Assembly (NCBI GenBank): GCA_905618915.1
Contig: CAJQTI010000007.1
Coordinates: 1-64,000 of the forward strand
From: an uncultured Candidatus Pelagibacter sp.
Lineage (GTDB): Bacteria; Pseudomonadota; Alphaproteobacteria; Pelagibacterales; Pelagibacteraceae
Direction of reading: 5' to 3'
DNA length: 64,000 nucleotides
In this document: piece after piece, positions 1 through 64,000 of the stretch
Numbering within the stretch: position 1 is the stretch's first letter
Layout: the number at the start of each line of letters is the position of its first letter
Notes under the pieces: model-generated
Databases searched by the model: none
Seen by the model: only the letters and a program-made list of their open reading frames with translations
Told to the model about the DNA's origin: nothing
Position numbers and translations under genes: made by a program

Positions 1-2
1 CT

Positions 3-89
3 AGCTTTAAAACTTGTCCATCAACGTTTTCTTTAAAAGGGGTTTTAATAGAAGACAAAGATGGTAAAACAATTTGGAAGATAAAATGA
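3..89 (+). CDS. cysS: Cysteinyl-tRNA synthetase, C-terminal end (partial)
   Basis: Only the last 28 codons are in the window, read in frame 3 and ending at TGA 87-89. The tail contains [17 protein letters not shown], which matches the usual end of CysS (a Gly-Val/Ile-x-Leu-Glu-Asp segment followed by Thr-x-Trp). The enzyme charges tRNA-Cys in the cytoplasm. Its stop overlaps the start of the next gene in an ATGA junction, which suggests co-transcription and translational coupling with cimA. The call is tentative because the fragment is short and carries no catalytic motif. Confidence 0.6.
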
Positions 90-1683
90 GCAAAGAACAA
101 CTTTTTATATTTGATACAACGTTAAGAGATGGTGCACAAACGCAAGGTGTAGATTTTTCTGTAGATGATAAATTAAAAATTGCCTTAGCTTTAGATAATT
201 TAGGTGTTGATTATATTGAGGGTGGGTGGCCAGGAGCAAACCCTACAGATACTGAATTTTTTCAAAAAAAACATTCATTTATGCTAAACTAACATCTTTT
301 GGTATGACTAAAAGAACTGGTCGAAGTGCCGATAATGATCCTGGACTTTCAGCGCTTTTAAATTCAAATACACCAGCAGTTTGCATTGTAGGAAAATCAT
401 GGGATTTTCATGTTGATATAGCCCTTGGTATTTCTAATGAAGAAAATTTAGAAAATATTAAAGAAACAGCCAAACATTTTGTTAAAGAGAATAAAGAATT
501 TATGTTTGACGCAGAACATTTTTTCGATGGCTACAAAGCTAATCCAAATTATGCTTTATCATGTCTTAAAGCAGCATTTGATGAAGGAGCAAGATGGATT
601 GTCTTATGCGATACTAATGGTGGAACCTTACCTCATGAAGTTACAAAAATAGTAACAGAAGTTTCTAAAATTATACCTGGAAAAAATTTAGGCATACATG
701 CACACAACGATACAGGTAATGCAGTTGCAAATTCTTTAGCTGCAGTTTGGGCTGGGGTTAGACAAGTGCAAGGAACCATCAATGGCTTAGGTGAAAGATG
801 TGGTAATGCTAATTTAATGTCATTAATTCCTACTTTTTTTTTAAAAGATGATTTTTCTTCTAAATTTCAATTAAAAATTAAACCAGATAATATTAAGAAA
901 TTAACCCAATGCTCCAGATTATTAGACGAAATTTTAAATAGAAAACCTAACAAACATCTTCCATATGTTGGTGCTGCTGCTTTTTCTCACAAAGGTGGTC
1001 TTCATGTATCAGCTGTTCAAAAAGATCCAAAAACGTATGAACATATTAATCCTGAAGAAGTTGGAAACTCTAGAAACATTGTAGTTTCTGATCAATCTGG
1101 AAAATCTAATATAATTTCAAGATTAAAAACTATTGGTATCGAAATAGAAGAGAGTGATCCTAAAATTAAAAAACTTTTAGATGAAGTAAAAGACAGAGAG
1201 TTTATTGGTTATAGTTATGACGGTGCTGATGCATCGTTTGAATTATTAGCTAGAAGAATTATTAGCAAAATACCAAGGTATATATTGATTAAAGAATACG
1301 ATGTTTCAGTTAAAAAAGATTCATCAGGAACAATTATATCTTCTGCTAAAGCACAGCTAGAAGTCGATGGTGAAAAAATTATGTGTACAGGTGAGGGAAA
1401 CGGCCCTGTTAATGCTTTAGATAATGCTATTAGACAAAATGTAGATCGATTAAATAAGTACTCTAAATATTTAAAAGATTTAAAATTAGTGGATTACAAA
1501 GTTAGAATTTTAAACACAGGAACTGAAGCAATTACTAGAGTTTCAATAGAGAGCACAGATTCAAAAGGTAAAAATTGGTTCACCATTGGTGTCTCAGCAA
1601 ATATAATTGATGCTTCATTTAAAGCATTAGTTGATAGTTTGGATTATAAATTATTTAAAGACAATGCTCCAGCAAGCCTTTAA
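86..1683 (+). pseudogene. cimA: (R)-citramalate synthase CimA, interrupted by a frameshift at an A8 run
   Basis: Citramalate synthase condenses pyruvate and acetyl-CoA, the first step of the pyruvate route to isoleucine. The N-terminal part (86-292) has the HMGL-family signature [13 protein letters not shown]. The rest (about 271-1683, first internal ATG at 304) carries GMTKRTGRSADND, the metal-ligand region IHAHNDTGNAVANS, the NGLGERCGN motif and the C-terminal regulatory domain. The two parts lie in different frames. Inserting one A in the run at 264-271 restores a continuous protein through [16 protein letters not shown] at 74 would add four residues, but ATG 86 matches the family start and overlaps the cysS stop. 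Everything except the one base looks intact, so a sequencing error or slippage decoding is as likely as real decay. Confidence 0.85.
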
Positions 1684-2396
1684 TGTCGTTTAACAATATC
1701 TCATTTATTTTACATCAACCTCAACTATCAGAAAATATTGGAGCTTGTGCTAGAGCTGTTAAAAACTTTAACTTTAAAAAACTAATTATTGTTAAACCAA
1801 AACCAATTTTCCCAAATGATAAAATTTTAGCAACTTCAGTTGGTGCAAAAGACCTAATTATTAACGCTAAAGTTCATGAAACTTTAGAATCTGCTGTAAA
1901 AAAAGTAGATTACGTTATTGCTACGTCTGCAAGGTTTAGAAATAAAAATATTAAACACATTAACTTAGAAGATTTAAAAAAAATTGATTTTAATAAGAAG
2001 ATAGCTTTTTTATTTGGTTCTGAAGCGTCTGGCTTATCTAATAATGAGATCAGTTATGCTAATTACACCATGCAAATTCCAACTAACCCTGATTTTAAAT
2101 CTTTAAACCTGTCTCACAGTGTCATTATTATTGCTCATACAGTAGCAAGCATTATCAATTTAAAAGGAGCAAAGTACTCAAAATCAAAAAAAGTAACTTT
2201 AGCTAGTAAGAAGGACATCCAAGCAATGACCAACTTATGCATCAAAAAACTAGAGGAAAAACACTTTTTTAAACCTCTAGAGAAGAGGCCTATCATGCTC
2301 GAAAACTTAAGAAGCATTTTTTCTAAAATGGAGCTTTCTGAGAAGGAAACGCGTATTTTATCGAGTGTATTCGCTAGTTTGTCCAAAAAAGGTTGA
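1683..2396 (+). CDS. trmJ: tRNA/rRNA 2'-O-methyltransferase, TrmH/SpoU family (TrmJ-like)
   Basis: 237 residues, a typical length for TrmH family group 1 (TrmJ). The SpoU knot motifs are present: NIGACARAVKNF near residue 18, LFGSEASGLSNNE near 112 and LNLSHSVIII near 141. These form the trefoil knot that binds SAM and methylates a tRNA ribose, position 32 in characterised TrmJ. The C-terminal extension is rich in Lys and Glu, as in the family. The ATG shares one base with the cimA stop (TAATG), so it is probably translated by reinitiation. The exact RNA target cannot be read from sequence. Confidence 0.85.
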   Translation: MSFNNISFILHQPQLSENIGACARAVKNFNFKKLIIVKPKPIFPNDKILATSVGAKDLIINAKVHETLESAVKKVDYVIATSARFRNKNIKHINLEDLKKIDFNKKIAFLFGSEASGLSNNEISYANYTMQIPTNPDFKSLNLSHSVIIIAHTVASIINLKGAKYSKSKKVTLASKKDIQAMTNLCIKKLEEKHFFKPLEKRPIMLENLRSIFSKMELSEKETRILSSVFASLSKKG

Positions 2397-2424
2397 TTGA
2401 CAAAATAATGAGTAAGTTTATAAA
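2397..2424 (+). promoter_or_regulatory. Predicted sigma-70 promoter of rpsD
   Basis: TTGACA at 2397-2402 and TATAAA at 2419-2424 are separated by 16 bp, essentially a perfect housekeeping promoter. It starts at the very end of trmJ. Transcription would begin near 2431, only about 5 nt before the rpsD ATG at 2436, so the mRNA would be almost leaderless. Confidence 0.7.
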
Positions 2425-2435
2425 CCCCCTATCAA

Positions 2436-3053
2436 ATGACAAAAAGAATTAGTGCTAAACATAAAATAGACAGAAGGTTAAAAATTAACCTATGGGGAAG
2501 ACCTAAAAGTCCTTTTAATAAAAGAGATTACGGTCCAGGACAGCATGGTCAAGGAAGAAAAGGAAAACCATCTGATTACGGAATTCAGCTACAAGCTAAG
2601 CAAAAATTAAAAGGTTACTACGGTAACATTAATGAAAGACAATTCAGAAATATTTACAAAAAAGCTACCATGTTAAAAGGGGATACTGGTGAAAATTTAA
2701 TTGGACTGCTCGAGAGAAGATTAGATTCAGTAGTTTATAGAGCAAGATTTTCAACAACAGTATTTTCAGCGAGACAACTTATTAACCATGGTCACGTAAG
2801 AGTTAATGGTAAAAAAGTTAATATTTCTAGCTATATGGTTAAAGAAGAAGACATAATTGAAATTAGAGATAAATCTAAACAATTAGCTTTCATTGATATC
2901 GCTTTAGCAAACAAAGAAAGAGAAACTCCAGAATATATTCATCTAGATGAAAAGAATAAAAAAGTTACTTTCGTTAGAACACCTAAGTTCGACGAAGTTC
3001 CTTACCCAGTAGTAATGGAACCTAATCTAGTAATTGAATATTACTCTAGATAA
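2436..3053 (+). CDS. rpsD: 30S ribosomal protein S4
   Basis: 205 residues beginning [20 protein letters not shown], which matches the alphaproteobacterial S4 start. The central [17 protein letters not shown] stretch is present, and an S4 RNA-binding domain covers about 95-155 ([14 protein letters not shown], then [13 protein letters not shown]). S4 is a primary 16S rRNA binder in 30S assembly. Here it stands alone, not in the alpha operon next to rpsK and rpoA as in E. coli, which is usual in alphaproteobacteria. No Shine-Dalgarno sequence fits between the predicted transcription start and the ATG. Confidence 0.98.
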
Positions 3054-3121
3054 TAAATATCTATTTTTTAAAACAGTTTATCTAATTTTACTGTTAAAAT
3101 TCCAATAAATCGTGAAATAAT

Positions 3122-3150
3122 TTGGAGTGAATTTTATATAAATTTATTAT
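3122..3150 (+). promoter_or_regulatory. Possible promoter of the cyclopropane fatty acid synthase gene
   Basis: In the 135-bp gap after rpsD, TTGGAG at 3122-3127 and TATTAT at 3145-3150 are 17 bp apart. A weak AT-rich inverted repeat (AACAGT 3072-3077 with ACTGTT 3090-3095) lies upstream and could help end rpsD transcription, but it has no strong U tract. Confidence 0.4.
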
Positions 3151-3188
3151 ACATTTTGCTTATGAAAAAACTTTTTATGAAAGTTTAA

Positions 3189-4379
3189 ATGCAACTTGCA
3201 AGATATTTAGATAAATTATTCCAGAAAGATGGTTTTCTATTAATTGATGCAAATTCAAATAAATATATCATAGGTACACCAAAAAATAACAACCCAATTA
3301 CAGTTAAGATTTTAGATAAGAATCTCCATTATAAATTATTTTTTCGTCCAGATTTATATTTTGGAGAAGCTTATTCTAATGGTGATATACAAATCGAAAA
3401 TGGAAGTTTGACTGATTTTTTAGATATAGCGCTTATGAATATAGGAAGAGGTGAATTAAATATTTTTAGCATGCTGATAAATAAATTTTATGGTTCTTAT
3501 AGATATCTAACAAACTTTAATTTTATAAAAAAATCTAGAATGAATGTTACTCATCATTATGATCTTTCAGATGATTTATACAGTTTATTTTTGGATCCGA
3601 AAAAACAATACTCTTGTGGATATTTTAAAAATGAAAGTGACACTTTAGAAGAAGCTCAAAATAATAAGATACAGCACATAATAAAAAAACTTAATATAAA
3701 GCCAAATCAAAAAGTTCTTGATATAGGTTGTGGCTGGGGATCTTTAGCTATAGATATTGCAAAAAGTACTAATTGTGAAGTTACTGGAATTACTCTATCT
3801 GAAAATCAATTTAACTACTGTGTTAAAAAAGCAAAAGAGCTTAATTTAGAAAATCAAGTTACCTTTAAACTAATAGATTACCGTCAGTTAGATGAAAAGT
3901 TTGATAGAATTGTAAGTGTTGGAATGTTTGAACATGTGGGTAGAAAGTTTTATAAAAATTTTTTTAAGAAAATTGATAAGTTGCTTAATGATGATGGTAT
4001 TTCTTTAGTACACACTATTGGTTCAGTTAACCCCCCTAGAGATCCACATCCCTGGATAACTAAGTATATCTTTCCAGGTGGTTACACACCTAGTCTGAGT
4101 GAAGTAGTAACACCCATAGAGAAAGCTGGATTAATAGTATCTGATATAGAAGTTCTAAAATTACACTATTCTCACACTCTAAGACATTGGAAAGAAAATT
4201 GCATAAAAAATAAAATCCAAATAATCAATATGTTTGATGAAAAATTTTTTAGGATGTGGGAGTTTTATTTAGCTAGTTGCGAAAGTGCTTTTAAATGGGG
4301 AGACCAAGTGGTTTATCAATTTCAACTAACAAAAAACTATATCTCTACACCGAACACTAGAGATTATATTTATAAGTAA
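3189..4379 (+). CDS. cfa: Cyclopropane-fatty-acyl-phospholipid synthase
   Basis: 396 residues. The enzyme transfers a methylene group from SAM to the double bond of unsaturated acyl chains in membrane phospholipids. The N-terminal domain has FRPDLYFGEAYSNGDIQIE (about 52-70). The catalytic part has VTHHYDLSDDLYSLFLD (120-136), YSCGYF (141-146), the SAM-binding loop VLDIGCGWGSLAIDI (176-190) and VGMFEHVG near 245. The C-terminal WGDQVVYQFQL is also family-typical. The start fits the family's N-terminus. It is a single-gene unit, convergent with grxD (4-bp gap). It could modify other unsaturated lipids, but the CFAS assignment is strong. Confidence 0.9.
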   Translation: MQLARYLDKLFQKDGFLLIDANSNKYIIGTPKNNNPITVKILDKNLHYKLFFRPDLYFGEAYSNGDIQIENGSLTDFLDIALMNIGRGELNIFSMLINKFYGSYRYLTNFNFIKKSRMNVTHHYDLSDDLYSLFLDPKKQYSCGYFKNESDTLEEAQNNKIQHIIKKLNIKPNQKVLDIGCGWGSLAIDIAKSTNCEVTGITLSENQFNYCVKKAKELNLENQVTFKLIDYRQLDEKFDRIVSVGMFEHVGRKFYKNFFKKIDKLLNDDGISLVHTIGSVNPPRDPHPWITKYIFPGGYTPSLSEVVTPIEKAGLIVSDIEVLKLHYSHTLRHWKENCIKNKIQIINMFDEKFFRMWEFYLASCESAFKWGDQVVYQFQLTKNYISTPNTRDYIYK

Positions 4380-4383
4380 TAAA

Positions 4384-4716
4384 TTATTTCTTAAAATTAA
4401 TTCCTTTATCCTCAAGTACTTTCTTGAGTTCACCATTTTCATACATTTCTTTAAAGATGTCACAGCCACCAACAAATTCACCCTTGATGTAAACTTGTGG
4501 AATAGTAGGCCAGTCACTAAATTCTTTTATACCTTCTCTTAAAGCTTGAGATTCTAGAACGTTGATCCCTTTATAATTTACTTCTAAAATTTTTAACATG
4601 TTTGATGTAGCCATAGAAAATCCACACTGAGGAGCATCGGGTGTTCCTTTCATAAATAAACATACTTCGTTAGTATCTATGTGACTCTGAATTAAATTTT
4701 TTGTGCTATCGTCCAT
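4384..4716 (-). CDS. grxD: Monothiol glutaredoxin, Grx4/GrxD type
   Basis: 110 residues with the monothiol active site CGFS at 31-34 (GTPDAPQCGFS), then WPTIPQVYIKGEFVGGCDI, the cis-Pro and GG glutathione-binding region. CGFS glutaredoxins carry [2Fe-2S] clusters and pass them to target proteins, often as heterodimers with BolA. Its start shares one base with the bolA stop (TAATG on the minus strand), and this purL-bolA-grxD order is common in alphaproteobacteria, supporting a joint role in iron-sulfur trafficking. Confidence 0.93.
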   Translation of the reverse strand: MDDSTKNLIQSHIDTNEVCLFMKGTPDAPQCGFSMATSNMLKILEVNYKGINVLESQALREGIKEFSDWPTIPQVYIKGEFVGGCDIFKEMYENGELKKVLEDKGINFKK

Positions 4717-4946
4717 TATTGCTCCTTTGTTTTAATTGCTAATGCATGCAGTTCGTTACCCATTTTTCCTTTTAAAGAATTATATACCATCTTGTGTTGT
4801 TCAATTTTGCTTTTTCCAGAAAATTCTTTAGAGATTATTGTTGCTGAGTAGTGATTACTATCTCCCGCCAAGTCTTGAATTTCTATTATAGCATCTGGTA
4901 AAGCTTCTTTTATAAGTGTTTCAACTTCCTTTATATCCATTGCCAT
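4716..4946 (-). CDS. bolA: BolA family protein
   Basis: 76 residues, a compact BolA domain: an N-terminal helix (VETLIKEALPDAIIEIQDL), then SNHYSATIISKEFSGKSKIEQHKMVYNSL and the conserved HALAIKTKE tail containing the cluster-ligand His. BolA partners monothiol glutaredoxins in binding [2Fe-2S] clusters. The ATG at 4946 lies one base after the purL stop; an alternative ATG two codons later (4940) is equally plausible. Co-transcription with purL and grxD is likely. Confidence 0.88.
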   Translation of the reverse strand: MAMDIKEVETLIKEALPDAIIEIQDLAGDSNHYSATIISKEFSGKSKIEQHKMVYNSLKGKMGNELHALAIKTKEQ

Positions 4947-4947
4947 T

Positions 4948-7140
4948 TTAATTTTCCATGTAGTTAGTTAACCAATTTGTATGTGATTTAATTAAATCGT
5001 CAATTGATACTTTTGTCTTAGCATCAATTATTAAACTATCGTCATTTACCGATCCAAGTTCATCAAAATGTACTGAGTTTTCTTGAAGTATTTTAGTAGC
5101 ACTTTCAAGATCAATTTTACTTATTTCAATAATGTATCTTCCTTGGTCTTCACCAAATAAGTATTCGAACTGATTAATTAAGTAATTTGGTTTTTTAATA
5201 GTTGCGCCTTTTTTACCTTTAATACACATTTTAGAAAGAGCAGTAATTATTCCACCTAAAGAGACATCATGTGCTGACTTAATATACTTTTTATCAATAA
5301 GTTTTAATATTGTTTCTCCATTATTTTTTTCATTAAAAAGATTAATTTCAGGAGGAGGTCCATTTTTTTCATTTAAAATATCTCTTGCAAATAAGCTTTG
5401 ATCTAGGTGACCCTCTGTTTTACCAATAACTAAAAGCACATTATCAGCTTCTTTTAAATCCATTGTAACCATGTTTTGGTAATCTTTAATTAATCCAACA
5501 CCTCCAATTGCAGGAGTGGGTTTAATACCAATATCTTTAGTTTGATTGTAAAAAGAAACATTTCCTGAGACTACTGGGAACTGCAAGTAAGCACTCGCTT
5601 CACCTAGGCCTTGAACACACTCTACAAACTCACCCATATTTTCTTGATTTTCAGGACTACCAAAATTTAAACAGTTAGTAATTGCAATTGGTTTTGCACC
5701 AACTGAAATTAAATTTCTCCAACTTTCACAGACAATCTGTTTTCCACCACTTAAAGGGTGAGCCCAACAATATACGGCAGATGAATCAACAGATGCTGCA
5801 ACAGCTTTATTGGTACCATGAACCCTAACAACACCAGCGTCTCCACCAGGTTTTTGAATAGTATCACCCATGACTGTGTGATCGTATTGTTGCCAAATCC
5901 ACTCTTTGCTGCACACATTTGGATTGGATAATATTTTATTTAAAACATTTTTTACTTTTAAGGTTTTAAATAGCTCTTTCTCAACTTTAATTCTTTTAGG
6001 TAATTTAGCTTTTTTCCATTTTCGGTCATACATAGGTGAGTTTTCAACTAATATATTAACAGGAATGTCTGCTACCTTTTCTTTGTTAAAATAAAGTTCA
6101 ATTTTCTTACTTTTTGTTGTTTGACCAATTACAGCAAAGTCTAAATTCCATTTATCAAATATTTTTTTAGCCATTTCTTCCTTGCCGTTTTCTAAAACAA
6201 TAAGCATTCGTTCTTGGCTTTCTGATAGCATAATTTCGTAAGGGGTCATGTTTGTCTCTCTACAAGGAACTTTATTTAAGTTTATTTCAATTCCTAAATT
6301 TCCTTTTGAAGCCATTTCAATACTTGAAGAGGTTAGTCCTGCAGCACCCATATCTTGAATGGCTATAATCGAGTCTCCTGCCATTAACTCTAAACAAGCT
6401 TCTAATAATAGTTTTTCCGTAAAAGGATCTCCAACTTGAACGGTTGGTTTTTTTTCTTCAATTTTATCATCAAAAGAAGCTGACGCCATACTAGCACCAT
6501 GAATTCCATCACGACCTGTTTTTGAACCAACATAGATCACAGGTTTTCCTAATCCTGCAGCTTTTGAATAAAAAATTTTATCTTTTTTAACGAGACCTAA
6601 AGTCATCGCATTTACTAAAATGTTACCATTATAAGACTCGTCAAAACTAGTCTGACCAGCAATTGTTGGAACCCCCATGCAATTACCATATCCACCTATA
6701 CCGTGAACAACGCCACGTAATAAATTTTTAGTCTTTTTATGTTGAGGTGAGCCAAAATGAATTGAGTTTAAATTAGCTATTGGCCTTGCGCCCATTGTAA
6801 ACACATCCCTCATAATACCACCAACACCAGTTGCTGCACCTTGATAAGGTTCAATAAATGAAGGGTGGTTATGGCTTTCAATTTTAAATACAATTGCATC
6901 ATCATCGCCAATGTCAATAATACCAGCATTTTCACCAGGTCCTTGAATTACATTTTTTCCTTTAGTGGGTAAGTTTTTAAGATGAAGTCTTGAAGATTTA
7001 TAAGAACAATGCTCATTCCACATTGCTGAGAAAATACCTAGTTCGGTAATATTGGGAACTCTTTTTAATAAATCACAGATTTTTTTATATTCGTCTTTTT
7101 TTAAACCATGATCGATTGCAAGTTGTTCGTTAACTATCAT
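4948..7140 (-). CDS. purL: Phosphoribosylformylglycinamidine synthase subunit PurL
   Basis: 730 residues, the small-type PurL that works with separate PurS and PurQ subunits. It converts FGAR to FGAM using ATP and ammonia, the fourth step of de novo IMP synthesis. Visible motifs are [10 protein letters not shown] (41-50), [10 protein letters not shown] (85-94), [14 protein letters not shown] (99-112) and, in the second half, [14 protein letters not shown] and the SAHDVSLGG segment of the repeated AIRS-like fold. The start overlaps the purQ stop by one base (TAATG). The order purS-purQ-purL matches the complex it forms. Confidence 0.97.
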
Positions 7141-7823
7141 TATTTTAAATTATTAATTAAATTTTCAAAAAATATTGAACCATCTTCACCTGATAGAGCA
7201 GGGTCTATCATTCTTTCAGGATGAGGCATCATCCCTATAACATTTTTTTGTTTATTAAATATACCAGCTATATTTTGTAATGAGCCGTTAGGATTAGATT
7301 GCTCATTAACATTTCCATTTTCATCTGAGTAAAATAAAGCTATTTGGTTATTGTCATTAATTTCTTTAATTTGCTCATTAGAACAAAAGTAATTTCCCTC
7401 GTTATGAGCTATATGAAACTTATAGACGTCTTTTTTATCATCTTTAAAATAAGAGTTGTCTTTATTGTTAGCTTTAACAAAAACATTTTTGCAAATAAAT
7501 TCTAGGTATTTATTTCTAAGCAGCACACCTGGCAATAAACCTGATTCAACTAAAATTTGAAAACCGTTACAAACCCCCATAACTTTACCACCCCCTTGAG
7601 CAAAGTTTAGAACAGATTTCATAATTTTTGATTTTGATGCCATACTTCCACATCTAAGATAATCCCCGTATGAAAAACCACCTGGTAAAACCACCAAATC
7701 ACTTTTTGGAAGCTCAACATCATCATGCCAAATCATTTTATTTTTAAAGCCAAATTTTTTTAAGGCTACATCCATGTCTCTATCACAATTAGATCCAGGA
7801 AAGGTTATTACGGATGAATGCAT
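7140..7823 (-). CDS. purQ: Phosphoribosylformylglycinamidine synthase, glutaminase subunit PurQ
   Basis: 227 residues, a class I glutamine amidotransferase that supplies ammonia to PurL. The N-terminus has [12 protein letters not shown], followed by [14 protein letters not shown] (about 46-59), the nucleophile Cys85 in [11 protein letters not shown], and the His201/Glu203 pair in MMPHPERM. All triad positions are present. It sits between purS and purL, 6 nt after purS, and is probably translated in fixed ratio with them. Confidence 0.97.
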
Positions 7824-7829
7824 TATTTA

Positions 7830-8072
7830 TTATTGTGATCCAATAATTTTAAAGTCTTCTATTACTAAGTTTGCTAAAAGTTTCTTACACATCTCTTCAA
7901 CTTTTGCTTCAGCTTTTTTCTTATCACTTTCGTTTGTATCAATTTCAAAATACTTACCTTGCCTTACTTCATTAATACCTTCAAATCCCATACCATCCAA
8001 GGTTTGATGAATAACTTTACCTTGAGGATCTAAAACATCTTTTTTAAGAGTTATAATTACAGATATTTTCAT
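7830..8072 (-). CDS. purS: Phosphoribosylformylglycinamidine synthase subunit PurS
   Basis: 80 residues, the normal size of PurS. It shows the family pattern: a strand ISVIITLKKDVLDPQGKVI, then LDGMGFEGINEVRQGKYFEID and a C-terminal helix ending in a VIEDFKI strand. PurS dimers bridge PurL and PurQ and help form the ammonia channel. The gene starts one base after the purC stop and precedes purQ. Confidence 0.95.
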   Translation of the reverse strand: MKISVIITLKKDVLDPQGKVIHQTLDGMGFEGINEVRQGKYFEIDTNESDKKKAEAKVEEMCKKLLANLVIEDFKIIGSQ

Positions 8073-8073
8073 A

Positions 8074-8856
8074 TTATTTTCTTTTTTTAACTGATCTTAA
8101 TTTTGTAACATTAACAGCACTTAAGTTTGATTGCTCATGCAATATGCCAAGTCTTTTAGCAACCTCAGTATAAGCTGGAATTAAATCACCTAAGTTTTTA
8201 CGAAATCTGTCTTTATCTAGTTTTTTATCAGTAATACTGTCCCACAATCTACAAGTATCAGGGCTAATCTCATCAGCTAAAATAACCTCATTTTTCCCAT
8301 TTTCTTTAAGTCTTCCAAACTCTAGTTTAAAATCAATTAGTTTAATTCCAACCCCTCTAAACATCCCAATCATAAAATCATTAATTCTAAGGATCATTTT
8401 CTTAACTTTTTCTAATTCAGATTTTGTAGCCCAATCAAAAGCTAATATATGCTCTTCTGCAATAAGTGGATCACCTAAACTATCATCTTTTAGGCAATAC
8501 TCTAATAGTGGCTGTTTTAAAACTGTTCCATCTTCAATACCAAGTCTTTTAGTAATTGAGCCTGTTGCAACATTACGAACAATAAACTCAATAGGAATAA
8601 TCTCTACCAATTTAATAATTTGCTCTCTCATGTTTAGTCTTTTAACTAAATGATTTTTAATTCCAATTTGGGTTAAGTTAGATAAAATATGTTCAGATAT
8701 TCTATTGTTTAAAACACCCTTACCTTCAATAGTTGATTTCTTTAGGTTATTAAAAGCTGTTGCGTCATCTTTAAAATATTGGATAACTAAATTTTTATCA
8801 GATGTTGCATAAATTATCTTAGCTTTACCTTCGTATAACTTTTTACCTTTTTTCAT
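8074..8856 (-). CDS. purC: Phosphoribosylaminoimidazole-succinocarboxamide synthase (SAICAR synthase)
   Basis: 260 residues. The enzyme ligates aspartate to CAIR using ATP to give SAICAR. The N-terminus has the [10 protein letters not shown] nucleotide loop and [28 protein letters not shown] gives the substrate-binding region, LIDFKLEFG and [11 protein letters not shown] the metal and ATP sites. It follows purB with a one-base TAATG overlap; PurB acts on its product, so neighbouring genes encode consecutive steps. The C-terminus is a basic tail. Confidence 0.96.
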
Positions 8857-10148
8857 TATTTAAAAACTCTCCTAAAGATTAAATCTACATTTTTAAAGTG
8901 TGATGAATAATTAAATATAGTCTTCAACTTTTTTGAAGAAATTTTATTCATTATGAATTCATCATTTGAAATAACATCAAATAAATTTAGGTTTTCTGCA
9001 AAACATTTTTTTGCATAGTTTTGAACCATTTTGTAAGATTGTTCACGGCTCAATCCTGATTTTGTTAGCTCTAACATTACTTCTTGTGAAAAAATTAAAC
9101 CTTTGGTTATATTTAAATTTTCAATCATTTTATTTGGATAGACAATCATTTTATCTAAAATATTACTAAGTCTAGCTAAAGCAAAATCTAAAGTTATGTT
9201 TGCATCAGGACCAATATTTCTTTCAACACTTGAGTGAGAAATATCTCTTTCATGCCATAGTGCAATATTTTCTAGAGCGGGGACAACAGCACTCCGAACC
9301 ATTCTCGCAAGACCAGTTAAATTTTCACTTAGTATTGGATTTTTTTTATGAGGCATTGCCGATGAGCCTTTTTGATCTTTTGAAAAAAATTCTTGTACCT
9401 CATAAACTTCTGTTCTTTGTAAGTGTCTAATTTCAATCGCAACTCTTTCAACTGACCCAGCAATAATTCCAAGAATAGAAAAATAAAAAGCATGTCTATC
9501 TCTTGGTATTACTTGTGTCGATATAGGCTCAACTTTTAACCCAAGTTTTTTTGCTACATATTTTTCAACGTTAGGATTAATATTTGCAAATGTACCTACT
9601 GCACCAGAAATTGCACATGTTGAAATCTCATCAATTGCATCAACTAATCTTTTTCTATTTCTCTTAAACTCTTCATAAAATGAAGCTAATTTTAAACCAA
9701 AAGTGATAGGTTCAGCATGAATTCCATGACTTCTACCCATACAAGGGGTGTATTTGTATTTTTTAGCTTGTTTCTTTAAAACTTTGAGAATTTGATCGAT
9801 ATCACCAAGTAGAATTTTACCTGATTGAACTAATTGAATATTTAAACTGGTATCTAGAACATCGGAAGACGTCATACCTTGGTGAAGATATCTTGCTTTA
9901 ATCCCAGCTTTTTCAGTAACAGAGGTTAAAAATGCTATTACATCATGTTTAACTTTACTCTCGATTTGGTGAATTCTTTTAACATTTATTTTAGCTTTTT
10001 TTCTAACAACAGATGCAACACCCTTTGGAATTTGACCTAATTTTTCCATGGCTTCGGCTGCTGCAACCTCTACATCAAGCCAAATTTGGTATTTATTTTC
10101 TTCTGACCATATGTCAGTAAGCTGTTTTCTAGAATATCTTTCAATCAT
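8856..10148 (-). CDS. purB: Adenylosuccinate lyase
   Basis: 430 residues of the fumarase/aspartase superfamily. The enzyme releases fumarate from SAICAR and from adenylosuccinate. Motifs in order: [12 protein letters not shown] (89-100), [14 protein letters not shown] (138-151) with the general-acid His, and the superfamily signature [12 protein letters not shown] (261-272) containing the mobile-loop serine. It lies 3 nt after the map stop on the same strand and leads the purine block of this run. Confidence 0.96.
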
Positions 10149-10151
10149 TAA

Positions 10152-10922
10152 TTATAAGTAAGGGGGCTTGAAATAACCTTTAACAGATTCTGTAAAGATT
10201 TCATAACCATTTTCAGTAATACCTAGCGTATGCTCAAATTGTGCTGATAAAGATTTATCTTTTGTAACTGCTGTCCAGCCATCTTTTAGCATTTTTACAT
10301 CCCATTCACCGGTATTTATCATAGGTTCGATTGTAAAAGTCATGCCAGGTCTAAGCTCCATCCCTGTATTTCTTCTTCCATAATGCAAAACATTTGGTGG
10401 TTCGTGAAATGTTGTGCTTATTCCGTGGCCACAAAAATCTCTAACAACTGAGTAGCCTTTTTTTTCAACAAAAGATTGTATCTCATATCCAATGTCACCT
10501 AGTTTTAATCCTGGCTTTAGTAAATTTATTGCTCTCATCATCGACTCGTATGTAGCATCAATTAAGTTGTTAACTTTAACAGGAGTTTTGCCAATACAGA
10601 ACATTCTACTAGTGTCACCATAATGTTCATCAACTATTGCTGTCACATCAACATTTAAAGCATCACCTTCAACTAAAATTCTATCAGAAGGTATACCATG
10701 ACAGACAACATGGTTTAAAGATGTACATAATGATTTTTTAAAACCTCTATAAAATAATGGAGCTGAGTATGCACCATTGTCTCTTATAAATTCATAGCCT
10801 AATTTATCTATAAATTCAGTAGTTACTCCTGGCTTAATATTATCTGTAAGCATATCAAGGGTTCTTGCTGCAAGATTTCCAGCAACTCTCATCTTTTCAA
10901 ATTTTTCTAAATAATCAGGCAT
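10152..10922 (-). CDS. map: Methionine aminopeptidase, type I
   Basis: 256 residues. It removes the initiator Met from nascent proteins. Metal ligands appear as Asp92 (VDVTAIVDEHYGDTSRMF), Asp103, the His of CGHGIS near 167, the Glu of FTIEPM and the Glu of AQFEHTLGI. VCHGIPSD near 73-80 holds the substrate-pocket His. Its 5' end overlaps the end of sfsA by 8 nt, so the two are co-transcribed. The pairing with purine genes has no obvious functional meaning. Confidence 0.96.
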   Translation of the reverse strand: MPDYLEKFEKMRVAGNLAARTLDMLTDNIKPGVTTEFIDKLGYEFIRDNGAYSAPLFYRGFKKSLCTSLNHVVCHGIPSDRILVEGDALNVDVTAIVDEHYGDTSRMFCIGKTPVKVNNLIDATYESMMRAINLLKPGLKLGDIGYEIQSFVEKKGYSVVRDFCGHGISTTFHEPPNVLHYGRRNTGMELRPGMTFTIEPMINTGEWDVKMLKDGWTAVTKDKSLSAQFEHTLGITENGYEIFTESVKGYFKPPYL

Positions 10923-11613
10923 TAATAATCTTAATTTTTTTATCTATTTTAATTTCTTTTGAACTTATTTTACATTGATATGCTAAGAAAATAACCCCAG
11001 CTTTTTTTGCAAGTAAATAATTTTTATAATATTCTTTATCAATGTCTTTTGCTATTTTAAAATTATACACACCCTGTATTTGGACCAAAAATAATAGATA
11101 AGATTTATAACCTTTTTTAACAGCCTCTATAAGGGTTTTTAAATGTTTTGAACCTCTAGTAGTAACCGCATCTGGAAATTCTGCAGTTTTTTCTTCTCTA
11201 AATAAAGTAACATTTTTAACTTCTACAAATATTTTTTGTTTATTTTTTTCAACTAGAAAATCAAACCGTGTTTCTTTATCAAAAAATACCTCAGGTTTAA
11301 TACTGTCATTGTTTGCAACCTCTTTAATTAAATTATTTGATAAACCGTGGTAGGCAATTTTGTTTGCAAAATGAGTATTAACACCAACTAAGTTTTTTTT
11401 AACTTTAATTATTTCAAGAGTATATTTTAACTTTCTTTTAGGGTCGTCATTTTTAGATATATAAACTTCATTTCCTTCATTCAATAAACCCTTCATAGAT
11501 CCAGTATTAGGACAATGTGCTGTCACAATTTCATTACTAATTTTAACATCAGTGAAAAATCTCTTATATCGTTTGATAAGTTTGCCCTTAATTAAAGGTT
11601 TAGTAAATTTCAT
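10915..11613 (-). CDS. sfsA: SfsA family protein (sugar fermentation stimulation homologue)
   Basis: 232 residues. Conserved SfsA features: an N-terminal LIKGKLIKRYKRFFTDV OB-like region, AHCPNTGSMKGLL (33-45), and a nuclease-like core with DFLVEKNKQKIFVEVKNVTL and FPDAVTTRGSKHLKTL (the D-ExK pattern of restriction-like folds). The family was named for an E. coli effect on maltose genes; DNA binding is reported and nuclease activity is suggested by the fold, but the cellular role is unsettled. It heads the minus-strand run, with only 21 bp to the divergent gene at 11635. Confidence 0.9.
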   Translation of the reverse strand: MKFTKPLIKGKLIKRYKRFFTDVKISNEIVTAHCPNTGSMKGLLNEGNEVYISKNDDPKRKLKYTLEIIKVKKNLVGVNTHFANKIAYHGLSNNLIKEVANNDSIKPEVFFDKETRFDFLVEKNKQKIFVEVKNVTLFREEKTAEFPDAVTTRGSKHLKTLIEAVKKGYKSYLLFLVQIQGVYNFKIAKDIDKEYYKNYLLAKKAGVIFLAYQCKISSKEIKIDKKIKIINA

Positions 11614-11634
11614 ATTTGAATTATATATTTAATA

Positions 11635-12384
11635 ATGAACCAAAATACAAAATTTAATGCCGCAATACTTATTATTGGAAATGAAATCCTCTCAGGAAGA
11701 ACACAAGACACTAATACTAGCACAATTGCACAATGGCTTAATTCAATTGGTGTAAAAGTTAATGAGGTTAGGGTTATCCCAGATATCGAAAATACAATTA
11801 TGGAGACCGTTAATCATTTAAGAAAAGTTAACAATTATGTATTTACTACTGGTGGTATTGGACCAACACATGATGATATTACCGCTAAATCTATTTCAAA
11901 AGCATTTAACCTCGAGTATGAAATTCACAAAGAAGCTTTTAAAATATTAGAAGCATACTACAAAGTTGGTGAATTTAATGAGGGTAGACAAAAAATGGTA
12001 TGGATGCCACGTAATGCTAATTTAATATTAAATCCAACAAGTGGTGCACCAGGATTTAATATAGAAAACGTTTTTTGCTTACCAGGTGTTCCTTCAATTT
12101 TAAAATCAATGTTAGGAGGATTAAAAAATAAAATAGTAGGGGGTAATCCAATATTAAGCCATACAATAAGTTTAAACACTGTTGAAAGTGAAATTGCAAA
12201 ATCTTTAACTGACGTTCAGGATGATAATAAGGATGTTGAAATTGGGAGTTACCCTTTTTTTCAAGCAGGCAAACTAGGTGTATCAATAGTAATACGATCT
12301 GAAGACCAACTTAAAATTGACAAGTGTAGTTTTGAAATATTAGATTTTGTTAATCAAAAAAAAATAGAAGTTGTTGTTAGATAG
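11635..12384 (+). CDS. CinA/MoaB-like molybdopterin-binding domain protein
   Basis: 249 residues. The MoaB/MogA-type fold covers about 1-170: AAILIIGNEILSGRTQDTNT at the start and FTTGGIGPTHDDITAKSISK near 75-94, both typical of the N-terminal domain of CinA. The C-terminal nicotinamide-nucleotide amidohydrolase domain of full-length CinA is absent; instead there is a short KIDKC-containing tail. Related domains bind molybdopterin or hydrolyse ADP-ribose, so substrate is unknown here. The ATG is 21 bp from the divergent sfsA start and no Shine-Dalgarno is visible. Confidence 0.82.
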   Translation: MNQNTKFNAAILIIGNEILSGRTQDTNTSTIAQWLNSIGVKVNEVRVIPDIENTIMETVNHLRKVNNYVFTTGGIGPTHDDITAKSISKAFNLEYEIHKEAFKILEAYYKVGEFNEGRQKMVWMPRNANLILNPTSGAPGFNIENVFCLPGVPSILKSMLGGLKNKIVGGNPILSHTISLNTVESEIAKSLTDVQDDNKDVEIGSYPFFQAGKLGVSIVIRSEDQLKIDKCSFEILDFVNQKKIEVVVR

Positions 12385-12388
12385 TTAA

Positions 12389-12790
12389 ATGCTTTATTTC
12401 GCTTACGGTAGTAATCTAAATCATCTTCAAATGAAAAAAAGATGTAAAGACAGTGTCTTTTTAAAGAAAATTAATTTAACTAATTTTAAATTAACTTTTA
12501 GAAGCAAATATAGAGCCGCAGATATAGAGTCTAAAAAAAGCTCAATTGTTCCAGGAGCTTTATTTGAAATATCTAAAAGTGATGAAAAAAAATTAGATGT
12601 TTATGAAGATTATCCAGTTCTATATAAAAAATATTATTTTACTTATTATGGTAAGAAAGTAATGACCTATACTATGACTAAAAAAACTTTATTTGCATAT
12701 CCAACAGAACGATATTTGAATGTTGTAAAGAGAGGTTATAAAGATTGTAATTTAGATAATCATATTCTTAAAAAAGCATTAAAAGCTTAA
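12389..12790 (+). CDS. Gamma-glutamylcyclotransferase-like (AIG2/GGCT fold) protein
   Basis: 133 residues. It opens with MLYFAYGSNLNHLQMKKRC, the YGSN substrate loop of the GGCT fold, followed by IVPGALFEISKSDEKKLDVYEDYP, which matches the family's G-x-h-a/v-y-x-h-x-x-x-x-x-x-x-L-D-x-x-E segment with the catalytic Glu. Family members cleave gamma-glutamyl amines or release 5-oxoproline, and some act in glutathione turnover; the exact substrate cannot be told. It begins 4 nt after the CinA-like gene, so they probably share a transcript. Confidence 0.8.
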   Translation: MLYFAYGSNLNHLQMKKRCKDSVFLKKINLTNFKLTFRSKYRAADIESKKSSIVPGALFEISKSDEKKLDVYEDYPVLYKKYYFTYYGKKVMTYTMTKKTLFAYPTERYLNVVKRGYKDCNLDNHILKKALKA

Positions 12791-12808
12791 TTAAAATATT
12801 GATATGAT

Positions 12809-12837
12809 TTGTTAACAAAAATAAGTTGAGTTATAAA
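12809..12837 (+). promoter_or_regulatory. Predicted promoter of tRNA-Leu and nadK
   Basis: TTGTTA at 12809-12814 and TATAAA at 12832-12837 have a 17-bp spacer. The predicted start near 12844 lies about 26 nt before the mature tRNA 5' end, a normal leader for RNase P cleavage. It would also transcribe nadK. Confidence 0.5.
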
Positions 12838-12869
12838 TAAAAACAGTTAAACAAATGAAAATAGTACAT

Positions 12870-12954
12870 GCCCTCGTGGTGAAATTGGTAGACACAACGG
12901 ACTTAAAATCCGTGCCTTTTTGGAGTGCCAGTTCGAGTCTGGCCGAGGGCACCA
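12870..12954 (+). tRNA. tRNA-Leu (UAA)
   Basis: 85 nt with encoded CCA. Acceptor GCCCTCG pairs with CGAGGGC, the TTCGAGTC T-loop region is present, there is a long variable arm (class II, as for Leu) and the anticodon loop is CTTAAAA with anticodon TAA. The coding start of nadK lies only 4 nt after the CCA end. Confidence 0.97.
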
Positions 12955-12958
12955 CTAG

Positions 12959-13738
12959 ATGAGAGACAAAGTATATTTAATTTTTGATAAAACAAAAGCT
13001 TCTTTAAAGATTAAATCAATCTTAATTAAAAAAATTAAAGTTACATCGTTAATAAAATCCAACATAATAATTGTCTTAGGTGGAGATGGTTTCATGCTTC
13101 AAACTTTAAAAAAATTGCACAAATATAAAAAACCTTTCTATGGAATTAATTCTGGAAACTATGGTTTTTTGATGAATAAGTTTTCTAATGAAAATATTAT
13201 TAAAAATTTAAATATCTCTAATAGTATTAAAATTTATCCTCTACAAATGACTGTTACTAATAAAAATAATCAAACAAAAAAATCAATAGCCATTAATGAG
13301 GTGTCAATATTAAGACAAAGCAAGCAGGCATCATCAATTTCTATTACAGCTAATAAGAAAAATATTATTAAAAACCTTATCTCTGATGGTGTGTTAGTTT
13401 CGACACCAGCAGGTAGTACGGCTTATAATTTATCAGCACATGGACCAATTCTTAATTTAGATTCAAGAAAACTAGCGGTTACTCCTATTAGTCCCTTTAG
13501 ACCCAGAAGATGGAAGGGCACAATAGTTAGTGATAAATCTAAAATTTTAATAAAAAATTTAGATGTAAATAAAAGACCCATTAGTGCAGTTGCAGATAAT
13601 TTTGAAGTTAGAAATGCAAAGACAATTAAAATTCAAGCTAATAAAAAAATTAGCTTTGAACTATTATATGATAAAAAAAACAGTCTTTATAAAAAGATTA
13701 AGATCGAACAAGTTAGAAAAGAGACCTCAAATAATTAA
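12959..13738 (+). CDS. nadK: NAD kinase
   Basis: 259 residues. It phosphorylates NAD to NADP in the cytoplasm. Signature motifs are GGDGFMLQTL (41-50), NSGNYGFLMN (about 62-71), AINEVSILRQ and TPAGSTAYNLSAHGPIL (about 149-165), all of the NAD kinase fold. The N-terminus YLIFDKTKAS matches short bacterial NadK proteins, so ATG 12959 is the likely start even though it lies 4 nt downstream of tRNA-Leu. Maturation of the tRNA 3' end would leave an almost leaderless message. Confidence 0.94.
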   Translation: MRDKVYLIFDKTKASLKIKSILIKKIKVTSLIKSNIIIVLGGDGFMLQTLKKLHKYKKPFYGINSGNYGFLMNKFSNENIIKNLNISNSIKIYPLQMTVTNKNNQTKKSIAINEVSILRQSKQASSISITANKKNIIKNLISDGVLVSTPAGSTAYNLSAHGPILNLDSRKLAVTPISPFRPRRWKGTIVSDKSKILIKNLDVNKRPISAVADNFEVRNAKTIKIQANKKISFELLYDKKNSLYKKIKIEQVRKETSNN

Positions 13739-13753
13739 AAAAGAAAATAATTG

Positions 13754-14059
13754 ATGAAATTTTTTTTACCCATTATTTTTCTTATTTTTTTTCTGAGTAG
13801 TTGTGCCAAACATGTAGGGATCCATAATAAAGATGGCTCAAACTTATTTACCTCTTCATTTGAAACAATAACTGGTGGAAGTATAAGTGATCATATACTT
13901 TTTGGGGAAAGTTCATTTGAGCTAATTAATATAGCAACATTACGTTGTAAAAAAATTAGCACAAAACATAAAGTTAAAAATTTTAGACGAACATTTCTTG
14001 GAACAATCATAACAGACCAAATGAGCATATATGAGTATGATTGTGAAGAAGATGAATAA
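13754..14059 (+). CDS. Small predicted lipoprotein of unknown function
   Basis: 101 residues from ATG 13754 (a TTG three bases earlier is possible but less likely). The first 17 residues form a lipoprotein signal: a single Lys, a hydrophobic FFLPIIFLIFFL core and the lipobox LSSC, so the mature protein would start at that Cys and be lipid-anchored. The mature part is short, contains FTSSFETITGGSISDHILFGE, a CKK site and an acidic tail (YDCEEDE), leaving two further cysteines that could pair. I do not recognise the family. It follows nadK by 15 nt and ends 42 bp before the opposing tRNA-Thr. Confidence 0.7.
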   Translation: MKFFLPIIFLIFFLSSCAKHVGIHNKDGSNLFTSSFETITGGSISDHILFGESSFELINIATLRCKKISTKHKVKNFRRTFLGTIITDQMSIYEYDCEEDE

Positions 14060-14061
14060 AA

Positions 14062-14079
14062 TAATATTAATTAATATTA
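14062..14079. repeat. AT-only perfect 18-bp palindrome between convergent genes
   Basis: TAATATTAATTAATATTA is its own reverse complement and is followed by a T-rich stretch (14088-14096). It lies between the lipoprotein gene (+) and tRNA-Thr (-) and could act as a weak bidirectional terminator. In such AT-rich DNA it may also be chance. Confidence 0.3.
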
Positions 14080-14101
14080 ATAAATAATTTTTATTTAGTA
14101 A

Positions 14102-14177
14102 TGGTGCCCCCGCACGGAGTCGAACCGCGGACCTATTGATTACAAATCAATTGCTCTACCAGCTGAGCTACAAGGGC
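14102..14177 (-). tRNA. tRNA-Thr (UGU)
   Basis: 76 nt with encoded CCA on the minus strand. The anticodon loop is TTTGTAA with anticodon TGT; D-arm AGCTCAGCTGGTAGAGCA and T-arm GGTTCGACTCC are standard. The acceptor stem contains two consecutive U-G wobble pairs (positions 5 and 6) where an all Watson-Crick stem is more usual. It lies 33 nt downstream of rlmB on the same strand and may be cut from the rlmB transcript. Confidence 0.95.
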
Positions 14178-14210
14178 ATAACTGATTTCTATTAAGAAAT
14201 CTTAGACTAA

Positions 14211-14954
14211 TCAAGAATTTTTTTTCAAATAACTTAAATGATGAAACACAATCGCTGCACTATTTGAGATATTTAAGCTTTCTACATCCTTATTTATATC
14301 AATCTTAACTAAAAAATCTGTGTACTTTCCAGTATGTTCCCTCATACCAAACCCTTCAGATCCAAATAAAAGAACATTTTTTCCTTCCCATTTAATATCT
14401 GTAAAATCTTTTTCTCCTTTTGCATCAAACCCATAAACCCAAAAATTTTTTTCTCTTAAATTTTTAAGTGTGGAATTTATGTTTGATACTTCGAAAATAT
14501 TAATATGTTCCATGCAACCACTAGCAGCTTTATACATAAGCTTACTATCGGATGGAAATTGTCTTTCTTTAACTATTAATCCGTCTATATGGAATGAAGA
14601 AGCACTTCTAATTAATGATCCAATATTTCTTGGATCAGTTACTTCATCTATACAAACAAACGTTAGATTATTTTTTCCTTTTATAAATTCTTTTAAGTCT
14701 GGTTGATCGATATGCTCTACTTCAGCAATATAACCACCATGCATCATTTGATCTTTAGAAGTATACTTGTCTAATTCTTTTTTTGATTTAAAATAAACCT
14801 TAACGTCTTCAAGAACATTTTTCTTTGGGTTTTTTCTGTGAATATTTTTTTTACTTTCTTCTGTTAAAAAAACTTTTAAAACCTTTCTTTTCGGGTTTCT
14901 TAAAGCCTCAATAACCGCATGTTGACCAACTATTAAAAATGATGATTTATTCAT
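14211..14954 (-). CDS. rlmB: 23S rRNA (guanosine-2'-O-)-methyltransferase RlmB / TrmH family group 3
   Basis: 247 residues. An N-terminal L30e-like substrate-binding domain (IVGQHAVIEALRNPKRKVLKVFL, 8-30) is followed by the SpoU methyltransferase knot: DEVTDPRNIGSLIRSA (about 103-118), LLFGSEGFGMREHT (about 195-208) and SLNISNSAAIVFH near 226-238. In E. coli RlmB methylates G2251 in the 23S peptidyl-transferase centre. The Arg of DPRNIGS and the SNSAA motif are intact. Its start faces the tRNA-Tyr promoter region. Confidence 0.92.
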   Translation of the reverse strand: MNKSSFLIVGQHAVIEALRNPKRKVLKVFLTEESKKNIHRKNPKKNVLEDVKVYFKSKKELDKYTSKDQMMHGGYIAEVEHIDQPDLKEFIKGKNNLTFVCIDEVTDPRNIGSLIRSASSFHIDGLIVKERQFPSDSKLMYKAASGCMEHINIFEVSNINSTLKNLREKNFWVYGFDAKGEKDFTDIKWEGKNVLLFGSEGFGMREHTGKYTDFLVKIDINKDVESLNISNSAAIVFHHLSYLKKNS

Positions 14955-15008
14955 AAAATTATCTTTGTTTTATACGTATTTTCCACCATTTTCACAGTAA
15001 ATCTCGTG

Positions 15009-15036
15009 TTGCAATTGCATAATAAAAATATATAAA
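15009..15036 (+). promoter_or_regulatory. Predicted promoter of the tRNA-Tyr-tRNA-Gly-tuf unit
   Basis: TTGCAA at 15009-15014 and TATAAA at 15031-15036 have a 16-bp spacer. Transcription would begin about 40 nt before tRNA-Tyr. The leader contains a small hairpin (GGGGA 15067-15071, loop CACT, TCCCC 15076-15080) just before the mature tRNA. Confidence 0.5.
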
Positions 15037-15084
15037 ACGCATGTTGTTTGAAGCTTTATTGAAGAAGGGGACACTTCCCCAAAA

Positions 15085-15170
15085 GGAGGGGTTCCAGAGC
15101 GGTCAAATGGGGCGGGCTGTAAACCCGTTGACTTCGGTCTTCGAAAGTTCGAATCTTTCCCCCTCCACCA
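15085..15170 (+). tRNA. tRNA-Tyr (GUA)
   Basis: 86 nt with encoded CCA. Acceptor GGAGGGG pairs with CCCCTCC, the anticodon loop is CTGTAAA with anticodon GTA, and a long variable arm (GACTTCGGTC region) marks it as class II. First of two tRNAs ahead of tuf. Confidence 0.97.
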
Positions 15171-15186
15171 TTCAATAAAATTTTTT

Positions 15187-15204
15187 ATAACAATGGAGTG
15201 TTAT
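15187..15204 (+). other. Small hairpin between tRNA-Tyr and tRNA-Gly
   Basis: ATAACA (15187-15192) pairs perfectly with TGTTAT (15199-15204) around a 6-nt loop, in the 46-nt spacer of the two tRNAs. It may be a processing element in the polycistronic precursor. The stem is short and AT-rich, so the support is weak. Confidence 0.3.
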
Positions 15205-15216
15205 TCTTGATGTTGT

Positions 15217-15290
15217 GCGGGTGTAGTTCAATGGTAGAACGCTAGCCTTCCAAGCTGGATGTAAGAGTTCGATTCTCTTTACCCGCTCCA
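15217..15290 (+). tRNA. tRNA-Gly (UCC)
   Basis: 74 nt with encoded CCA. Acceptor GCGGGTG pairs with TACCCGC (one wobble), the anticodon loop is CTTCCAA with anticodon TCC and the T-loop TTCGATT is standard. It precedes tuf by 47 nt. Confidence 0.97.
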
Positions 15291-15337
15291 AGAAAAAAAG
15301 AAATTATTAATAAAACTAAAACTGAGGTAAAAAAGTA

Positions 15338-16528
15338 ATGTCAAAAGAAAAGTTCATAAGAAATAAACCACACTGTAACATTGGTACAATCGGTCATGTC
15401 GACCACGGTAAAACAACATTAACTGCAGCGATCACAAATGTTTTAGCAGAAACTGGTGGAGCAAAAGCTGTAGCTTATGATCAAATTGATAAAGCCCCTG
15501 AAGAAAAAGAGAGAGGAATTACAATTTCAACTGCTCACGTTGAATATGAAACTGAGAAGAGACATTACGCACACGTAGATTGCCCAGGTCACGCTGACTA
15601 TGTAAAGAACATGATTACAGGTGCAGCTCAAATGGATGGAGCTATCCTAGTAGTTAACGCTGCTGATGGTCCTATGCCTCAAACTAGAGAACACATTCTT
15701 TTAGGAAGACAAGTTGGTATTCCATCAATCGTTGTTTACTTAAATAAAGTAGACCAAGTTGATGACAAAGATATGATAGAACTTGTTGAAGAAGAAATTA
15801 GAGAACTTTTAACTTCTTACAAATATCCCGGTGAAACAACTCCTATCATTAAAGGATCTGCATTAGCTGCTGTTGAAGGTAGAGATGAAGAAATTGGAAA
15901 AAATTCTATTCTTGAATTAATGAAAGCTGTTGATGAATTTATTCCACAACCAGTTAGAGATGTTGATAAACCATTCCTAATGCCTGTTGAGGATGTTTTC
16001 TCAATTTCAGGTAGAGGAACTGTTGCAACTGGTAGAATTGAATCTGGTGTTATTAAAACTGGCGAAGAAGTTGAAATCGTCGGTGTTACTGAAACTAAAA
16101 AATCAGTTTGTACTGGTGTTGAAATGTTTAGAAAACTTTTAGATTCTGGTGAAGCAGGTGATAACGTTGGTATTCTATTAAGAGGTGTTGAGCGAGATGA
16201 CATTCAAAGAGGACAAGTTCTTTGTAAAGCTGGTTCAATTACACCACATACTAAATTTGAAGCTCAGGCTTATGTACTTAAAAAAGACGAGGGTGGAAGA
16301 CACACTCCTTTCTTTACTAAATACAGACCTCAGTTTTACTTTAGAACAACTGACGTAACTGGAGAAGTTACATTACCAGCAGGAACTGAAATGGTTATGC
16401 CTGGTGATGATGCTAAATTCACTGTCACATTAATTACTCCGATTGCGATGAGCGAAAAATTAAACTTTGCTATTCGTGAAGGTGGTAGAACAGTTGGAGC
16501 TGGAGTAGTAACTAAAATTATAGAGTAA
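15338..16528 (+). CDS. tuf: Translation elongation factor Tu
   Basis: 396 residues. EF-Tu delivers aminoacyl-tRNA to the ribosome. G-domain motifs: GHVDHGKT (19-26), the switch region [13 protein letters not shown] near 81-88, NKVD near 136 and GSAL near 174; domains 2 and 3 follow. A clear Shine-Dalgarno GAGGT (15324-15328) sits 9 nt before the ATG, stronger than for most genes here. It is bracketed by tRNA-Gly and tRNA-Trp. The usual second copy between fusA and rpsJ is not present in this window. Confidence 0.99.
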
Positions 16529-16535
16529 ACTCTAT

Positions 16536-16611
16536 AGGAGTGTAGCTCAATTGGTAGAGTGCCGGTCTCCAAAACCGGAGGTTGAGGGTTCGATTCCCTC
16601 CGCTCCTGCCA
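16536..16611 (+). tRNA. tRNA-Trp (CCA)
   Basis: 76 nt with encoded CCA. Acceptor AGGAGTG pairs with CGCTCCT (one G-U), discriminator G, anticodon loop CTCCAAA with anticodon CCA. It lies 7 nt after the tuf stop and 19 nt before secE, the conserved alphaproteobacterial tuf-trnW-secE arrangement. Confidence 0.98.
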
Positions 16612-16630
16612 ATAAGCTAAACAGTATATT

Positions 16631-16822
16631 ATGAAAAACCCGATAAAATTTATCCAAGAAGTTAAACAGGAAGCCTTCAAAGTTTCTTGGCCTACTGGAA
16701 AAGAGACAATGCAAGGTGCATTAATGGTATTTGCTATGGCAGTTATTATGTCTCTTTTCTTTTTACTTCTTGATCAAGTGCTTAAATTTTTATTGGAAGC
16801 TTTACTAAAGGTAAGTATTTAA
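16631..16822 (+). CDS. secE: Preprotein translocase subunit SecE
   Basis: 63 residues, the short single-membrane-segment SecE. An amphipathic N-terminal helix (PIKFIQEVKQEAFKVSWPT, with the conserved K-x-x-W-P) is followed by one membrane span around 30-55. SecE clamps SecY in the inner-membrane translocon. It is followed by nusG with a one-base TAATG overlap, the usual secE-nusG pairing. Confidence 0.95.
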   Translation: MKNPIKFIQEVKQEAFKVSWPTGKETMQGALMVFAMAVIMSLFFLLLDQVLKFLLEALLKVSI

Positions 16823-17352
16823 TGAAAAATTGGTATATTGTTCAATCTCATTCAAATTTTGAGAATAAGGTTGCCGGATTAATTAAAGAAGAAGCTGAAA
16901 AAGCAAAAATTTCTGATAAAATTGAAGAAATTGTTGTTCCTACACATGATGTAACAGAAGTAAAAAGAGGAAAGAGAATTCAGAGAAAAAAGAAATACTT
17001 TCCTGGTTATGTTTTAATTAAAAGTGAAATGGATAATGATCTTTATCATATGATTAAAAATTTGAAGCGTGTTAGTGGATTTTTAGGTTCAAAAGGTATT
17101 CCTGTTCCTGTTTCTGATAAAGAAATAGAAAAAATTTTAGGACAAATAAAAGATGGTGTAGCTCAGCCAAAATCTGGTATAGAATACAGCATTGGTGAAA
17201 AAGTTCAGGTTGTTGACGGTCCTTTTGCATCATTCAGCGGTATGGTTGAAGATATAGATGAAGAGAAATCAAGACTTAAGGTTTCTGTTTCAATATTTGG
17301 AAGACCAACACCAGTTGATTTAGAATATAACCAAGTAGAGAAAGCAAGTTAA
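16822..17352 (+). CDS. nusG: Transcription termination/antitermination factor NusG
   Basis: 176 residues. An N-terminal NGN domain starts [19 protein letters not shown] and includes [14 protein letters not shown]; a C-terminal KOW domain has [21 protein letters not shown] at about 125-145. NusG binds RNA polymerase across the cleft and links it to Rho or the ribosome. It overlaps secE upstream and rplK downstream by one base each. Confidence 0.98.
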
Positions 17353-17777
17353 TGGCAAAAGAAATTAGTGGATATATAAAATTACAAATTATGGGTGGAC
17401 AAGCTAATCCTGCACCGCCAGTTGGTCCTGCATTAGGTCAGCGGGGAATTAACATAATGGAATTTTGTAAGGCTTTTAACGATAAAACAAAAGCATTTGC
17501 TGGAAAACCAATCCCAGTAATTATTACAGTTTATAAAGATAAAAAATTTGATTTCGAAATTAAATCTCCACCAGCATCTCACTTTATTAAAGAGGCTGCA
17601 AAACTTAAAGGTGGATCAAAAGAACCTGGCAGAAGTATAGCTGGATCAATTACAAAAAAACAAGCAGAAGAAATTGCAACACAAAAAATGAAAGATCTTA
17701 ATGCGCATAGTTTAGAGCAGGCTGTAAAAATTATTGCAGGTTCAGCAAGATCAATGGGTATAGAGGTTAAAGACTAA
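17352..17777 (+). CDS. rplK: 50S ribosomal protein L11
   Basis: 141 residues. It contains [26 protein letters not shown] near 16-41 and [21 protein letters not shown] in the linker to the 23S-binding C-terminal domain. L11 forms the GTPase-associated centre with L10 and L7/L12. It overlaps nusG and rplA by one base each. Confidence 0.99.
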
Positions 17778-18466
17778 TGGCATCAAAGAGATTTAAAAAA
17801 ATACCAGAAAAAACTAGGGATCTAGCTTCTGAATTGATAGAAAAATTATTATCAGATATTAAAAATAACTGTACTACAAAATTTGATGAGTCTATTGATC
17901 TATCCTTTCAAGTTAATAACAAACAAAAAAAAGGTGAAGTCAATATTAGAACGGTAGTTAACTTACCTGGTGGAACTGGTAAAAAAGTAAAAGTAGCTGT
18001 TGTATGTGAGGATGATAAAGCACAAGAGGCTAAGGATGCAGGTGCGGATATAGTCGGAAGTGATGAGTTTATTGATAAAATTAAAGCAGGTGAGTTAGAT
18101 TTTGAAAAATTAATTTGCACACCGGGAATGATGGTTAAACTTTCAAAACTTGGAAAAATTTTAGGACCAAAAGGTCTAATGCCCAATCCTAAACTTGGAT
18201 CTGTTTCTGACGATGTAAAACAAGCGGTAACTGATGCTAAGTCTGGTCAAGCTGAAATTAGAAATGATAAAGATGGAAACATTGGTGTTAGTATTGGAAA
18301 AAAATCCTTCCACGATGATCAGCTATTAAAAAATTATTATACTATTTTAGACACTTTAGAAAAAGAAAAAGGTAACCTTACTTTAAAAGGTGATTTGATT
18401 AAAAATACTTTTGTAACATCTAGTATGGGTGTTTCGTATAAAGTTAAATTAGGAAAAGTTATATAG
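17777..18466 (+). CDS. rplA: 50S ribosomal protein L1
   Basis: 229 residues. MVKLSKLGKILGPKGLMPNPKLG (residues about 117-139) is the L1 signature, and the domains flanking it are of normal length. L1 forms the mobile stalk at the E site, and in many bacteria represses the L11-L1 operon by binding its mRNA; the TAATG junction with rplK would allow such coupling, but no leader mimic was identified. Confidence 0.98.
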   Translation: MASKRFKKIPEKTRDLASELIEKLLSDIKNNCTTKFDESIDLSFQVNNKQKKGEVNIRTVVNLPGGTGKKVKVAVVCEDDKAQEAKDAGADIVGSDEFIDKIKAGELDFEKLICTPGMMVKLSKLGKILGPKGLMPNPKLGSVSDDVKQAVTDAKSGQAEIRNDKDGNIGVSIGKKSFHDDQLLKNYYTILDTLEKEKGNLTLKGDLIKNTFVTSSMGVSYKVKLGKVI

Positions 18467-18471
18467 TTATG

Positions 18472-18972
18472 ATGAACAAGGAACAAAAAAAGAATTATAT
18501 TAGTGAAATGGAAACTCAGTTTCAAAATAATGAAGCTGTAATGGTAACGCACTACCAAGGTCTTACAATGACACAGCTTGATGAACTAAGAGCTCAAATG
18601 AGAGAGCATGGGATTAAGTTTAAGATTACTAAAAACAGAATCACTAAGTTAGCACTTGAAAAAACGAAGTGTAAGGAACTTTCTAGTTTATTTACAGGAG
18701 CTACTGCAGTAGCTTTTTCTGATGATGCTATAATGTCAGCTAGAATTTTATCAAAATTTGCAAAAACTAATGAAAACCTAAAACTTTTAGGTGGAATTAT
18801 GGGTAGCGATGTTTTGGACCAAGCTGGAGTTCAGAATGTAGCTAATTTACCAACACTAGATGAGGCTAGAGCAAATATTGTAGGAATTCTAGCAGCACCA
18901 GCGTCAAAATTTGTAAGTATTTTACTTGCACGTTCCGAAAAAATGAGTAGTTTGAGCCCAGAAAATTCTTAA
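18472..18972 (+). CDS. rplJ: 50S ribosomal protein L10
   Basis: About 166 residues, from ATG 18472 (ATG 18469, giving an extra Met, is also possible). N-terminal rRNA-binding part: [20 protein letters not shown] and [17 protein letters not shown]; the C-terminal helix [16 protein letters not shown] binds L7/L12 dimers. It follows rplA by only a few bases, so there is no space for an E. coli-type L10 leader RNA. Confidence 0.97.
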
Positions 18973-18998
18973 AAAACAACCTAAAGAGTAAAAAAAAT

Positions 18999-19364
18999 AT
19001 GCCTGATCTTAATAAAATTATTGAAGACCTATCAAGTTTAACTGTTGTAGAAGCAGCTGAGCTTTCAAAACAACTTGAGGAAAAATGGGGCGTTACAGCT
19101 ATGGCTGCAGCAGCACCAGCAGCAGCAGCAGGTGGAGCAACTGAAGAAGCAAAAGATGATTTTACAGTTATGTTAATTTCTGCAGGTGAGAAAAAAATTA
19201 ATGTTATTAAAGAAGTTAGAGCAGCAACATCTTTAGGTCTTAAAGAAGCAAAAGATCTAGTTGAAGGTGCACCGAAAGAAGTAAAATCTGGTGTAAATAA
19301 AACAGATGCTGATGAACTTAAAGCAAAATTAGAAGCAGCAGGCGCAACAGTAGAACTTAAATAA
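18999..19364 (+). CDS. rplL: 50S ribosomal protein L7/L12
   Basis: 121 residues in the standard plan: N-terminal dimerisation domain (1-32), Ala-rich hinge ([11 protein letters not shown], about 37-47) and C-terminal factor-binding domain with [20 protein letters not shown]. It forms the ribosomal stalk that recruits GTPase factors. A perfect hairpin lies in the 55-bp gap to rpoB. Confidence 0.99.
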
Positions 19365-19385
19365 ATTAATTAGAAAGATTTTATA

Positions 19386-19407
19386 ACTGGTTAATTTATT
19401 AACCAGT
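19386..19407 (+). promoter_or_regulatory. Perfect 9-bp hairpin between rplL and rpoB
   Basis: ACTGGTTAA (19386-19394), loop TTTA, then TTAACCAGT (19399-19407). There is no U tract afterwards, so it is not a classical terminator. It ends 12 nt before the rpoB ATG. In E. coli the same junction holds an attenuator and an RNase III site that set rpoBC expression below that of rplJL; a similar job is inferred here from position only. Confidence 0.65.
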
Positions 19408-19419
19408 GATTAGTAATAA

Positions 19420-22400
19420 ATGCAATTATCTTTTACTCAAAAGAAAAATGTAAGAAAAAGCTTCGGTAAATTGGCTGAAACTTTATCTATTCCTAACTTA
19501 ATTGAAGTTCAAAAAAACTCTTATAAACAATTAACTGATTTTGATCCTGAAGCTGGTGATTTATCAAAAGGTTTTGACAGAGTCTTCAAAAGTATTTTTC
19601 CAATTGAAGATCTTAACGATAAAGCAACACTTGAATATGTTGCATACAGATTAGAAAAACCAAAATTTGACACTGAAGAATGTATCCAAAGAGGATTATC
19701 TTTTACATCAGCATTAAAGTGTACTTTAAGATTAGTTGTTTATGAAATAGATCAAGAGAACAATACAAAAGATATTTTATCTGCTAAAGAACAAGAAGTT
19801 TATATGGGTGAAGTACCTATGATGACTGACAGTGGAACTTTTATAACAAATGGTGTTCAAAGAGTTGTTGTAAACCAAATGCACAGAAGTCCTGGAGTTT
19901 TCTTTGATCATGACAAAGGTAAATCACACGCAAGTGGTAAATTATTATTTAATTGTAGAGTCATTCCTAATAGAGGATCTTGGTTAGATTTAGAATATGA
20001 TGTTAAAGATTTCTTGTATTTCAAGATAGATAGAAAGAAAAAAATATTTGCTTCAACTCTCTTGATGGCCTTAGGTTTAACTAAACCTGAAATAGCTGAT
20101 GAGTTTTACGATAAAGACACTTATTCATTTGATGCAAAAACAGGTAAATGGAAGACTAAATTTAATCCTGAAAACTATAAAGCTAAAAATTTTTCTGAAG
20201 AAGTTACGGATGCTAAAACTGGAAACGTTATAATTAAACTTGGTGATAAAATTAATTTCTTAAGTGCAAAAAAACTAGCTACAGATGGACTTAAAGATAT
20301 TTTGGTATCTCAAGAATCTTTAATTGGAAAATATTTACATAGTGAAGTTAAAGTTAGCGACGATGAAGAAGAGGGAACCTTTGGAATTGGTACTGAGTTA
20401 AATGACACTATTATCAAACAAATTTTAGAAGCTAGCATAAACTCAATTGAGATTTCTATTACAAATTCTATTAATAAAGGACCTTATTTATTATCAACAA
20501 TATTAAATGATAAAAATAATTCTAAAAATGATGCAATTACTGAAATTTATAAAGTTTTAAGACCGGGCGAACCACCAACAGTTGAGATTGCTACACAAAT
20601 ATTCAACAATTTATTCTTTAGTTCAGATAGGTATGACCTTTCAGATGTGGGTAGAGTTAAAATGAATTCAAGATTGAGCCTTGAATGTTCTGATAAAATT
20701 ACAATTTTAAGAAATGACGACATAATTGCCATTGTTCACAAAATGTTGGAATTAAGAGATGGCAAAGATGAAGTTGATGACATTGATCATTTAGGAAACA
20801 GAAGAGTAAGGTCTGTTGGTGAACTTGTTGAAAACCAAGCACGTATTGGTGTTTATAGAATGGAAAGAGCTATTAAAGAAAAAATGACAACTCTTGACAT
20901 TGAATCAGCAATGCCACAAGATTTAATTAATGCAAAACCATTAACGGTTTCCCTTAAAGATTTTTTTGTAAGTTCACAACTTTCACAATTTATGGATCAA
21001 ACAAATCCACTATCTGAAATTACACATAAAAGAAGAGTTTCAGCTTTAGGACCAGGTGGTCTAACAAGAGAAAGAGCTGGATTTGATGTTCGTGATGTTC
21101 ACCCAACTCACTATGGAAGAATTTGTCCAATTGAAACACCTGAAGGACCAAATATTGGTTTGATTAATAGCTTATCTACTTATGCTAAGATTAATAAATA
21201 TGGTTTTATTGAAAGCCCATATAAAAAAGTAGAGAATGGTGTAGTTCAAGATAAAGTTGAATATCTGTCAGCGATGGAAGAGACAAAATATACAATCGCA
21301 CAGGCTAACGCCAAACTTGATAAAAATGGAAAAATTTTAGAAGAACTTGTTCCTTGTAGAGAAAACTTAAACTTTGTTTTATCAAAACCTGAGAAAATTG
21401 ATTACATTGATGTTTCACCTAAACAGTTAGTTTCTGTAGCAGCATCACTAATCCCTTTCTTGGAAAATGATGATGCAAACAGAGCTCTAATGGGATCTAA
21501 CATGATGAGACAAGCAGTCCCTCTTTTAAAACCAGAATCTCCATTAGTTGGTACTGGTATTGAAAGTGATGTAGCTCTTGACTCGGGTGTTACTATTGTT
21601 GCTAATCGTGATGGTACAGTTGATAAAATCGATGGAAAAAGAATTGTAATTAAAGCAACTGAAGAAACAGATTTCACAAAATCAGGTGTAGATATTTATA
21701 ACTTACAAAAATTTAAAAGATCAAACCAAAACACATGCATTAACCAAAAACCACTTGTTAGAGTAGGTGATAAAGTTAAATCAGGTGATATTATTGCTGA
21801 TGGACCATCTACTAAGCTAGGTGAATTAGCGCTTGGAAAAAATGTGACAGTAGCATTTATGCCTTGGCAAGGTTACAACTTTGAAGACTCTATTCTAATT
21901 TCAGAAAGATGTGTTACAGACGATGTATTTACATCAGTCCATATCGTTGAATATGAAGTTATGGCTAGAGATACAAAGTTAGGTGAAGAAGAAATCACTA
22001 GAGATATTCCAAATGTAAATGAAGAAGCTTTAAAAAATCTAGATGAATCTGGGGTTGTTTATATTGGTGCTGAAGTAAAAGCTGGAGACATATTAGTTGG
22101 TAAAGTAACACCAAAAGGTGATTCAGCATCAGGACCTGAAGAAAAATTATTAAGATCAATTTTTGGTGAAAAAGCAATTGATGTAACTGATACATCTTTA
22201 AAAATGTCTAGAGGAAGCAGTGGAACGATCGTTGATGTCAGGGTATTTAACAGACATGGTATAGAAAAAGATGAAAGATCTATAACGATCGAAAGAGCAG
22301 AAATTGAAATTGTTCAAGAAGATAAGATTGTAGAGGAAGAAATTTTAGAAAGAAGTATAAAGCAAAGAGCTAACCAGATTTTATCTGGAGCTTCTTTAAC

Positions 22401-23511
22401 TAAAAAAATTAAAGATTTAGATGAAGGTACCAAACTAGATCTTGAGACAATTAACAAAATTAGTATTAATGATGTATTCAAAATAACAGTAGGTAATGTT
22501 AATGATGAAGCAAGTATTGCCCAATTAAAAGATCAATACAATCAAGCAAAACAAGATATTCAGGAAAGATTTGAAGATAAGGTTTTAAAAATTAGAAGTG
22601 GTGATGATTTATTACCAAGTGTGATGAAGATGGTAAAAGTTTTTGTTGCGATTAAAAGAAGATTAAGACCTGGTGATAAGATGTCAGGAAGACATGGAAA
22701 CAAGGGTGTAGTTAGTAAAATTGTACCTGTCGAAGATATGCCTTATAGAGAAGATGGAAGACCAGTTGATATCGTATTAAATCCACTTGGGGTTCCAAGT
22801 CGTATGAACGTAGGTCAAATCTTAGAAACACACCTTGGATGGGCCTGTAAAGAATTTGGTGAAGAAGTTAAAAGACTAGTAAATGAAAATAATAAAAAAT
22901 TTGAAAAAACTCAAAAAATTTCATCTTTTTTAACATCAGTTTATGGAAAAGAAGTTTTTGATGGAGGTATTGACAAACTAAACAAGACTGAATTTGCAGA
23001 TTTATGTGAAAATCTACAAAATGGTATAGCAATTTCAACTCCAGTGTTTGATGGAGCTAAAGAAAAAGATGTATCTGAAATGCTTGAGTTAGCTAAATTA
23101 CCTACTTCTGGTCAAACTAATTTATGGGATGGCAGAACAGGTGAAATGTTTGATAGACCAGTAACTGTTGGAATTATCTATATGTTAAAACTTCATCACC
23201 TTGTTGAAGATAAAATTCATGCAAGATCTACTGGACCTTATAGTCTTGTAACTCAGCAACCATTGGGTGGTAAAGCTCAGTTAGGTGGACAAAGATTTGG
23301 TGAAATGGAAGTATGGGCACTCGAAGCTTATGGAGCCTCTTATACTTTACAAGAAATTTTAACAGTTAAGTCAGACGACGTTGCTGGAAGAGTTAAAGTA
23401 TACGAAACAATTGTCAAAGGAGAAGAGAATTTTGAATCAGGAATACCTGAATCATTCAACGTATTAGTTAAAGAAATTAAATCATTAGCATTAAACATAG
23501 AGTTAAATTAA
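19420..23511 (+). CDS. rpoB: RNA polymerase beta subunit
   Basis: 1363 residues, a normal alphaproteobacterial size. Conserved stretches run throughout: VHRSPG-type region ([17 protein letters not shown]), the rifampicin-pocket region [20 protein letters not shown] followed by [65 protein letters not shown] and the C-terminal [20 protein letters not shown]. The DQTNP and HKRR residues are wild type for rifampicin binding. It precedes rpoC by 2 nt. No Shine-Dalgarno is obvious; the hairpin upstream may govern its translation. Confidence 0.99.
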
Positions 23512-23513
23512 AT

Positions 23514-26500
23514 ATGAAAAAAGAATTAACAGACTTATTTAAGAATAGTGAAGTTTCTGAAGCTCAAAATTTTAGTAGCATTAAAATTACTTTAGCTAGC
23601 CCTGAAAAAATTAAATCTTGGACATATGGAGAAATTAAAAAACCTGAAACTATTAACTACAGAACTTTTAGACCAGAAAAAGATGGATTGTTTTGTGCTA
23701 GAATTTTTGGACCAATAAAAGATTACGAGTGTTTGTGCGGTAAGTATAAACGTATGAAGTTTAGAGGTATTATCTGTGAAAAATGTGGTGTTGAAGTAAC
23801 AAAATCGAATGTAAGAAGAGAGAGAATGGGTCACATAAACCTTGCTACTCCTGTTGCACACATTTGGTTTTTAAAGTCGTTACCCAGTAGAATTTCATTA
23901 GCCGTTGACATGAAGTTAAAAGAAGTTGAAAGAGTTCTTTATTTTGAAAACTTCATAGTTATTGAGCCTGGTTTAACAGGTCTTCAAAAAAACCAATTAC
24001 TTAACGAAGAAGAATTAGCTAAATATCAGGATGAGTTTGGTGAAGAATCATTTGAAGCTGGTATAGGAGCTGAAGCAATTTTATCAATTCTAAAGTCAAT
24101 GGATCTTGATCTTGAAAGAAAGCTTTTAATCAATACAATTAAAGAAACAAAATCAAAAGTTAATGAAGAAAGATCGATAAAAAGACTTAAGTTGATCGAG
24201 TCATTTATAGAAACTGGTCAAAAGCCAGAATGGATGATTTTAACAGTGATACCAGTTATACCACCTGAATTAAGACCTTTAGTTCCATTAGATGGTGGAA
24301 GATTTGCAACATCTGATCTTAATGATCTTTATAGAAGAGTTATAAACAGAAATAATCGTCTTAAGAGATTAATGGATCTAAAAGCTCCTGACATTATTGT
24401 TAGAAATGAAAAAAGAATGCTTCAAGAGTCTGTTGATGCTTTATTTGATAATGGTCGTAGAGGAAGAGTAATTACTGGAACCGGTAAACGTCCACTTAAA
24501 TCTTTAGCAGAGATGCTTAAAGGTAAGCAAGGTAGATTTAGACAAAACTTATTAGGAAAAAGAGTTGATTACTCAGGAAGATCTGTAATTGTTGTAGGTC
24601 CAGACCTTAAACTTCATGAGTGTGGCTTACCTAAGAAAATGGCTTTAGAATTATTCAAACCATTTTTGTATGCTAGATTAAATAAATTAGGATTAGCTTC
24701 TACAATTAAACAAGCAAAAAAATTAGTAGAAAAAGAAACTAATGCTGTTTGGGATGCATTAGAACTTATTGTAAGAGAGCACCCAGTATTATTAAACCGT
24801 GCACCAACGCTTCACAGACTAGGAGTTCAAGCTTTTGAACCTAAGTTAATTGAGGGAGATGCAATTGAACTACACCCATTATGTTGTGCAGCCTTTAATG
24901 CTGACTTTGATGGTGACCAAATGGCTGTTCACGTTCCTCTAAGTTTAGAGGCTCAACTAGAAGCTAGAATTTTGATGCTTTCGACGAACAATATTTTAAG
25001 TCCATCAAATGGAAAACCTATCATAGTACCGAGTCAGGATATGATTTTGGGTTTATACTATTTATCTCAAGCACCTTTTCAAACTGAAAAGCCAGATGGT
25101 TACTTTATAAATAATGATGAAATTGAACATGCTTTATCAACGGGTCAGATAAAAGTACACTCCACTATTGTTTCAAGGTTCGAAACACTTGATGAGAAAG
25201 GTAACAAAAAAGTTGAAAAACATACAACAACTGCTGGAAGATTTTTATTAGCTAATTTATTACCAAAAAATAAAGATATTACTTTTTCAATGATTGATAG
25301 ACTGCTTCCTAAAAAAACTGTTTCAGAAATTATTGATAGTGTTTTCAGATTTTGTGGTCAGAAAACTACAGTTATTTTTTGTGATCATTTAAAAGATTTA
25401 GGCTTCAAACACGCATTTAAAGCAGGTATTTCTTTTGGTAAAGATGATTTGGTTATTCCTGCAAACAAAGGAAAACTGATTGATGATACTAAAAAATTAA
25501 TTGCTGATTATGAAAATCAATATTCAGAAGGTTTAATTACTAGAGGCGAGAAATACAACAAAGTAGTTGATGCTTGGTCAAAATGTACTGACAAAGTAGC
25601 TGGTGAAATGATGAGAGGTATTTCAGCTACTGAAAGTACCCCTGATGGCATGAAGATTAACTCAGTATTTATGATGGCGGATAGTGGAGCTAGGGGTTCA
25701 GCTGCCCAAATGAAACAGTTGGCTGGTATGAGGGGCCTTATTGCAAAGCCATCTGGTGAAATTATTGAAACTCCTATTATTTCTAACTTTAAAGAAGGTT
25801 TAACTGCTTTAGAATATTTCAATTCAACGCACGGAGCCAGAAAAGGTTTGGCTGATACAGCCCTAAAGACTGCAAGCTCAGGTTATTTAACTAGAAGACT
25901 TTGTGATGTAGCTCAAGACCTTACAATTTCAAAAATTAAATGTGATAATCCAGGGTTTATTGAGTTAGCAGAAATTTTAGAAGGTGGAAATGTAGTTGTT
26001 AGTTTATCAGAAAGAGCGCTTGGTAGAGTTACAGCTTTTGATGTAAAAAATCCTATTACTGGTGAGGTAGTTATTAAAAAAGAAACTATGATTGATGAAT
26101 CAGGTTGTGATAAAATTGATGCAGCTGGTGTTAAATTTATCAAAGCTTATTCAGTTATGACTTGTAGCTCTAAAATTGGTGTTTGTGCTACTTGTTATGG
26201 AAGAGATCTATCTAGAGGAAAAATGGTTCACGTTGGTGAAGCAATTGGTATGATTTCAGCCCAATCTATTGGTGAGCCAGGTACGCAGTTAACAATGAGA
26301 ACTTTTCACGTTGGTGGTACCGCTTCTGTTAAGCAAGAGTCTGAAATTGTTACAAAATCTGCAGGTACTTTGAAAATTATTAACACTAATTTATTAGAAG
26401 ATTCTAAGAAAAATCTAATTGTTATGGGAAGAAACACCCAACTATCAATTGAAGATAATAACGGTGTTCAAGTTGCAATTTATAAAGTTGCTTATGGATC

Positions 26501-27683
26501 AAAATTATTTTTCCAAAATGGTGATAAAATAAAAGTTAATGAAAAAATTTGTGAGTGGGATCCTTATACAACTCCAGTTATTGCTGAAAAAAGTGGTATT
26601 GCTGGGTATGTAGATTTAATCGATGGTGTTTCTATTCAAGAGACAACAGATGATGCTACTGGAATTTCTTCTAAATCAGTTGTTGATTGGAGAGCACAAT
26701 CTAAAAACACAGATTTAAAACCAAGAATTACTTTAAGAGATGAGAAGGGTAATGTTATCAAAAAAGCAGATGACAATGAAGCAAGATACTATTTAGTTCC
26801 TGATTCAATTCTTTCTGTTAAAGATGGTCAAAAAATATTTGCTGGTGATATAATCGCCAGACTTCCGAAAGAAACAACTAAAACAAAAGATATTACTGGA
26901 GGATTGCCACGTGTAGCTGAATTATTTGAAGCTAGAAAAGCAAAAGATAGTGCAATTATTGCTGAGAACGATGGACAAGTGTTATTTGGTAAAGAAGTTA
27001 GAGGTAAACAAAAAATTTCAATTCAACCAGATGATGGAGAACCTTCAAATTACTTAATACCTAAAGGTAAACATATTAACTTTAACCAAGGTGAGAAAAT
27101 TAAAAAAGGTGAATATCTTTTAGATGGTCAGCCTTTACCTCATGATATTTTGAGAATTTTAGGCATTAAAGATTTAACTGAATATTTTGTTAATCAGGTT
27201 CAAGAAGTTTATAGATTACAAGGTGTTGTTATTAATGACAAACACATTGAAACAATATTAAGACAAATGCTTAAAAAAGTTGAAATTAAAGTGTCTGGTG
27301 ATTCGTCTTACTTACCCGGCGAAATGATTGATAGAATTAAGTTTGATAATGCAAATGAAAAACTAGTTGCTGAAGGAAAAAATCCTGCATCTGGTGAAAG
27401 AGTTTTAATGGGCATTACTAAAGCTTCACTTCAGACAGAGTCATTTATCTCTGCAGCTTCATTCCAAGAAACTACAAGAGTTTTAACTGATGCTGCTATT
27501 AAAGGTAAAGTTGACCCTTTAAATGGCTTAAAAGAGAACGTTATTGTTGGTAGATTGGTTCCAGCCGGAACTGGTCATATCAAAAACAAATGGAATGAAA
27601 ATGCCATTGCAGCTGATAATAAATTTTTAGCTGATCAAGAAAAAATTGAGCCTGTTGAAGCTACAGAAACTCCGGCAAACTAA
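23514..27683 (+). CDS. rpoC: RNA polymerase beta' subunit
   Basis: 1389 residues. The N-terminal zinc site is intact ([19 protein letters not shown], about 73-91). The catalytic [12 protein letters not shown], with three Mg-binding Asp residues, is near 461-472. The second zinc site includes [18 protein letters not shown], and [20 protein letters not shown] gives the trigger-loop and bridge-helix region. The C-terminus ends in an acidic tail. It is the last gene before a 175-bp gap with a fresh promoter for the str operon. Confidence 0.99.
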
Positions 27684-27715
27684 TAAAAAAAATACGTTTA
27701 ACTTGTAGTTTTAGT

Positions 27716-27743
27716 TTGACAATCAGAGATTTAATAGTATTTT
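27716..27743 (+). promoter_or_regulatory. Predicted promoter of the str operon (rpsL-rpsG-fusA)
   Basis: TTGACA at 27716-27721 and TATTTT at 27738-27743 are 16 bp apart. The predicted start near 27750 leaves a leader of about 109 nt before rpsL, the longest in the ribosomal block. The S10, spc and alpha genes downstream would be transcribed from here as well. Confidence 0.6.
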
Positions 27744-27749
27744 GACGCT

Positions 27750-27858
27750 GTTTTTGGTTGGAATGTAGTACCTACTTTATGGAACTAAACGCTGCCACAA
27801 AATAACCTGTCAGTTATTTTCATTCAAAAATAAATTAATTAATTAATTAAAAAAATTT
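27750..27858 (+). promoter_or_regulatory. Structured 5' leader of rpsL (candidate cis-regulatory RNA)
   Basis: From the predicted start, TTTGGTT (27753-27759) pairs with AACTAAA (27783-27789, one G-U), enclosing GTAG-TAC-CTAC (27765-27775). A second hairpin follows: AAAATAAC (27799-27806), loop CTGTCA, GTTATTTT (27813-27820). An AATT repeat tract then leads to the ATG. The position, ahead of an operon encoding the known autoregulator S7, suggests a ribosomal-protein leader; this is inference, as I recognise no named RNA family. Confidence 0.45.
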
Positions 27859-28230
27859 ATGCCAACTATTAACCAGTTGTTAAGAAAGAAAAGAACTAGA
27901 CCTGTTGCAAGAAATAAAGTTCCTGCACTTGAAAAACAACCTTTAAAAAGAGGTGTGTGTCTTAAAGTTTACACAACAACTCCTAAAAAACCGAACTCTG
28001 CATTAAGAAAAGTTGCAAGAGTTAGACTTTCAAATGGTTTTGAAGTAACAGCTTATATTGGTGGTGAAGGTCACAATCTTCAAGAACACTCAGTAGTTTT
28101 AATTAGAGGTGGTCGTGTTAAAGATTTACCTGGTGTTCGTTATCACATTCTTAGAGGAAATTTAGATACTCAAGCTGTAGCAGGTAGAAAAAAACGTAGA
28201 TCTTTATATGGAACTAAAAAAGGTAAATAA
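27859..28230 (+). CDS. rpsL: 30S ribosomal protein S12
   Basis: 123 residues. [17 protein letters not shown] (41-57) holds the decoding-centre lysines, wild type for streptomycin binding; [11 protein letters not shown] follows. S12 shapes the A-site decoding centre. First gene of the str operon, preceded by a long structured leader. Confidence 0.99.
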
Positions 28231-28232
28231 TT

Positions 28233-28703
28233 ATGTCTAGAAAAAAAACACAACCAAAAAAAGTTGTCACCCCAGACCCAATATTTAAATCTACTATTAT
28301 TCCTAAATTAATTAATTCTATTATGTATGATGGAAAAAAAGTTGTTGCTGAAAAAATTGTATATGAAGCAATTGAAAAAATTAAATCAAAAACTAAAGAA
28401 GAGCCAATTAATGTTTTTAATGAAGCAATAAATAATATCAAACCTACTGTTGAAGTTAGATCTCGTAGAGTTGGTGGTGCAACGTACCAAGTTCCTGTTG
28501 AAGTTAAATCTAACAGAGCTCAAGCACTTGCTATTAGATGGTTAGTTGACGCTTCAAGAAAAAGAAAAGACAAACATATGTCTGACAAAATTTTTAACGA
28601 ACTGTATGATGCGTATGAAAAAAAAGGATCAGCAGTTAAAAAAAGAGAAGATGTACATAAAATGGCTGAGTCAAATAAGGCTTTCGCTCATTTTAGGTGG
28701 TAA
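28233..28703 (+). CDS. rpsG: 30S ribosomal protein S7
   Basis: 156 residues with NVFNEAINNIKPTVEVRSRRVGGATYQVP (about 66-94) and the C-terminal KREDVHKMAESNKAFAHFRW. S7 nucleates the 30S head, and in E. coli represses this operon. Gap to rpsL is 2 nt. Confidence 0.99.
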   Translation: MSRKKTQPKKVVTPDPIFKSTIIPKLINSIMYDGKKVVAEKIVYEAIEKIKSKTKEEPINVFNEAINNIKPTVEVRSRRVGGATYQVPVEVKSNRAQALAIRWLVDASRKRKDKHMSDKIFNELYDAYEKKGSAVKKREDVHKMAESNKAFAHFRW

Positions 28704-28709
28704 AAAATT

Positions 28710-30788
28710 ATGGCTAGAATTAATACATTAGATACATATCGTAATATTGGAATTATGGCTCATATTGATGCTGGTAAAACCACTACTACTGAAAGAATTT
28801 TGTATTACACTGGAAAAAGTCACAAAATTGGTGAAGTTCACGATGGTGCAGCAACTATGGATTGGATGGAACAAGAACAAGAAAGAGGAATTACAATTAC
28901 CTCCGCTGCAACTACTTGTTTCTGGAACGATCATAGAATTAATATTATTGATACTCCTGGTCACGTAGATTTTACTATTGAAGTTGAAAGATCATTAAAA
29001 GTTTTAGATGGTGCTGTATGTGTTTTTGACGGTGTTGCTGGTGTTGAACCTCAATCAGAAACAGTATGGAGACAAGCTGATAAATATAAAGTTCCAAGAA
29101 TTTGCTTTGTAAATAAACTAGATAGAACTGGTGCAGATTTTTACAGATGTGTGGATATGATTAGAGATAGACTTGGTTGCAAACCTTTAGTTATACAAGT
29201 CCCAATTGGTATGGAGGCAGATCTAGTTGGAGTTGTTGATTTAGTTAAGATGAAAGCTCAGGTTTGGAAAAATGAAGCCTTAGGTGCAGAATGGGAATAC
29301 AAAGAGATTCCTGATGATTTAAAAGAGATTACTCAAAAATATAGAACTGAACTTGTTGAAACTGCTGTTGAGCAGGATGAAAAATTAATGGAAAGCTATT
29401 TAAACGGTGAGGAAATTAAAGAAGAAGATTTAGTTAAATGCATAAGAAAAGGAACACTAAATTTCAGCTTTGTCCCGATAACTACTGGTTCAGCATTTAA
29501 AAACAAAGGTGTTCAGCCGTTACTTGATGCGGTTATTAATTATCTTCCAAGTCCTGTTGATATCGGTTCTATTAATGGAACAAAACCGGGAACTGAAGAT
29601 GTAGTTGAAATGAAATTTGATGATGGAGCTGGTTTTTCAGCTTTAGCTTTTAAAGTTGCGAACGACCCATTTGTTGGATCATTAACTTTTATAAGAATTT
29701 ACTCTGGAACAATTAAAACTGGAACTGCCGTTTATAATACTTCAAAAGAAAAAGAGGAAAGAGTCGGCAGAATGCTTTTAATGCATGCAAATTCTAGAGA
29801 GGATATTAAGGAGGCAAATGCTGGTGATATCGTTGCATTAGCTGGTCTTAAATTCACAATAACTGGTCACACTTTATGTGATGAGGCTAACCCAGTTTTA
29901 CTTGAGCCAATGGAGTTTCCTGAGCCTGTAATTGAAATTGCGGTGGAACCTAAAACAAAAGCTGACCAAGAAAAAATGGGTGAAGCTTTAGCTAGATTAG
30001 CAAAAGAAGATCCTTCATTTAGAGTAACTTCAGACGAAGAATCTGGTCAAACAATAATCAAAGGTATGGGGGAATTACACTTAGATATTATCGTTGATCG
30101 AATGAAAAGAGAATTTAATGTTGAAGCAAATATTGGAGCACCTCAGGTTGCTTACCGTGAAACTATTCAAAATGCATCTGAGTTTGAGTATACACACAAA
30201 AAACAAAGTGGTGGTGCAGGACAGTTTGCAAAAGTTAAACTTTTAGTAGAACCTCAAGAACCAGGTAAAGGTAGAGAGGTTGATAGCAAAATTAAAGGTG
30301 GATCAATTCCTAAAGAGTTTATTCCAGGCGTTGAGAAAGGTATTGAAACAATATCTGACGGTGGAATTCTAGCTGGGTTTCCTATGATTGACTTTAAAGT
30401 TACAATTTTAGATGGATTACACCACGATGTTGACTCGAGTGTTCTTGCATTTGAGCTTGCTGGTAGAGCTTGCTTTAAAGAAGCTTGTACTAGAGGTGGA
30501 TTGAAATTATTAGAGCCAGTAATGAGAGTTGAAGTTGTAACTCCTGAAGATTACATGGGTGATGTTATTGGTGATTTAAATAGTAGAAGAGGCCAAATAA
30601 GTGAGCAAGAAAGCAGAGGAAATGCGACCGTTATAACTGCAATGGTTCCTTTAGCGAATATGTTTGGATATATAAACAGCTTAAGATCAATGTCTCAAGG
30701 AAGAGCTCAATACTCAATGTTCTTTGATCATTACTCTAAAGTCCCACAAAACGTGCAGGATGAAGTAACTAAAAAGATTGCTGGATAA
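28710..30788 (+). CDS. fusA: Translation elongation factor G
   Basis: 692 residues. G-domain motifs: [18 protein letters not shown] near 14-31, [20 protein letters not shown] and NKLDRTGAD; domains II-V follow, including GMGELHLDI and [15 protein letters not shown] drives translocation and, with RRF, ribosome recycling. It is followed after 5 nt by rpsJ; the tuf gene often found between them is missing. Confidence 0.99.
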
Positions 30789-30793
30789 TTATT

Positions 30794-31102
30794 ATGGAAA
30801 AACAAAATATTAGAATTAAATTAAGAGCTTACGACAATAAGATCTTAGACGCCTCTACTGAAGAAATTGTAAATACTGTTAAGAGAACGGGTGCTACAGT
30901 TAAAGGGCCAATACCACTACCAACTAGAATTGAAAAATATACAGTTTTAAAAGGACCTCACATTGATAAAAAAAGTAGAGAGCAATTTGAAACAAGAACA
31001 CATAAAAGATTGATTGATATCATTGAACCTACACCTCAAACTGTAGAAGCTCTAATGAAACTAGATTTAGCATCTGGTGTCGATGTGGAGATAAAAATTT
31101 AA
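30794..31102 (+). CDS. rpsJ: 30S ribosomal protein S10
   Basis: 102 residues, with [16 protein letters not shown] at the start and [23 protein letters not shown] in the centre. S10 is also NusE in antitermination. First gene of the S10 operon, directly joined to fusA without its own visible promoter. Confidence 0.99.
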
Positions 31103-31104
31103 TT

Positions 31105-31815
31105 ATGACTGAAATAGCTTTAGTTGGAAAAAAAATAGGTATGACAAGAGAGTTTTACCATACTGGTCGTTTAGTTCCAGTTACAGTAATTAAAATGGAA
31201 AAAGCTAGAGTTATTAGTGTGATTGAAGAAGATAAACGTGGATATAAAGCCATACAATTAGGTTTTGGTAACATTAAAAACTCAAAACTTACAAAAGCTA
31301 TGAAGGGCTTGTATGCAAAGAAAAATACAGAAGCTAAGAAAAAGTTAAAAGAATTTAGAGTAAAAGATACCGAAATATACAAAGAAGGTAACGAATTTGG
31401 TTTAGAAATTTTCAATGAAGTAAAATTTGTTGATACTACCTCAAGAACCATTGGTAAAGGTTTTGCTGGAGCAATGAAAAGACATAACTTTGGTGGTTTA
31501 AGAGCTACACACGGGGTTTCTGTTTCACATAGATCTCATGGTTCAACTGGTCAAAGACAAGATCCTGGTAAAGTCTTTAAAGGAAAGAAAATGGCTGGTC
31601 ACATGGGTGATAGAGTTAGAACTATGCAAAATTTAGAGATTATTAAAACTGATTTAGAAAACGAATTATTATACGTAAAAGGCTCAATTCCTGGTTCTAA
31701 GAATTCGGAAATATTAGTTAAACAATCTGTTAAAGTTATTAATAAAATGACTATTAAAGAAAAAATTGCTGCTGCAGAAGAAGCTAAAAAAATACCAGAT
31801 AAAAAGAAAAGATAA
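31105..31815 (+). CDS. rplC: 50S ribosomal protein L3
   Basis: 236 residues. The L3 loop region HGVSVSHRSHGSTGQRQDPG (about 133-152), including the Gln that is methylated in E. coli, and KKMAGHMGDRVRT are conserved. A lysine-rich C-terminal tail of about 25 residues (from MTIKEKIAAAEE) extends beyond the usual end. One-base overlap with rplD. Confidence 0.98.
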   Translation: MTEIALVGKKIGMTREFYHTGRLVPVTVIKMEKARVISVIEEDKRGYKAIQLGFGNIKNSKLTKAMKGLYAKKNTEAKKKLKEFRVKDTEIYKEGNEFGLEIFNEVKFVDTTSRTIGKGFAGAMKRHNFGGLRATHGVSVSHRSHGSTGQRQDPGKVFKGKKMAGHMGDRVRTMQNLEIIKTDLENELLYVKGSIPGSKNSEILVKQSVKVINKMTIKEKIAAAEEAKKIPDKKKR

Positions 31816-32438
31816 TGAAAATTGATAAAATAAATTTAGATGGAAAAAAAGACTCGATTGAAGTTTTAGATAAAATTTTTTCAGCAAAAATTAATAAGAA
31901 GTTGGTAGATAATGTTTTATATAAAACTAACGCTAACTACAAAGGCAGACACGCTAAAACAAAACAACAAAATGAGATTGCTGGATCCACATCAAAGATT
32001 TATGCACAAAAAGGAACTGGTGGAGCACGTCATGCGAGTAGAAAAGCTCCTATATTTGTTGGTGGTGGTGTAGCACATGGTCCAAAAGGTCAATTAGCTT
32101 ATAAAAAAAGAAAATTAAATAAAAGTGAGAAAAAATTAAGTATAGCATCACTAATTACTGAAAAAAATAAACTTAATAACTTATTAATCTTTAGTGATTT
32201 TGCTTCTGAAATTAAAAAAACTAAAGAGATGCATCTGATTATTAAAAAATTTGAATTAACTCATTCGTTAATAATTTTAGATAAGACTTCAAAGGAAAAA
32301 GTTGAAAAATCTATGAGAAATATTCCAAATGTTAAAGTAACTGATGTTAATCATTTTAGTGCCTTTGATATAATTAAATTTAAAAAAGTTGTGTTTACCG
32401 AAAGCTCAATTAAAGAACTAGAAAAGAGATACTCTTAA
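31815..32438 (+). CDS. rplD: 50S ribosomal protein L4
   Basis: 207 residues. The internal loop that reaches the exit tunnel is present (QKGTGGARHASRKAPIFVGG, about 66-85). L4 lines the peptide exit tunnel and in E. coli represses the S10 operon; no leader of the E. coli kind is possible here because rpsJ is 5 nt from fusA. Confidence 0.98.
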   Translation: MKIDKINLDGKKDSIEVLDKIFSAKINKKLVDNVLYKTNANYKGRHAKTKQQNEIAGSTSKIYAQKGTGGARHASRKAPIFVGGGVAHGPKGQLAYKKRKLNKSEKKLSIASLITEKNKLNNLLIFSDFASEIKKTKEMHLIIKKFELTHSLIILDKTSKEKVEKSMRNIPNVKVTDVNHFSAFDIIKFKKVVFTESSIKELEKRYS

Positions 32439-32439
32439 A

Positions 32440-32715
32440 ATGGATAAAATACATTTATACGATAAAATTTTATCACCAATGGTTACTGAAAAGACTACTA
32501 ATCTGTCTGAACAAAATAAGATTGTCTTTAAGGTTCCAAGAGAAGCTAATAAAACTAATTTAAAAAAAAATATTGAAAAAATTTTTAAAGTAAATGTTAT
32601 TAAAATTAACATAATAAATAAACAAAACAGAAAAGTTGTTAAAAGAGGAAAAAAAGTAAATATTCAAGGATATAAAAAAGCAATTATAACTCTAAAAAAA
32701 AGGTCAAAGTATTGA
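32440..32715 (+). CDS. rplW: 50S ribosomal protein L23
   Basis: 91 residues. The N-terminal ILSPMVTEKTTNL and KTNLKKNIEKIFKVNVIKIN match L23, which sits at the tunnel exit and docks trigger factor and SRP. One base after rplD. Confidence 0.98.
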   Translation: MDKIHLYDKILSPMVTEKTTNLSEQNKIVFKVPREANKTNLKKNIEKIFKVNVIKINIINKQNRKVVKRGKKVNIQGYKKAIITLKKRSKY

Positions 32716-32737
32716 TCTAACAACAGGAATTTAAATA

Positions 32738-33583
32738 ATGGCATTAAAAACATTTAAACCATATACAAAATCTACTAGAGGAACTGTTCTTGTTGATAGA
32801 ACTGGTCTATGGAAAGGCAAACCTTTCAAAATGCTAGTTGAACCTAAAAATTCAATGCGTGGAAGAAATAACAATGGTCATATTACTTCTAGAAACATGT
32901 CAGGTGGTGGACATAAGAAAATGTATAGACTTGTTGATTTTTATAGAAAAAAATTTGATGTACCAGGTACAGTTGAGCGTATTGAGTATGACCCGAATAG
33001 ATCGTGTTATATTATGCTAATTAAGTTTGAAGATGGAACTCATTTTTACTATTTAGCACCTCAAAAAATTAATGTTGGTGATGTTGTTGAAAATGGCTCT
33101 GCAAAAGAAATTAAAGTTGGGAATTGTATGCCGTTAAGAGACATTCCAGTCGGTGTAAACGTGCATAACGTTGAATTACAACCAGGTGGTGGTGGAAAAA
33201 TAGCTAGATCTGCTGGTACTTCTGTTACGATAAGTGGTTTGGATGGTAATTATTCATTAGTTAAAATGACCTCTGGAGAAGTTAGAAGAATAGATTCAAG
33301 ATGCATGGCAACAATCGGTGTCTTGTCAAATCCAGACCAAAAAAATATTAAGATTGGTAAAGCTGGAAGATCAAGATGGTTAGGTAGAAGACCTCACACA
33401 AGAGGGGTTGTGATGAATCCAGTTGATCACCCACACGGTGGTGGTGAAGGTAAGAGTGCTGGTGGTAGACATCCGGTATCTCCAACAGGCCAAGGTGCAA
33501 AAGGATTAAAAACAAGAACAAACGCAAGAACAGATAAGTTTATAGTTAAAAGAAGAAACAAAAGAAAGGATACTAAAAAATAA
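32738..33583 (+). CDS. rplB: 50S ribosomal protein L2
   Basis: 281 residues. The C-terminal [20 protein letters not shown] contains the His implicated in peptidyl-transferase function. The 22-bp gap after rplW contains an AGGA Shine-Dalgarno-like sequence. One-base overlap with rpsS. Confidence 0.99.
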
Positions 33584-33876
33584 TGGCTAGATCAGTATGG
33601 AAAGGTCCTTTTGTTGAAGAGAGCTTAATTAAAAAAGTTGAAAAACAAAAATTAGACCCCAGAAAAATGCCAATTAAAACTTGGTCAAGAAAATCAACTA
33701 TAATTCCTGAATTTATTGGCGTTAGCTTTTTGATTTATAATGGAAAAAAATTTATACCTGTCACCATTTCTGAAGATATGGTTGGACACAAACTTGGTGA
33801 GTTTTCACCAACGAGAACATTTTTTGGACATACACCTGCAGATAAAAAGGCAAAACCAGCAACAGCTAAGAAATAA
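33583..33876 (+). CDS. rpsS: 30S ribosomal protein S19
   Basis: 97 residues beginning [19 protein letters not shown], with [16 protein letters not shown] and the C-terminal [16 protein letters not shown]19 binds the 30S head with S13. Confidence 0.99.
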
Positions 33877-33878
33877 CC

Positions 33879-34277
33879 ATGAATAAGAAAAAGAAAATTA
33901 ATAGAATTAAAGTAGACACAGTTAGATCGGTAAATAACAATATTAGATCTAGTGTAAGAAAGCTTAATCCAATTCTTAAGGCAATTGTTGGAAAAAAAGT
34001 TGATGTTGCTATCAGAGAGTTACAATTTTCTGCAAAAAGAATAACTAGAGAGATTAGAAAAACTGTTTCATCAGCTATTGCTAATGCTGAAAATAATAAT
34101 CAATATGATATAGATAAGTTAATTGTTAAAGAGGCTTATTGTGGAAAAAAAGTTGTTATGAAAAGATTTAGACCTAGAGCAAAAGGTAGAGCTGCACCAA
34201 TTTTAAAACCATATTCAACAATTACAATTATATTATCAGAAGCAAAACAAATGGAGAGTCATGGGACAAAAAGTTAA
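33879..34277 (+). CDS. rplV: 50S ribosomal protein L22
   Basis: 132 residues with [26 protein letters not shown] and [15 protein letters not shown] at the tunnel-lining beta hairpin. Its last 17 bases overlap the start of rpsC in another frame; both ends are canonical, so the overlap looks real. Confidence 0.98.
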
Positions 34278-34941
34278 TCCAATAGGTTTTAGACTTGGTG
34301 TGAATAGAGGTTGGGACTCTGTTTGGTATGCTAAAAAAAAAGACTTTGGAAATTATTTAATTGAAGATTTTAAAATTAGAGCCTATATCAAAAAAAATGT
34401 AGTTAACTCTGGTGTATCAAAAGTAATGATAGAGAGAACTTCAAACAAATGTTTTGTTACAATTTATACTTCAAGACCAGGGTTTGTTATTGGTAAAAAA
34501 GGTAGTGATATTGATAAAATTAAAAACAATTTATCTAAAGTTACAAGCAATGAAGTATCTTTAAATATTAAAGAAGTTAAAAAACCTGAAACTAATGCTT
34601 TTTTAGTAGCTGAAAATATTGCACAACAACTAGTAAAAAGAATATCATATAGAAGAGCAATGAAGAGAGCCATGCAGTCTTGTATGAGATTAGGTGCCAA
34701 GGGAATTAAGGTCGCAATAAGTGGTAGACTTGGTGGTAACGAAATCGCAAGAACAGAGTGGTTGAGAGAGGGTAGTATTCCTTCTCACACATTAAGAGCA
34801 GATATTGATTATGATGAAGCAGAAGCCTTAACAACATTTGGAATTATTGGAATTAAAGTCTGGATTTATAAAGGAGAAGTTTTTGCAAGAGAATTTAGTC
34901 AGGAAACAAACAAAGTAAAACCTAAAGAGGTTAAAGAGTAA
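34261..34941 (+). CDS. rpsC: 30S ribosomal protein S3
   Basis: 226 residues starting [18 protein letters not shown], the conserved S3 N-terminus, which confirms the start inside rplV. The KH domain has [18 protein letters not shown] (about 73-90) and the C-terminal domain has [12 protein letters not shown]-type sequence ([19 protein letters not shown]). S3 helps form the mRNA entry helicase. Confidence 0.99.
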
Positions 34942-34943
34942 TT

Positions 34944-35354
34944 ATGTTACAACCAGTAAGAACTAAATATAGAAAAGCTCACAAAGGTAGAATTCATGGC
35001 ACAGCTACACGTGCTGCAAAGATTAATTATGGATCTTTTGCTTTAAAAGCTATGGCTCCTGAAAGAATTATTGGTAAACAAATCGAAGCTGCTAGGGTCG
35101 CTTTAACCAGACACATGAAAAGACAAGGACGTGTTTGGACAAGAATTTTTCCAAATATTCCAGTTTCAAAAAAACCTGTTGAAGTAAGAATGGGTAAAGG
35201 TAAGGGTGCTCCTGAATATTGGGCATGTAGAGTTAAACCTGGTAGAATTTTATTTGAAATTGACGGTGTTTCTGAAGCAATTGCAAAAGAAGCCCTTTAT
35301 AAAGCATCAGCTAAACTACCTATTAAAACTAAGTTTATAAAAAGATTTGCATAA
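34944..35354 (+). CDS. rplP: 50S ribosomal protein L16
   Basis: 136 residues. It starts [16 protein letters not shown] and has [15 protein letters not shown] and [16 protein letters not shown]16 lies near the A site and organises tRNA binding. Confidence 0.99.
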
Positions 35355-35355
35355 T

Positions 35356-35547
35356 ATGAAAATACAAGAAATAAAAAAATTATCTAAAGACGAAGTTTTA
35401 AAAAACATAGATAAATTGAAAAAAGATTTATTTAATTTTAGATTTCAAAGAATTAATTCTGAAATTAAAGATCCTTCAAAAATTGGACAAACAAAAAAAA
35501 CGATAGCACGGTTAAAAACTATACTAAAAGGAAAATTAAATGCCTAA
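35356..35547 (+). CDS. rpmC: 50S ribosomal protein L29
   Basis: 63 residues from ATG 35356 ([19 protein letters not shown]); a TTG nine bases upstream would overlap rplP and is less likely. [18 protein letters not shown] is the L29 core. L29 binds L23 at the tunnel exit. It overlaps rpsQ by 8 nt. Confidence 0.97.
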
Positions 35548-35776
35548 AAAAATATTAACTGGAGTAGTTACTAGTGATAAGCCTAATAAAACTATTACTG
35601 TAGCGGTAGAGAGAAAATATTCACATCCTGTGCTAAAAAAAGTTGTTAAAGTTCAAAAAAAATACAATGCGCATGATGAAAATAATAAATTCAAAACTGG
35701 AGATAAGGTTTCGATTATTGAATGTAAACCGTTTTCAAAAAATAAAAAATTTCAAGTAATGGATGGTTCTAAATGA
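35540..35776 (+). CDS. rpsQ: 30S ribosomal protein S17
   Basis: 78 residues with [22 protein letters not shown]-type OB fold sequence and [18 protein letters not shown]. Overlaps rpmC by 8 nt and rplN by an ATGA junction. Confidence 0.98.
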
Positions 35777-36141
35777 TACAGGTACAAACTGAAATGTTAG
35801 TTGCAGACAACACTGGTGCAAAAAGAATTGAATGTATTAAGGTTCTAGGTGGATCAAAACGTAGATATGCTAGTATTGGTGACACAATCGTTGTTGCTGT
35901 AAAAGAAGCGATACCTAAGGGTAAAGTAAAAAAAGGTTCTGTCCACAAAGCAGTAGTGGTTCGGGTTAAATATGGAATTCATAGAGATGATGGTACAAAA
36001 GTTAAATTTGATAACAATGCAGCAGTGTTGGTTGATGATAAAGGTGAACCAGTTGGAACTAGAATTTTTGGACCTGTAACAAGAGAATTAAGAAATAGAG
36101 GTCAAATGAAAATAATTTCACTAGCCCCTGAGGTATTATAA
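35773..36141 (+). CDS. rplN: 50S ribosomal protein L14
   Basis: 122 residues, standard length. It begins [20 protein letters not shown] and ends in [24 protein letters not shown]14 is at the subunit interface. Confidence 0.99.
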
Positions 36142-36142
36142 A

Positions 36143-36391
36143 ATGATTAAAAAAGGTTCTAAAGTAAAAGTATTAACTGGAAGAGATAAAAAAAAAGAAG
36201 GTGAAGTTATTGAAATAGACAGACCCAACAACAGGGCAAAAGTTCAAGGAATTAATATTGTGAAAAAACACGTTAAAACTACAAAAGAAAAAAAAGGTGG
36301 AATTATTTCTAAAGAAAGCTTTATTCATATTTCAAACCTTGCACTTGTCGATGCAAAAGAAAAAATAAAAAAAACTGAGGCTAAAAAATAA
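36143..36391 (+). CDS. rplX: 50S ribosomal protein L24
   Basis: 82 residues, slightly shorter than the usual 100-105. The KOW segment [19 protein letters not shown] and [14 protein letters not shown] are present, with a Lys-rich end. L24 starts 50S assembly. One-base overlap with rplE. Confidence 0.97.
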
Positions 36392-36945
36392 TGACACCAA
36401 GATTAAAAGAGCTTTATTATAAAGAAATTCAACCTGCGCTTAAGGAGCAATTAGGATTTAAAAATACCTTTCAGGGACCAAAAGTACTTAAAGTTGTCAT
36501 TAATATGGGTTTAGGTCTAGATGGTGCTGACGCTAAGATTATGAAATCTACTGAAGAGGATTTGGGAAAAATTACAGGACAAAAACCTACAGTTACAAAA
36601 TTTAAGAAATCTGTTGCCAATTTTAAAACAAGAAAAGGTACCAATGCAGGTCTAAAAGTTACTTTAAGAGGTAATAAGATGTATGAATTTATTGATAGAT
36701 TAGTTAACATTGCGCTACCTAGAATTAAAGACTTTAGAGGCCTATCACCTAAAGGTTTTGATAAATTTGGTAATTTCACTTTTGGAATTAAAGAGCATAT
36801 TATTTTTCCTGAAGTTAATTTTGACAGAATAGACAAAATTAGAGGCCTTGATGTGGTGGTTGTAATTGCTGCTATGAACAAAGATCATAGTTTTGCACTT
36901 TTGGAAAAATTAAATTTTCCATTTATTAAAAAAGGAGATAATTAA
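36391..36945 (+). CDS. rplE: 50S ribosomal protein L5
   Basis: 184 residues. MGLGLDGADAKIMKST, the GQKPTVTKFKKSVANFKTR stretch and FGIKEHIIFPEVNFDRIDKI are characteristic. L5 contacts 5S rRNA and P-site tRNA. Confidence 0.99.
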   Translation: MTPRLKELYYKEIQPALKEQLGFKNTFQGPKVLKVVINMGLGLDGADAKIMKSTEEDLGKITGQKPTVTKFKKSVANFKTRKGTNAGLKVTLRGNKMYEFIDRLVNIALPRIKDFRGLSPKGFDKFGNFTFGIKEHIIFPEVNFDRIDKIRGLDVVVVIAAMNKDHSFALLEKLNFPFIKKGDN

Positions 36946-36947
36946 AA

Positions 36948-37253
36948 ATGGCTAAAGTAAGTGCGGTTCAAAAAAATGATAAAAGGATTAAACTTTCAGA
37001 TAGATTGTTTAAAAAAAGATTAGCTTTAAAAAAAATTATTATGGATAAGAAAATTTCCCTTGAAGAAAGATTTAAAGCACAACAAAAATTATCTAATTTG
37101 CCTAGAAATTCAGCAAAAAATAGAGTGATGAATAGGTGTCAAATTACTGGAAGACCACATGGTGTTTACAGAAAATTAAAAATATCAAGAATAGCTTTAA
37201 GAGACTTAGGATTGCATGGATTAATTCCAGGTATGACGAAGTCGAGCTGGTAG
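36948..37253 (+). CDS. rpsN: 30S ribosomal protein S14
   Basis: 101 residues, the long zinc-free form (no CxxC pairs). PRNSAKNRVMNRCQITGRPHG and ALRDLGLHGLIPGMTKSSW are conserved. A GGAG Shine-Dalgarno lies just before the start. Confidence 0.99.
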   Translation: MAKVSAVQKNDKRIKLSDRLFKKRLALKKIIMDKKISLEERFKAQQKLSNLPRNSAKNRVMNRCQITGRPHGVYRKLKISRIALRDLGLHGLIPGMTKSSW

Positions 37254-37263
37254 AAAGGAATAT

Positions 37264-37659
37264 ATGAGCTTAAGTGACCCAATTGGGGATATGATCGCAA
37301 GAATAAAAAATGCTTTAGTGAGAAATCACAAAAAAGTTGCACTGCCTTCTTCTAACTTTAAAGTAAAAATTGCAGATATTTTAAAAAATGAAGGTTTTAT
37401 TAAGGAATATAAAATTGATACTGAAGATAAAAAACCAGTTTTATCTATAGATCTAAAATATTATTCAGGAAATCCTGTTATTAGCACATTTGAAAGAGTA
37501 TCAAAGCCAGGAAGAAGAATTTTTTCAAGTGCCGACAGTTTACCGAAAATTAATGGTGGACTTGGTGTGGCAATAGTTTCTACTCCAAAAGGCGTGATGA
37601 CCGATGTTGATGCTAGAAAGCAAAAAGTTGGTGGCGAAATAATTTGTAAGGTATTTTAA
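37264..37659 (+). CDS. rpsH: 30S ribosomal protein S8
   Basis: 131 residues starting SLSDPIGDMIARIKNA, ending with GVAIVSTPKGVMTDVDAR and GGEIICKVF. S8 is a primary 16S binder and, in E. coli, the spc-operon repressor. AAGGA precedes the start. One-base overlap with rplF. Confidence 0.99.
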   Translation: MSLSDPIGDMIARIKNALVRNHKKVALPSSNFKVKIADILKNEGFIKEYKIDTEDKKPVLSIDLKYYSGNPVISTFERVSKPGRRIFSSADSLPKINGGLGVAIVSTPKGVMTDVDARKQKVGGEIICKVF

Positions 37660-38198
37660 TGTCTAAAATTGGTAAAATAAGTATTTCTATTCCTGAAAAA
37701 GTTAAAGCTGTGCTATCCGGTAGTGTGCTTAATATTGAAGGACCATTAGGGAAAAAATCTCTTAATGTTGATTTGGAAATGTTTAATGTTGATATTACTG
37801 AAGGAAAAGAAATATCAATCAAACCAAAAAAAGTTGACCAAAATTCAAAAAGACTATGGGGAATGAATAGAAGTTTAATAAACAACGCTGTTATTGGCTC
37901 TAGCACTGGATATGAAAAAATATTAGAGTTAGTTGGTGTGGGTTATAGAGCTGCGCTAAAAGAAAAACAATTAAATCTACAGCTTGGTTATAGTCATGAT
38001 ATAAACTTTGATATACCTGAAGGTATTAAGATTGTTGTTGAAAAACAAACAACTGTTAAAGTTAGCGGATCCGATAAACAACAAGTTGGTATGGTTTGTT
38101 CTGTGATCAAATCTTTTAGAAAACCTGAGCCCTATAAAGGTAAAGGGATTAGAGAAAAAGGACAATATATATTAAGAAAAGAAGGAAAGAAAAAGTAA
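37659..38198 (+). CDS. rplF: 50S ribosomal protein L6
   Basis: 179 residues with two L6 repeats. The C-terminal [21 protein letters not shown] matches the signature. L6 lies near the factor-binding site. One-base overlaps with rpsH and rplR. Confidence 0.99.
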
Positions 38199-38554
38199 TG
38201 AAACTAAATGCAATTGAAAGAAAAAAGTTCAGAGTAACCAATAAAGTAAAAAAGGTTTCTTCTCCTGATAGATTAAGATTAAGTATTTCAAGATCTTCAA
38301 AAAATATATCTGCTCAAATAATTGATGATGTAAAAAATATCACTCTAGTTTCCTCTTCTTCAATCGAAAAAGATATTAAAGCTATGAGCAAAGTTAATAA
38401 AACGGATATTTCTAAAATTGTTGCTGAAAAATTAGCAAAAAAAGCTGTAGAAAAAAAAATAACAAAAATCTATTTTGATAGAGGCGTTTATAAATATCAC
38501 GGTAGAGTTAAGGCATTTGCTGAAACGTTACGTAAAAATGGAATGGAATTTTAA
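38198..38554 (+). CDS. rplR: 50S ribosomal protein L18
   Basis: 118 residues with a basic N-terminus and [26 protein letters not shown] at the end, as in L18, which binds 5S rRNA. Confidence 0.98.
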
Positions 38555-38556
38555 TT

Positions 38557-39069
38557 ATGGACTTTAAAAAAAAAATTGACGACGGAATTTTAGAAAAACT
38601 TGTTAACATTAATAGAATCGCTAAAGTTGTAAAAGGTGGACGTAGATTTGGTTTTTCAGCACTAGTTGTTGTTGGAAATCAAGCTGGTAAAATTGGTATA
38701 GCTCATGCTAAAGCCAAACAAGTTCCAGATGCAATTAAAAAAGCCAATGAAACTGCTAGAAGAAAATTAATTCATATACCTTTAAGAGAAGGTAGAACTA
38801 TACACCATGATGTTTATGGTAAAGATGGAGCAGGTAAAATTATTTTAAGATCAGCTCCAAAAGGAACTGGTATTATTGCTGGAGGTCCTGTGAGAGCAGT
38901 TTGTGAAGTTTTAGGAATAAAAGATATAGTTGCTAAATCAATGGGAACATCGAACCCTCATAACATGATAAGAGCTACAATGAAGGCTCTTTCAAAACAG
39001 AATTCACCAAAACATATAGCAACAATTAGAAATAAGAAAATTTCTGACGTAATTGAAAAAAGAGGATAA
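38557..39069 (+). CDS. rpsE: 30S ribosomal protein S5
   Basis: 170 residues. The double-stranded RNA-binding region [23 protein letters not shown] and [19 protein letters not shown] are intact. S5 takes part in decoding accuracy. Its stop overlaps the rplO start (TAATG); rpmD (L30), usually between them, is absent. Confidence 0.99.
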
Positions 39070-39530
39070 TGAGCACATTAAATACTACTGGAAAAGTTTT
39101 ATATAAAAAAAAAATGAGAGTTGGTAGAGGTATCGGTTCTGGAAAAGGCAAAACTTCTGGAAGAGGAGTTAAGGGTCAAAAATCTAGATCTGGTGTTGCT
39201 ATCAAAGCTTTTGAAGGTGGTCAAATGCCTTTATATAGAAGACTTCCTAAAAGAGGATTTAATGCAATTAAGAGATACCAAGCCGTTATAGCAATAATGA
39301 ATTTAGAAAAAATTCAATCGTACATCGATGAAAAAACTATTAATTCAGGTGATGTAATAAACATGGCTTTGCTTATAAAATTGAAATTAATTAACAAGAA
39401 TTCTCAAAAATTAAAAATACTAGGCACAGGTGACATTAAAGATAAAGTTAGCATTGAAGCTGATCTAATATCAAAAGCTGCTGTAGTTAAATTAGAAAAA
39501 GCTGGCGGCACAATACAATTAAAAAAATAA
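39069..39530 (+). CDS. rplO: 50S ribosomal protein L15
   Basis: 153 residues. The Gly-rich N-terminus RVGRGIGSGKGKTSGRGVKG and GGQMPLYRRLPKRGF are hallmarks. L15 is a late 50S assembly protein. Directly joined to rpsE, with secY 10 nt downstream. Confidence 0.98.
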   Translation: MSTLNTTGKVLYKKKMRVGRGIGSGKGKTSGRGVKGQKSRSGVAIKAFEGGQMPLYRRLPKRGFNAIKRYQAVIAIMNLEKIQSYIDEKTINSGDVINMALLIKLKLINKNSQKLKILGTGDIKDKVSIEADLISKAAVVKLEKAGGTIQLKK

Positions 39531-39540
39531 TTAAGATATT

Positions 39541-40821
39541 ATGAGTGCATCTTCTCAAACTAATGATCTTAAAAATCGAATAATTTTTACAATTTTTATC
39601 TTAGCTGTTTATAGATTTGGTACTTTTGTGCCAATTCCAGGAATCGATCCTGAACAATTACAAACAATGATGAGTGGTAATCAAAAAGGATTGCTTGGGA
39701 TGTTTAACGTCTTTTCAGGTGGAGCTGTAAGTAGAATGGCTATATTTGCTCTTGGGATCATGCCCTATATTTCATCTTCAATTATTGTTCAGTTGTTAAC
39801 TGGTGTATCCGATTATTTTAAAAATTTGAAAGCTCAAGGTGAAACAGGAAGAGCAAAAATTACTCAAATTACAAGGTACGGAACAGTGATATTGGCTACT
39901 ATTCAAGGTTATGGATTATCTATAGGTTTACAGTCTTCTCCTGACCTAGTTATTAATCCAGGGTTATTTTTTACTGTAACAGCAGTCTCAACAATTGTTG
40001 CTGGTACAATGTTTTTAATGTGGCTTGGTGAGCAAATCACTCAAAGAGGTATTGGTAATGGTATTTCTCTGATTATTTTTGCTGGTATTGTTGCTGAAAT
40101 TCCGCGTGCTCTAGTTACTACATTTGAACTTGGTAGAACTGGTGCAGTTTCTACAATTATGATTATTGGAATTTTTGTATTATTAGTTGCAACAATAATG
40201 TTCATTGTATTTATGGAAAGAGCATTAAGAAAAATTTTAATAAACTATCCTAAAAGACAAATGGGAAATAAAATGTATGGTGGTGAATCTTCTCATTTAC
40301 CCTTAAAAATTAACCAAGCTGGTGTTATACCGGCAATTTTTGCATCAGCTTTATTGCTATTACCTGTAACTTTTTCTAATTTTAGTTTTTCAGACAATGA
40401 CACATTCTTAAACTTAAGTTCATACTTTACACAAGGGCAACCCCTTTACATGTTGCTATACGCTTCTGGAATAATATTTTTTACTTTTTTCTATACATCG
40501 ATAACATTTAACCCAACTGAGACTGCTGATAATTTAAGAAAATATGGTGGCTTTGTTCCTGGGATTAGACCGGGTGAAAACACTGCTTTGTATATTGATA
40601 AAATTGTAACAAAACTAACAACAATAGGTGCACTGTATTTAACAATAGTTTGTTTAATGCCAGAATTTTTAATTGCTAATTATCCAATACCTTTTTACCT
40701 AGGTGGAACTTCTATTTTAATTGTTGTTGTAGTTGCAATTGATACTGTTACACAAATCCAAACTAGATTGATGAGCTCTCAATATGAGCAATTAGTTAAA
40801 AAAACAAAATTTGGAAAATAA
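39541..40821 (+). CDS. secY: Preprotein translocase subunit SecY
   Basis: 426 residues with ten predicted membrane segments. Conserved parts include the GTFVPIPGID segment in the first periplasmic region, the MPYISSSIIVQLL plug/lateral-gate helix, GIGNGISLIIFAGI, the VGVIPAIFA-like NQAGVIPAIFASALL and PGIRPGENTALYI in the cytosolic ribosome-binding loop. It is the protein-conducting channel of the inner membrane with SecE. Confidence 0.98.
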   Translation: MSASSQTNDLKNRIIFTIFILAVYRFGTFVPIPGIDPEQLQTMMSGNQKGLLGMFNVFSGGAVSRMAIFALGIMPYISSSIIVQLLTGVSDYFKNLKAQGETGRAKITQITRYGTVILATIQGYGLSIGLQSSPDLVINPGLFFTVTAVSTIVAGTMFLMWLGEQITQRGIGNGISLIIFAGIVAEIPRALVTTFELGRTGAVSTIMIIGIFVLLVATIMFIVFMERALRKILINYPKRQMGNKMYGGESSHLPLKINQAGVIPAIFASALLLLPVTFSNFSFSDNDTFLNLSSYFTQGQPLYMLLYASGIIFFTFFYTSITFNPTETADNLRKYGGFVPGIRPGENTALYIDKIVTKLTTIGALYLTIVCLMPEFLIANYPIPFYLGGTSILIVVVVAIDTVTQIQTRLMSSQYEQLVKKTKFGK

Positions 40822-40825
40822 CTAA

Positions 40826-41467
40826 GTGAATATAATTCTTTTTGGTCCTCCAGGTGCAGGCAAGGGGACTCAAGCTCAATCTATTGTTAAAAAACATAAT
40901 TACTTTCAACTCTCAACAGGAAATTTATTAAGAGATGAAGTTAAATCTAAAAGTGATCTTGGAACTGATATTGAAAAGTTAATATCTAATGGCAAATTTG
41001 TTTCAGATGAAATTGTAAATACTTTATTGAGACAATCTCTGACTAATTTAAAATATAGAGACAGAATTATTTTTGATGGATATCCAAGAAATGTTGAACA
41101 AGCTGCTAATTTGGATGTCATATTAAAGGAGTTCAAACAAACAATAGGGCACATTATACTCTTAAATGTCTCAAGAGACACCATTGAAAAGCGTATTATG
41201 GGTAGAATGACCTGTGAAAAATGTAATATGACATTAAATGAGTATTTTAATAAAGACCAAATAGAACTCCATCCATGTGGTGTTGAGCATTTAAAAAAAA
41301 GAGAAGATGACAATCTTGACACCGTTATTTCTAGATATGACACCTATATGCTATCAACTAAACCAGTATTGGATTTCTATTCAAAAAATTCAAATTTCAC
41401 TGAAATTGATGGTGCAGGTGAAATTGATCAAATAACCAATAAAATTAATGAAATTCTTAAGGTTTAA
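40826..41467 (+). CDS. adk: Adenylate kinase
   Basis: 213 residues from a GTG start; MNIILFGPPGAGKGTQ gives the P-loop at 7-15. It interconverts ATP, AMP and ADP. The NMP-binding part has LSTGNLLRDEV, and DGYPRN replaces the common DGFPR. The LID carries Cys130-x2-Cys133 and then His149-Pro-Cys151 and His155 instead of the usual second C-x2-C, so a variant zinc site is possible. Follows secY by 4 nt, the standard alphaproteobacterial secY-adk-rpsM order. Confidence 0.96.
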   Translation: MNIILFGPPGAGKGTQAQSIVKKHNYFQLSTGNLLRDEVKSKSDLGTDIEKLISNGKFVSDEIVNTLLRQSLTNLKYRDRIIFDGYPRNVEQAANLDVILKEFKQTIGHIILLNVSRDTIEKRIMGRMTCEKCNMTLNEYFNKDQIELHPCGVEHLKKREDDNLDTVISRYDTYMLSTKPVLDFYSKNSNFTEIDGAGEIDQITNKINEILKV

Positions 41468-41471
41468 GACA

Positions 41472-41499
41472 TTGACTTTAGAACATCTTCTTATATAAA
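41472..41499 (+). promoter_or_regulatory. Predicted promoter of the alpha operon (rpsM-rpsK-rpoA-rplQ)
   Basis: TTGACT at 41472-41477 and TATAAA at 41494-41499 are 16 bp apart in the 55-bp gap between adk and rpsM. Transcription would begin near 41506, giving a short leader of about 17 nt. It would give the alpha genes an independent input besides readthrough from upstream. Confidence 0.6.
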
Positions 41500-41522
41500 A
41501 GGCTAAATTTATTCTCAGAAAT

Positions 41523-41906
41523 ATGGCTCGTATAGCAGGTGTAAACATTCCACAAAATAAACTCGTCTTCATAGGACTAACGTACATCTATGGTATTGGT
41601 AATAAATTTTCTAACCAAATTTGCACTTCTTTAGAAATCCCTAAAGCAAAAAGGATAAACGAACTTACAGATGAAGATATTTTAAAAATTAGAGAATATA
41701 TTGATGCAAACTTTAAAGTAGAAGGTGATCTTAGAAGAGATTATTCTTTAACTATTAAAAGATTAATTGATCTTGCATGCTATAGAGGATCTAGACATAG
41801 AAAAAAACTTCCTGTTAGAGGACAAAGAACAAGATGTAATGCAAGAACAAGAAAAGGTAAAGCAATCGCAATTGCTGGTAAAAAATTAACTCCACTTAAA
41901 AAATAA
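41523..41906 (+). CDS. rpsM: 30S ribosomal protein S13
   Basis: 127 residues. It begins [26 protein letters not shown] and ends in [22 protein letters not shown], the standard S13 tail reaching the P-site tRNA. Confidence 0.99.
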
Positions 41907-41913
41907 TTAATTT

Positions 41914-42378
41914 ATGGCTAAAGTAGATAAAGTTGAGAATAAAGAAGCTGTTATAGAAAAAAAAGTAGAAAAAAAAGCTGATAAAAAATCTAAGAAAAGC
42001 TCTTATTCAAAAAAAAAGAAAATAAAAAAACATATTCTTAATGGTATTGCTTACGTACAGTCTACCTTTAACAATACAATAATCTCAATTGCAGATACTA
42101 ATGGGAATGTAATTTCTTGGGCATCTGCTGGACAAAAAGGTTTTAAGGGTTCAAGAAAATCAACACCGTATGCTGCACAAATTGCTGCAGATTCTGCTGC
42201 CTCTAAGGCCCTAGAGTTTGGAATGAAAACATTAACTGTGCAAGTTAAAGGACCTGGTTCAGGAAGAGAAACTGCCTTGAGAGCTTTACAAGCGAAAGGA
42301 TTTAAGATTCTTTCAATAAAAGATACTACACCAATGCCACATAACGGCGTAAGACCACCAAAGAAAAGGAGAGTTTAA
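41914..42378 (+). CDS. rpsK: 30S ribosomal protein S11 with a lysine-rich N-terminal extension
   Basis: 154 residues against about 129 in most bacteria. The S11 core starts near residue 38 ([19 protein letters not shown]) and includes [22 protein letters not shown] and the C-terminal [14 protein letters not shown]. The extra 25 or so residues at the front are Lys, Glu and Val rich ([20 protein letters not shown]) and probably disordered. Start is set by the 7-nt gap after rpsM. Confidence 0.97.
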
Positions 42379-42381
42379 TAA

Positions 42382-43410
42382 ATGGAAAGTTTAAATGTAA
42401 ATGCTAAAAATTGGAAAGCATTAATTAAACCAGCTCAATTAGATGTTAAAATCAGTGATGACAAATCACATGCAAAAATTATCGCTGAACCTTTAGAAAA
42501 AGGTTATGGATTAACTTTAGGTAATTCTTTAAGAAGAATTTTACTTTCATCAATAAGAGGTGCTGCTGTAACTTCAATTCAAATTGATGGTGTTCTACAC
42601 GAATTTACATCTATCAAAGGTGTTAGAGAAGATGTTACCGACATAGTTTTAAACGTTAAATCTTTAGCTCTAAAAAGCTCTTCAGATACTACTAAAAAAC
42701 TTATTTTAGATGCTAAAGGTCCTGGAGAAATTAAAGCTTCTGACATAGTGCCAGTTGCTGATATTGAAATTTTAAATCCTGATTTAGTTATTTGTAATTT
42801 GGATGAAAATACACATTTTCACATGGAGATGAATGTTGGAACAGGTAAGGGATACGTACCAGCAGTAATGAATAAGCCAGAAGAGCCACCTTTAGGGTTA
42901 ATAGCTATAGATTCTTTGTATAGTCCAGTTAAGAAGGTTTCATACTCTATAAGCACCGCTAGAGAAGGGAAAGCATTGGATTACGATAAATTAACTATGG
43001 AAGTTGAAACTAATGGATCTATTTCTGCTGAAGATGCTGTTGCTTATTCTGCAAGAATTTTCCAAGATCAACTAAATATGTTTGTTAATTTTGACGAACC
43101 TGTTGAAGCACCTGTAAAAGAAGTTTCTTCTGAGCCTGAATTCAATAAAAATTTATTAAGAAAAGTTGATGAGCTTGAATTATCTGTGCGTTCTATGAAT
43201 TGTCTTAAAAATGATAATATCATTTACATTGGAGATTTAGTTCAAAAGTCAGAAGGTGAAATGCTTAGAACACCTAACTTTGGAAGAAAATCACTTAATG
43301 AAATAAAAGAAGTTTTAACTGGTATGTCTTTATATTTAGGTATGGAAATACCAAACTGGCCACCAGAAAATATAGCTGAAATGTCTAAAAAGTTAGAGGA
43401 GCAAATCTAA
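42382..43410 (+). CDS. rpoA: RNA polymerase alpha subunit
   Basis: 342 residues. The N-terminal dimerisation domain (to about 235) has [22 protein letters not shown] and the C-terminal DNA-binding domain (about 260-342) has [15 protein letters not shown] and [18 protein letters not shown], which contact UP elements and activators. The linker is acidic and Pro-containing. One-base overlap with rplQ. Confidence 0.99.
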
Positions 43411-43847
43411 TGAGACACGGAATGGCTAATAAGAAGTTAAATAGAACTTCTGAACATAGAAAGGCTTTATTAAAGAACATGCTTAATTCTTTGATAAAAT
43501 ATGAACAGATTACTACAACACTTCCAAAAGCTAAATTTCTAAAGCCTCAAGCAGATAAAATCATTACATTAGGCAAAAAAGAAACTCTATTAACAACAAA
43601 GATGCTGATGACTAAATTGCAAGACATTACTTCAGCTCGTAAAGTTACAAAAACCCTTTCTAAAAGATACGAAAAAAGAAATGGTGGGTACACTAGAATT
43701 ATTAAAGCTGGATTTAGATATGGAGATAATGCACCTATGGCTGTAATTGAATTTGTGGATAGAGATGTTGAAGCGAAAAGAGTTGATAAAAAGAAAAAAG
43801 ACCCAGTAAAAGATAAAACTGAAGAGAAAAAAATAGCTACTGCTTAA
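43410..43847 (+). CDS. rplQ: 50S ribosomal protein L17
   Basis: 145 residues. [24 protein letters not shown] is the L17 start; GGYTRIIKAGFRYGDNAPMAVIEFVD closes the core. A lysine-rich tail of about 25 residues follows. It ends the 27-kb ribosomal and polymerase block. Confidence 0.98.
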   Translation: MRHGMANKKLNRTSEHRKALLKNMLNSLIKYEQITTTLPKAKFLKPQADKIITLGKKETLLTTKMLMTKLQDITSARKVTKTLSKRYEKRNGGYTRIIKAGFRYGDNAPMAVIEFVDRDVEAKRVDKKKKDPVKDKTEEKKIATA

Positions 43848-43871
43848 TTTTCTTTATAATAATATATCATC

Positions 43872-44786
43872 ATGAAAAAGTCTTTTAACGTTGATTCAAC
43901 GTTTAATGATATGCGTATTGATAGGTGGATACGTAATAATCTTGGAAATTACCCACAAGGCTTAATTGAAAAAAGTTTGAAAAGTGGAAAAGTTAAGATC
44001 AATAATAAAAAAGTAAAAAGCTCTCAAAAAGTAAAAACAGGAGATATTATTGATTTATTTAACTTTGATTTTAAAGAAACAATTGTTCAAAAAACAATTA
44101 AATTTGTACCATCTGAAGAAGTCATTAAAGAAAATGAAGATTTAATAATTGATAATAATGAAGATTTTATTGTTCTAAATAAAAGCTCAGGTATTTCTGT
44201 TCAAGGTGGAACAAAATCAAAAAAGAACCTTGTAGATATTTTTGCAAGGAGTGACATTTTTCAAGATACGAAACCCTTTTCTGTTCATAGGCTTGATAAG
44301 GATACGTCTGGTGTTTTTATTATGGCAAAACACAGGGAAGCCGCTCAATTATTAACATCACTATTTAGATTAAGAAAAGTTCACAAAACTTACTTAGCTA
44401 TATGTCATGGAGAATTGCAGAAAGACTCTGGTGAATGGAATGATGATCTTACAAGATACGATAATGATAAAGAAATAGTAGAAAAAGCCAGAACTACATA
44501 TAAAGTTTTGGACAAAAATTCAATTTGTAGTCTTGTTGAAATGAAGCCAATCACTGGAAGAAAACATCAGCTTAGAAAACAATTATATGCAGTAGGTTCA
44601 CCAATTTATGGTGATCAAAAATATAAATTTAGCAATACAGATAAAGCTATTAATAAAAATTTAATGCTTCATTCTTATCAAATTAAATTCATGATTAAGG
44701 ATAAAAAGTATACCTACACAGCTCTTTTACCAGATTATTTTAAAAAACTTTTGAAGACAAAAAGGCTTAGATTTCCAAATTCCTAG
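43872..44786 (+). CDS. rluC: Pseudouridine synthase of the RluC/RluD (RsuA/RluA) family
   Basis: 304 residues. An S4-like domain covers about 12-65, and the catalytic domain has [16 protein letters not shown] (139-154) with nucleophile Asp142, then [14 protein letters not shown] and [16 protein letters not shown]. It isomerises uridines in 23S rRNA; the S4 domain and position point to RluC (sites 955/2504/2580 in E. coli), but RluD-like activity is not excluded. Its last 20 bases overlap the convergent lipB. Confidence 0.85.
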
Positions 44787-45387
44787 AAAACGTATCGATA
44801 ATAATTTTTTCTAAATTTTTATAGTCTTGATCTTTAATTTCTTTAAGATTAGTTACACCTTTATCTGAAATACCACATGGAATAATATTTTTATATTTTG
44901 TAAGATCATTATTAATATTTATTGCAAATCCATGATAAGCTATCCATTTACTTACCCTTACTCCTATTGCTGCAACTTTGTTAATTTCACCTTTATGGTC
45001 AGTCCAAATACCAATATTTTTTGGATCACCAAATGTTTTAATGTTAAATTTTGATAAACTATCAATAATTGTCTCTTCAATTAAAGTTATAAATTTCCTA
45101 ATATCCTTTTTTCTTTTTCTTAAATCTATAACAAAATAACAAATCATTTGACCTGGACCATGATAGGTAATTTTTCCCCCACGATTTGTTTTTATTAGAT
45201 TTATATCTTTATTAATAATTTCTTTTTCTTTATAACTAGTGCCGGCTGAATAAACCTCTTCATGTTCTAATATCCATATTAAATCCTTTTTTTGACCACT
45301 GTTTATCTCTAACAATCTTTCCTCAAGGAATTTTATTGCATCCACGTATTTTATTGGTTTTATTGACTTTTTAATCTCAATATTCAT
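44767..45387 (-). CDS. lipB: Octanoyl-[acyl-carrier-protein]-protein N-octanoyltransferase
   Basis: 206 residues. It moves octanoyl groups from ACP to lipoyl domains of 2-oxoacid dehydrogenases and Gcv[23 protein letters not shown] (69-90) is the acyl-binding segment; catalytic Lys137 lies in VAAIGV context and Cys171 in [11 protein letters not shown]. It is a single-gene unit, divergent from mgtE across 61 bp. Confidence 0.95.
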
Positions 45388-45411
45388 TTATAAATTGTAT
45401 TATTCTTATTA

Positions 45412-45426
45412 TGCACTATTAGTGCA
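45412..45426. promoter_or_regulatory. Inverted repeat in the lipB/mgtE divergent gap
   Basis: TGCACT (45412-45417), spacer ATT, AGTGCA (45421-45426): a perfect 6+3+6 repeat at the middle of the 61-bp gap. It could be an operator for a dimeric regulator or a hairpin in the mgtE leader. No regulator is identified. Confidence 0.45.
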
Positions 45427-45448
45427 AAATTGATTTATAGGTAAATTT

Positions 45449-46822
45449 ATGTCTTTAATAAAAAAAATAAAAGATAAAAAAGTTAATTTTGAGTTTAATA
45501 AAGAGTACATAAAAGTTGTTACTTCTAAGATAGCTAACAATGATGCCCAATTTATTACCAATTCTTTTAATGAAATGCACCCAGCTGATGCAGCTGATAT
45601 AATTGAACATCTTGATCAAAATGATAGAGAAAGTTTAATAAAACTTAATAATTTCAATATAGATCCTGAGGTCTTCATTGAGTTAAATGAGTCAGTGCAG
45701 TCTGAAATCATAGCTTATCTATCACCCGATACTATTGTGAGACTCTTAAAAAATCTTGAGTCTGATGATGCGATAACAATTTTAGAAAATGTTGATGAAA
45801 AAGATAAGAATACAATATTAAGTTCTTTACCTCCAAAAGATAGATTTGCTTTACTAGAAAGCTTAAGTTACCCAGAAGACACTGCAGCTAGAATAATGCA
45901 ACGTGAGTTTACGGCTGTTCCTAGTAATTGGTCTGTTGGCCAAACGATTGATTATTTAAGAGAAAATAAAGATTTACCTGAGGAATTTTTAGAAATTTTC
46001 ATTATAGATGAGGGTTTTAAGCCAATTGGAACTGTTCCATCATCGAAAGTTTTAACTACTTCGAGAGAAACTAAAATGCTGTCTATTATGTCAGAATCTC
46101 AGTTACTTATTCCTGTGGATATGGATAAAGAGGAGGTTGGTAACGTTTTTGAAAACTATAACTTAAATTCAGCTGCAGTTGTTGATAAATCAAACAAGTT
46201 AGTTGGTATGATTATGTATGATGATGTCCTAACTGTATTAAAAGAAGAAGCTGAGGAAGATGCTTTAAGATTAGCTGGGGTAGGTGATGAAGAAATTACT
46301 GACGGTGTTTTTAAGAAAACTAGAAGAAGGTTTAACTGGCTTTTATTAAATCTATTTACTGCATTTCTTGCAACATGGGTAATTAGTCTGTTTGGTGCAA
46401 CAATCGAACAAATGGTTGTTCTTGCTTTTTTGATGCCAATTGTTGCTTCCATGGGTGGTAATGCTGGAATGCAAACATTAGCTGTTACAGTAAGAACTTT
46501 AGCAACAAATGATTTAACAAAAAATAACTTTTCACAAAATATTTTAAAGGAATTTAATATTGGTATTTTAAATGGCATTATATTTGCAATAATAAGTGCG
46601 TTAGTAGTTCAAGTTTGGTTTCAAGATTCTTTACTCTCTCTAATTATTTCTATGTCAATGATAGTTACGATGATTGTTGCAGGGTTATTTGGAATTTTAG
46701 TACCTATTACTTTAAAAAAAATGGACATTGATCCCGCTATTGCATCAAGTGTATTTGTAACAACTATTACTGATGTTATTGGTTTTGTTTCATTTCTTGG
46801 TGTTAGCGCCTATTTTCTCTAA
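45449..46822 (+). CDS. mgtE: Magnesium transporter MgtE
   Basis: 457 residues. The N-terminal superhelical domain (about 1-130) has [14 protein letters not shown] repeats and [21 protein letters not shown] domains span about 135-255, and five membrane helices follow (about 285-457) including the [20 protein letters not shown] pore motif. MgtE is a Mg-gated inner-membrane channel. The leader is too short for an M-box magnesium riboswitch. Its stop overlaps the panC stop by 4 nt. Confidence 0.95.
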
Positions 46823-47631
46823 AAATTGTCAATTAATCTTACGTTATCAATATAGTAAGCCACAAAAAGTTTAAAAGGTTTGTTCAAAATATTAGTACTT
46901 AGATTTTGCATGTTTCTACATTCTAAATATTCAATTTTAATATCAAAACTTTTAGATAATTCTTTCTTTAAGTTGAATAATAATTTTTTGTAATTCTTTC
47001 TATTTCTACTGATTTCATTTTTTAATTTTAGTAATTTTTTCGTAATTATCCCTGATGTAATAAAACTTTGCTTGTTCAATAAAGAATTTCTTGAAGATAA
47101 AGCTAGCTTGTTTTTATCCCTAATTGTATTACATACGTAAACTTTGGTGTCGTACTTATTTTCAATGTAGTTTTTAACTAGGAAAAATTGTTGAAAATCT
47201 TTTTCTCCCATAAAGATTTTTTGTGGGGAAATTAATTCAACAAAACGACCCAAAACATCAAGAACACCTTCAAAATGTCCTTTCCTAAATTTTGCACATA
47301 ATATATTTTGTGATTTATTTAGCTTAATTTTATCATTTTTTTTCCAATAAATTTGTTTAATGGTTGGTAAATATACATAATCAACTTTAAGTTTTTTAAG
47401 GTAGCTCAAATCCTTCTTTAAATTTTTTGGATATGCTTTGTAATCTTTCTTATTATTAAATTGAGTTGGATTAACAAAGATACTTACCAATGTTTTTTTA
47501 CAGTTTTTTTTTGATTTTTTGATTAATGCTTTATGACCATCATGTAAACTTCCCATTGTTGGTACAAAACCTAATCTTTTATTAAACTCAACTGCCTTAA
47601 TTAAATCAGTTTTTAATTTTATTAATTTCAT
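46819..47631 (-). CDS. panC: Pantothenate synthetase (pantoate-beta-alanine ligase)
   Basis: 270 residues from ATG 47631 (an upstream ATG at 47661 would add a hydrophobic decapeptide with no family match). [17 protein letters not shown] (24-40) contains the HIGH-type ATP motif; [28 protein letters not shown] and ALSSRN, the KMSKS equivalent, follow. It makes pantothenate, the precursor of CoA. The divergent galU begins 34 bp away. Confidence 0.94.
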
Positions 47632-47665
47632 TTGTAATAAGAATATTAATAAGTAAAACATTTAT

Positions 47666-48482
47666 ATGATTAAACAAGCTATTATTCCTTTAGCCGGCCT
47701 TGGTACTAGACTACTACCACTAACTAGTATTTTTGCAAAAGAGCTTCTGCCTATTAATGGAAAACCAGGCCTTGAATATATTCTCGACGAATGTATTGAA
47801 GCTGGTATTAAGGAAGTTGTATTTATTATTTCTAAAAAAAAAATGATGATAAAGAAATATTTCTATAATGATAAATTTTATATAGATATAATTAAAAAAA
47901 AAAGTGATCCAAAAATTATCAAAGAGTATAAAAAGATTCTTAAATACAAAAAAAATGATAAAATTTGTTTTTCAAGATAAACCATTAGGAACTGGTGATG
48001 CTGTCTACAAGGCAAAGAAATTTATCACAGATAAATATTTTTTAATGTTACTACCTGATGATTTGATAATTAAAAAAAACTGCTCTAAGTCTATGATTAT
48101 GGTTCATAAAAAATTTAAAACCTCAGTTATGGCAAGCATGAAGGTTAATAAAAGTGATGTGTCTAGATGGGGCATCTACAACATTAAAAAAAAAATTGAT
48201 AAAAATAATTTTATTATAAATAACGTTGTTGAAAAGCCTTCTATAAAAACTTCACCTTCTAATAATGCTGTAATTGGAAGGTATATATTACCTAAAACAA
48301 TTTTTTCTAAATTAAAATCTTTAAAACCTGGCAAAAATGGAGAATTTCATATCACTGATGCTATTCAAGCTTTAATAGAGGACGATCATCAATTCATTGG
48401 TCATAATTTTTCAGGTAAATACTTAGATTGTGGAACAATGAATGGTTATATTAAATCAACGTTGGAGATTTCTAAACAATGA
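47666..48482 (+). pseudogene. galU: UTP-glucose-1-phosphate uridylyltransferase GalU, interrupted by a frameshift at an A8 run
   Basis: GalU makes UDP-glucose from UTP and glucose-1-phosphate. The N-terminal part has AIIPLAGLGTRLLPLTSIFAKELLPI, the nucleotide-binding loop, and runs to TAA at 47978. The remainder, starting in another frame near 47955, has KFVFQDKPLGTGDAVY, LMLLPDDLI, VVEKPS, NGEFHITDAIQ and the KYLDCGTMNGY end. Removing one A from the run at 47948-47955 gives one protein of about 272 residues. A second ATG overlaps the run (47955), so the C-terminal part could be made alone but would lack the catalytic loop. Error, slippage and true loss are all possible. The ATGA overlap with ugd shows the two belong together. 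Confidence 0.85.
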
Positions 48483-49777
48483 AACTTTGCATGATAGGGA
48501 CTGGTTATGTTGGTTTGGTAAGTGGTGTTTGTTTTTCTGATTTAGGAAATGACGTTATTTGTGTTGATAAAGATTTAAGTAAAATTGAAAACTTAAAAAA
48601 TGGTATTATCCCTATATACGAACCTGGTTTAGATGAATTGGTCATTAAAAATTATAAAAATAAACGTCTAAAGTTCTCTACAAATTTAAAAGATTCAATT
48701 TTAAAATCAGACATTATTTTTATTTGCGTTGGTACACCTACTAAAAAAAATGGAAACCATGCTGACTTAAGTCAAGTATATAACGTTGCAAAAGAAATTA
48801 GCAAATCAGTTAAAAAATTTAAAATTATTATAACTAAATCTACTGTTCCAGTAACAACTGGTGATGAAATAGAAAAAATTATTTCAAAAAAAGTATCAAA
48901 AAAACTTTTTTCAGTAGTTTCAAATCCTGAATTTTTGAGAGAAGGTGAGGCAATAAGAGATTTTTATAAACCAGATAGAATTATCATTGGCACAAGTCAC
49001 AAAAAATCTAATAATGTTTTAAAAAATCTTTACGCACCATTAACATCTAGAGGTGCTAAATATATTAATACATCTAGAAGGGCAGCGGAATTAATAAAAT
49101 ATTCTTCTAATGCTTTTTTAGCAACAAAAATTACTTTTATTAATGAAATGGCTAACTTATGTGAGAAAATTAATGTCAATATTGAAGATATCTCTATTGG
49201 TATAGGTCTTGATAAAAGAATTGGTAGTCGTTTTTTAAGAGCGGGTCCTGCCTATGGTGGATCTTGTTTTCCAAAAGATACTAAGGCCATTATAGCTACT
49301 GCAAATAAATTCAAAACAAATTTAACAGTTATTAAAAGTGTTATTAAATCAAATGAAAATAGATCGTCATTAATGTTAAAAAGAGTATTTGATATTTTAA
49401 AAAATAAAATAGAAAATAAAAATATTTGTTTCTTAGGAGTTACATTTAAGGCAAATACAGATGATATGAGAGATTCTTCAAGCTTGTCTATGATTCCAGC
49501 ATTATCAAAAAAAGGTGCAAAGATAAATTATTTTGATCCTACTGGAGAAAAGTCAGATTTTCAAAAATTTAAGAATGTTACTTTTTCAAACAACATTAAA
49601 GACGCAATTAAAAAATCAGATTTAATCATTATTCATACAGAATGGAATGATTTTAAAACTATTAACTTCAAAAAAGATGTGAAAAATAAAAAGTTCTCAA
49701 TTTTTGATATGAGAAATATTTATTCTGCTAATAAGATGAAAGATCTTAAAATTAAATATTTTAGTATTGGAAATTAA
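48479..49777 (+). CDS. ugd: UDP-glucose 6-dehydrogenase
   Basis: 432 residues. It oxidises UDP-glucose to UDP-glucuronate with NAD. The Rossmann motif MIGTGYVGLVSGVCFSDLG is at the start; catalytic Cys263 lies in GPAYGGSCFPKDTKA; the C-terminal domain has FLGVTFKANTDDMRDSSS. It follows galU, which makes its substrate, so the pair forms a sugar-nucleotide module for polysaccharide or glycolipid synthesis. The final 4 bases overlap the convergent RidA gene. Confidence 0.96.
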   Translation: MKLCMIGTGYVGLVSGVCFSDLGNDVICVDKDLSKIENLKNGIIPIYEPGLDELVIKNYKNKRLKFSTNLKDSILKSDIIFICVGTPTKKNGNHADLSQVYNVAKEISKSVKKFKIIITKSTVPVTTGDEIEKIISKKVSKKLFSVVSNPEFLREGEAIRDFYKPDRIIIGTSHKKSNNVLKNLYAPLTSRGAKYINTSRRAAELIKYSSNAFLATKITFINEMANLCEKINVNIEDISIGIGLDKRIGSRFLRAGPAYGGSCFPKDTKAIIATANKFKTNLTVIKSVIKSNENRSSLMLKRVFDILKNKIENKNICFLGVTFKANTDDMRDSSSLSMIPALSKKGAKINYFDPTGEKSDFQKFKNVTFSNNIKDAIKKSDLIIIHTEWNDFKTINFKKDVKNKKFSIFDMRNIYSANKMKDLKIKYFSIGN

Positions 49778-50235
49778 TTCAATTCAAAAATAGCATCAAC
49801 TTCAACTAACACACCAAGAGGTAAACTATTTGTACTAACAGCAGCTCTTGTGTGCATTCCAGCGTCTCCAAAAACTGAAACTATTAAATCTGAAGCACCA
49901 TTTATTACTTTAGGTTGTTCTATAAAGTCTTCTGTTGAATTAACAAATCCTGTCAGTTTCACGCAAGATTTAACCTTTGAAAGATCATTATCACAAGCTT
50001 TTTTAACTTGGGATATTATATTTAAACCACAACGTTTAGCCGCTTCATATCCATCTTCAGTTTTGAAATCTTTACCAACTTTACCTTTGATTAATTCTCC
50101 ATTTGCTGCGATAGAAATTTGTCCTGAGATAAATAACATTTTACCAATTTGTTTTGATGCAACATATGATCCAACTGGATCTCTTGCGTCTGGTAGTTCT
50201 AAGTTTAATTCTTTTATTTTATCTTCATATGACAT
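49774..50235 (-). CDS. RidA (YjgF/YER057c/UK114) family protein
   Basis: 153 residues, longer than the 128-residue archetype, as in the subgroup often annotated as RidA-like endoribonuclease L-PSP. It contains LFISGQISIAANGELIKGKVG, HTRAAVSTNSLPLGVLVEVDAIFEL with the Arg that binds carboxylates in true RidA. RidA hydrolyses reactive enamines and imines from amino-acid enzymes; the subgroup's substrate is uncertain. It is the last gene of the topA unit, 2 nt after the small secreted protein. Confidence 0.88.
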   Translation of the reverse strand: MSYEDKIKELNLELPDARDPVGSYVASKQIGKMLFISGQISIAANGELIKGKVGKDFKTEDGYEAAKRCGLNIISQVKKACDNDLSKVKSCVKLTGFVNSTEDFIEQPKVINGASDLIVSVFGDAGMHTRAAVSTNSLPLGVLVEVDAIFELN

Positions 50236-50237
50236 GT

Positions 50238-50543
50238 TTATTTCTCCATAAATTCAGTTAATGATTTGCTATTCTTAAATTTAACAAGTTTTTCTTTTAA
50301 GTTAAGTTTGTTAAATTTTGTTTTACTATTCTTAGCATTAGTAGTAATTTTTTTTTTAAACTCTCCCGCCCCAACTATTACTTTTAATTTAAGTTCTGAA
50401 GATTTTTCTTTTATATTTTTTGCCGAACATTCTAAATATTTTGCACTAACTTTATCAAACTGAGTACAATCAATTTTTTCAGCTATAACATTAGCTGTAA
50501 TAAGCACCCATGTGATTAATGTAGTAAATATTATTCTTTTCAT
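50238..50543 (-). CDS. Small secreted protein of unknown function, coupled to topA
   Basis: 101 residues. An N-terminal Sec signal (KRIIFTTLITWVLITANVIA) is likely cleaved after VIA. The mature 81 residues contain two cysteines in DCTQFDKVSAKYLECSAKN, which could form a disulfide in the periplasm, and a very Lys-rich helical part ending in KFKNSKSLTEFMEK. I do not recognise a described family. The start overlaps the topA stop as ATGA, so it is translated with topA; its secreted nature argues against a topoisomerase role. Confidence 0.75.
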   Translation of the reverse strand: MKRIIFTTLITWVLITANVIAEKIDCTQFDKVSAKYLECSAKNIKEKSSELKLKVIVGAGEFKKKITTNAKNSKTKFNKLNLKEKLVKFKNSKSLTEFMEK

Positions 50544-53131
50544 TTCTTTTTCTTTTTCTTAGTTTTTTTATTTTTATCGTATTCCTTTCTTTTCTCAATT
50601 AATATTAAAGCTTCCTCTATATTAAGTTCTAAGGGGTCTTTTTCCTCTGGTATCGTCGCATTAAGAGATTTATACTTGATATAAGGTCCATATTGACCCT
50701 TCATCACTCTAACAGGTTTTTTGTCTTCAGGGTGCTCTCCTAGATCCTTTATAATTGATGCAGACATTCTACCTGGTTTTGCCTCTGCTATTAAAGTGAT
50801 TGCTCTATTAAGGCCGATTGAGAAGATCTCCTCAACATTTTCAATTCTTGCTGATTTGTTTTCACATTTCAAATATGGACCAAATCTTCCTGAGTTTAAT
50901 ATAATATCTTTTTGATTTTCAGGATTAATACCTAAACTTTTTGGTAATGAGCATAAAAATTTAGCCCTATCAAGATCCACGCTTTCTAATGTAATTCCTT
51001 TAGGTATAGAAACATTTCTTGAATTATTATTTTCTTTTTCCACCTTCTTTTTTTTGGTTTTCTTTTTCTTTTTTGTTTCAACTACAACTTCCTCTTTTAT
51101 TTCCTCAATCTTTTCATATTGTAGATAGGGACCAAATCTTCCATTTTTAAGGTACAGGTCTTTGCCATTTTCATGTTTTCCTATAAACTTTGGTTCAGCT
51201 AGTTGAGATTGAGTAGCTGCTTTAGCTTTAGAAAGAGGTCTAGTAAATTTACAATCTGGATAATTTGAACAACCTATAAAAGCACCACCTCTAAAACTGT
51301 TTTTTAAACTTAATGATCCACTGTCACATAATTTGCACTGTCTATTAATATTTCCATCTTTATCTCTTTCAAAAATTAAACTACCTAGACTGTCATTTAA
51401 TAGATCTAAAACTTCTCTAGTTCTTATCTCTTTAACATCAGATACATTTTGATTAAAATCTTTCCAAAATAACTCTAGAACTTTTATCCATCCTTCCTTA
51501 CCGGTAGTAATGTCATCAAGTTGATTTTCTAAACTTGCAGTGAAGTTATAGTCAACATATTTAGAAAAAAGTTTTTCAAGAAAAGCAGAAATTAATTTAC
51601 CACGATCTGTTGGGTGAAACCTTTTATTAACTGCTTCTGCATACCCTCTAGTAGATATAACAGATATTATACTTGCATAAGTTGAAGGTCTTCCAATACC
51701 TAGTTCTTCTAATTTTTTAACTAAACTTGCCTCGGAGTATCTTGGTGGTGGTTGTGTAAAATGTTGTTCATCTAATAAAGCTTCTATATTAACTGGACCT
51801 TTGTTCATTTCAGGAAGTATATCTTCATCATCATCCTTTTTGTTGTCTTTCATAACCTTCAAGAACCCATCAAATTTAATAACAGATCCACTAGCCTTAC
51901 AGACTGTTCCATTATCATCTGAAGTTATCGTAATAGTATTTCTATCAAATTGAGCGGGTTTCATTTGAGAGGATAGGGCTCTACTCCAAATTAAGTTATA
52001 TAATTTATGCTGATCTGGACTTAGATATTTTTTAACAGTATCTGGTGCACGCATAATATCTGTAGGTCTAATTGCTTCATGTGCTTCTTGAGCATTTTTA
52101 GCTTTTTTACCAGAATAACTTGCTGCATTATCTGGAACATATTCATCGCCAAACTCATTTTTGATATATTTTCTGAAACTGTCTATAGCGTCTGCAGATA
52201 GATTGGTACCATCTGTTCGCATGTATGTGATAAGACCAATAGTTTCACCATCTATTTCTATACCTTGATAAAGTTTTTGAGCTATCTGCATTGTTCGTGA
52301 CGCTCCAAATCCTAGTGTACCAGAAGAAACTTGCTGTAATGTAGAGGTAGTAAAAGGGCCTGAAGGGTTTCTGTTAACAACTTTGCTGGAGATATCATTT
52401 ATATTGAACTTTTTAGAATTAACTTCATCAATTGCTTTATCAATTTCAGTTTTATTTTTAAAAGAAAATTTTTCAATTTTTTTATCATTCAATTGAGTGA
52501 TACTTGCTAATATAGAATTTTTATCATTATCGTTGAATTGAACACTTAAAGTCCAAAATTCCTCTGGATTAAAAAGCTCTATTTCATGCTCTCTTTCTGT
52601 GATTAATTTTAAAGCAACTGACTGAACACGTCCTGCAGATTTAGAACCAGGGAGTTTTGTCCATAAAATTGGTGAGATGTTAAAGCCAACTAAATAGTCT
52701 AAGGCTCTTCTAGCCATATAAGCATCAACAAGTAGTGGCTCGATTTGTCGTGGGTTTTCAATTCCATGAATAACTGCTTTTTTTGTAATTTCGTTAAAAA
52801 CAACTCTTTCTACATGTTTGTCTTTAATTAATTTTTTCTCATTTAAATATTCTTTAACATGCCAAGCAATCGCTTCACCTTCACGGTCAGGGTCAGTTGC
52901 TAGTATAATTTTTGAAGAAATTTTAGCTGCATCTGTAATTTCTTTAAGATATTTTTTAGAAAAACTATCCACTTCCCATTCCATTTTAAAATTATTATCT
53001 GGATCGACAGAACCGTTTTTCGAGGGAAGATCTCTAATATGACCATAACTTGCTAATACAATATAATCATCACCTAGATATTTATTGATAGTTTTTGCTT
53101 TAGCTGGACTTTCTACGACTACAAGATTCAT
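50540..53131 (-). CDS. topA: DNA topoisomerase I
   Basis: 863 residues. The Toprim domain begins VVVESPAKAKTINKYLG with DPDREGEAIAWHV; the active tyrosine is Tyr303 in LITYMRTDG. The C-terminal part has one four-cysteine zinc ribbon (CKLCDSGSLSLKN to CSNYPDC) and three Gly-Arg-Phe/Tyr-Gly-Pro-Tyr repeats (near 665, 745 and 805), then a poly-Lys tail. It relaxes negative supercoils. Order plsY-topA is alphaproteobacterial, but dprA, usually between them, is missing. Confidence 0.97.
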   Translation of the reverse strand: MNLVVVESPAKAKTINKYLGDDYIVLASYGHIRDLPSKNGSVDPDNNFKMEWEVDSFSKKYLKEITDAAKISSKIILATDPDREGEAIAWHVKEYLNEKKLIKDKHVERVVFNEITKKAVIHGIENPRQIEPLLVDAYMARRALDYLVGFNISPILWTKLPGSKSAGRVQSVALKLITEREHEIELFNPEEFWTLSVQFNDNDKNSILASITQLNDKKIEKFSFKNKTEIDKAIDEVNSKKFNINDISSKVVNRNPSGPFTTSTLQQVSSGTLGFGASRTMQIAQKLYQGIEIDGETIGLITYMRTDGTNLSADAIDSFRKYIKNEFGDEYVPDNAASYSGKKAKNAQEAHEAIRPTDIMRAPDTVKKYLSPDQHKLYNLIWSRALSSQMKPAQFDRNTITITSDDNGTVCKASGSVIKFDGFLKVMKDNKKDDDEDILPEMNKGPVNIEALLDEQHFTQPPPRYSEASLVKKLEELGIGRPSTYASIISVISTRGYAEAVNKRFHPTDRGKLISAFLEKLFSKYVDYNFTASLENQLDDITTGKEGWIKVLELFWKDFNQNVSDVKEIRTREVLDLLNDSLGSLIFERDKDGNINRQCKLCDSGSLSLKNSFRGGAFIGCSNYPDCKFTRPLSKAKAATQSQLAEPKFIGKHENGKDLYLKNGRFGPYLQYEKIEEIKEEVVVETKKKKKTKKKKVEKENNNSRNVSIPKGITLESVDLDRAKFLCSLPKSLGINPENQKDIILNSGRFGPYLKCENKSARIENVEEIFSIGLNRAITLIAEAKPGRMSASIIKDLGEHPEDKKPVRVMKGQYGPYIKYKSLNATIPEEKDPLELNIEEALILIEKRKEYDKNKKTKKKKKK

Positions 53132-53168
53132 TACTAAACAAATTACTTAAAAGACTTAGATAGTCAAA

Positions 53169-53744
53169 TCAATAAATTTTAGTCTTGGTTTCTTCTTTGT
53201 TTTTCAATCGTTTGACGTTTTCTCTATGTGTATAGAATATAAGTACAAACATTATTATGAAAAAAATTGAATTATAATTTTCAAAAATTATTAAATAAAT
53301 TGGAACTATTAAACTACCAACAAGTGATGAAAGTGATGAGTATTTTGAAATAAGGAATGTAACTGTCCAACTAACAACAAATAACAAACCCAAAATTATA
53401 TTTATTGAAAATAATATTCCAACATATGTTGCAACACCCTTACCCCCTTTAAACTTGAGCCATATAGGGAAAACGTGACCCAAGAACGCACTTAATGATG
53501 CAATAAAGATATAATCGGGATAATTAAATTTTACATATAAAACAGGCAATACAGCTTTTGCTATATCTAGCAATAAAGTTGCATAGCCTAACGTTTTATT
53601 ACCTGTTCTAAGAGCATTTGTGGCTCCAATGTTTCCTGAGCCAATATCTCTAATATCTTTTTTTAAAAATATTTTTGTAAGTATAAAACCAAAAGGTATT
53701 GATCCTAATAAATATGAGCTAAACGCAACAATTAAATATTCCAT
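53169..53744 (-). CDS. plsY: Acyl-phosphate glycerol-3-phosphate acyltransferase
   Basis: 191 residues with about five membrane helices. Conserved PlsY motifs: SYLLGSIPFGFILTK, DIRDIGSGNIGATNALR (with the SGN-x-GATN motif), LGHVFPIWLKFKGGKGVATY. It starts phospholipid synthesis by acylating glycerol-3-phosphate at the inner membrane. It lies 2 nt after the dihydroorotase-like gene. Confidence 0.97.
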   Translation of the reverse strand: MEYLIVAFSSYLLGSIPFGFILTKIFLKKDIRDIGSGNIGATNALRTGNKTLGYATLLLDIAKAVLPVLYVKFNYPDYIFIASLSAFLGHVFPIWLKFKGGKGVATYVGILFSINIILGLLFVVSWTVTFLISKYSSLSSLVGSLIVPIYLIIFENYNSIFFIIMFVLIFYTHRENVKRLKNKEETKTKIY

Positions 53745-53746
53745 TA

Positions 53747-55033
53747 TTATAACTTAAATAATTCCTCACCTTTTACAAATGTATTAGTGACTTTACCTTG
53801 GAGTTTTTTGTCTTCAATGGAAGTGTTTTTTGATTTGGAGATAAGTTTATCTTTTTTAACAACCCATGGCTTATCAATATCTACAATGCAAAAATCTGCT
53901 TCATTACCCACTGAAAGATTACCCTTATCAATTTTTAAAATTTTTGCAGGGTTTGATGTTAAGGCTTTAATGATGGTTTCTAATTTAACAGAGCCATTGT
54001 GATATAACTCTAGACTTAGTGATAAAAGCGTTTCTATTCCAGAAGCTCCTGTAGATGCTTGCGCAAACGTTAATCTTTTTTGTTCTTCATCTTCTGGTTT
54101 ATGATCAGATACAATAACATCTATCATTTCATCTTTTAACCCTTGTACTAGTGCAATTCTATCTTCTTCAGTTCTTAATGGTGGTGATAACTTTAAGAAA
54201 GTTCTGAAATCACCTATATCATTTTCATTTAACGAAAGGTTATTTATGGAGACACCTGTCGTAAACTTAACTTTACTTTTTCTTTCTGCAATAATCTCAA
54301 CAGATTTTGCGGCTGAGATTTGTGATATATGATATCTGCATTTAATATTTTCAAGCAATGTTAGATCTCTTTCAATAATTATTCTTTCAGCAACAGCAGG
54401 TATTCCAGATAACCCAAGTTTAGTTGCAATAATTCCAGAATTAATCATTCCATTTTTAGATAAATCATAATCTTCAGCATGCTGCATGATTAGTGTGCTC
54501 AAATCTTTAGCTGAGTTCATTATACGAGACATCAGTCTAGTATTTTGAATTGTTTTAACTCCATCAGTAAATCCAATTATTCCTCTACTTTGAAGTAGAC
54601 CAAATTCAGTCATGGTAGTTCCTTCAATATTTTTTGTAAGAGCGGCACTTGGAAAAACATTAATTTTAGATTTGTCTCTTCCACGTCTTTTTAAAAAATC
54701 CACTATTGAAACGTTATCTATAATTGGATCCGTATTAGGCATAGTAACAACTGAAGTAACACCTCCTGCAAGTGCTGCATTACTTAGAGTTCTAAAATTT
54801 TCTTTATATTCATAACCAGGCTCGCCTGCAAAGACACGCATATCAACAAGACCTGGGAATATATATTTGCCATTTAAGTCTATTACCTTTTCTCTTGAAG
54901 GAATGTTATTAGAATTTACTTTTTTACCAATAGCTTCAATCAAACCATCTTCACCAATAATTAATCCACCGTTCTCATTGATAGAGTTATGAGGGTCAAT
55001 TATATTTGCATTTATAAAGTATTGTTTTTTCAT
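53747..55033 (-). CDS. Dihydroorotase-like protein (PyrC/PyrX type, metal-binding HxH missing)
   Basis: 428 residues of the amidohydrolase superfamily. The segment GLVDMRVFAGEPGYEYKE (61-78) replaces the usual D-x-H-x-H-x-R-x-P-G, so both first-strand metal-ligand His residues are gone. Later sites survive: MQHAED, YHISQISAAKS and SDHKPEDE. In alphaproteobacteria a DHOase-like gene next to pyrB with this DMRVF sequence is known as a probably non-catalytic partner of aspartate transcarbamoylase, with the active enzyme encoded elsewhere. Here too it follows pyrB directly (starts touch). Annotation as plain dihydroorotase would overstate what the sequence supports. Confidence 0.88.
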   Translation of the reverse strand: MKKQYFINANIIDPHNSINENGGLIIGEDGLIEAIGKKVNSNNIPSREKVIDLNGKYIFPGLVDMRVFAGEPGYEYKENFRTLSNAALAGGVTSVVTMPNTDPIIDNVSIVDFLKRRGRDKSKINVFPSAALTKNIEGTTMTEFGLLQSRGIIGFTDGVKTIQNTRLMSRIMNSAKDLSTLIMQHAEDYDLSKNGMINSGIIATKLGLSGIPAVAERIIIERDLTLLENIKCRYHISQISAAKSVEIIAERKSKVKFTTGVSINNLSLNENDIGDFRTFLKLSPPLRTEEDRIALVQGLKDEMIDVIVSDHKPEDEEQKRLTFAQASTGASGIETLLSLSLELYHNGSVKLETIIKALTSNPAKILKIDKGNLSVGNEADFCIVDIDKPWVVKKDKLISKSKNTSIEDKKLQGKVTNTFVKGEELFKL

Positions 55034-55975
55034 TTATTCACAAAATATTTTTAAACAAGCCATTCTTACTGCAACACCTAGTTCAACCTGTTCCTTAATC
55101 ACACTTCTGTTAATGTCATCTGCCAATTTTGTATCAATTTCGATTCCTCTATTCATTGGACCTGGATGCATAATCAAAGCATCATCTTTTGCATGGGCAA
55201 GCTTATCTGGAGTTAGTCCATAATATTCATAGTATTCTCTATTAGAGGACAAGAAAGAACTAGTCATCCTTTCATTTTGTAACCTTAGCATCATTACAAT
55301 ATCACAATCTTTCAGACCTTTTTTCATATCTGTAAATGTATTAACACCAAACTTTTCTATTTCTTTTGGCATTAAGTTTGATGGTGCAATAATGTTAACT
55401 TCTGCACCCAACATATTTAGAAGATAAATATTTGATCTTGCAACACGTGAATGAGTTATGTCACCACAAATCGCAACTCTTAAACCTTCAATTTTCTTTT
55501 TACGATTTATAATTGTTAAAGCGTCTAATAAAGCTTGAGTAGGGTGTTCACGGCTTCCATCACCAGCATTTAGTACCGCACAATTTACTTTTTGAGATAA
55601 AAGATTACATGCACCTGAATCTTGGTGTCTAATTACAATTATATCTGGATGCATTGCATTCAAAGTCATTGCGGTATCTATTAGTGTTTCACCTTTTTTA
55701 ACTGCAGAGTTCGCCATATTCATTGACATCACATCTGCACCCAGTCTTTTTCCAGCTAGTTCAAATGAACTCTGAGTTCTAGTTGAAGGTTCAAAAAATA
55801 AATTAATTTGAGTTTTTCCACTTAAGATATTCAGTCTTTTATTTTTACTTTGATTGAGTTTAATAAAAGTCTTAGCCTCATCTAAAATTAAATTAACATC
55901 ATTTATGGATAGATCTTGTATACCTAGGAGGTGTTTTTGAGAGATTTTAATAGCTTTATTTGTTTTGGTTGCCAT
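55034..55975 (-). CDS. pyrB: Aspartate carbamoyltransferase catalytic subunit
   Basis: 313 residues. [22 protein letters not shown] contains the carbamoyl-phosphate motif STRT (64-67); RHQDSGA and [20 protein letters not shown] complete the active site, and [12 protein letters not shown] is the aspartate loop. It makes carbamoyl-aspartate in pyrimidine synthesis. No regulatory pyrI is adjacent; the non-catalytic DHOase homologue follows instead. Confidence 0.97.
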
Positions 55976-56017
55976 TAAAATTAACTCTATAACTATTAAG
56001 TATACCTATGGCAAGTA

Positions 56018-56473
56018 TTAATTGTTTAAAAAGTCTATAGCTCCTTGCAAAATAAAGGCTGCTGCATTTTGATCGATAGTTTTAACTCTTTTCGATACAT
56101 TAATATCCAAAAAACTTGAGATGTTAAAGGCTCCAACGGTTGATAACCTTTCATCCCAAAGAATTACAGGTAGATCAATAGATTTTGAAATATTTAATGC
56201 AACGTCGTTAACAGATTGAGCTGACCTTCCAAGTGAACCATCCATATTTACTGGATTACCAATAATGATACCACCGATATTGTTTTCTTTAATAATCTCA
56301 TTAAGTTGATCAATAAGCTCATTAGTATTTGTTTTATTTATAGTTTTAAACGGTGTCGCAATTGATTGTTTCTCATCACAAATAGAGACACCAATTCTTT
56401 TAGACCCCAAATCTAAACCAATAAATCGTACTTTATTTGGGTGTTTTATTTTAAAATCTTCAATTGTGATCAT
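56018..56473 (-). CDS. ruvX: Putative Holliday junction resolvase / pre-16S rRNA nuclease (YqgF, RuvX)
   Basis: 151 residues from ATG 56473; the reading frame stays open to 56554, but those 27 extra residues show no family match and overlap the gatC start. The RNase H-like fold starts VRFIGLDLGSKRIGVSICDE, with GIIIGNPVNMDGSLGRSAQ, LPVILWDERLSTVGA and the terminal DQNAAAFILQGAIDFL. In E. coli YqgF trims the 16S rRNA 5' end. Confidence 0.9.
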   Translation of the reverse strand: MITIEDFKIKHPNKVRFIGLDLGSKRIGVSICDEKQSIATPFKTINKTNTNELIDQLNEIIKENNIGGIIIGNPVNMDGSLGRSAQSVNDVALNISKSIDLPVILWDERLSTVGAFNISSFLDINVSKRVKTIDQNAAAFILQGAIDFLNN

Positions 56474-56524
56474 ATTGTATATTTTATACTTAAGTGATAG
56501 TTTGCCGACATATTTAATTACCAC

Positions 56525-56812
56525 ATGACAATTGATCTTAAAACAATAAAGCACATATCTAAATTATCAAGAATTTCAGTTGATGATGAAAAAGCCAAAA
56601 AATTAGCTGGAGATATGAATTCTATATTTGATTTTATTGAAAAATTGAAAGAACTCGATACCGATAACGTTGAACCTTTAACTTCTGTTGCTGAAACAAC
56701 ATTAAAGTTAAGAGTGGATGAAGTTAAAAGTGGAAATATTAGAGAGCAAGTTTTAAAAAACTCTCCAGATGAAAATGAAGATTTTTTTGTTGTTCCAAGG
56801 GTGGTTGAATAA
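56525..56812 (+). CDS. gatC: Asp/Glu-tRNA(Asn/Gln) amidotransferase subunit C
   Basis: 95 residues, the usual GatC size: [20 protein letters not shown] at the start and [10 protein letters not shown] near 44-53, ending in FFVVPRVVE. It stabilises GatA in the complex that turns Glu-tRNA-Gln and Asp-tRNA-Asn into the cognate forms. It overlaps gatA by one base and is divergent from ruvX across 51 bp. Confidence 0.95.
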
Positions 56813-58269
56813 TGTCAGATATTACCTCTCTTACTTTAACTGATTTAGTTAAAAACATTAAAGATAAAAAAATTTCATCAGAAGAAACTACTAAAGCTTT
56901 TATTAATAGAGGGGAAAAATCTAGAGAATTAAATGCTTATATTACAGAAGATTTTACTAATGCTCTAGAGAAAGCAAAAATTTTTGACCAAAAGCCAAAC
57001 TTTGATTTAAAGCTACCAGGAGTTCCAATGGCTGTTAAAGATTTGTTTTGTACTAATGGAGTAAAGACAACAGCGGGTAGTAAAATTCTAAATAATTTTA
57101 TCCCACCATACGAGTCGACAGTTACTCAAAATATTTGGAACGAAGGAGCAATTTTACTTGGTAAATTAAATTGTGATGAATTTGCAATGGGATCATCTAA
57201 TGAAACAAGTTTTTTTGGAAACGTACAAAGCCCAATAGATAAAGATTTAGTACCGGGTGGATCTTCAGGAGGATCAGCATCAGCCCTAGCAGCCAATTTA
57301 ACACCTATTACAATTGGAACTGATACAGGTGGATCTATAAGACAGCCTGCTTCATTTACCGGCACAGTAGGTCTAAAGCCTACTTATGGTAGCTGCTCAA
57401 GGTATGGTATTGTTGCTTTTGCATCATCTCTAGATCAAGCAGGCCCCATGTCTAAAAATGTAAAAGATTGCGCTCTGCTTCAAGAAATTATTAGCACATA
57501 TGATGAAAAAGATTCAACATCAATTGATTTTAAGAGAAATGCATACAGCAAAGAATTAACAAATAATATTAAGGGTAAGAAAATTGGAATTCCAAAAGAA
57601 TATACAGTTGATGGAATGCCCAAAGAAATTGAAGACCTTTGGACTAAAGGAATTGAATATGCAAAAGATTGTGGTGCAGAAATAGTTGAAATTTCATTAC
57701 CCCATACAAATTATGCATTACCAGCATATTATATAGTAGCACCAGCTGAAGCTTCTTCGAACTTAGCAAGATATGATGGTGTTAAGTATGGATTTAGATC
57801 AAAGGGTGAAAACTTAATTGATATGTATGAAAAAACTAGATCCGAAGGTTTTGGTGAAGAAGTTCAAAGAAGAATAATGATTGGTACATATGTCTTATCA
57901 TCAGGTTATTATGATGCTTATTACATAAAAGCTCAAAAAGTTAGAAAACTAATTAAAAATGATTTTGATGAAGCTTATAAAAAAGTTGATGCAATATTAA
58001 CTCCGTCGACGCCAAGTGCTGCATTTAAAATTGGTGAAAAAACTAATGATCCAGTTTCTATGTATTTAAATGATATATTTACAGTCCCAGTGAACTTAGC
58101 AGGATTACCAGCTATTTCTATACCAGCTGGTGTAGATGCCAAGGGTTACCCATTAGGCTTACAAATCATTGGTAAAGCTTTTGATGAACAAAATATTTTA
58201 AACATTGCTTATGCAATGGAAGAAAAAATTGAATTTAAAAATAAAATTACTGACTGGTGGATTAAATAA
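56812..58269 (+). CDS. gatA: Asp/Glu-tRNA(Asn/Gln) amidotransferase subunit A
   Basis: 485 residues, amidase-signature family. The Ser-cisSer-Lys triad maps to Lys76 (VPMAVKDLF), Ser151 ([16 protein letters not shown]) and Ser175 ([12 protein letters not shown]). It hydrolyses glutamine to supply ammonia to GatB. Directly followed by gatB. Confidence 0.98.
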
Positions 58270-59745
58270 ATGACAAAAGATAGTTCGGAATATTTAATCG
58301 AAAGATATAATAATGTTTATGAAGTAGTAATTGGTCTTGAGGTTCATGCACAAGTTACATCAAACTCAAAATTATTTTCATCTTCATCAACAACTTTTGG
58401 TGCAGAACCTAATACTCAAGTTAGTTTGGTCGATGCCGCTTTTCCTGGAATGCTTCCAGTAATTAATGAGTATTGTGTAAAACAAGCAATCAAAACAGGT
58501 ATAGGTTTAAAAGCACAAATAAATAAAAGATCTGTGTTTGATAGAAAAAATTATTTTTATGCAGACCTTCCTCAAGGTTATCAAATTTCACAATTTAAAT
58601 TTCCAATAGTAGGAGAGGGTACTGTTATACTTGATATGGAAAACGGCCCTAAAGAAGTTGGTATTGAAAGATTACATTTAGAGCAAGATGCTGGAAAAAG
58701 TATTCATGATATGGATCCACAAAATACATTAGTTGATTTAAATAGATCGGGTGTAGCTTTAATGGAAATTGTTAGTAAACCTGACATGAGAACTCCTGAT
58801 GAAGTCAGCGCTTATGTAAAAAAACTTAGATCTATTATGAGATATTTAGGAACTTGTGATGGGAATATGCAAGAAGGTTCTTTAAGAGCAGATGTCAATA
58901 TTTCAGTTCGTATTAAGGGTTCTGATGCCCTTGGAACACGTTGTGAGATTAAAAACGTAAACTCAATTAAATTTATGCAAATGGCTATTGATTATGAAGC
59001 TAATAGACAAGTTGATTTAATTGAAGAGGGTAAAACGATTGACCAAGAAACAAGATTGTTTGATACTAAAAAAAATGAAACAAGATCAATGAGGTCAAAA
59101 GAGGACGCTCATGATTATAGATACTTCCCAGATCCAGATTTATTGCCATTAGAGGTAACAGACGAGTTCATTGAAAAACTTAAATTAGATATTCCAGAAC
59201 TACCAGACGAAAAAAAGAAAAGATTTATTGATAAATTTAAAGTGTCTCCTTATGAAGCAACAATTTTAGTATCAGATATTGATACGGCAAAATATTTTGA
59301 AGAGGTAGTTGCAAAGATGGGTAAGAACTTAGATATAAAGTTAGCTGTTAACTGGATTACAGGTGAATTGTTTGCTGTTTTAAACAATAAAAATTTAGAA
59401 ATATCTGAAAGTCCAATAAGTGCAAAAAATTTAGCAAAATTAATAAATCTGATTAAGAATGGAACAATTTCAGGAAAAATAGCCAAGACAATATTTGAAT
59501 TAATGATGGATGGAGACAAAGATCCACAAATAATTGTTGAAGAAAAGGGTTTAAAACAAGAAAGTGACCCTAAAGCATTAGAAACTTTAATTGATAAAAT
59601 AATCAACGATAACAGAGAAAAAGCTATTGAATACAAACAAGGAAAAGAAAAACTTTTTGGTTTCTTTGTTGGACAAGCCATGAAAGCTTCAAGTGGCAAA
59701 GCTAACCCTCAATTAATTAATGAGATATTAAAGAAGAAACTTTAA
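58270..59745 (+). CDS. gatB: Asp/Glu-tRNA(Asn/Gln) amidotransferase subunit B
   Basis: 491 residues. The cradle domain has [38 protein letters not shown] and [12 protein letters not shown]; the helical and YqeY tail domains end in [16 protein letters not shown]. It phosphorylates and amidates the misacylated tRNA. Starts immediately after the gatA stop. Confidence 0.98.
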
Positions 59746-59749
59746 TGCC

Positions 59750-60400
59750 ATGGGTAAGAACCTTGAAATTACTGAAAAACTTGAAAAATATATAGATAAT
59801 TTTAGTTTAAAGCTAAACCCAGTTCAGCAAGAAATAATTGATTATAATAATACACTTGGTGACGTTAAGAGAATGCAAGTAGCTATATCCCAATGTCATT
59901 TTCTACATTTAATCATCAAAATTTCTAATATTAGAAATGTACTGGAGATTGGAACCTTTACTGGGTTAAGTGCACTTTCTATAGCATTGGCATTACCGGA
60001 TGATGGTAAACTTGTAGCACTTGATAAAGATGAGGGAACCAACAAAGTTGCATTAGATTTTTTTAAAAAGGCCAATCAAGACAATAAAATTAAGACAATA
60101 ATAAAACCAGCTCTTAAAAGTTTAGAAGAATTAAAAAATGATAAATTTGATATGATTTTTATTGATGCAGATAAAATGAATTACAAAGAATATTATGAAA
60201 GATCATTAAAATTATTAGATAAAAATGGCTTAGTTATTATCGATAATGTTTTATGGCATGGTGAAGTTGCTGATGAAGCTAACATTGATAAATTTACATT
60301 AAATATCAGAGAGTTTAATACCTATGTTGCACAAGATAATAGAGTGGAACAAATTATAGTACCCTTAGGTGATGGGATGACTGTTTGTAGAGTATTATAA
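59750..60400 (+). CDS. SAM-dependent O-methyltransferase (family 3, CCoAOMT-like)
   Basis: 216 residues. The SAM site has VLEIGTFTGLSALSIALALPDDGKL, followed by DMIFIDADKMNYKEYYERSLKLL and VIIDNVLWHGEVAD, the metal-binding region of class I catechol/caffeoyl-CoA type enzymes. Natural bacterial members methylate catechols and other hydroxyls, and the substrate here is unknown. It begins 4 nt after gatB and overlaps the next gene by one base. Confidence 0.88.
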   Translation: MGKNLEITEKLEKYIDNFSLKLNPVQQEIIDYNNTLGDVKRMQVAISQCHFLHLIIKISNIRNVLEIGTFTGLSALSIALALPDDGKLVALDKDEGTNKVALDFFKKANQDNKIKTIIKPALKSLEELKNDKFDMIFIDADKMNYKEYYERSLKLLDKNGLVIIDNVLWHGEVADEANIDKFTLNIREFNTYVAQDNRVEQIIVPLGDGMTVCRVL

Positions 60401-61305
60401 TGTTTGAAGTGTTTGGTTTTTATAAATTTAAAAAACTTACCGCATTAAAGAAAAATAAAATTTTATTACAAGATTTTTTAGTTAAAAAAAATATTAGAGG
60501 AACTGTTATTATTGCTAGTGAGGGTGTTAATGCAACAATATCTGCCAAACCTTTAGATCTTAAAGCAGCAATTGCTAAGATCAAAAAAATATTAGATTTT
60601 AAAAAGTTTGATAGCGAAAATTTCTCTAAAAGTAAATTTCAACCTTTTCACAAAGTAAAAGTTAAAATTAAAAAAGAAGTTGTTCCAATGGGACTTACTT
60701 TGTCTTCAAAAAATAAAAAAGATAACCATATAGATCCAAAAAAATGGAATAAACTTATTTCTGATAAAGAAACATTGGTACTAGACTCAAGAAAACCATT
60801 TGAATACGAGGTTGGTACTTTTAAAAAATCAGTTAATCCTGATGTTATTAATTTTAGAGAATTTCCAAAATATTTAAATAAACTAGATAAGAAAAAACCC
60901 ATCGCTATGTTTTGTACTGGTGGAATTAGGTGTGAAAAAGCTTCTGTTTTTTTAGAGAAAAAAGGCTTTAAAAATGTTTTTCAATTAAAAGGTGGAATTC
61001 TTAATTACTTAAAGAATGTTAAAAAGAAAGATAGTTTATGGAGTGGTGAATGCTTTGTTTTTGATAACAGAATCAGTGTCAAGCACGGTTTAGTAACCGG
61101 TACTTATTCAATATGCAGTGGTTGCAGAAAACCTGTTTCACTTAATGATAAGAAATCTAAAAAATATGAAGAAGGTGTTTCATGCACTAATTGTCACGAT
61201 ATCTTAACAGAAATTCAAAAGGGTAGGTTCCGTATGAGGCAAAAACAGATAACTCTTGCTAAAAAGAGTGGATCAAAGCATATATTTCAAAAAGAATTCA
61301 TATAG
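60400..61305 (+). CDS. trhO: tRNA uridine(34) hydroxylase, rhodanese-type (TrhO/YceA, UPF0176)
   Basis: 301 residues. An N-terminal acylphosphatase-like part (RGTVIIASEGVNATISA, 33-49) is followed by a rhodanese domain with LVLDSRKPFEYEVGTFK and catalytic Cys172 in AMFCTGGIRCEKAS. A Cys-x2-Cys zinc-like pair (CSGCRKP, CTNCHD) occupies the C-terminus. TrhO makes 5-hydroxyuridine at the tRNA wobble base using oxygen. Overlaps the methyltransferase gene by one base. Confidence 0.92.
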   Translation: MFEVFGFYKFKKLTALKKNKILLQDFLVKKNIRGTVIIASEGVNATISAKPLDLKAAIAKIKKILDFKKFDSENFSKSKFQPFHKVKVKIKKEVVPMGLTLSSKNKKDNHIDPKKWNKLISDKETLVLDSRKPFEYEVGTFKKSVNPDVINFREFPKYLNKLDKKKPIAMFCTGGIRCEKASVFLEKKGFKNVFQLKGGILNYLKNVKKKDSLWSGECFVFDNRISVKHGLVTGTYSICSGCRKPVSLNDKKSKKYEEGVSCTNCHDILTEIQKGRFRMRQKQITLAKKSGSKHIFQKEFI

Positions 61306-61314
61306 GAAAAATAA

Positions 61315-62685
61315 TTGTCTAAAGCATTAAAATTAACCAAAGATCCCATTTGGGAGCTACTTAGAAAAGTAACAATTCCAGCTAGTGTCGGTTCATTATT
61401 TCAAACATTTTATAATTTAGTTGATACGTGGTTTGCAGGAAGAATTTCTGCTGAAGCTATAGGTGCAATTGCTAAATCATTTCCTATATATTTTGTAATA
61501 ATTGCTGTTGGTGTTGGTATTGGTGCTGCAACAAACTCATGCATTGGTAATTTATTAGGTGCAAAACAAGATAATAAAGCATCATTGTTAATTGCTCAAT
61601 CTGTAATCTTTGCACTGATTATTTCTGTTGTTGTCACCTTGTTTGGATTAAATGCATCTAATTTTCTTTTAACAGTAATGGGCTCTGATGCCGCTAGTAT
61701 AGCTTTAACAAGAGAATATTTAGATATAATTTTTTACGGTACTTTTATTGTAATGATTCAAATTTCTTTAAATGGAGCCTTAAATGCTCAAGGAGATACT
61801 AAAAGTTATAGAAATGTTTTAATATTTAGTTTCTTTTTAAACATATTTTTAAATCCATTATTTATCTGGGGATACGGAATTGTTCCAGCTTATGGTATAG
61901 GTGGTCTTGCTATAGCAACTGTAATTGCCCAGTCAGTAGGTACCTTTTATTTAGCGTATAAAATTAACTCATGTAAATTGAAAAAGTATTTATCAATTAA
62001 ATGTTTTATTCCTAAATTGATATTATTAAAAGAATTGTTCACACAAGCACTACCCATTATGATTAGCATGCTGTTTATTGGTGTTGGTATTTTTAATATT
62101 TTATATTTTATTGGTCAATTTGGTGATCTTGCAACAGCTGGTTACGGTGCAGCCTTAAGAGTGGAGCAAGTTTTTTTATTACCAGTTATTGGATTGAACA
62201 CTGCAGTACTTTCTATCGGTGGACAAAATTTTGGTGCTAAAAATTATGACCGTATAAGAGAATTATATTCGAAAGCTTTATTATTTGGATCATCTTTTAT
62301 GGCTGTTGCAGGTGTTATATTATTTCTTGGTGCGGAGTTTTTTGTGTCTCAATTTACAGATAACCAAGAAGCTATATTTCATGGTACTATATATTTAAAA
62401 ATAGCTGCATTAATTGCGCCTGTTTACCCTGTGTTTTTTATAACTACAGCTGTATTTCAAGCTGTTAAGAAACCTATCTATAGTCTTTATTTAAGTGTTT
62501 TAAGGTTATCAGCGTTACCTTTCTTGTCTCTTTGGTATGTAATTAATATCAGAGGTGGGGATTACTCAGATATATTCTATACTATAATGGCAACTAATTG
62601 GTTTATAGGTATTGCAGTAATCATATTCATTGGATATTTTTTAAATAATGTTTTTAAACAAAAAAAAAATCATTTTAGTTATTAG
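61315..62685 (+). CDS. MATE family efflux transporter
   Basis: 456 residues with about twelve membrane helices. It starts at TTG 61315, supported by an AGGA sequence 7 bases earlier and a family-like N-terminus (KALKLTKDPIWELLRKVTIPASVGSLFQTFYNLVD). AEAIGAIAKSFP and GAALRVEQVFLLPVIGLNTA are MATE-like segments. It probably exports organic cations or metabolites using an ion gradient. It overlaps the next gene by 38 bases. Confidence 0.9.
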   Translation: MSKALKLTKDPIWELLRKVTIPASVGSLFQTFYNLVDTWFAGRISAEAIGAIAKSFPIYFVIIAVGVGIGAATNSCIGNLLGAKQDNKASLLIAQSVIFALIISVVVTLFGLNASNFLLTVMGSDAASIALTREYLDIIFYGTFIVMIQISLNGALNAQGDTKSYRNVLIFSFFLNIFLNPLFIWGYGIVPAYGIGGLAIATVIAQSVGTFYLAYKINSCKLKKYLSIKCFIPKLILLKELFTQALPIMISMLFIGVGIFNILYFIGQFGDLATAGYGAALRVEQVFLLPVIGLNTAVLSIGGQNFGAKNYDRIRELYSKALLFGSSFMAVAGVILFLGAEFFVSQFTDNQEAIFHGTIYLKIAALIAPVYPVFFITTAVFQAVKKPIYSLYLSVLRLSALPFLSLWYVINIRGGDYSDIFYTIMATNWFIGIAVIIFIGYFLNNVFKQKKNHFSY

Positions 62686-63133
62686 TGTTTCTTCACTAAT
62701 ATTTTTCTTAATTTTTAATCAAGTCAAATCACAAGATCTTAGAGTTGTAGATGGTGACACAATTCATCTTAATGGAGAAAAAATTAGATTTACTGGAATA
62801 GATACACCTGAATTAAAACAAACTTGCCTTAAAGACGGTGTAAAAGATCCTTGTGGAGTTAAAGCAAAACAAATCCTTAATAATAAAATTGGAAACAATG
62901 AAGTTGAATGTATTAGTGAGGGAATTGATCAATACAAAAGAACATTAGCTGAATGTTTTGTAAATAATGAAAGTCTATCGAGCTATTTAGTTAGAAGTGG
63001 CTATGCATTTGCTTACAGAAGATATTCAAAAAAGTTTGTACCAGATGAGGATTATGCAAGAATCAATAAAATAGGCATGTGGTCTATGGAGTTTGATTAT
63101 CCTTGGGATTATAGAAAATCTAAAAAAAATTAA
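62648..63133 (+). CDS. Secreted thermonuclease (SNase) family protein
   Basis: 161 residues. An N-terminal signal or anchor helix (KKKIILVISVSSLIFFLIF) precedes an OB-fold nuclease: RVVDGDTIHLNGEKIRFTGIDTPEL, with the Arg and Glu active residues, and DQYKRTLAECFVNNESL, the second Arg. SYLVRSGYAFAYRRYS and DYARINKIGMWSMEFDYPWDYRK finish the domain. It would cut nucleic acids in the periplasm or outside, possibly for nucleotide scavenging. Its start lies in the 3' end of the MATE gene. Confidence 0.9.
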   Translation: MFLNKKKIILVISVSSLIFFLIFNQVKSQDLRVVDGDTIHLNGEKIRFTGIDTPELKQTCLKDGVKDPCGVKAKQILNNKIGNNEVECISEGIDQYKRTLAECFVNNESLSSYLVRSGYAFAYRRYSKKFVPDEDYARINKIGMWSMEFDYPWDYRKSKKN

Positions 63134-63140
63134 AGCTATA

Positions 63141-63167
63141 TGGGGCGTTCTGTTACCCGGTGCCCCA
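63141..63167. other. GC-rich hairpin in an AT-rich intergenic gap
   Basis: TGGGGC (63141-63146) pairs with GCCCCA (63162-63167) around a 15-nt loop that contains TTACCCGG. It sits in the 51-bp gap between the convergent SNase and GNAT genes. Its GC content stands out from the surroundings, which suggests constrained RNA structure. It could be a terminator, but there is no clear U tract on either strand. Strand of function is not known. Confidence 0.5.
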
Positions 63168-63184
63168 GGTTTCTAATTAATCTC

Positions 63185-63445
63185 TTATTTGTTAGTTTTA
63201 AATAGTCTTTCACCCAAAGGACTGATTGGGTCTTGAGGTGTAGGCTCAATTTTAGTTTTTTCTTCAACAATACTTAATAGCTTTTTAGCAAGTCCTTTAC
63301 GTCTAAATATGGGATTAACAAAAATATACTCAACTTCTGCTTCTTCGTTATACCTAACAAAACCAATTGTGGTATTGATATTTTTGAATGTGATCACACC
63401 ATCGCTAAACGAAATATCATAGTTTGTGCTATTTAATTCATTCAT
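63185..63445 (-). CDS. Small GNAT-like acetyltransferase domain protein
   Basis: 86 residues. EVEYIFVNPIFRRKGLAKKLLSIVEEKT (about 38-65) resembles GNAT motif A, including the acetyl-CoA pyrophosphate loop R-R-K-G-L-A. The protein is about half the length of a complete GNAT fold, similar to very short YjdJ-type members, so it may be a compact acetyltransferase or a degenerate one. It shares one base with the end of the ABC permease gene upstream (TAATG), suggesting co-transcription. Confidence 0.65.
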   Translation of the reverse strand: MNELNSTNYDISFSDGVITFKNINTTIGFVRYNEEAEVEYIFVNPIFRRKGLAKKLLSIVEEKTKIEPTPQDPISPLGERLFKTNK

Positions 63446-64000
63446 TAATTGTTTCCATCTTTTTTAAGTCTTTTTTCTAATTTTCTTACAAAGAAAGAAA
63501 CAATTAATATTAAGATTAAATATTCTAGAATTAAGAATGTATAAATCTCAAGAGGTCTATATGTTGAAACAACTAGTTCATTAGCTTTTCTAGTTAGATC
63601 TGCAATTCCTATAATTGATACTAATGAAGACATTTTCAAAACATAAACAAACTGATTACCGAGTGCTGGTAGAATATTTTTAATTGCTTGTGGAAGTATT
63701 ACCAACCTCAATCTTTTATAAAAAGTTAAACCTAATGACGAGCCAGCTTCCCACTGTGATTTTTTAATTGAGTTTATACCTGCTCTAAAAATTTCTGCTT
63801 GAAAAGCACTTTCACTTATTGCTAATGCAATAATTCCTGAAACAAATGGACTAAAGCTTAATCCTGTCATTATAGGAAGCCCGTAATAAACCCACAAAAT
63901 TAAAACTAATAACGGTATAGCTCTTACAATTTCAACGTATCCAATATTTATATAAGTTAAAAACTTATTCTTAGCTAAAGAAGGTATTGCAACTACAAAT
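63445..64000 (-). CDS. Amino-acid ABC transporter permease (partial, N-terminus beyond the window)
   Basis: At least 185 residues, open to the window edge in frame. Membrane segments alternate with the HisM/GlnP-type sequence YVEIVRAIPLLVLILWVYYG and the cytoplasmic EAA loop AEIFRAGINSIKKSQWEAGSSLGLT that docks the ATPase. QAIKNILPALGNQFVYVLKMSSL is also typical. It belongs to polar amino-acid uptake systems; the binding protein and ATPase genes are not in view. Confidence 0.9.
   Translation of the reverse strand, partial: FVVAIPSLAKNKFLTYINIGYVEIVRAIPLLVLILWVYYGLPIMTGLSFSPFVSGIIALAISESAFQAEIFRAGINSIKKSQWEAGSSLGLTFYKRLRLVILPQAIKNILPALGNQFVYVLKMSSLVSIIGIADLTRKANELVVSTYRPLEIYTFLILEYLILILIVSFFVRKLEKRLKKDGNN

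Follow-up and report, generated by a model that had tools for sequence, protein, structure and literature searches.

The GC-rich hairpin core at positions 63142–63166 of the window (the whole 64 000-nt stretch of SAR11 DNA analysed here) is, with a probability of roughly 0.7, an attachment site, now vacant, of a gene-cassette system of SAR11 that recombines at the 3′-terminal hairpin of the two-piece tmRNA gene. As far as sequence comparison can tell, the core is demonstrably both the end of the tmRNA gene (ssrA) and the boundary of the cassettes, an exchange from core to core is well supported at three gene junctions, and site-specific recombination in trans appears to be the likeliest mechanism. 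In such a mechanism, a cassette would consist of cargo and one copy of the core, probably as a circle, and would insert core to core; it would be lost by the same core-to-core route, leaving one core behind, as in the window. The enzyme would act in trans, because no full recombinase gene is seen in the arrays, and a candidate for this role is the one conserved XerD-like tyrosine recombinase that SAR11 carries.

SAR11 bacteria are among the most abundant marine cell types and carry few mobile elements. The cassette sites would bear on how the small SAR11 genome acquires its variable genes. With a short exact tag marking the ends of cassettes, part of the variable genome would become readable by machine, and the ssrA end and the cassette core provide two defined substrates on which one candidate enzyme could be assayed directly for recombination.

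Location, composition and fold of the hairpin

The original prediction described a TGGGGC/GCCCCA hairpin between convergent genes, conspicuously GC-rich for this genome and lacking a terminator U tract, and these features stand. The hairpin lies at 63141–63167, inside the 51-nt gap between the convergent nuc and GNAT genes (Table 1). Its 27-mer has a GC content of 66.7%, compared with 30.6% for the window, where only 49 of the 63 974 27-mers are equally GC-rich; these are grouped in eight clusters, four of which (at 12922, 14100, 15088 and 16584) overlap Rfam tRNA genes. The loop had been misread as the 8-nt TTACCCGG: the 7-bp DNA stem TGGGGCG/TGCCCCA encloses 13 nt, and the RNA fold contains an additional bulged 3-bp inner stem, with a loop of 13–15 nt across readings.

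Table 1. Features at the nuc junction of the window.
Feature	Position	Strand	Remark
nuc (SNase-family nuclease gene), left neighbour	62648–63133	+	
Left flank	63134–63141	+	Identical to the left-hand flank of the first array core in G420
Left stem arm TGGGGCG	63141–63147	+	DNA stem reading
25-nt core (att-like site)	63142–63166	+	Exact copy of the ssrA 3′-terminal hairpin, reverse orientation
Right stem arm TGCCCCA	63161–63167	+	DNA stem reading
Right flank	63167–63184	+	Two differences in 18 from the flank right of the last G420 array core
GNAT-family gene	63185–63445	−	Absent here in the 12 loci with the nuc stop directly at the permease
Transporter permease gene, conserved right neighbour	63445–63999	−	Continues past the window edge; named from sequence

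As a fold alone, the hairpin is within chance expectation, and it is its exact recurrence that is beyond chance. The window contains two perfect six-bp GC-rich stems, compared with 1, 2, 0, 0 and 3 in five first-order Markov shuffles, and the z value of the regional RNA fold is −0.89. A terminator scan of 62900–63400 lists only 63224–63251; the loop limit of the scan is 8 nt, and the absence of a U tract after the hairpin is therefore taken from the sequence itself. The Rfam search gave no gathering hit at the hairpin, and the best match in 62900–63400 at the relaxed threshold, IMES-1 with an E value of 0.47, was dismissed as chance. The window locus is not a tmRNA gene either, as judged by the lack of an RF01849 gathering hit at 63142 and of a predicted tmRNA. 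The idea of a structured RNA or regulatory island survives in part: what recurs here is the tmRNA 3′ end in copy, and the segment does not represent a known RNA family of its own. Judged by its sequence, the hairpin looks like neither a separate small RNA nor an intrinsic terminator, although it may have an RNA or terminator role in addition. Elsewhere in the window, the rpsL sRNA (RF01823) matches at 27742–27834 with 88 bits.

Identity with the 3′ end of ssrA

The core is letter-for-letter identical to the 3′-terminal hairpin of the tmRNA gene of the host. This permuted, two-piece gene lies on another contig, C30, and matches RF01849 with 222 bits over model positions 1–355 of 355; ARAGORN reads its tag as ANESYAIAA. 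In the host genome and in its relatives, both ARAGORN and RF01849 locate the core at the 3′ terminus of the tmRNA gene, so that the core has the 3′-end sequence of alpha_tmRNA. Three exact copies are present in the host genome (the window copy, the ssrA end on C30 and a third beside ssrA), compared with none of the reversed control pattern. The window copy and the ssrA end agree over 27 nt (GGGGC...CCCCAG) and then diverge; at the window core, the tmRNA reading would be on the − strand. The small-RNA reading was abandoned after this match to the ssrA end.

In the sister family, a changed stem (GGGAG/CTCCC) surrounds a similar loop at the ssrA end in all four genomes searched, which shows that conservation of the loop belongs to tmRNA itself. 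In genera g9 and g12, the ssrA end has the variant CACCTTGC in place of CACCGGGT, and core-like copies unlike this ssrA end occur at three loci away from ssrA. Both genera are mostly without core matches in the search of 397 genomes described below; these missing matches say little because of the ssrA variant and the core-like copies elsewhere. Weak RF01849 matches coincide with core-like copies off ssrA in L237–L239 (genomes G047, G040 and G012). Two further observations concern gene calls around the core. Read backwards, the core encodes the peptide GAPGNRTP in spurious antisense ORFs (L028 and L015), which probably gives rise to mistaken gene calls. On contig C30 of the host genome, the cassette gene beside ssrA (L110:10130–10570) contains 95 nt with 88% identity to thyX, in frame; by this match, it is a chimeric cassette gene.

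Distribution of the core and architecture of the arrays

The search of SAR11 and alphaproteobacterial genomes proposed in the original prediction found the exact core in 35 genome_contigs stretches, assigned to Pelagibacter (-aceae/-ales), Fonsibacter or unnamed alphaproteobacteria. At up to two mismatches, the core is present in 319 of 397 same-family genomes, with ssrA itself making up a large share and the reversed control giving none among the matches listed. Absence from all relatives is thus ruled out for the sequence, yet the core occurs at the nuc junction in only 2 of 30 loci. Copy numbers are low, with 0–4 per genome at two mismatches and a maximum of seven in a single locus at four.

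We compared 68 loci, each of which was fetched for containing a core match. ARAGORN calls ssrA in 54 of them; one more is not called by ARAGORN but has thyX alongside, and the remaining 13 do not contain ssrA. Cassette arrays are found next to ssrA as well as at several other junctions between genes, few in number, and the direct repeats of the RNA-gene end bound inserted DNA. Across these and other loci, neighbouring cores (less than 6 kb apart, at up to four mismatches) have the same orientation in 73 of 73 pairs and are spaced by 195–3426 bp, with a median of 804 bp. The ORFs between them number mostly one to a few (range 0–8). The core is nearly invariant and its flanks drift, although the mismatch limit selects for this pattern in part. 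The densest array seen, at an rnhA–prx junction (L142:6732–9141), has seven cores with 0–4 mismatches in 2.4 kb, and the small ORFs between these cores are mostly on the opposite strand.

Vacant and occupied alleles at three junctions

Empty and occupied alleles joined at the repeat were found at the nuc, rnhA–prx (L193 and L211) and pnp–fabI (L244 and L175) junctions. At the nuc junction, the window has one core and the sister genome G420 has five, two exact and three with one mismatch, in the order nuc–core–cassette–core–cassette–core–cassette–core–cassette–core–GNAT. The extra segment in G420 comprises 7009 nt with four cassettes between the same flanks. These flanks align with the window without gaps and abut the cores, with 96.0% identity over 1641 nt on the left and 92.2% over 834 nt on the right; the cassettes extend rightward of the position matching the window core.

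The window and G420 are the two nuc loci that have the core. In 12 of the 30 loci, which lack both the core and the GNAT gene, the nuc stop lies directly against the permease gene (gap of −4 to 0); the remaining 16 show different neighbours or carry inserts and likewise lack the core. A GNAT homologue was found in three of 13 genomes searched (that of the window, G420 and G416), and the G416 copy is at another place. Since few nuc loci and genomes have them, the core and the GNAT gene seem to be gains of the small clade of the window and G420, and the GNAT gene possibly arrived together with the core site. It is oriented opposite to the cassette direction and has no second core, and no copy of it was found inside any cassette among the loci examined. 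In another genome, G421, a run of N stands between two near-identical copies just past nuc (L128:3279–3602), a probable assembly join.

The rnhA–prx junction was compared in 30 loci, in which the allele classes overlap and some loci are unreadable as far as prx. Nine are empty, with stop codons overlapping by 6–8 bp, and seven carry only the hairpin (an insert of about 36 nt), six of these within the four-mismatch limit; a core at up to four mismatches is present in 15. The occupied alleles L193 and L211 have a chimeric core at each of their two junctions, the outer halves being of the resident type (TTRGGG at the rnhA side and CCCTAC at the prx side) and the inner halves of the cassette type, which locates the crossover within the core. 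Four of the seven hairpin-only alleles have the resident right end GCCCTAC, and L208 instead has the cassette-like GCCCCTTC. In L156, L142 and L179, the right end is of the resident type and the arms are degenerate; the resident copy of L220 has lost the stem, and some degenerate resident copies retain a GGGCA/TGCCC stem. The resident sites have little in common with the cassette beyond the core of about 20 nt. Other alleles at this junction have a core at one side only (L202), a 25–26-nt insert that is not the core (L198 and L201) or a 409-nt insert without a core (L218 and L219).

Of 30 loci at the pnp–fabI junction, 29 are readable, and six of these have a core at up to four mismatches. Empty alleles are seen in L254 and L258 and a hairpin-only allele in L244. 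In loci from another set, L175 has a gene between two cores together with resident flanks, and L170 has a gene with one core. Many loci have other genes and no core, which makes this junction a general hot spot. As far as these alignments go, the clean alleles are the expected product of reciprocal exchange between two cores, whether by a recombinase or by homologous recombination.

Cassette cargo

The Pfam scan of the cargo covered 63 proteins, after 17 of 80 ORFs, mostly duplicates, short or overlapping, had been dropped by hand. Among the best 25 of 36 families, SHOCT matched five proteins, FkbM methyltransferase three and Mrr-type nuclease two, and single matches included a DNA methylase, a trypsin, an inverse autotransporter, a pyrophosphatase, a plastocyanin and pilin-type leader families. 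The leader MKK.L.I is present in 17 of the 63 proteins, or 13 with a stricter pattern. A comparison of 75 cassettes gave sequence common to 266 pairs, and the local alignments comprise nine of near full length, 140 of the 5′ end only, 84 of the 3′ end only and 179 others. This distribution suggests exchange of cassette ends and middles. Mobility is indicated by two cassettes: the copies of one, in an ssrA array and at the nuc junction, are 78% alike over 1033 nt, and those of the other, one linked to ssrA and one at a remote site, are 96% alike over 368 nt. A gene for a secreted-type protein, 'SCPMM' (68 amino acids; 90 in the L175 call), stands beside cores in L038, L041, L116, L163, L170 and L175, at junctions that we take to be those of ssrA, of pnp–fabI and near a sodB-like gene.

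Search for a recombinase

Tyrosine recombinases (PF00589) were sought in 16 genomes and found in 14, with one match in 12 of these. The host genome, which is about 60% complete, gave no PF00589 match. In the 13 comparable genomes (G083 left out), recombinase and core are at least 200 kb apart or on different contigs. The common recombinase (about 317 amino acids) is XerD-like, with 72–80 bits compared with a curated NCBIfam Xer cut-off of 329.6. Of 35 same-family genomes, 31 have this gene. A single, distinct XerD-like gene is thus usual in the window's family, whereas all four genomes of the sister family f2 (G437–G440) have two weak XerC/D-like matches each.

Around the recombinase genes, no core was found at up to six mismatches in 16 stretches of about 3.5 kb, some of them overlapping. 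A profile of ten recombinases gave no hit among 764 ORFs of the att-bearing loci, and a scan of the 68 loci gave one partial match of about 71 amino acids, in L143 at 7 kb from ssrA. Apart from this fragment, neither an IntI gene beside an array, as in integrons, nor an internal tyrosine recombinase, as in tycheposons and integrative elements, was found. The XerD-like enzyme is a candidate because no other recombinase is at hand, and nothing else ties it to the core.

Comparison with known systems

Integron gene cassettes are tandem, co-oriented and small and are separated by a hairpin-forming site, which gives them a likeness to the SAR11 arrays. The boxes of the integron attC site have the motifs RYYYAAC and GTTRRRY. 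Unlike an integron site, the SAR11 core has no attC boxes, neither the R nor the L box being found in the exact 27-mer or its complement, and no full integrase gene stands beside the arrays examined. The relevant part of a 2007 survey of SAR11 hypervariable regions likewise reports no attC sites there (PMC2217521).

Closer parallels are found among islands anchored at RNA genes, as described in excerpts of the papers cited. In Ca. Actinomarinales, gene cassettes at tRNA genes carry tell-tale partial tRNA repeats (PMC7771536). The SAR11 case differs from these tRNA-anchored additive flexible genomic islands in that the repeat is the tmRNA 3′ end, that some sites lie at a distance from the RNA gene, and that alleles in the empty, hairpin-only and occupied states are available for comparison. 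In the additive island fGI-2 of Methylophilaceae, the last 20 bp of tRNA-Lys recur; copies of an RNA-gene 3′ end thus mark a variable island of mostly unknown function in both groups, although the repeat there is tRNA-Lys and not tmRNA (PMC10872708). Tycheposons, according to the same excerpt, are likewise islands in streamlined marine bacteria with an RNA gene at the border, but they are larger (4–200 kb) and one was reported with the tyrosine recombinase gene xerD (via PMC10872708), whereas no tyrosine recombinase was seen in the SAR11 cassettes. The pdif (dif) modules of Acinetobacter resemble the SAR11 cassettes as small adaptive modules between recombinase sites, with mobilization by the host Xer system in trans proposed. 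Their sites are 28-bp and dif-type and lie mainly on plasmids (PMC6449649), whereas the SAR11 sites are tmRNA-derived, without apparent dif character, chromosomal and uniform in orientation.

For SAR11 strain HTCC1062, an excerpted listing places the tmRNA gene between thyX and COG4696 (PMC2704228), and from this listing we infer an unoccupied arrangement. The term 'tmRNA' does not occur in the main text of Ecogenomics of the SAR11 clade (PMC7318151). Among open-licence PMC papers, in the portions available, 'additive' islands at RNA-gene ends are already known for tRNA, and no description was found of SAR11 tmRNA cassettes, of the off-gene sites or of their cargo.

Alternative explanations

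On the mechanism of the cassette system, two accounts compete. In the first, which we hold tentatively as a possibility, SAR11 has an integron-like system without an integrase of its own: the tmRNA hairpin site would be seeded at several convergent junctions, the single XerD-like enzyme of the lineage would act in trans, and the shuffled genes, many of secreted type with common leader and end modules, would yield new proteins by swapping of their middles. The other account, which appears rather unlikely, keeps the same anatomy but has no dedicated recombinase, the repeats serving as landing pads at which imported DNA recombines by homology, so that islands would grow additively through crossover between repeats. 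It agrees with the lack of a full recombinase gene in the loci and with the many pnp–fabI inserts without a core, and the longer 5′ and 3′ end modules (140 and 84 alignments) would add homology beyond the core. The resident rnhA–prx sites argue against it, because a core of about 20 nt, to which their match with the cassette is nearly confined, is shorter than the length usually required for RecA exchange. The near-invariance of the core against drifting flanks, with its partial selection effect, and the co-orientation of the cores also speak against it, though recombination between repeats would favour co-orientation too.

Explanations that dispense with the cassette system fare less well. 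The hairpin would be very improbable as a terminator or RNA-processing element between convergent genes retained for its fold: the copies do recur at convergent gene pairs, and some degenerate ones keep their stem, but no U tract follows, at least one resident copy (L220) has no stem, the rnhA–prx pair is without the hairpin in 9 of 30 loci, and the loop is conserved in tmRNA itself. Small, dispersed intergenic hairpins with hairpin-only insertions also recall REP-like palindromes moved by a RAYT/Y1 transposase; this is extremely improbable here, given that Y1_Tnp (PF01797) is found in none of 16 genomes (5 of 14 named controls being positive) and that the core has so few copies per genome and per locus. 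Somewhat less remote, though still improbable, is an att scar of prophages or integrative elements targeting ssrA, each copy being left by an unrelated element. The core is indeed the 3′ end of ssrA, and tmRNA genes are described as common island integration sites in the available part of PMC11915505. However, the exact core is found in none of the IMG/VR stretches, and the degenerate core is found in eight, in all of which it lies under a permuted tmRNA gene with no second core within the stretch. The ssrA-end query gave no phage record, no full integrase stands beside the arrays, and many inserts are single genes with common end modules. One cassette protein, the single cargo sought in viral contigs and phage records, was not found there.

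The eight IMG/VR contigs (L069–L076) are of interest in their own right. All eight carry a permuted tmRNA gene with the tag ...ADENLALAA and a core-bearing end, and the ORFs beside it look like ribonucleotide reductase subunits, an assignment that we take from their appearance. These contigs may represent SAR11 myophages with their own tmRNA.
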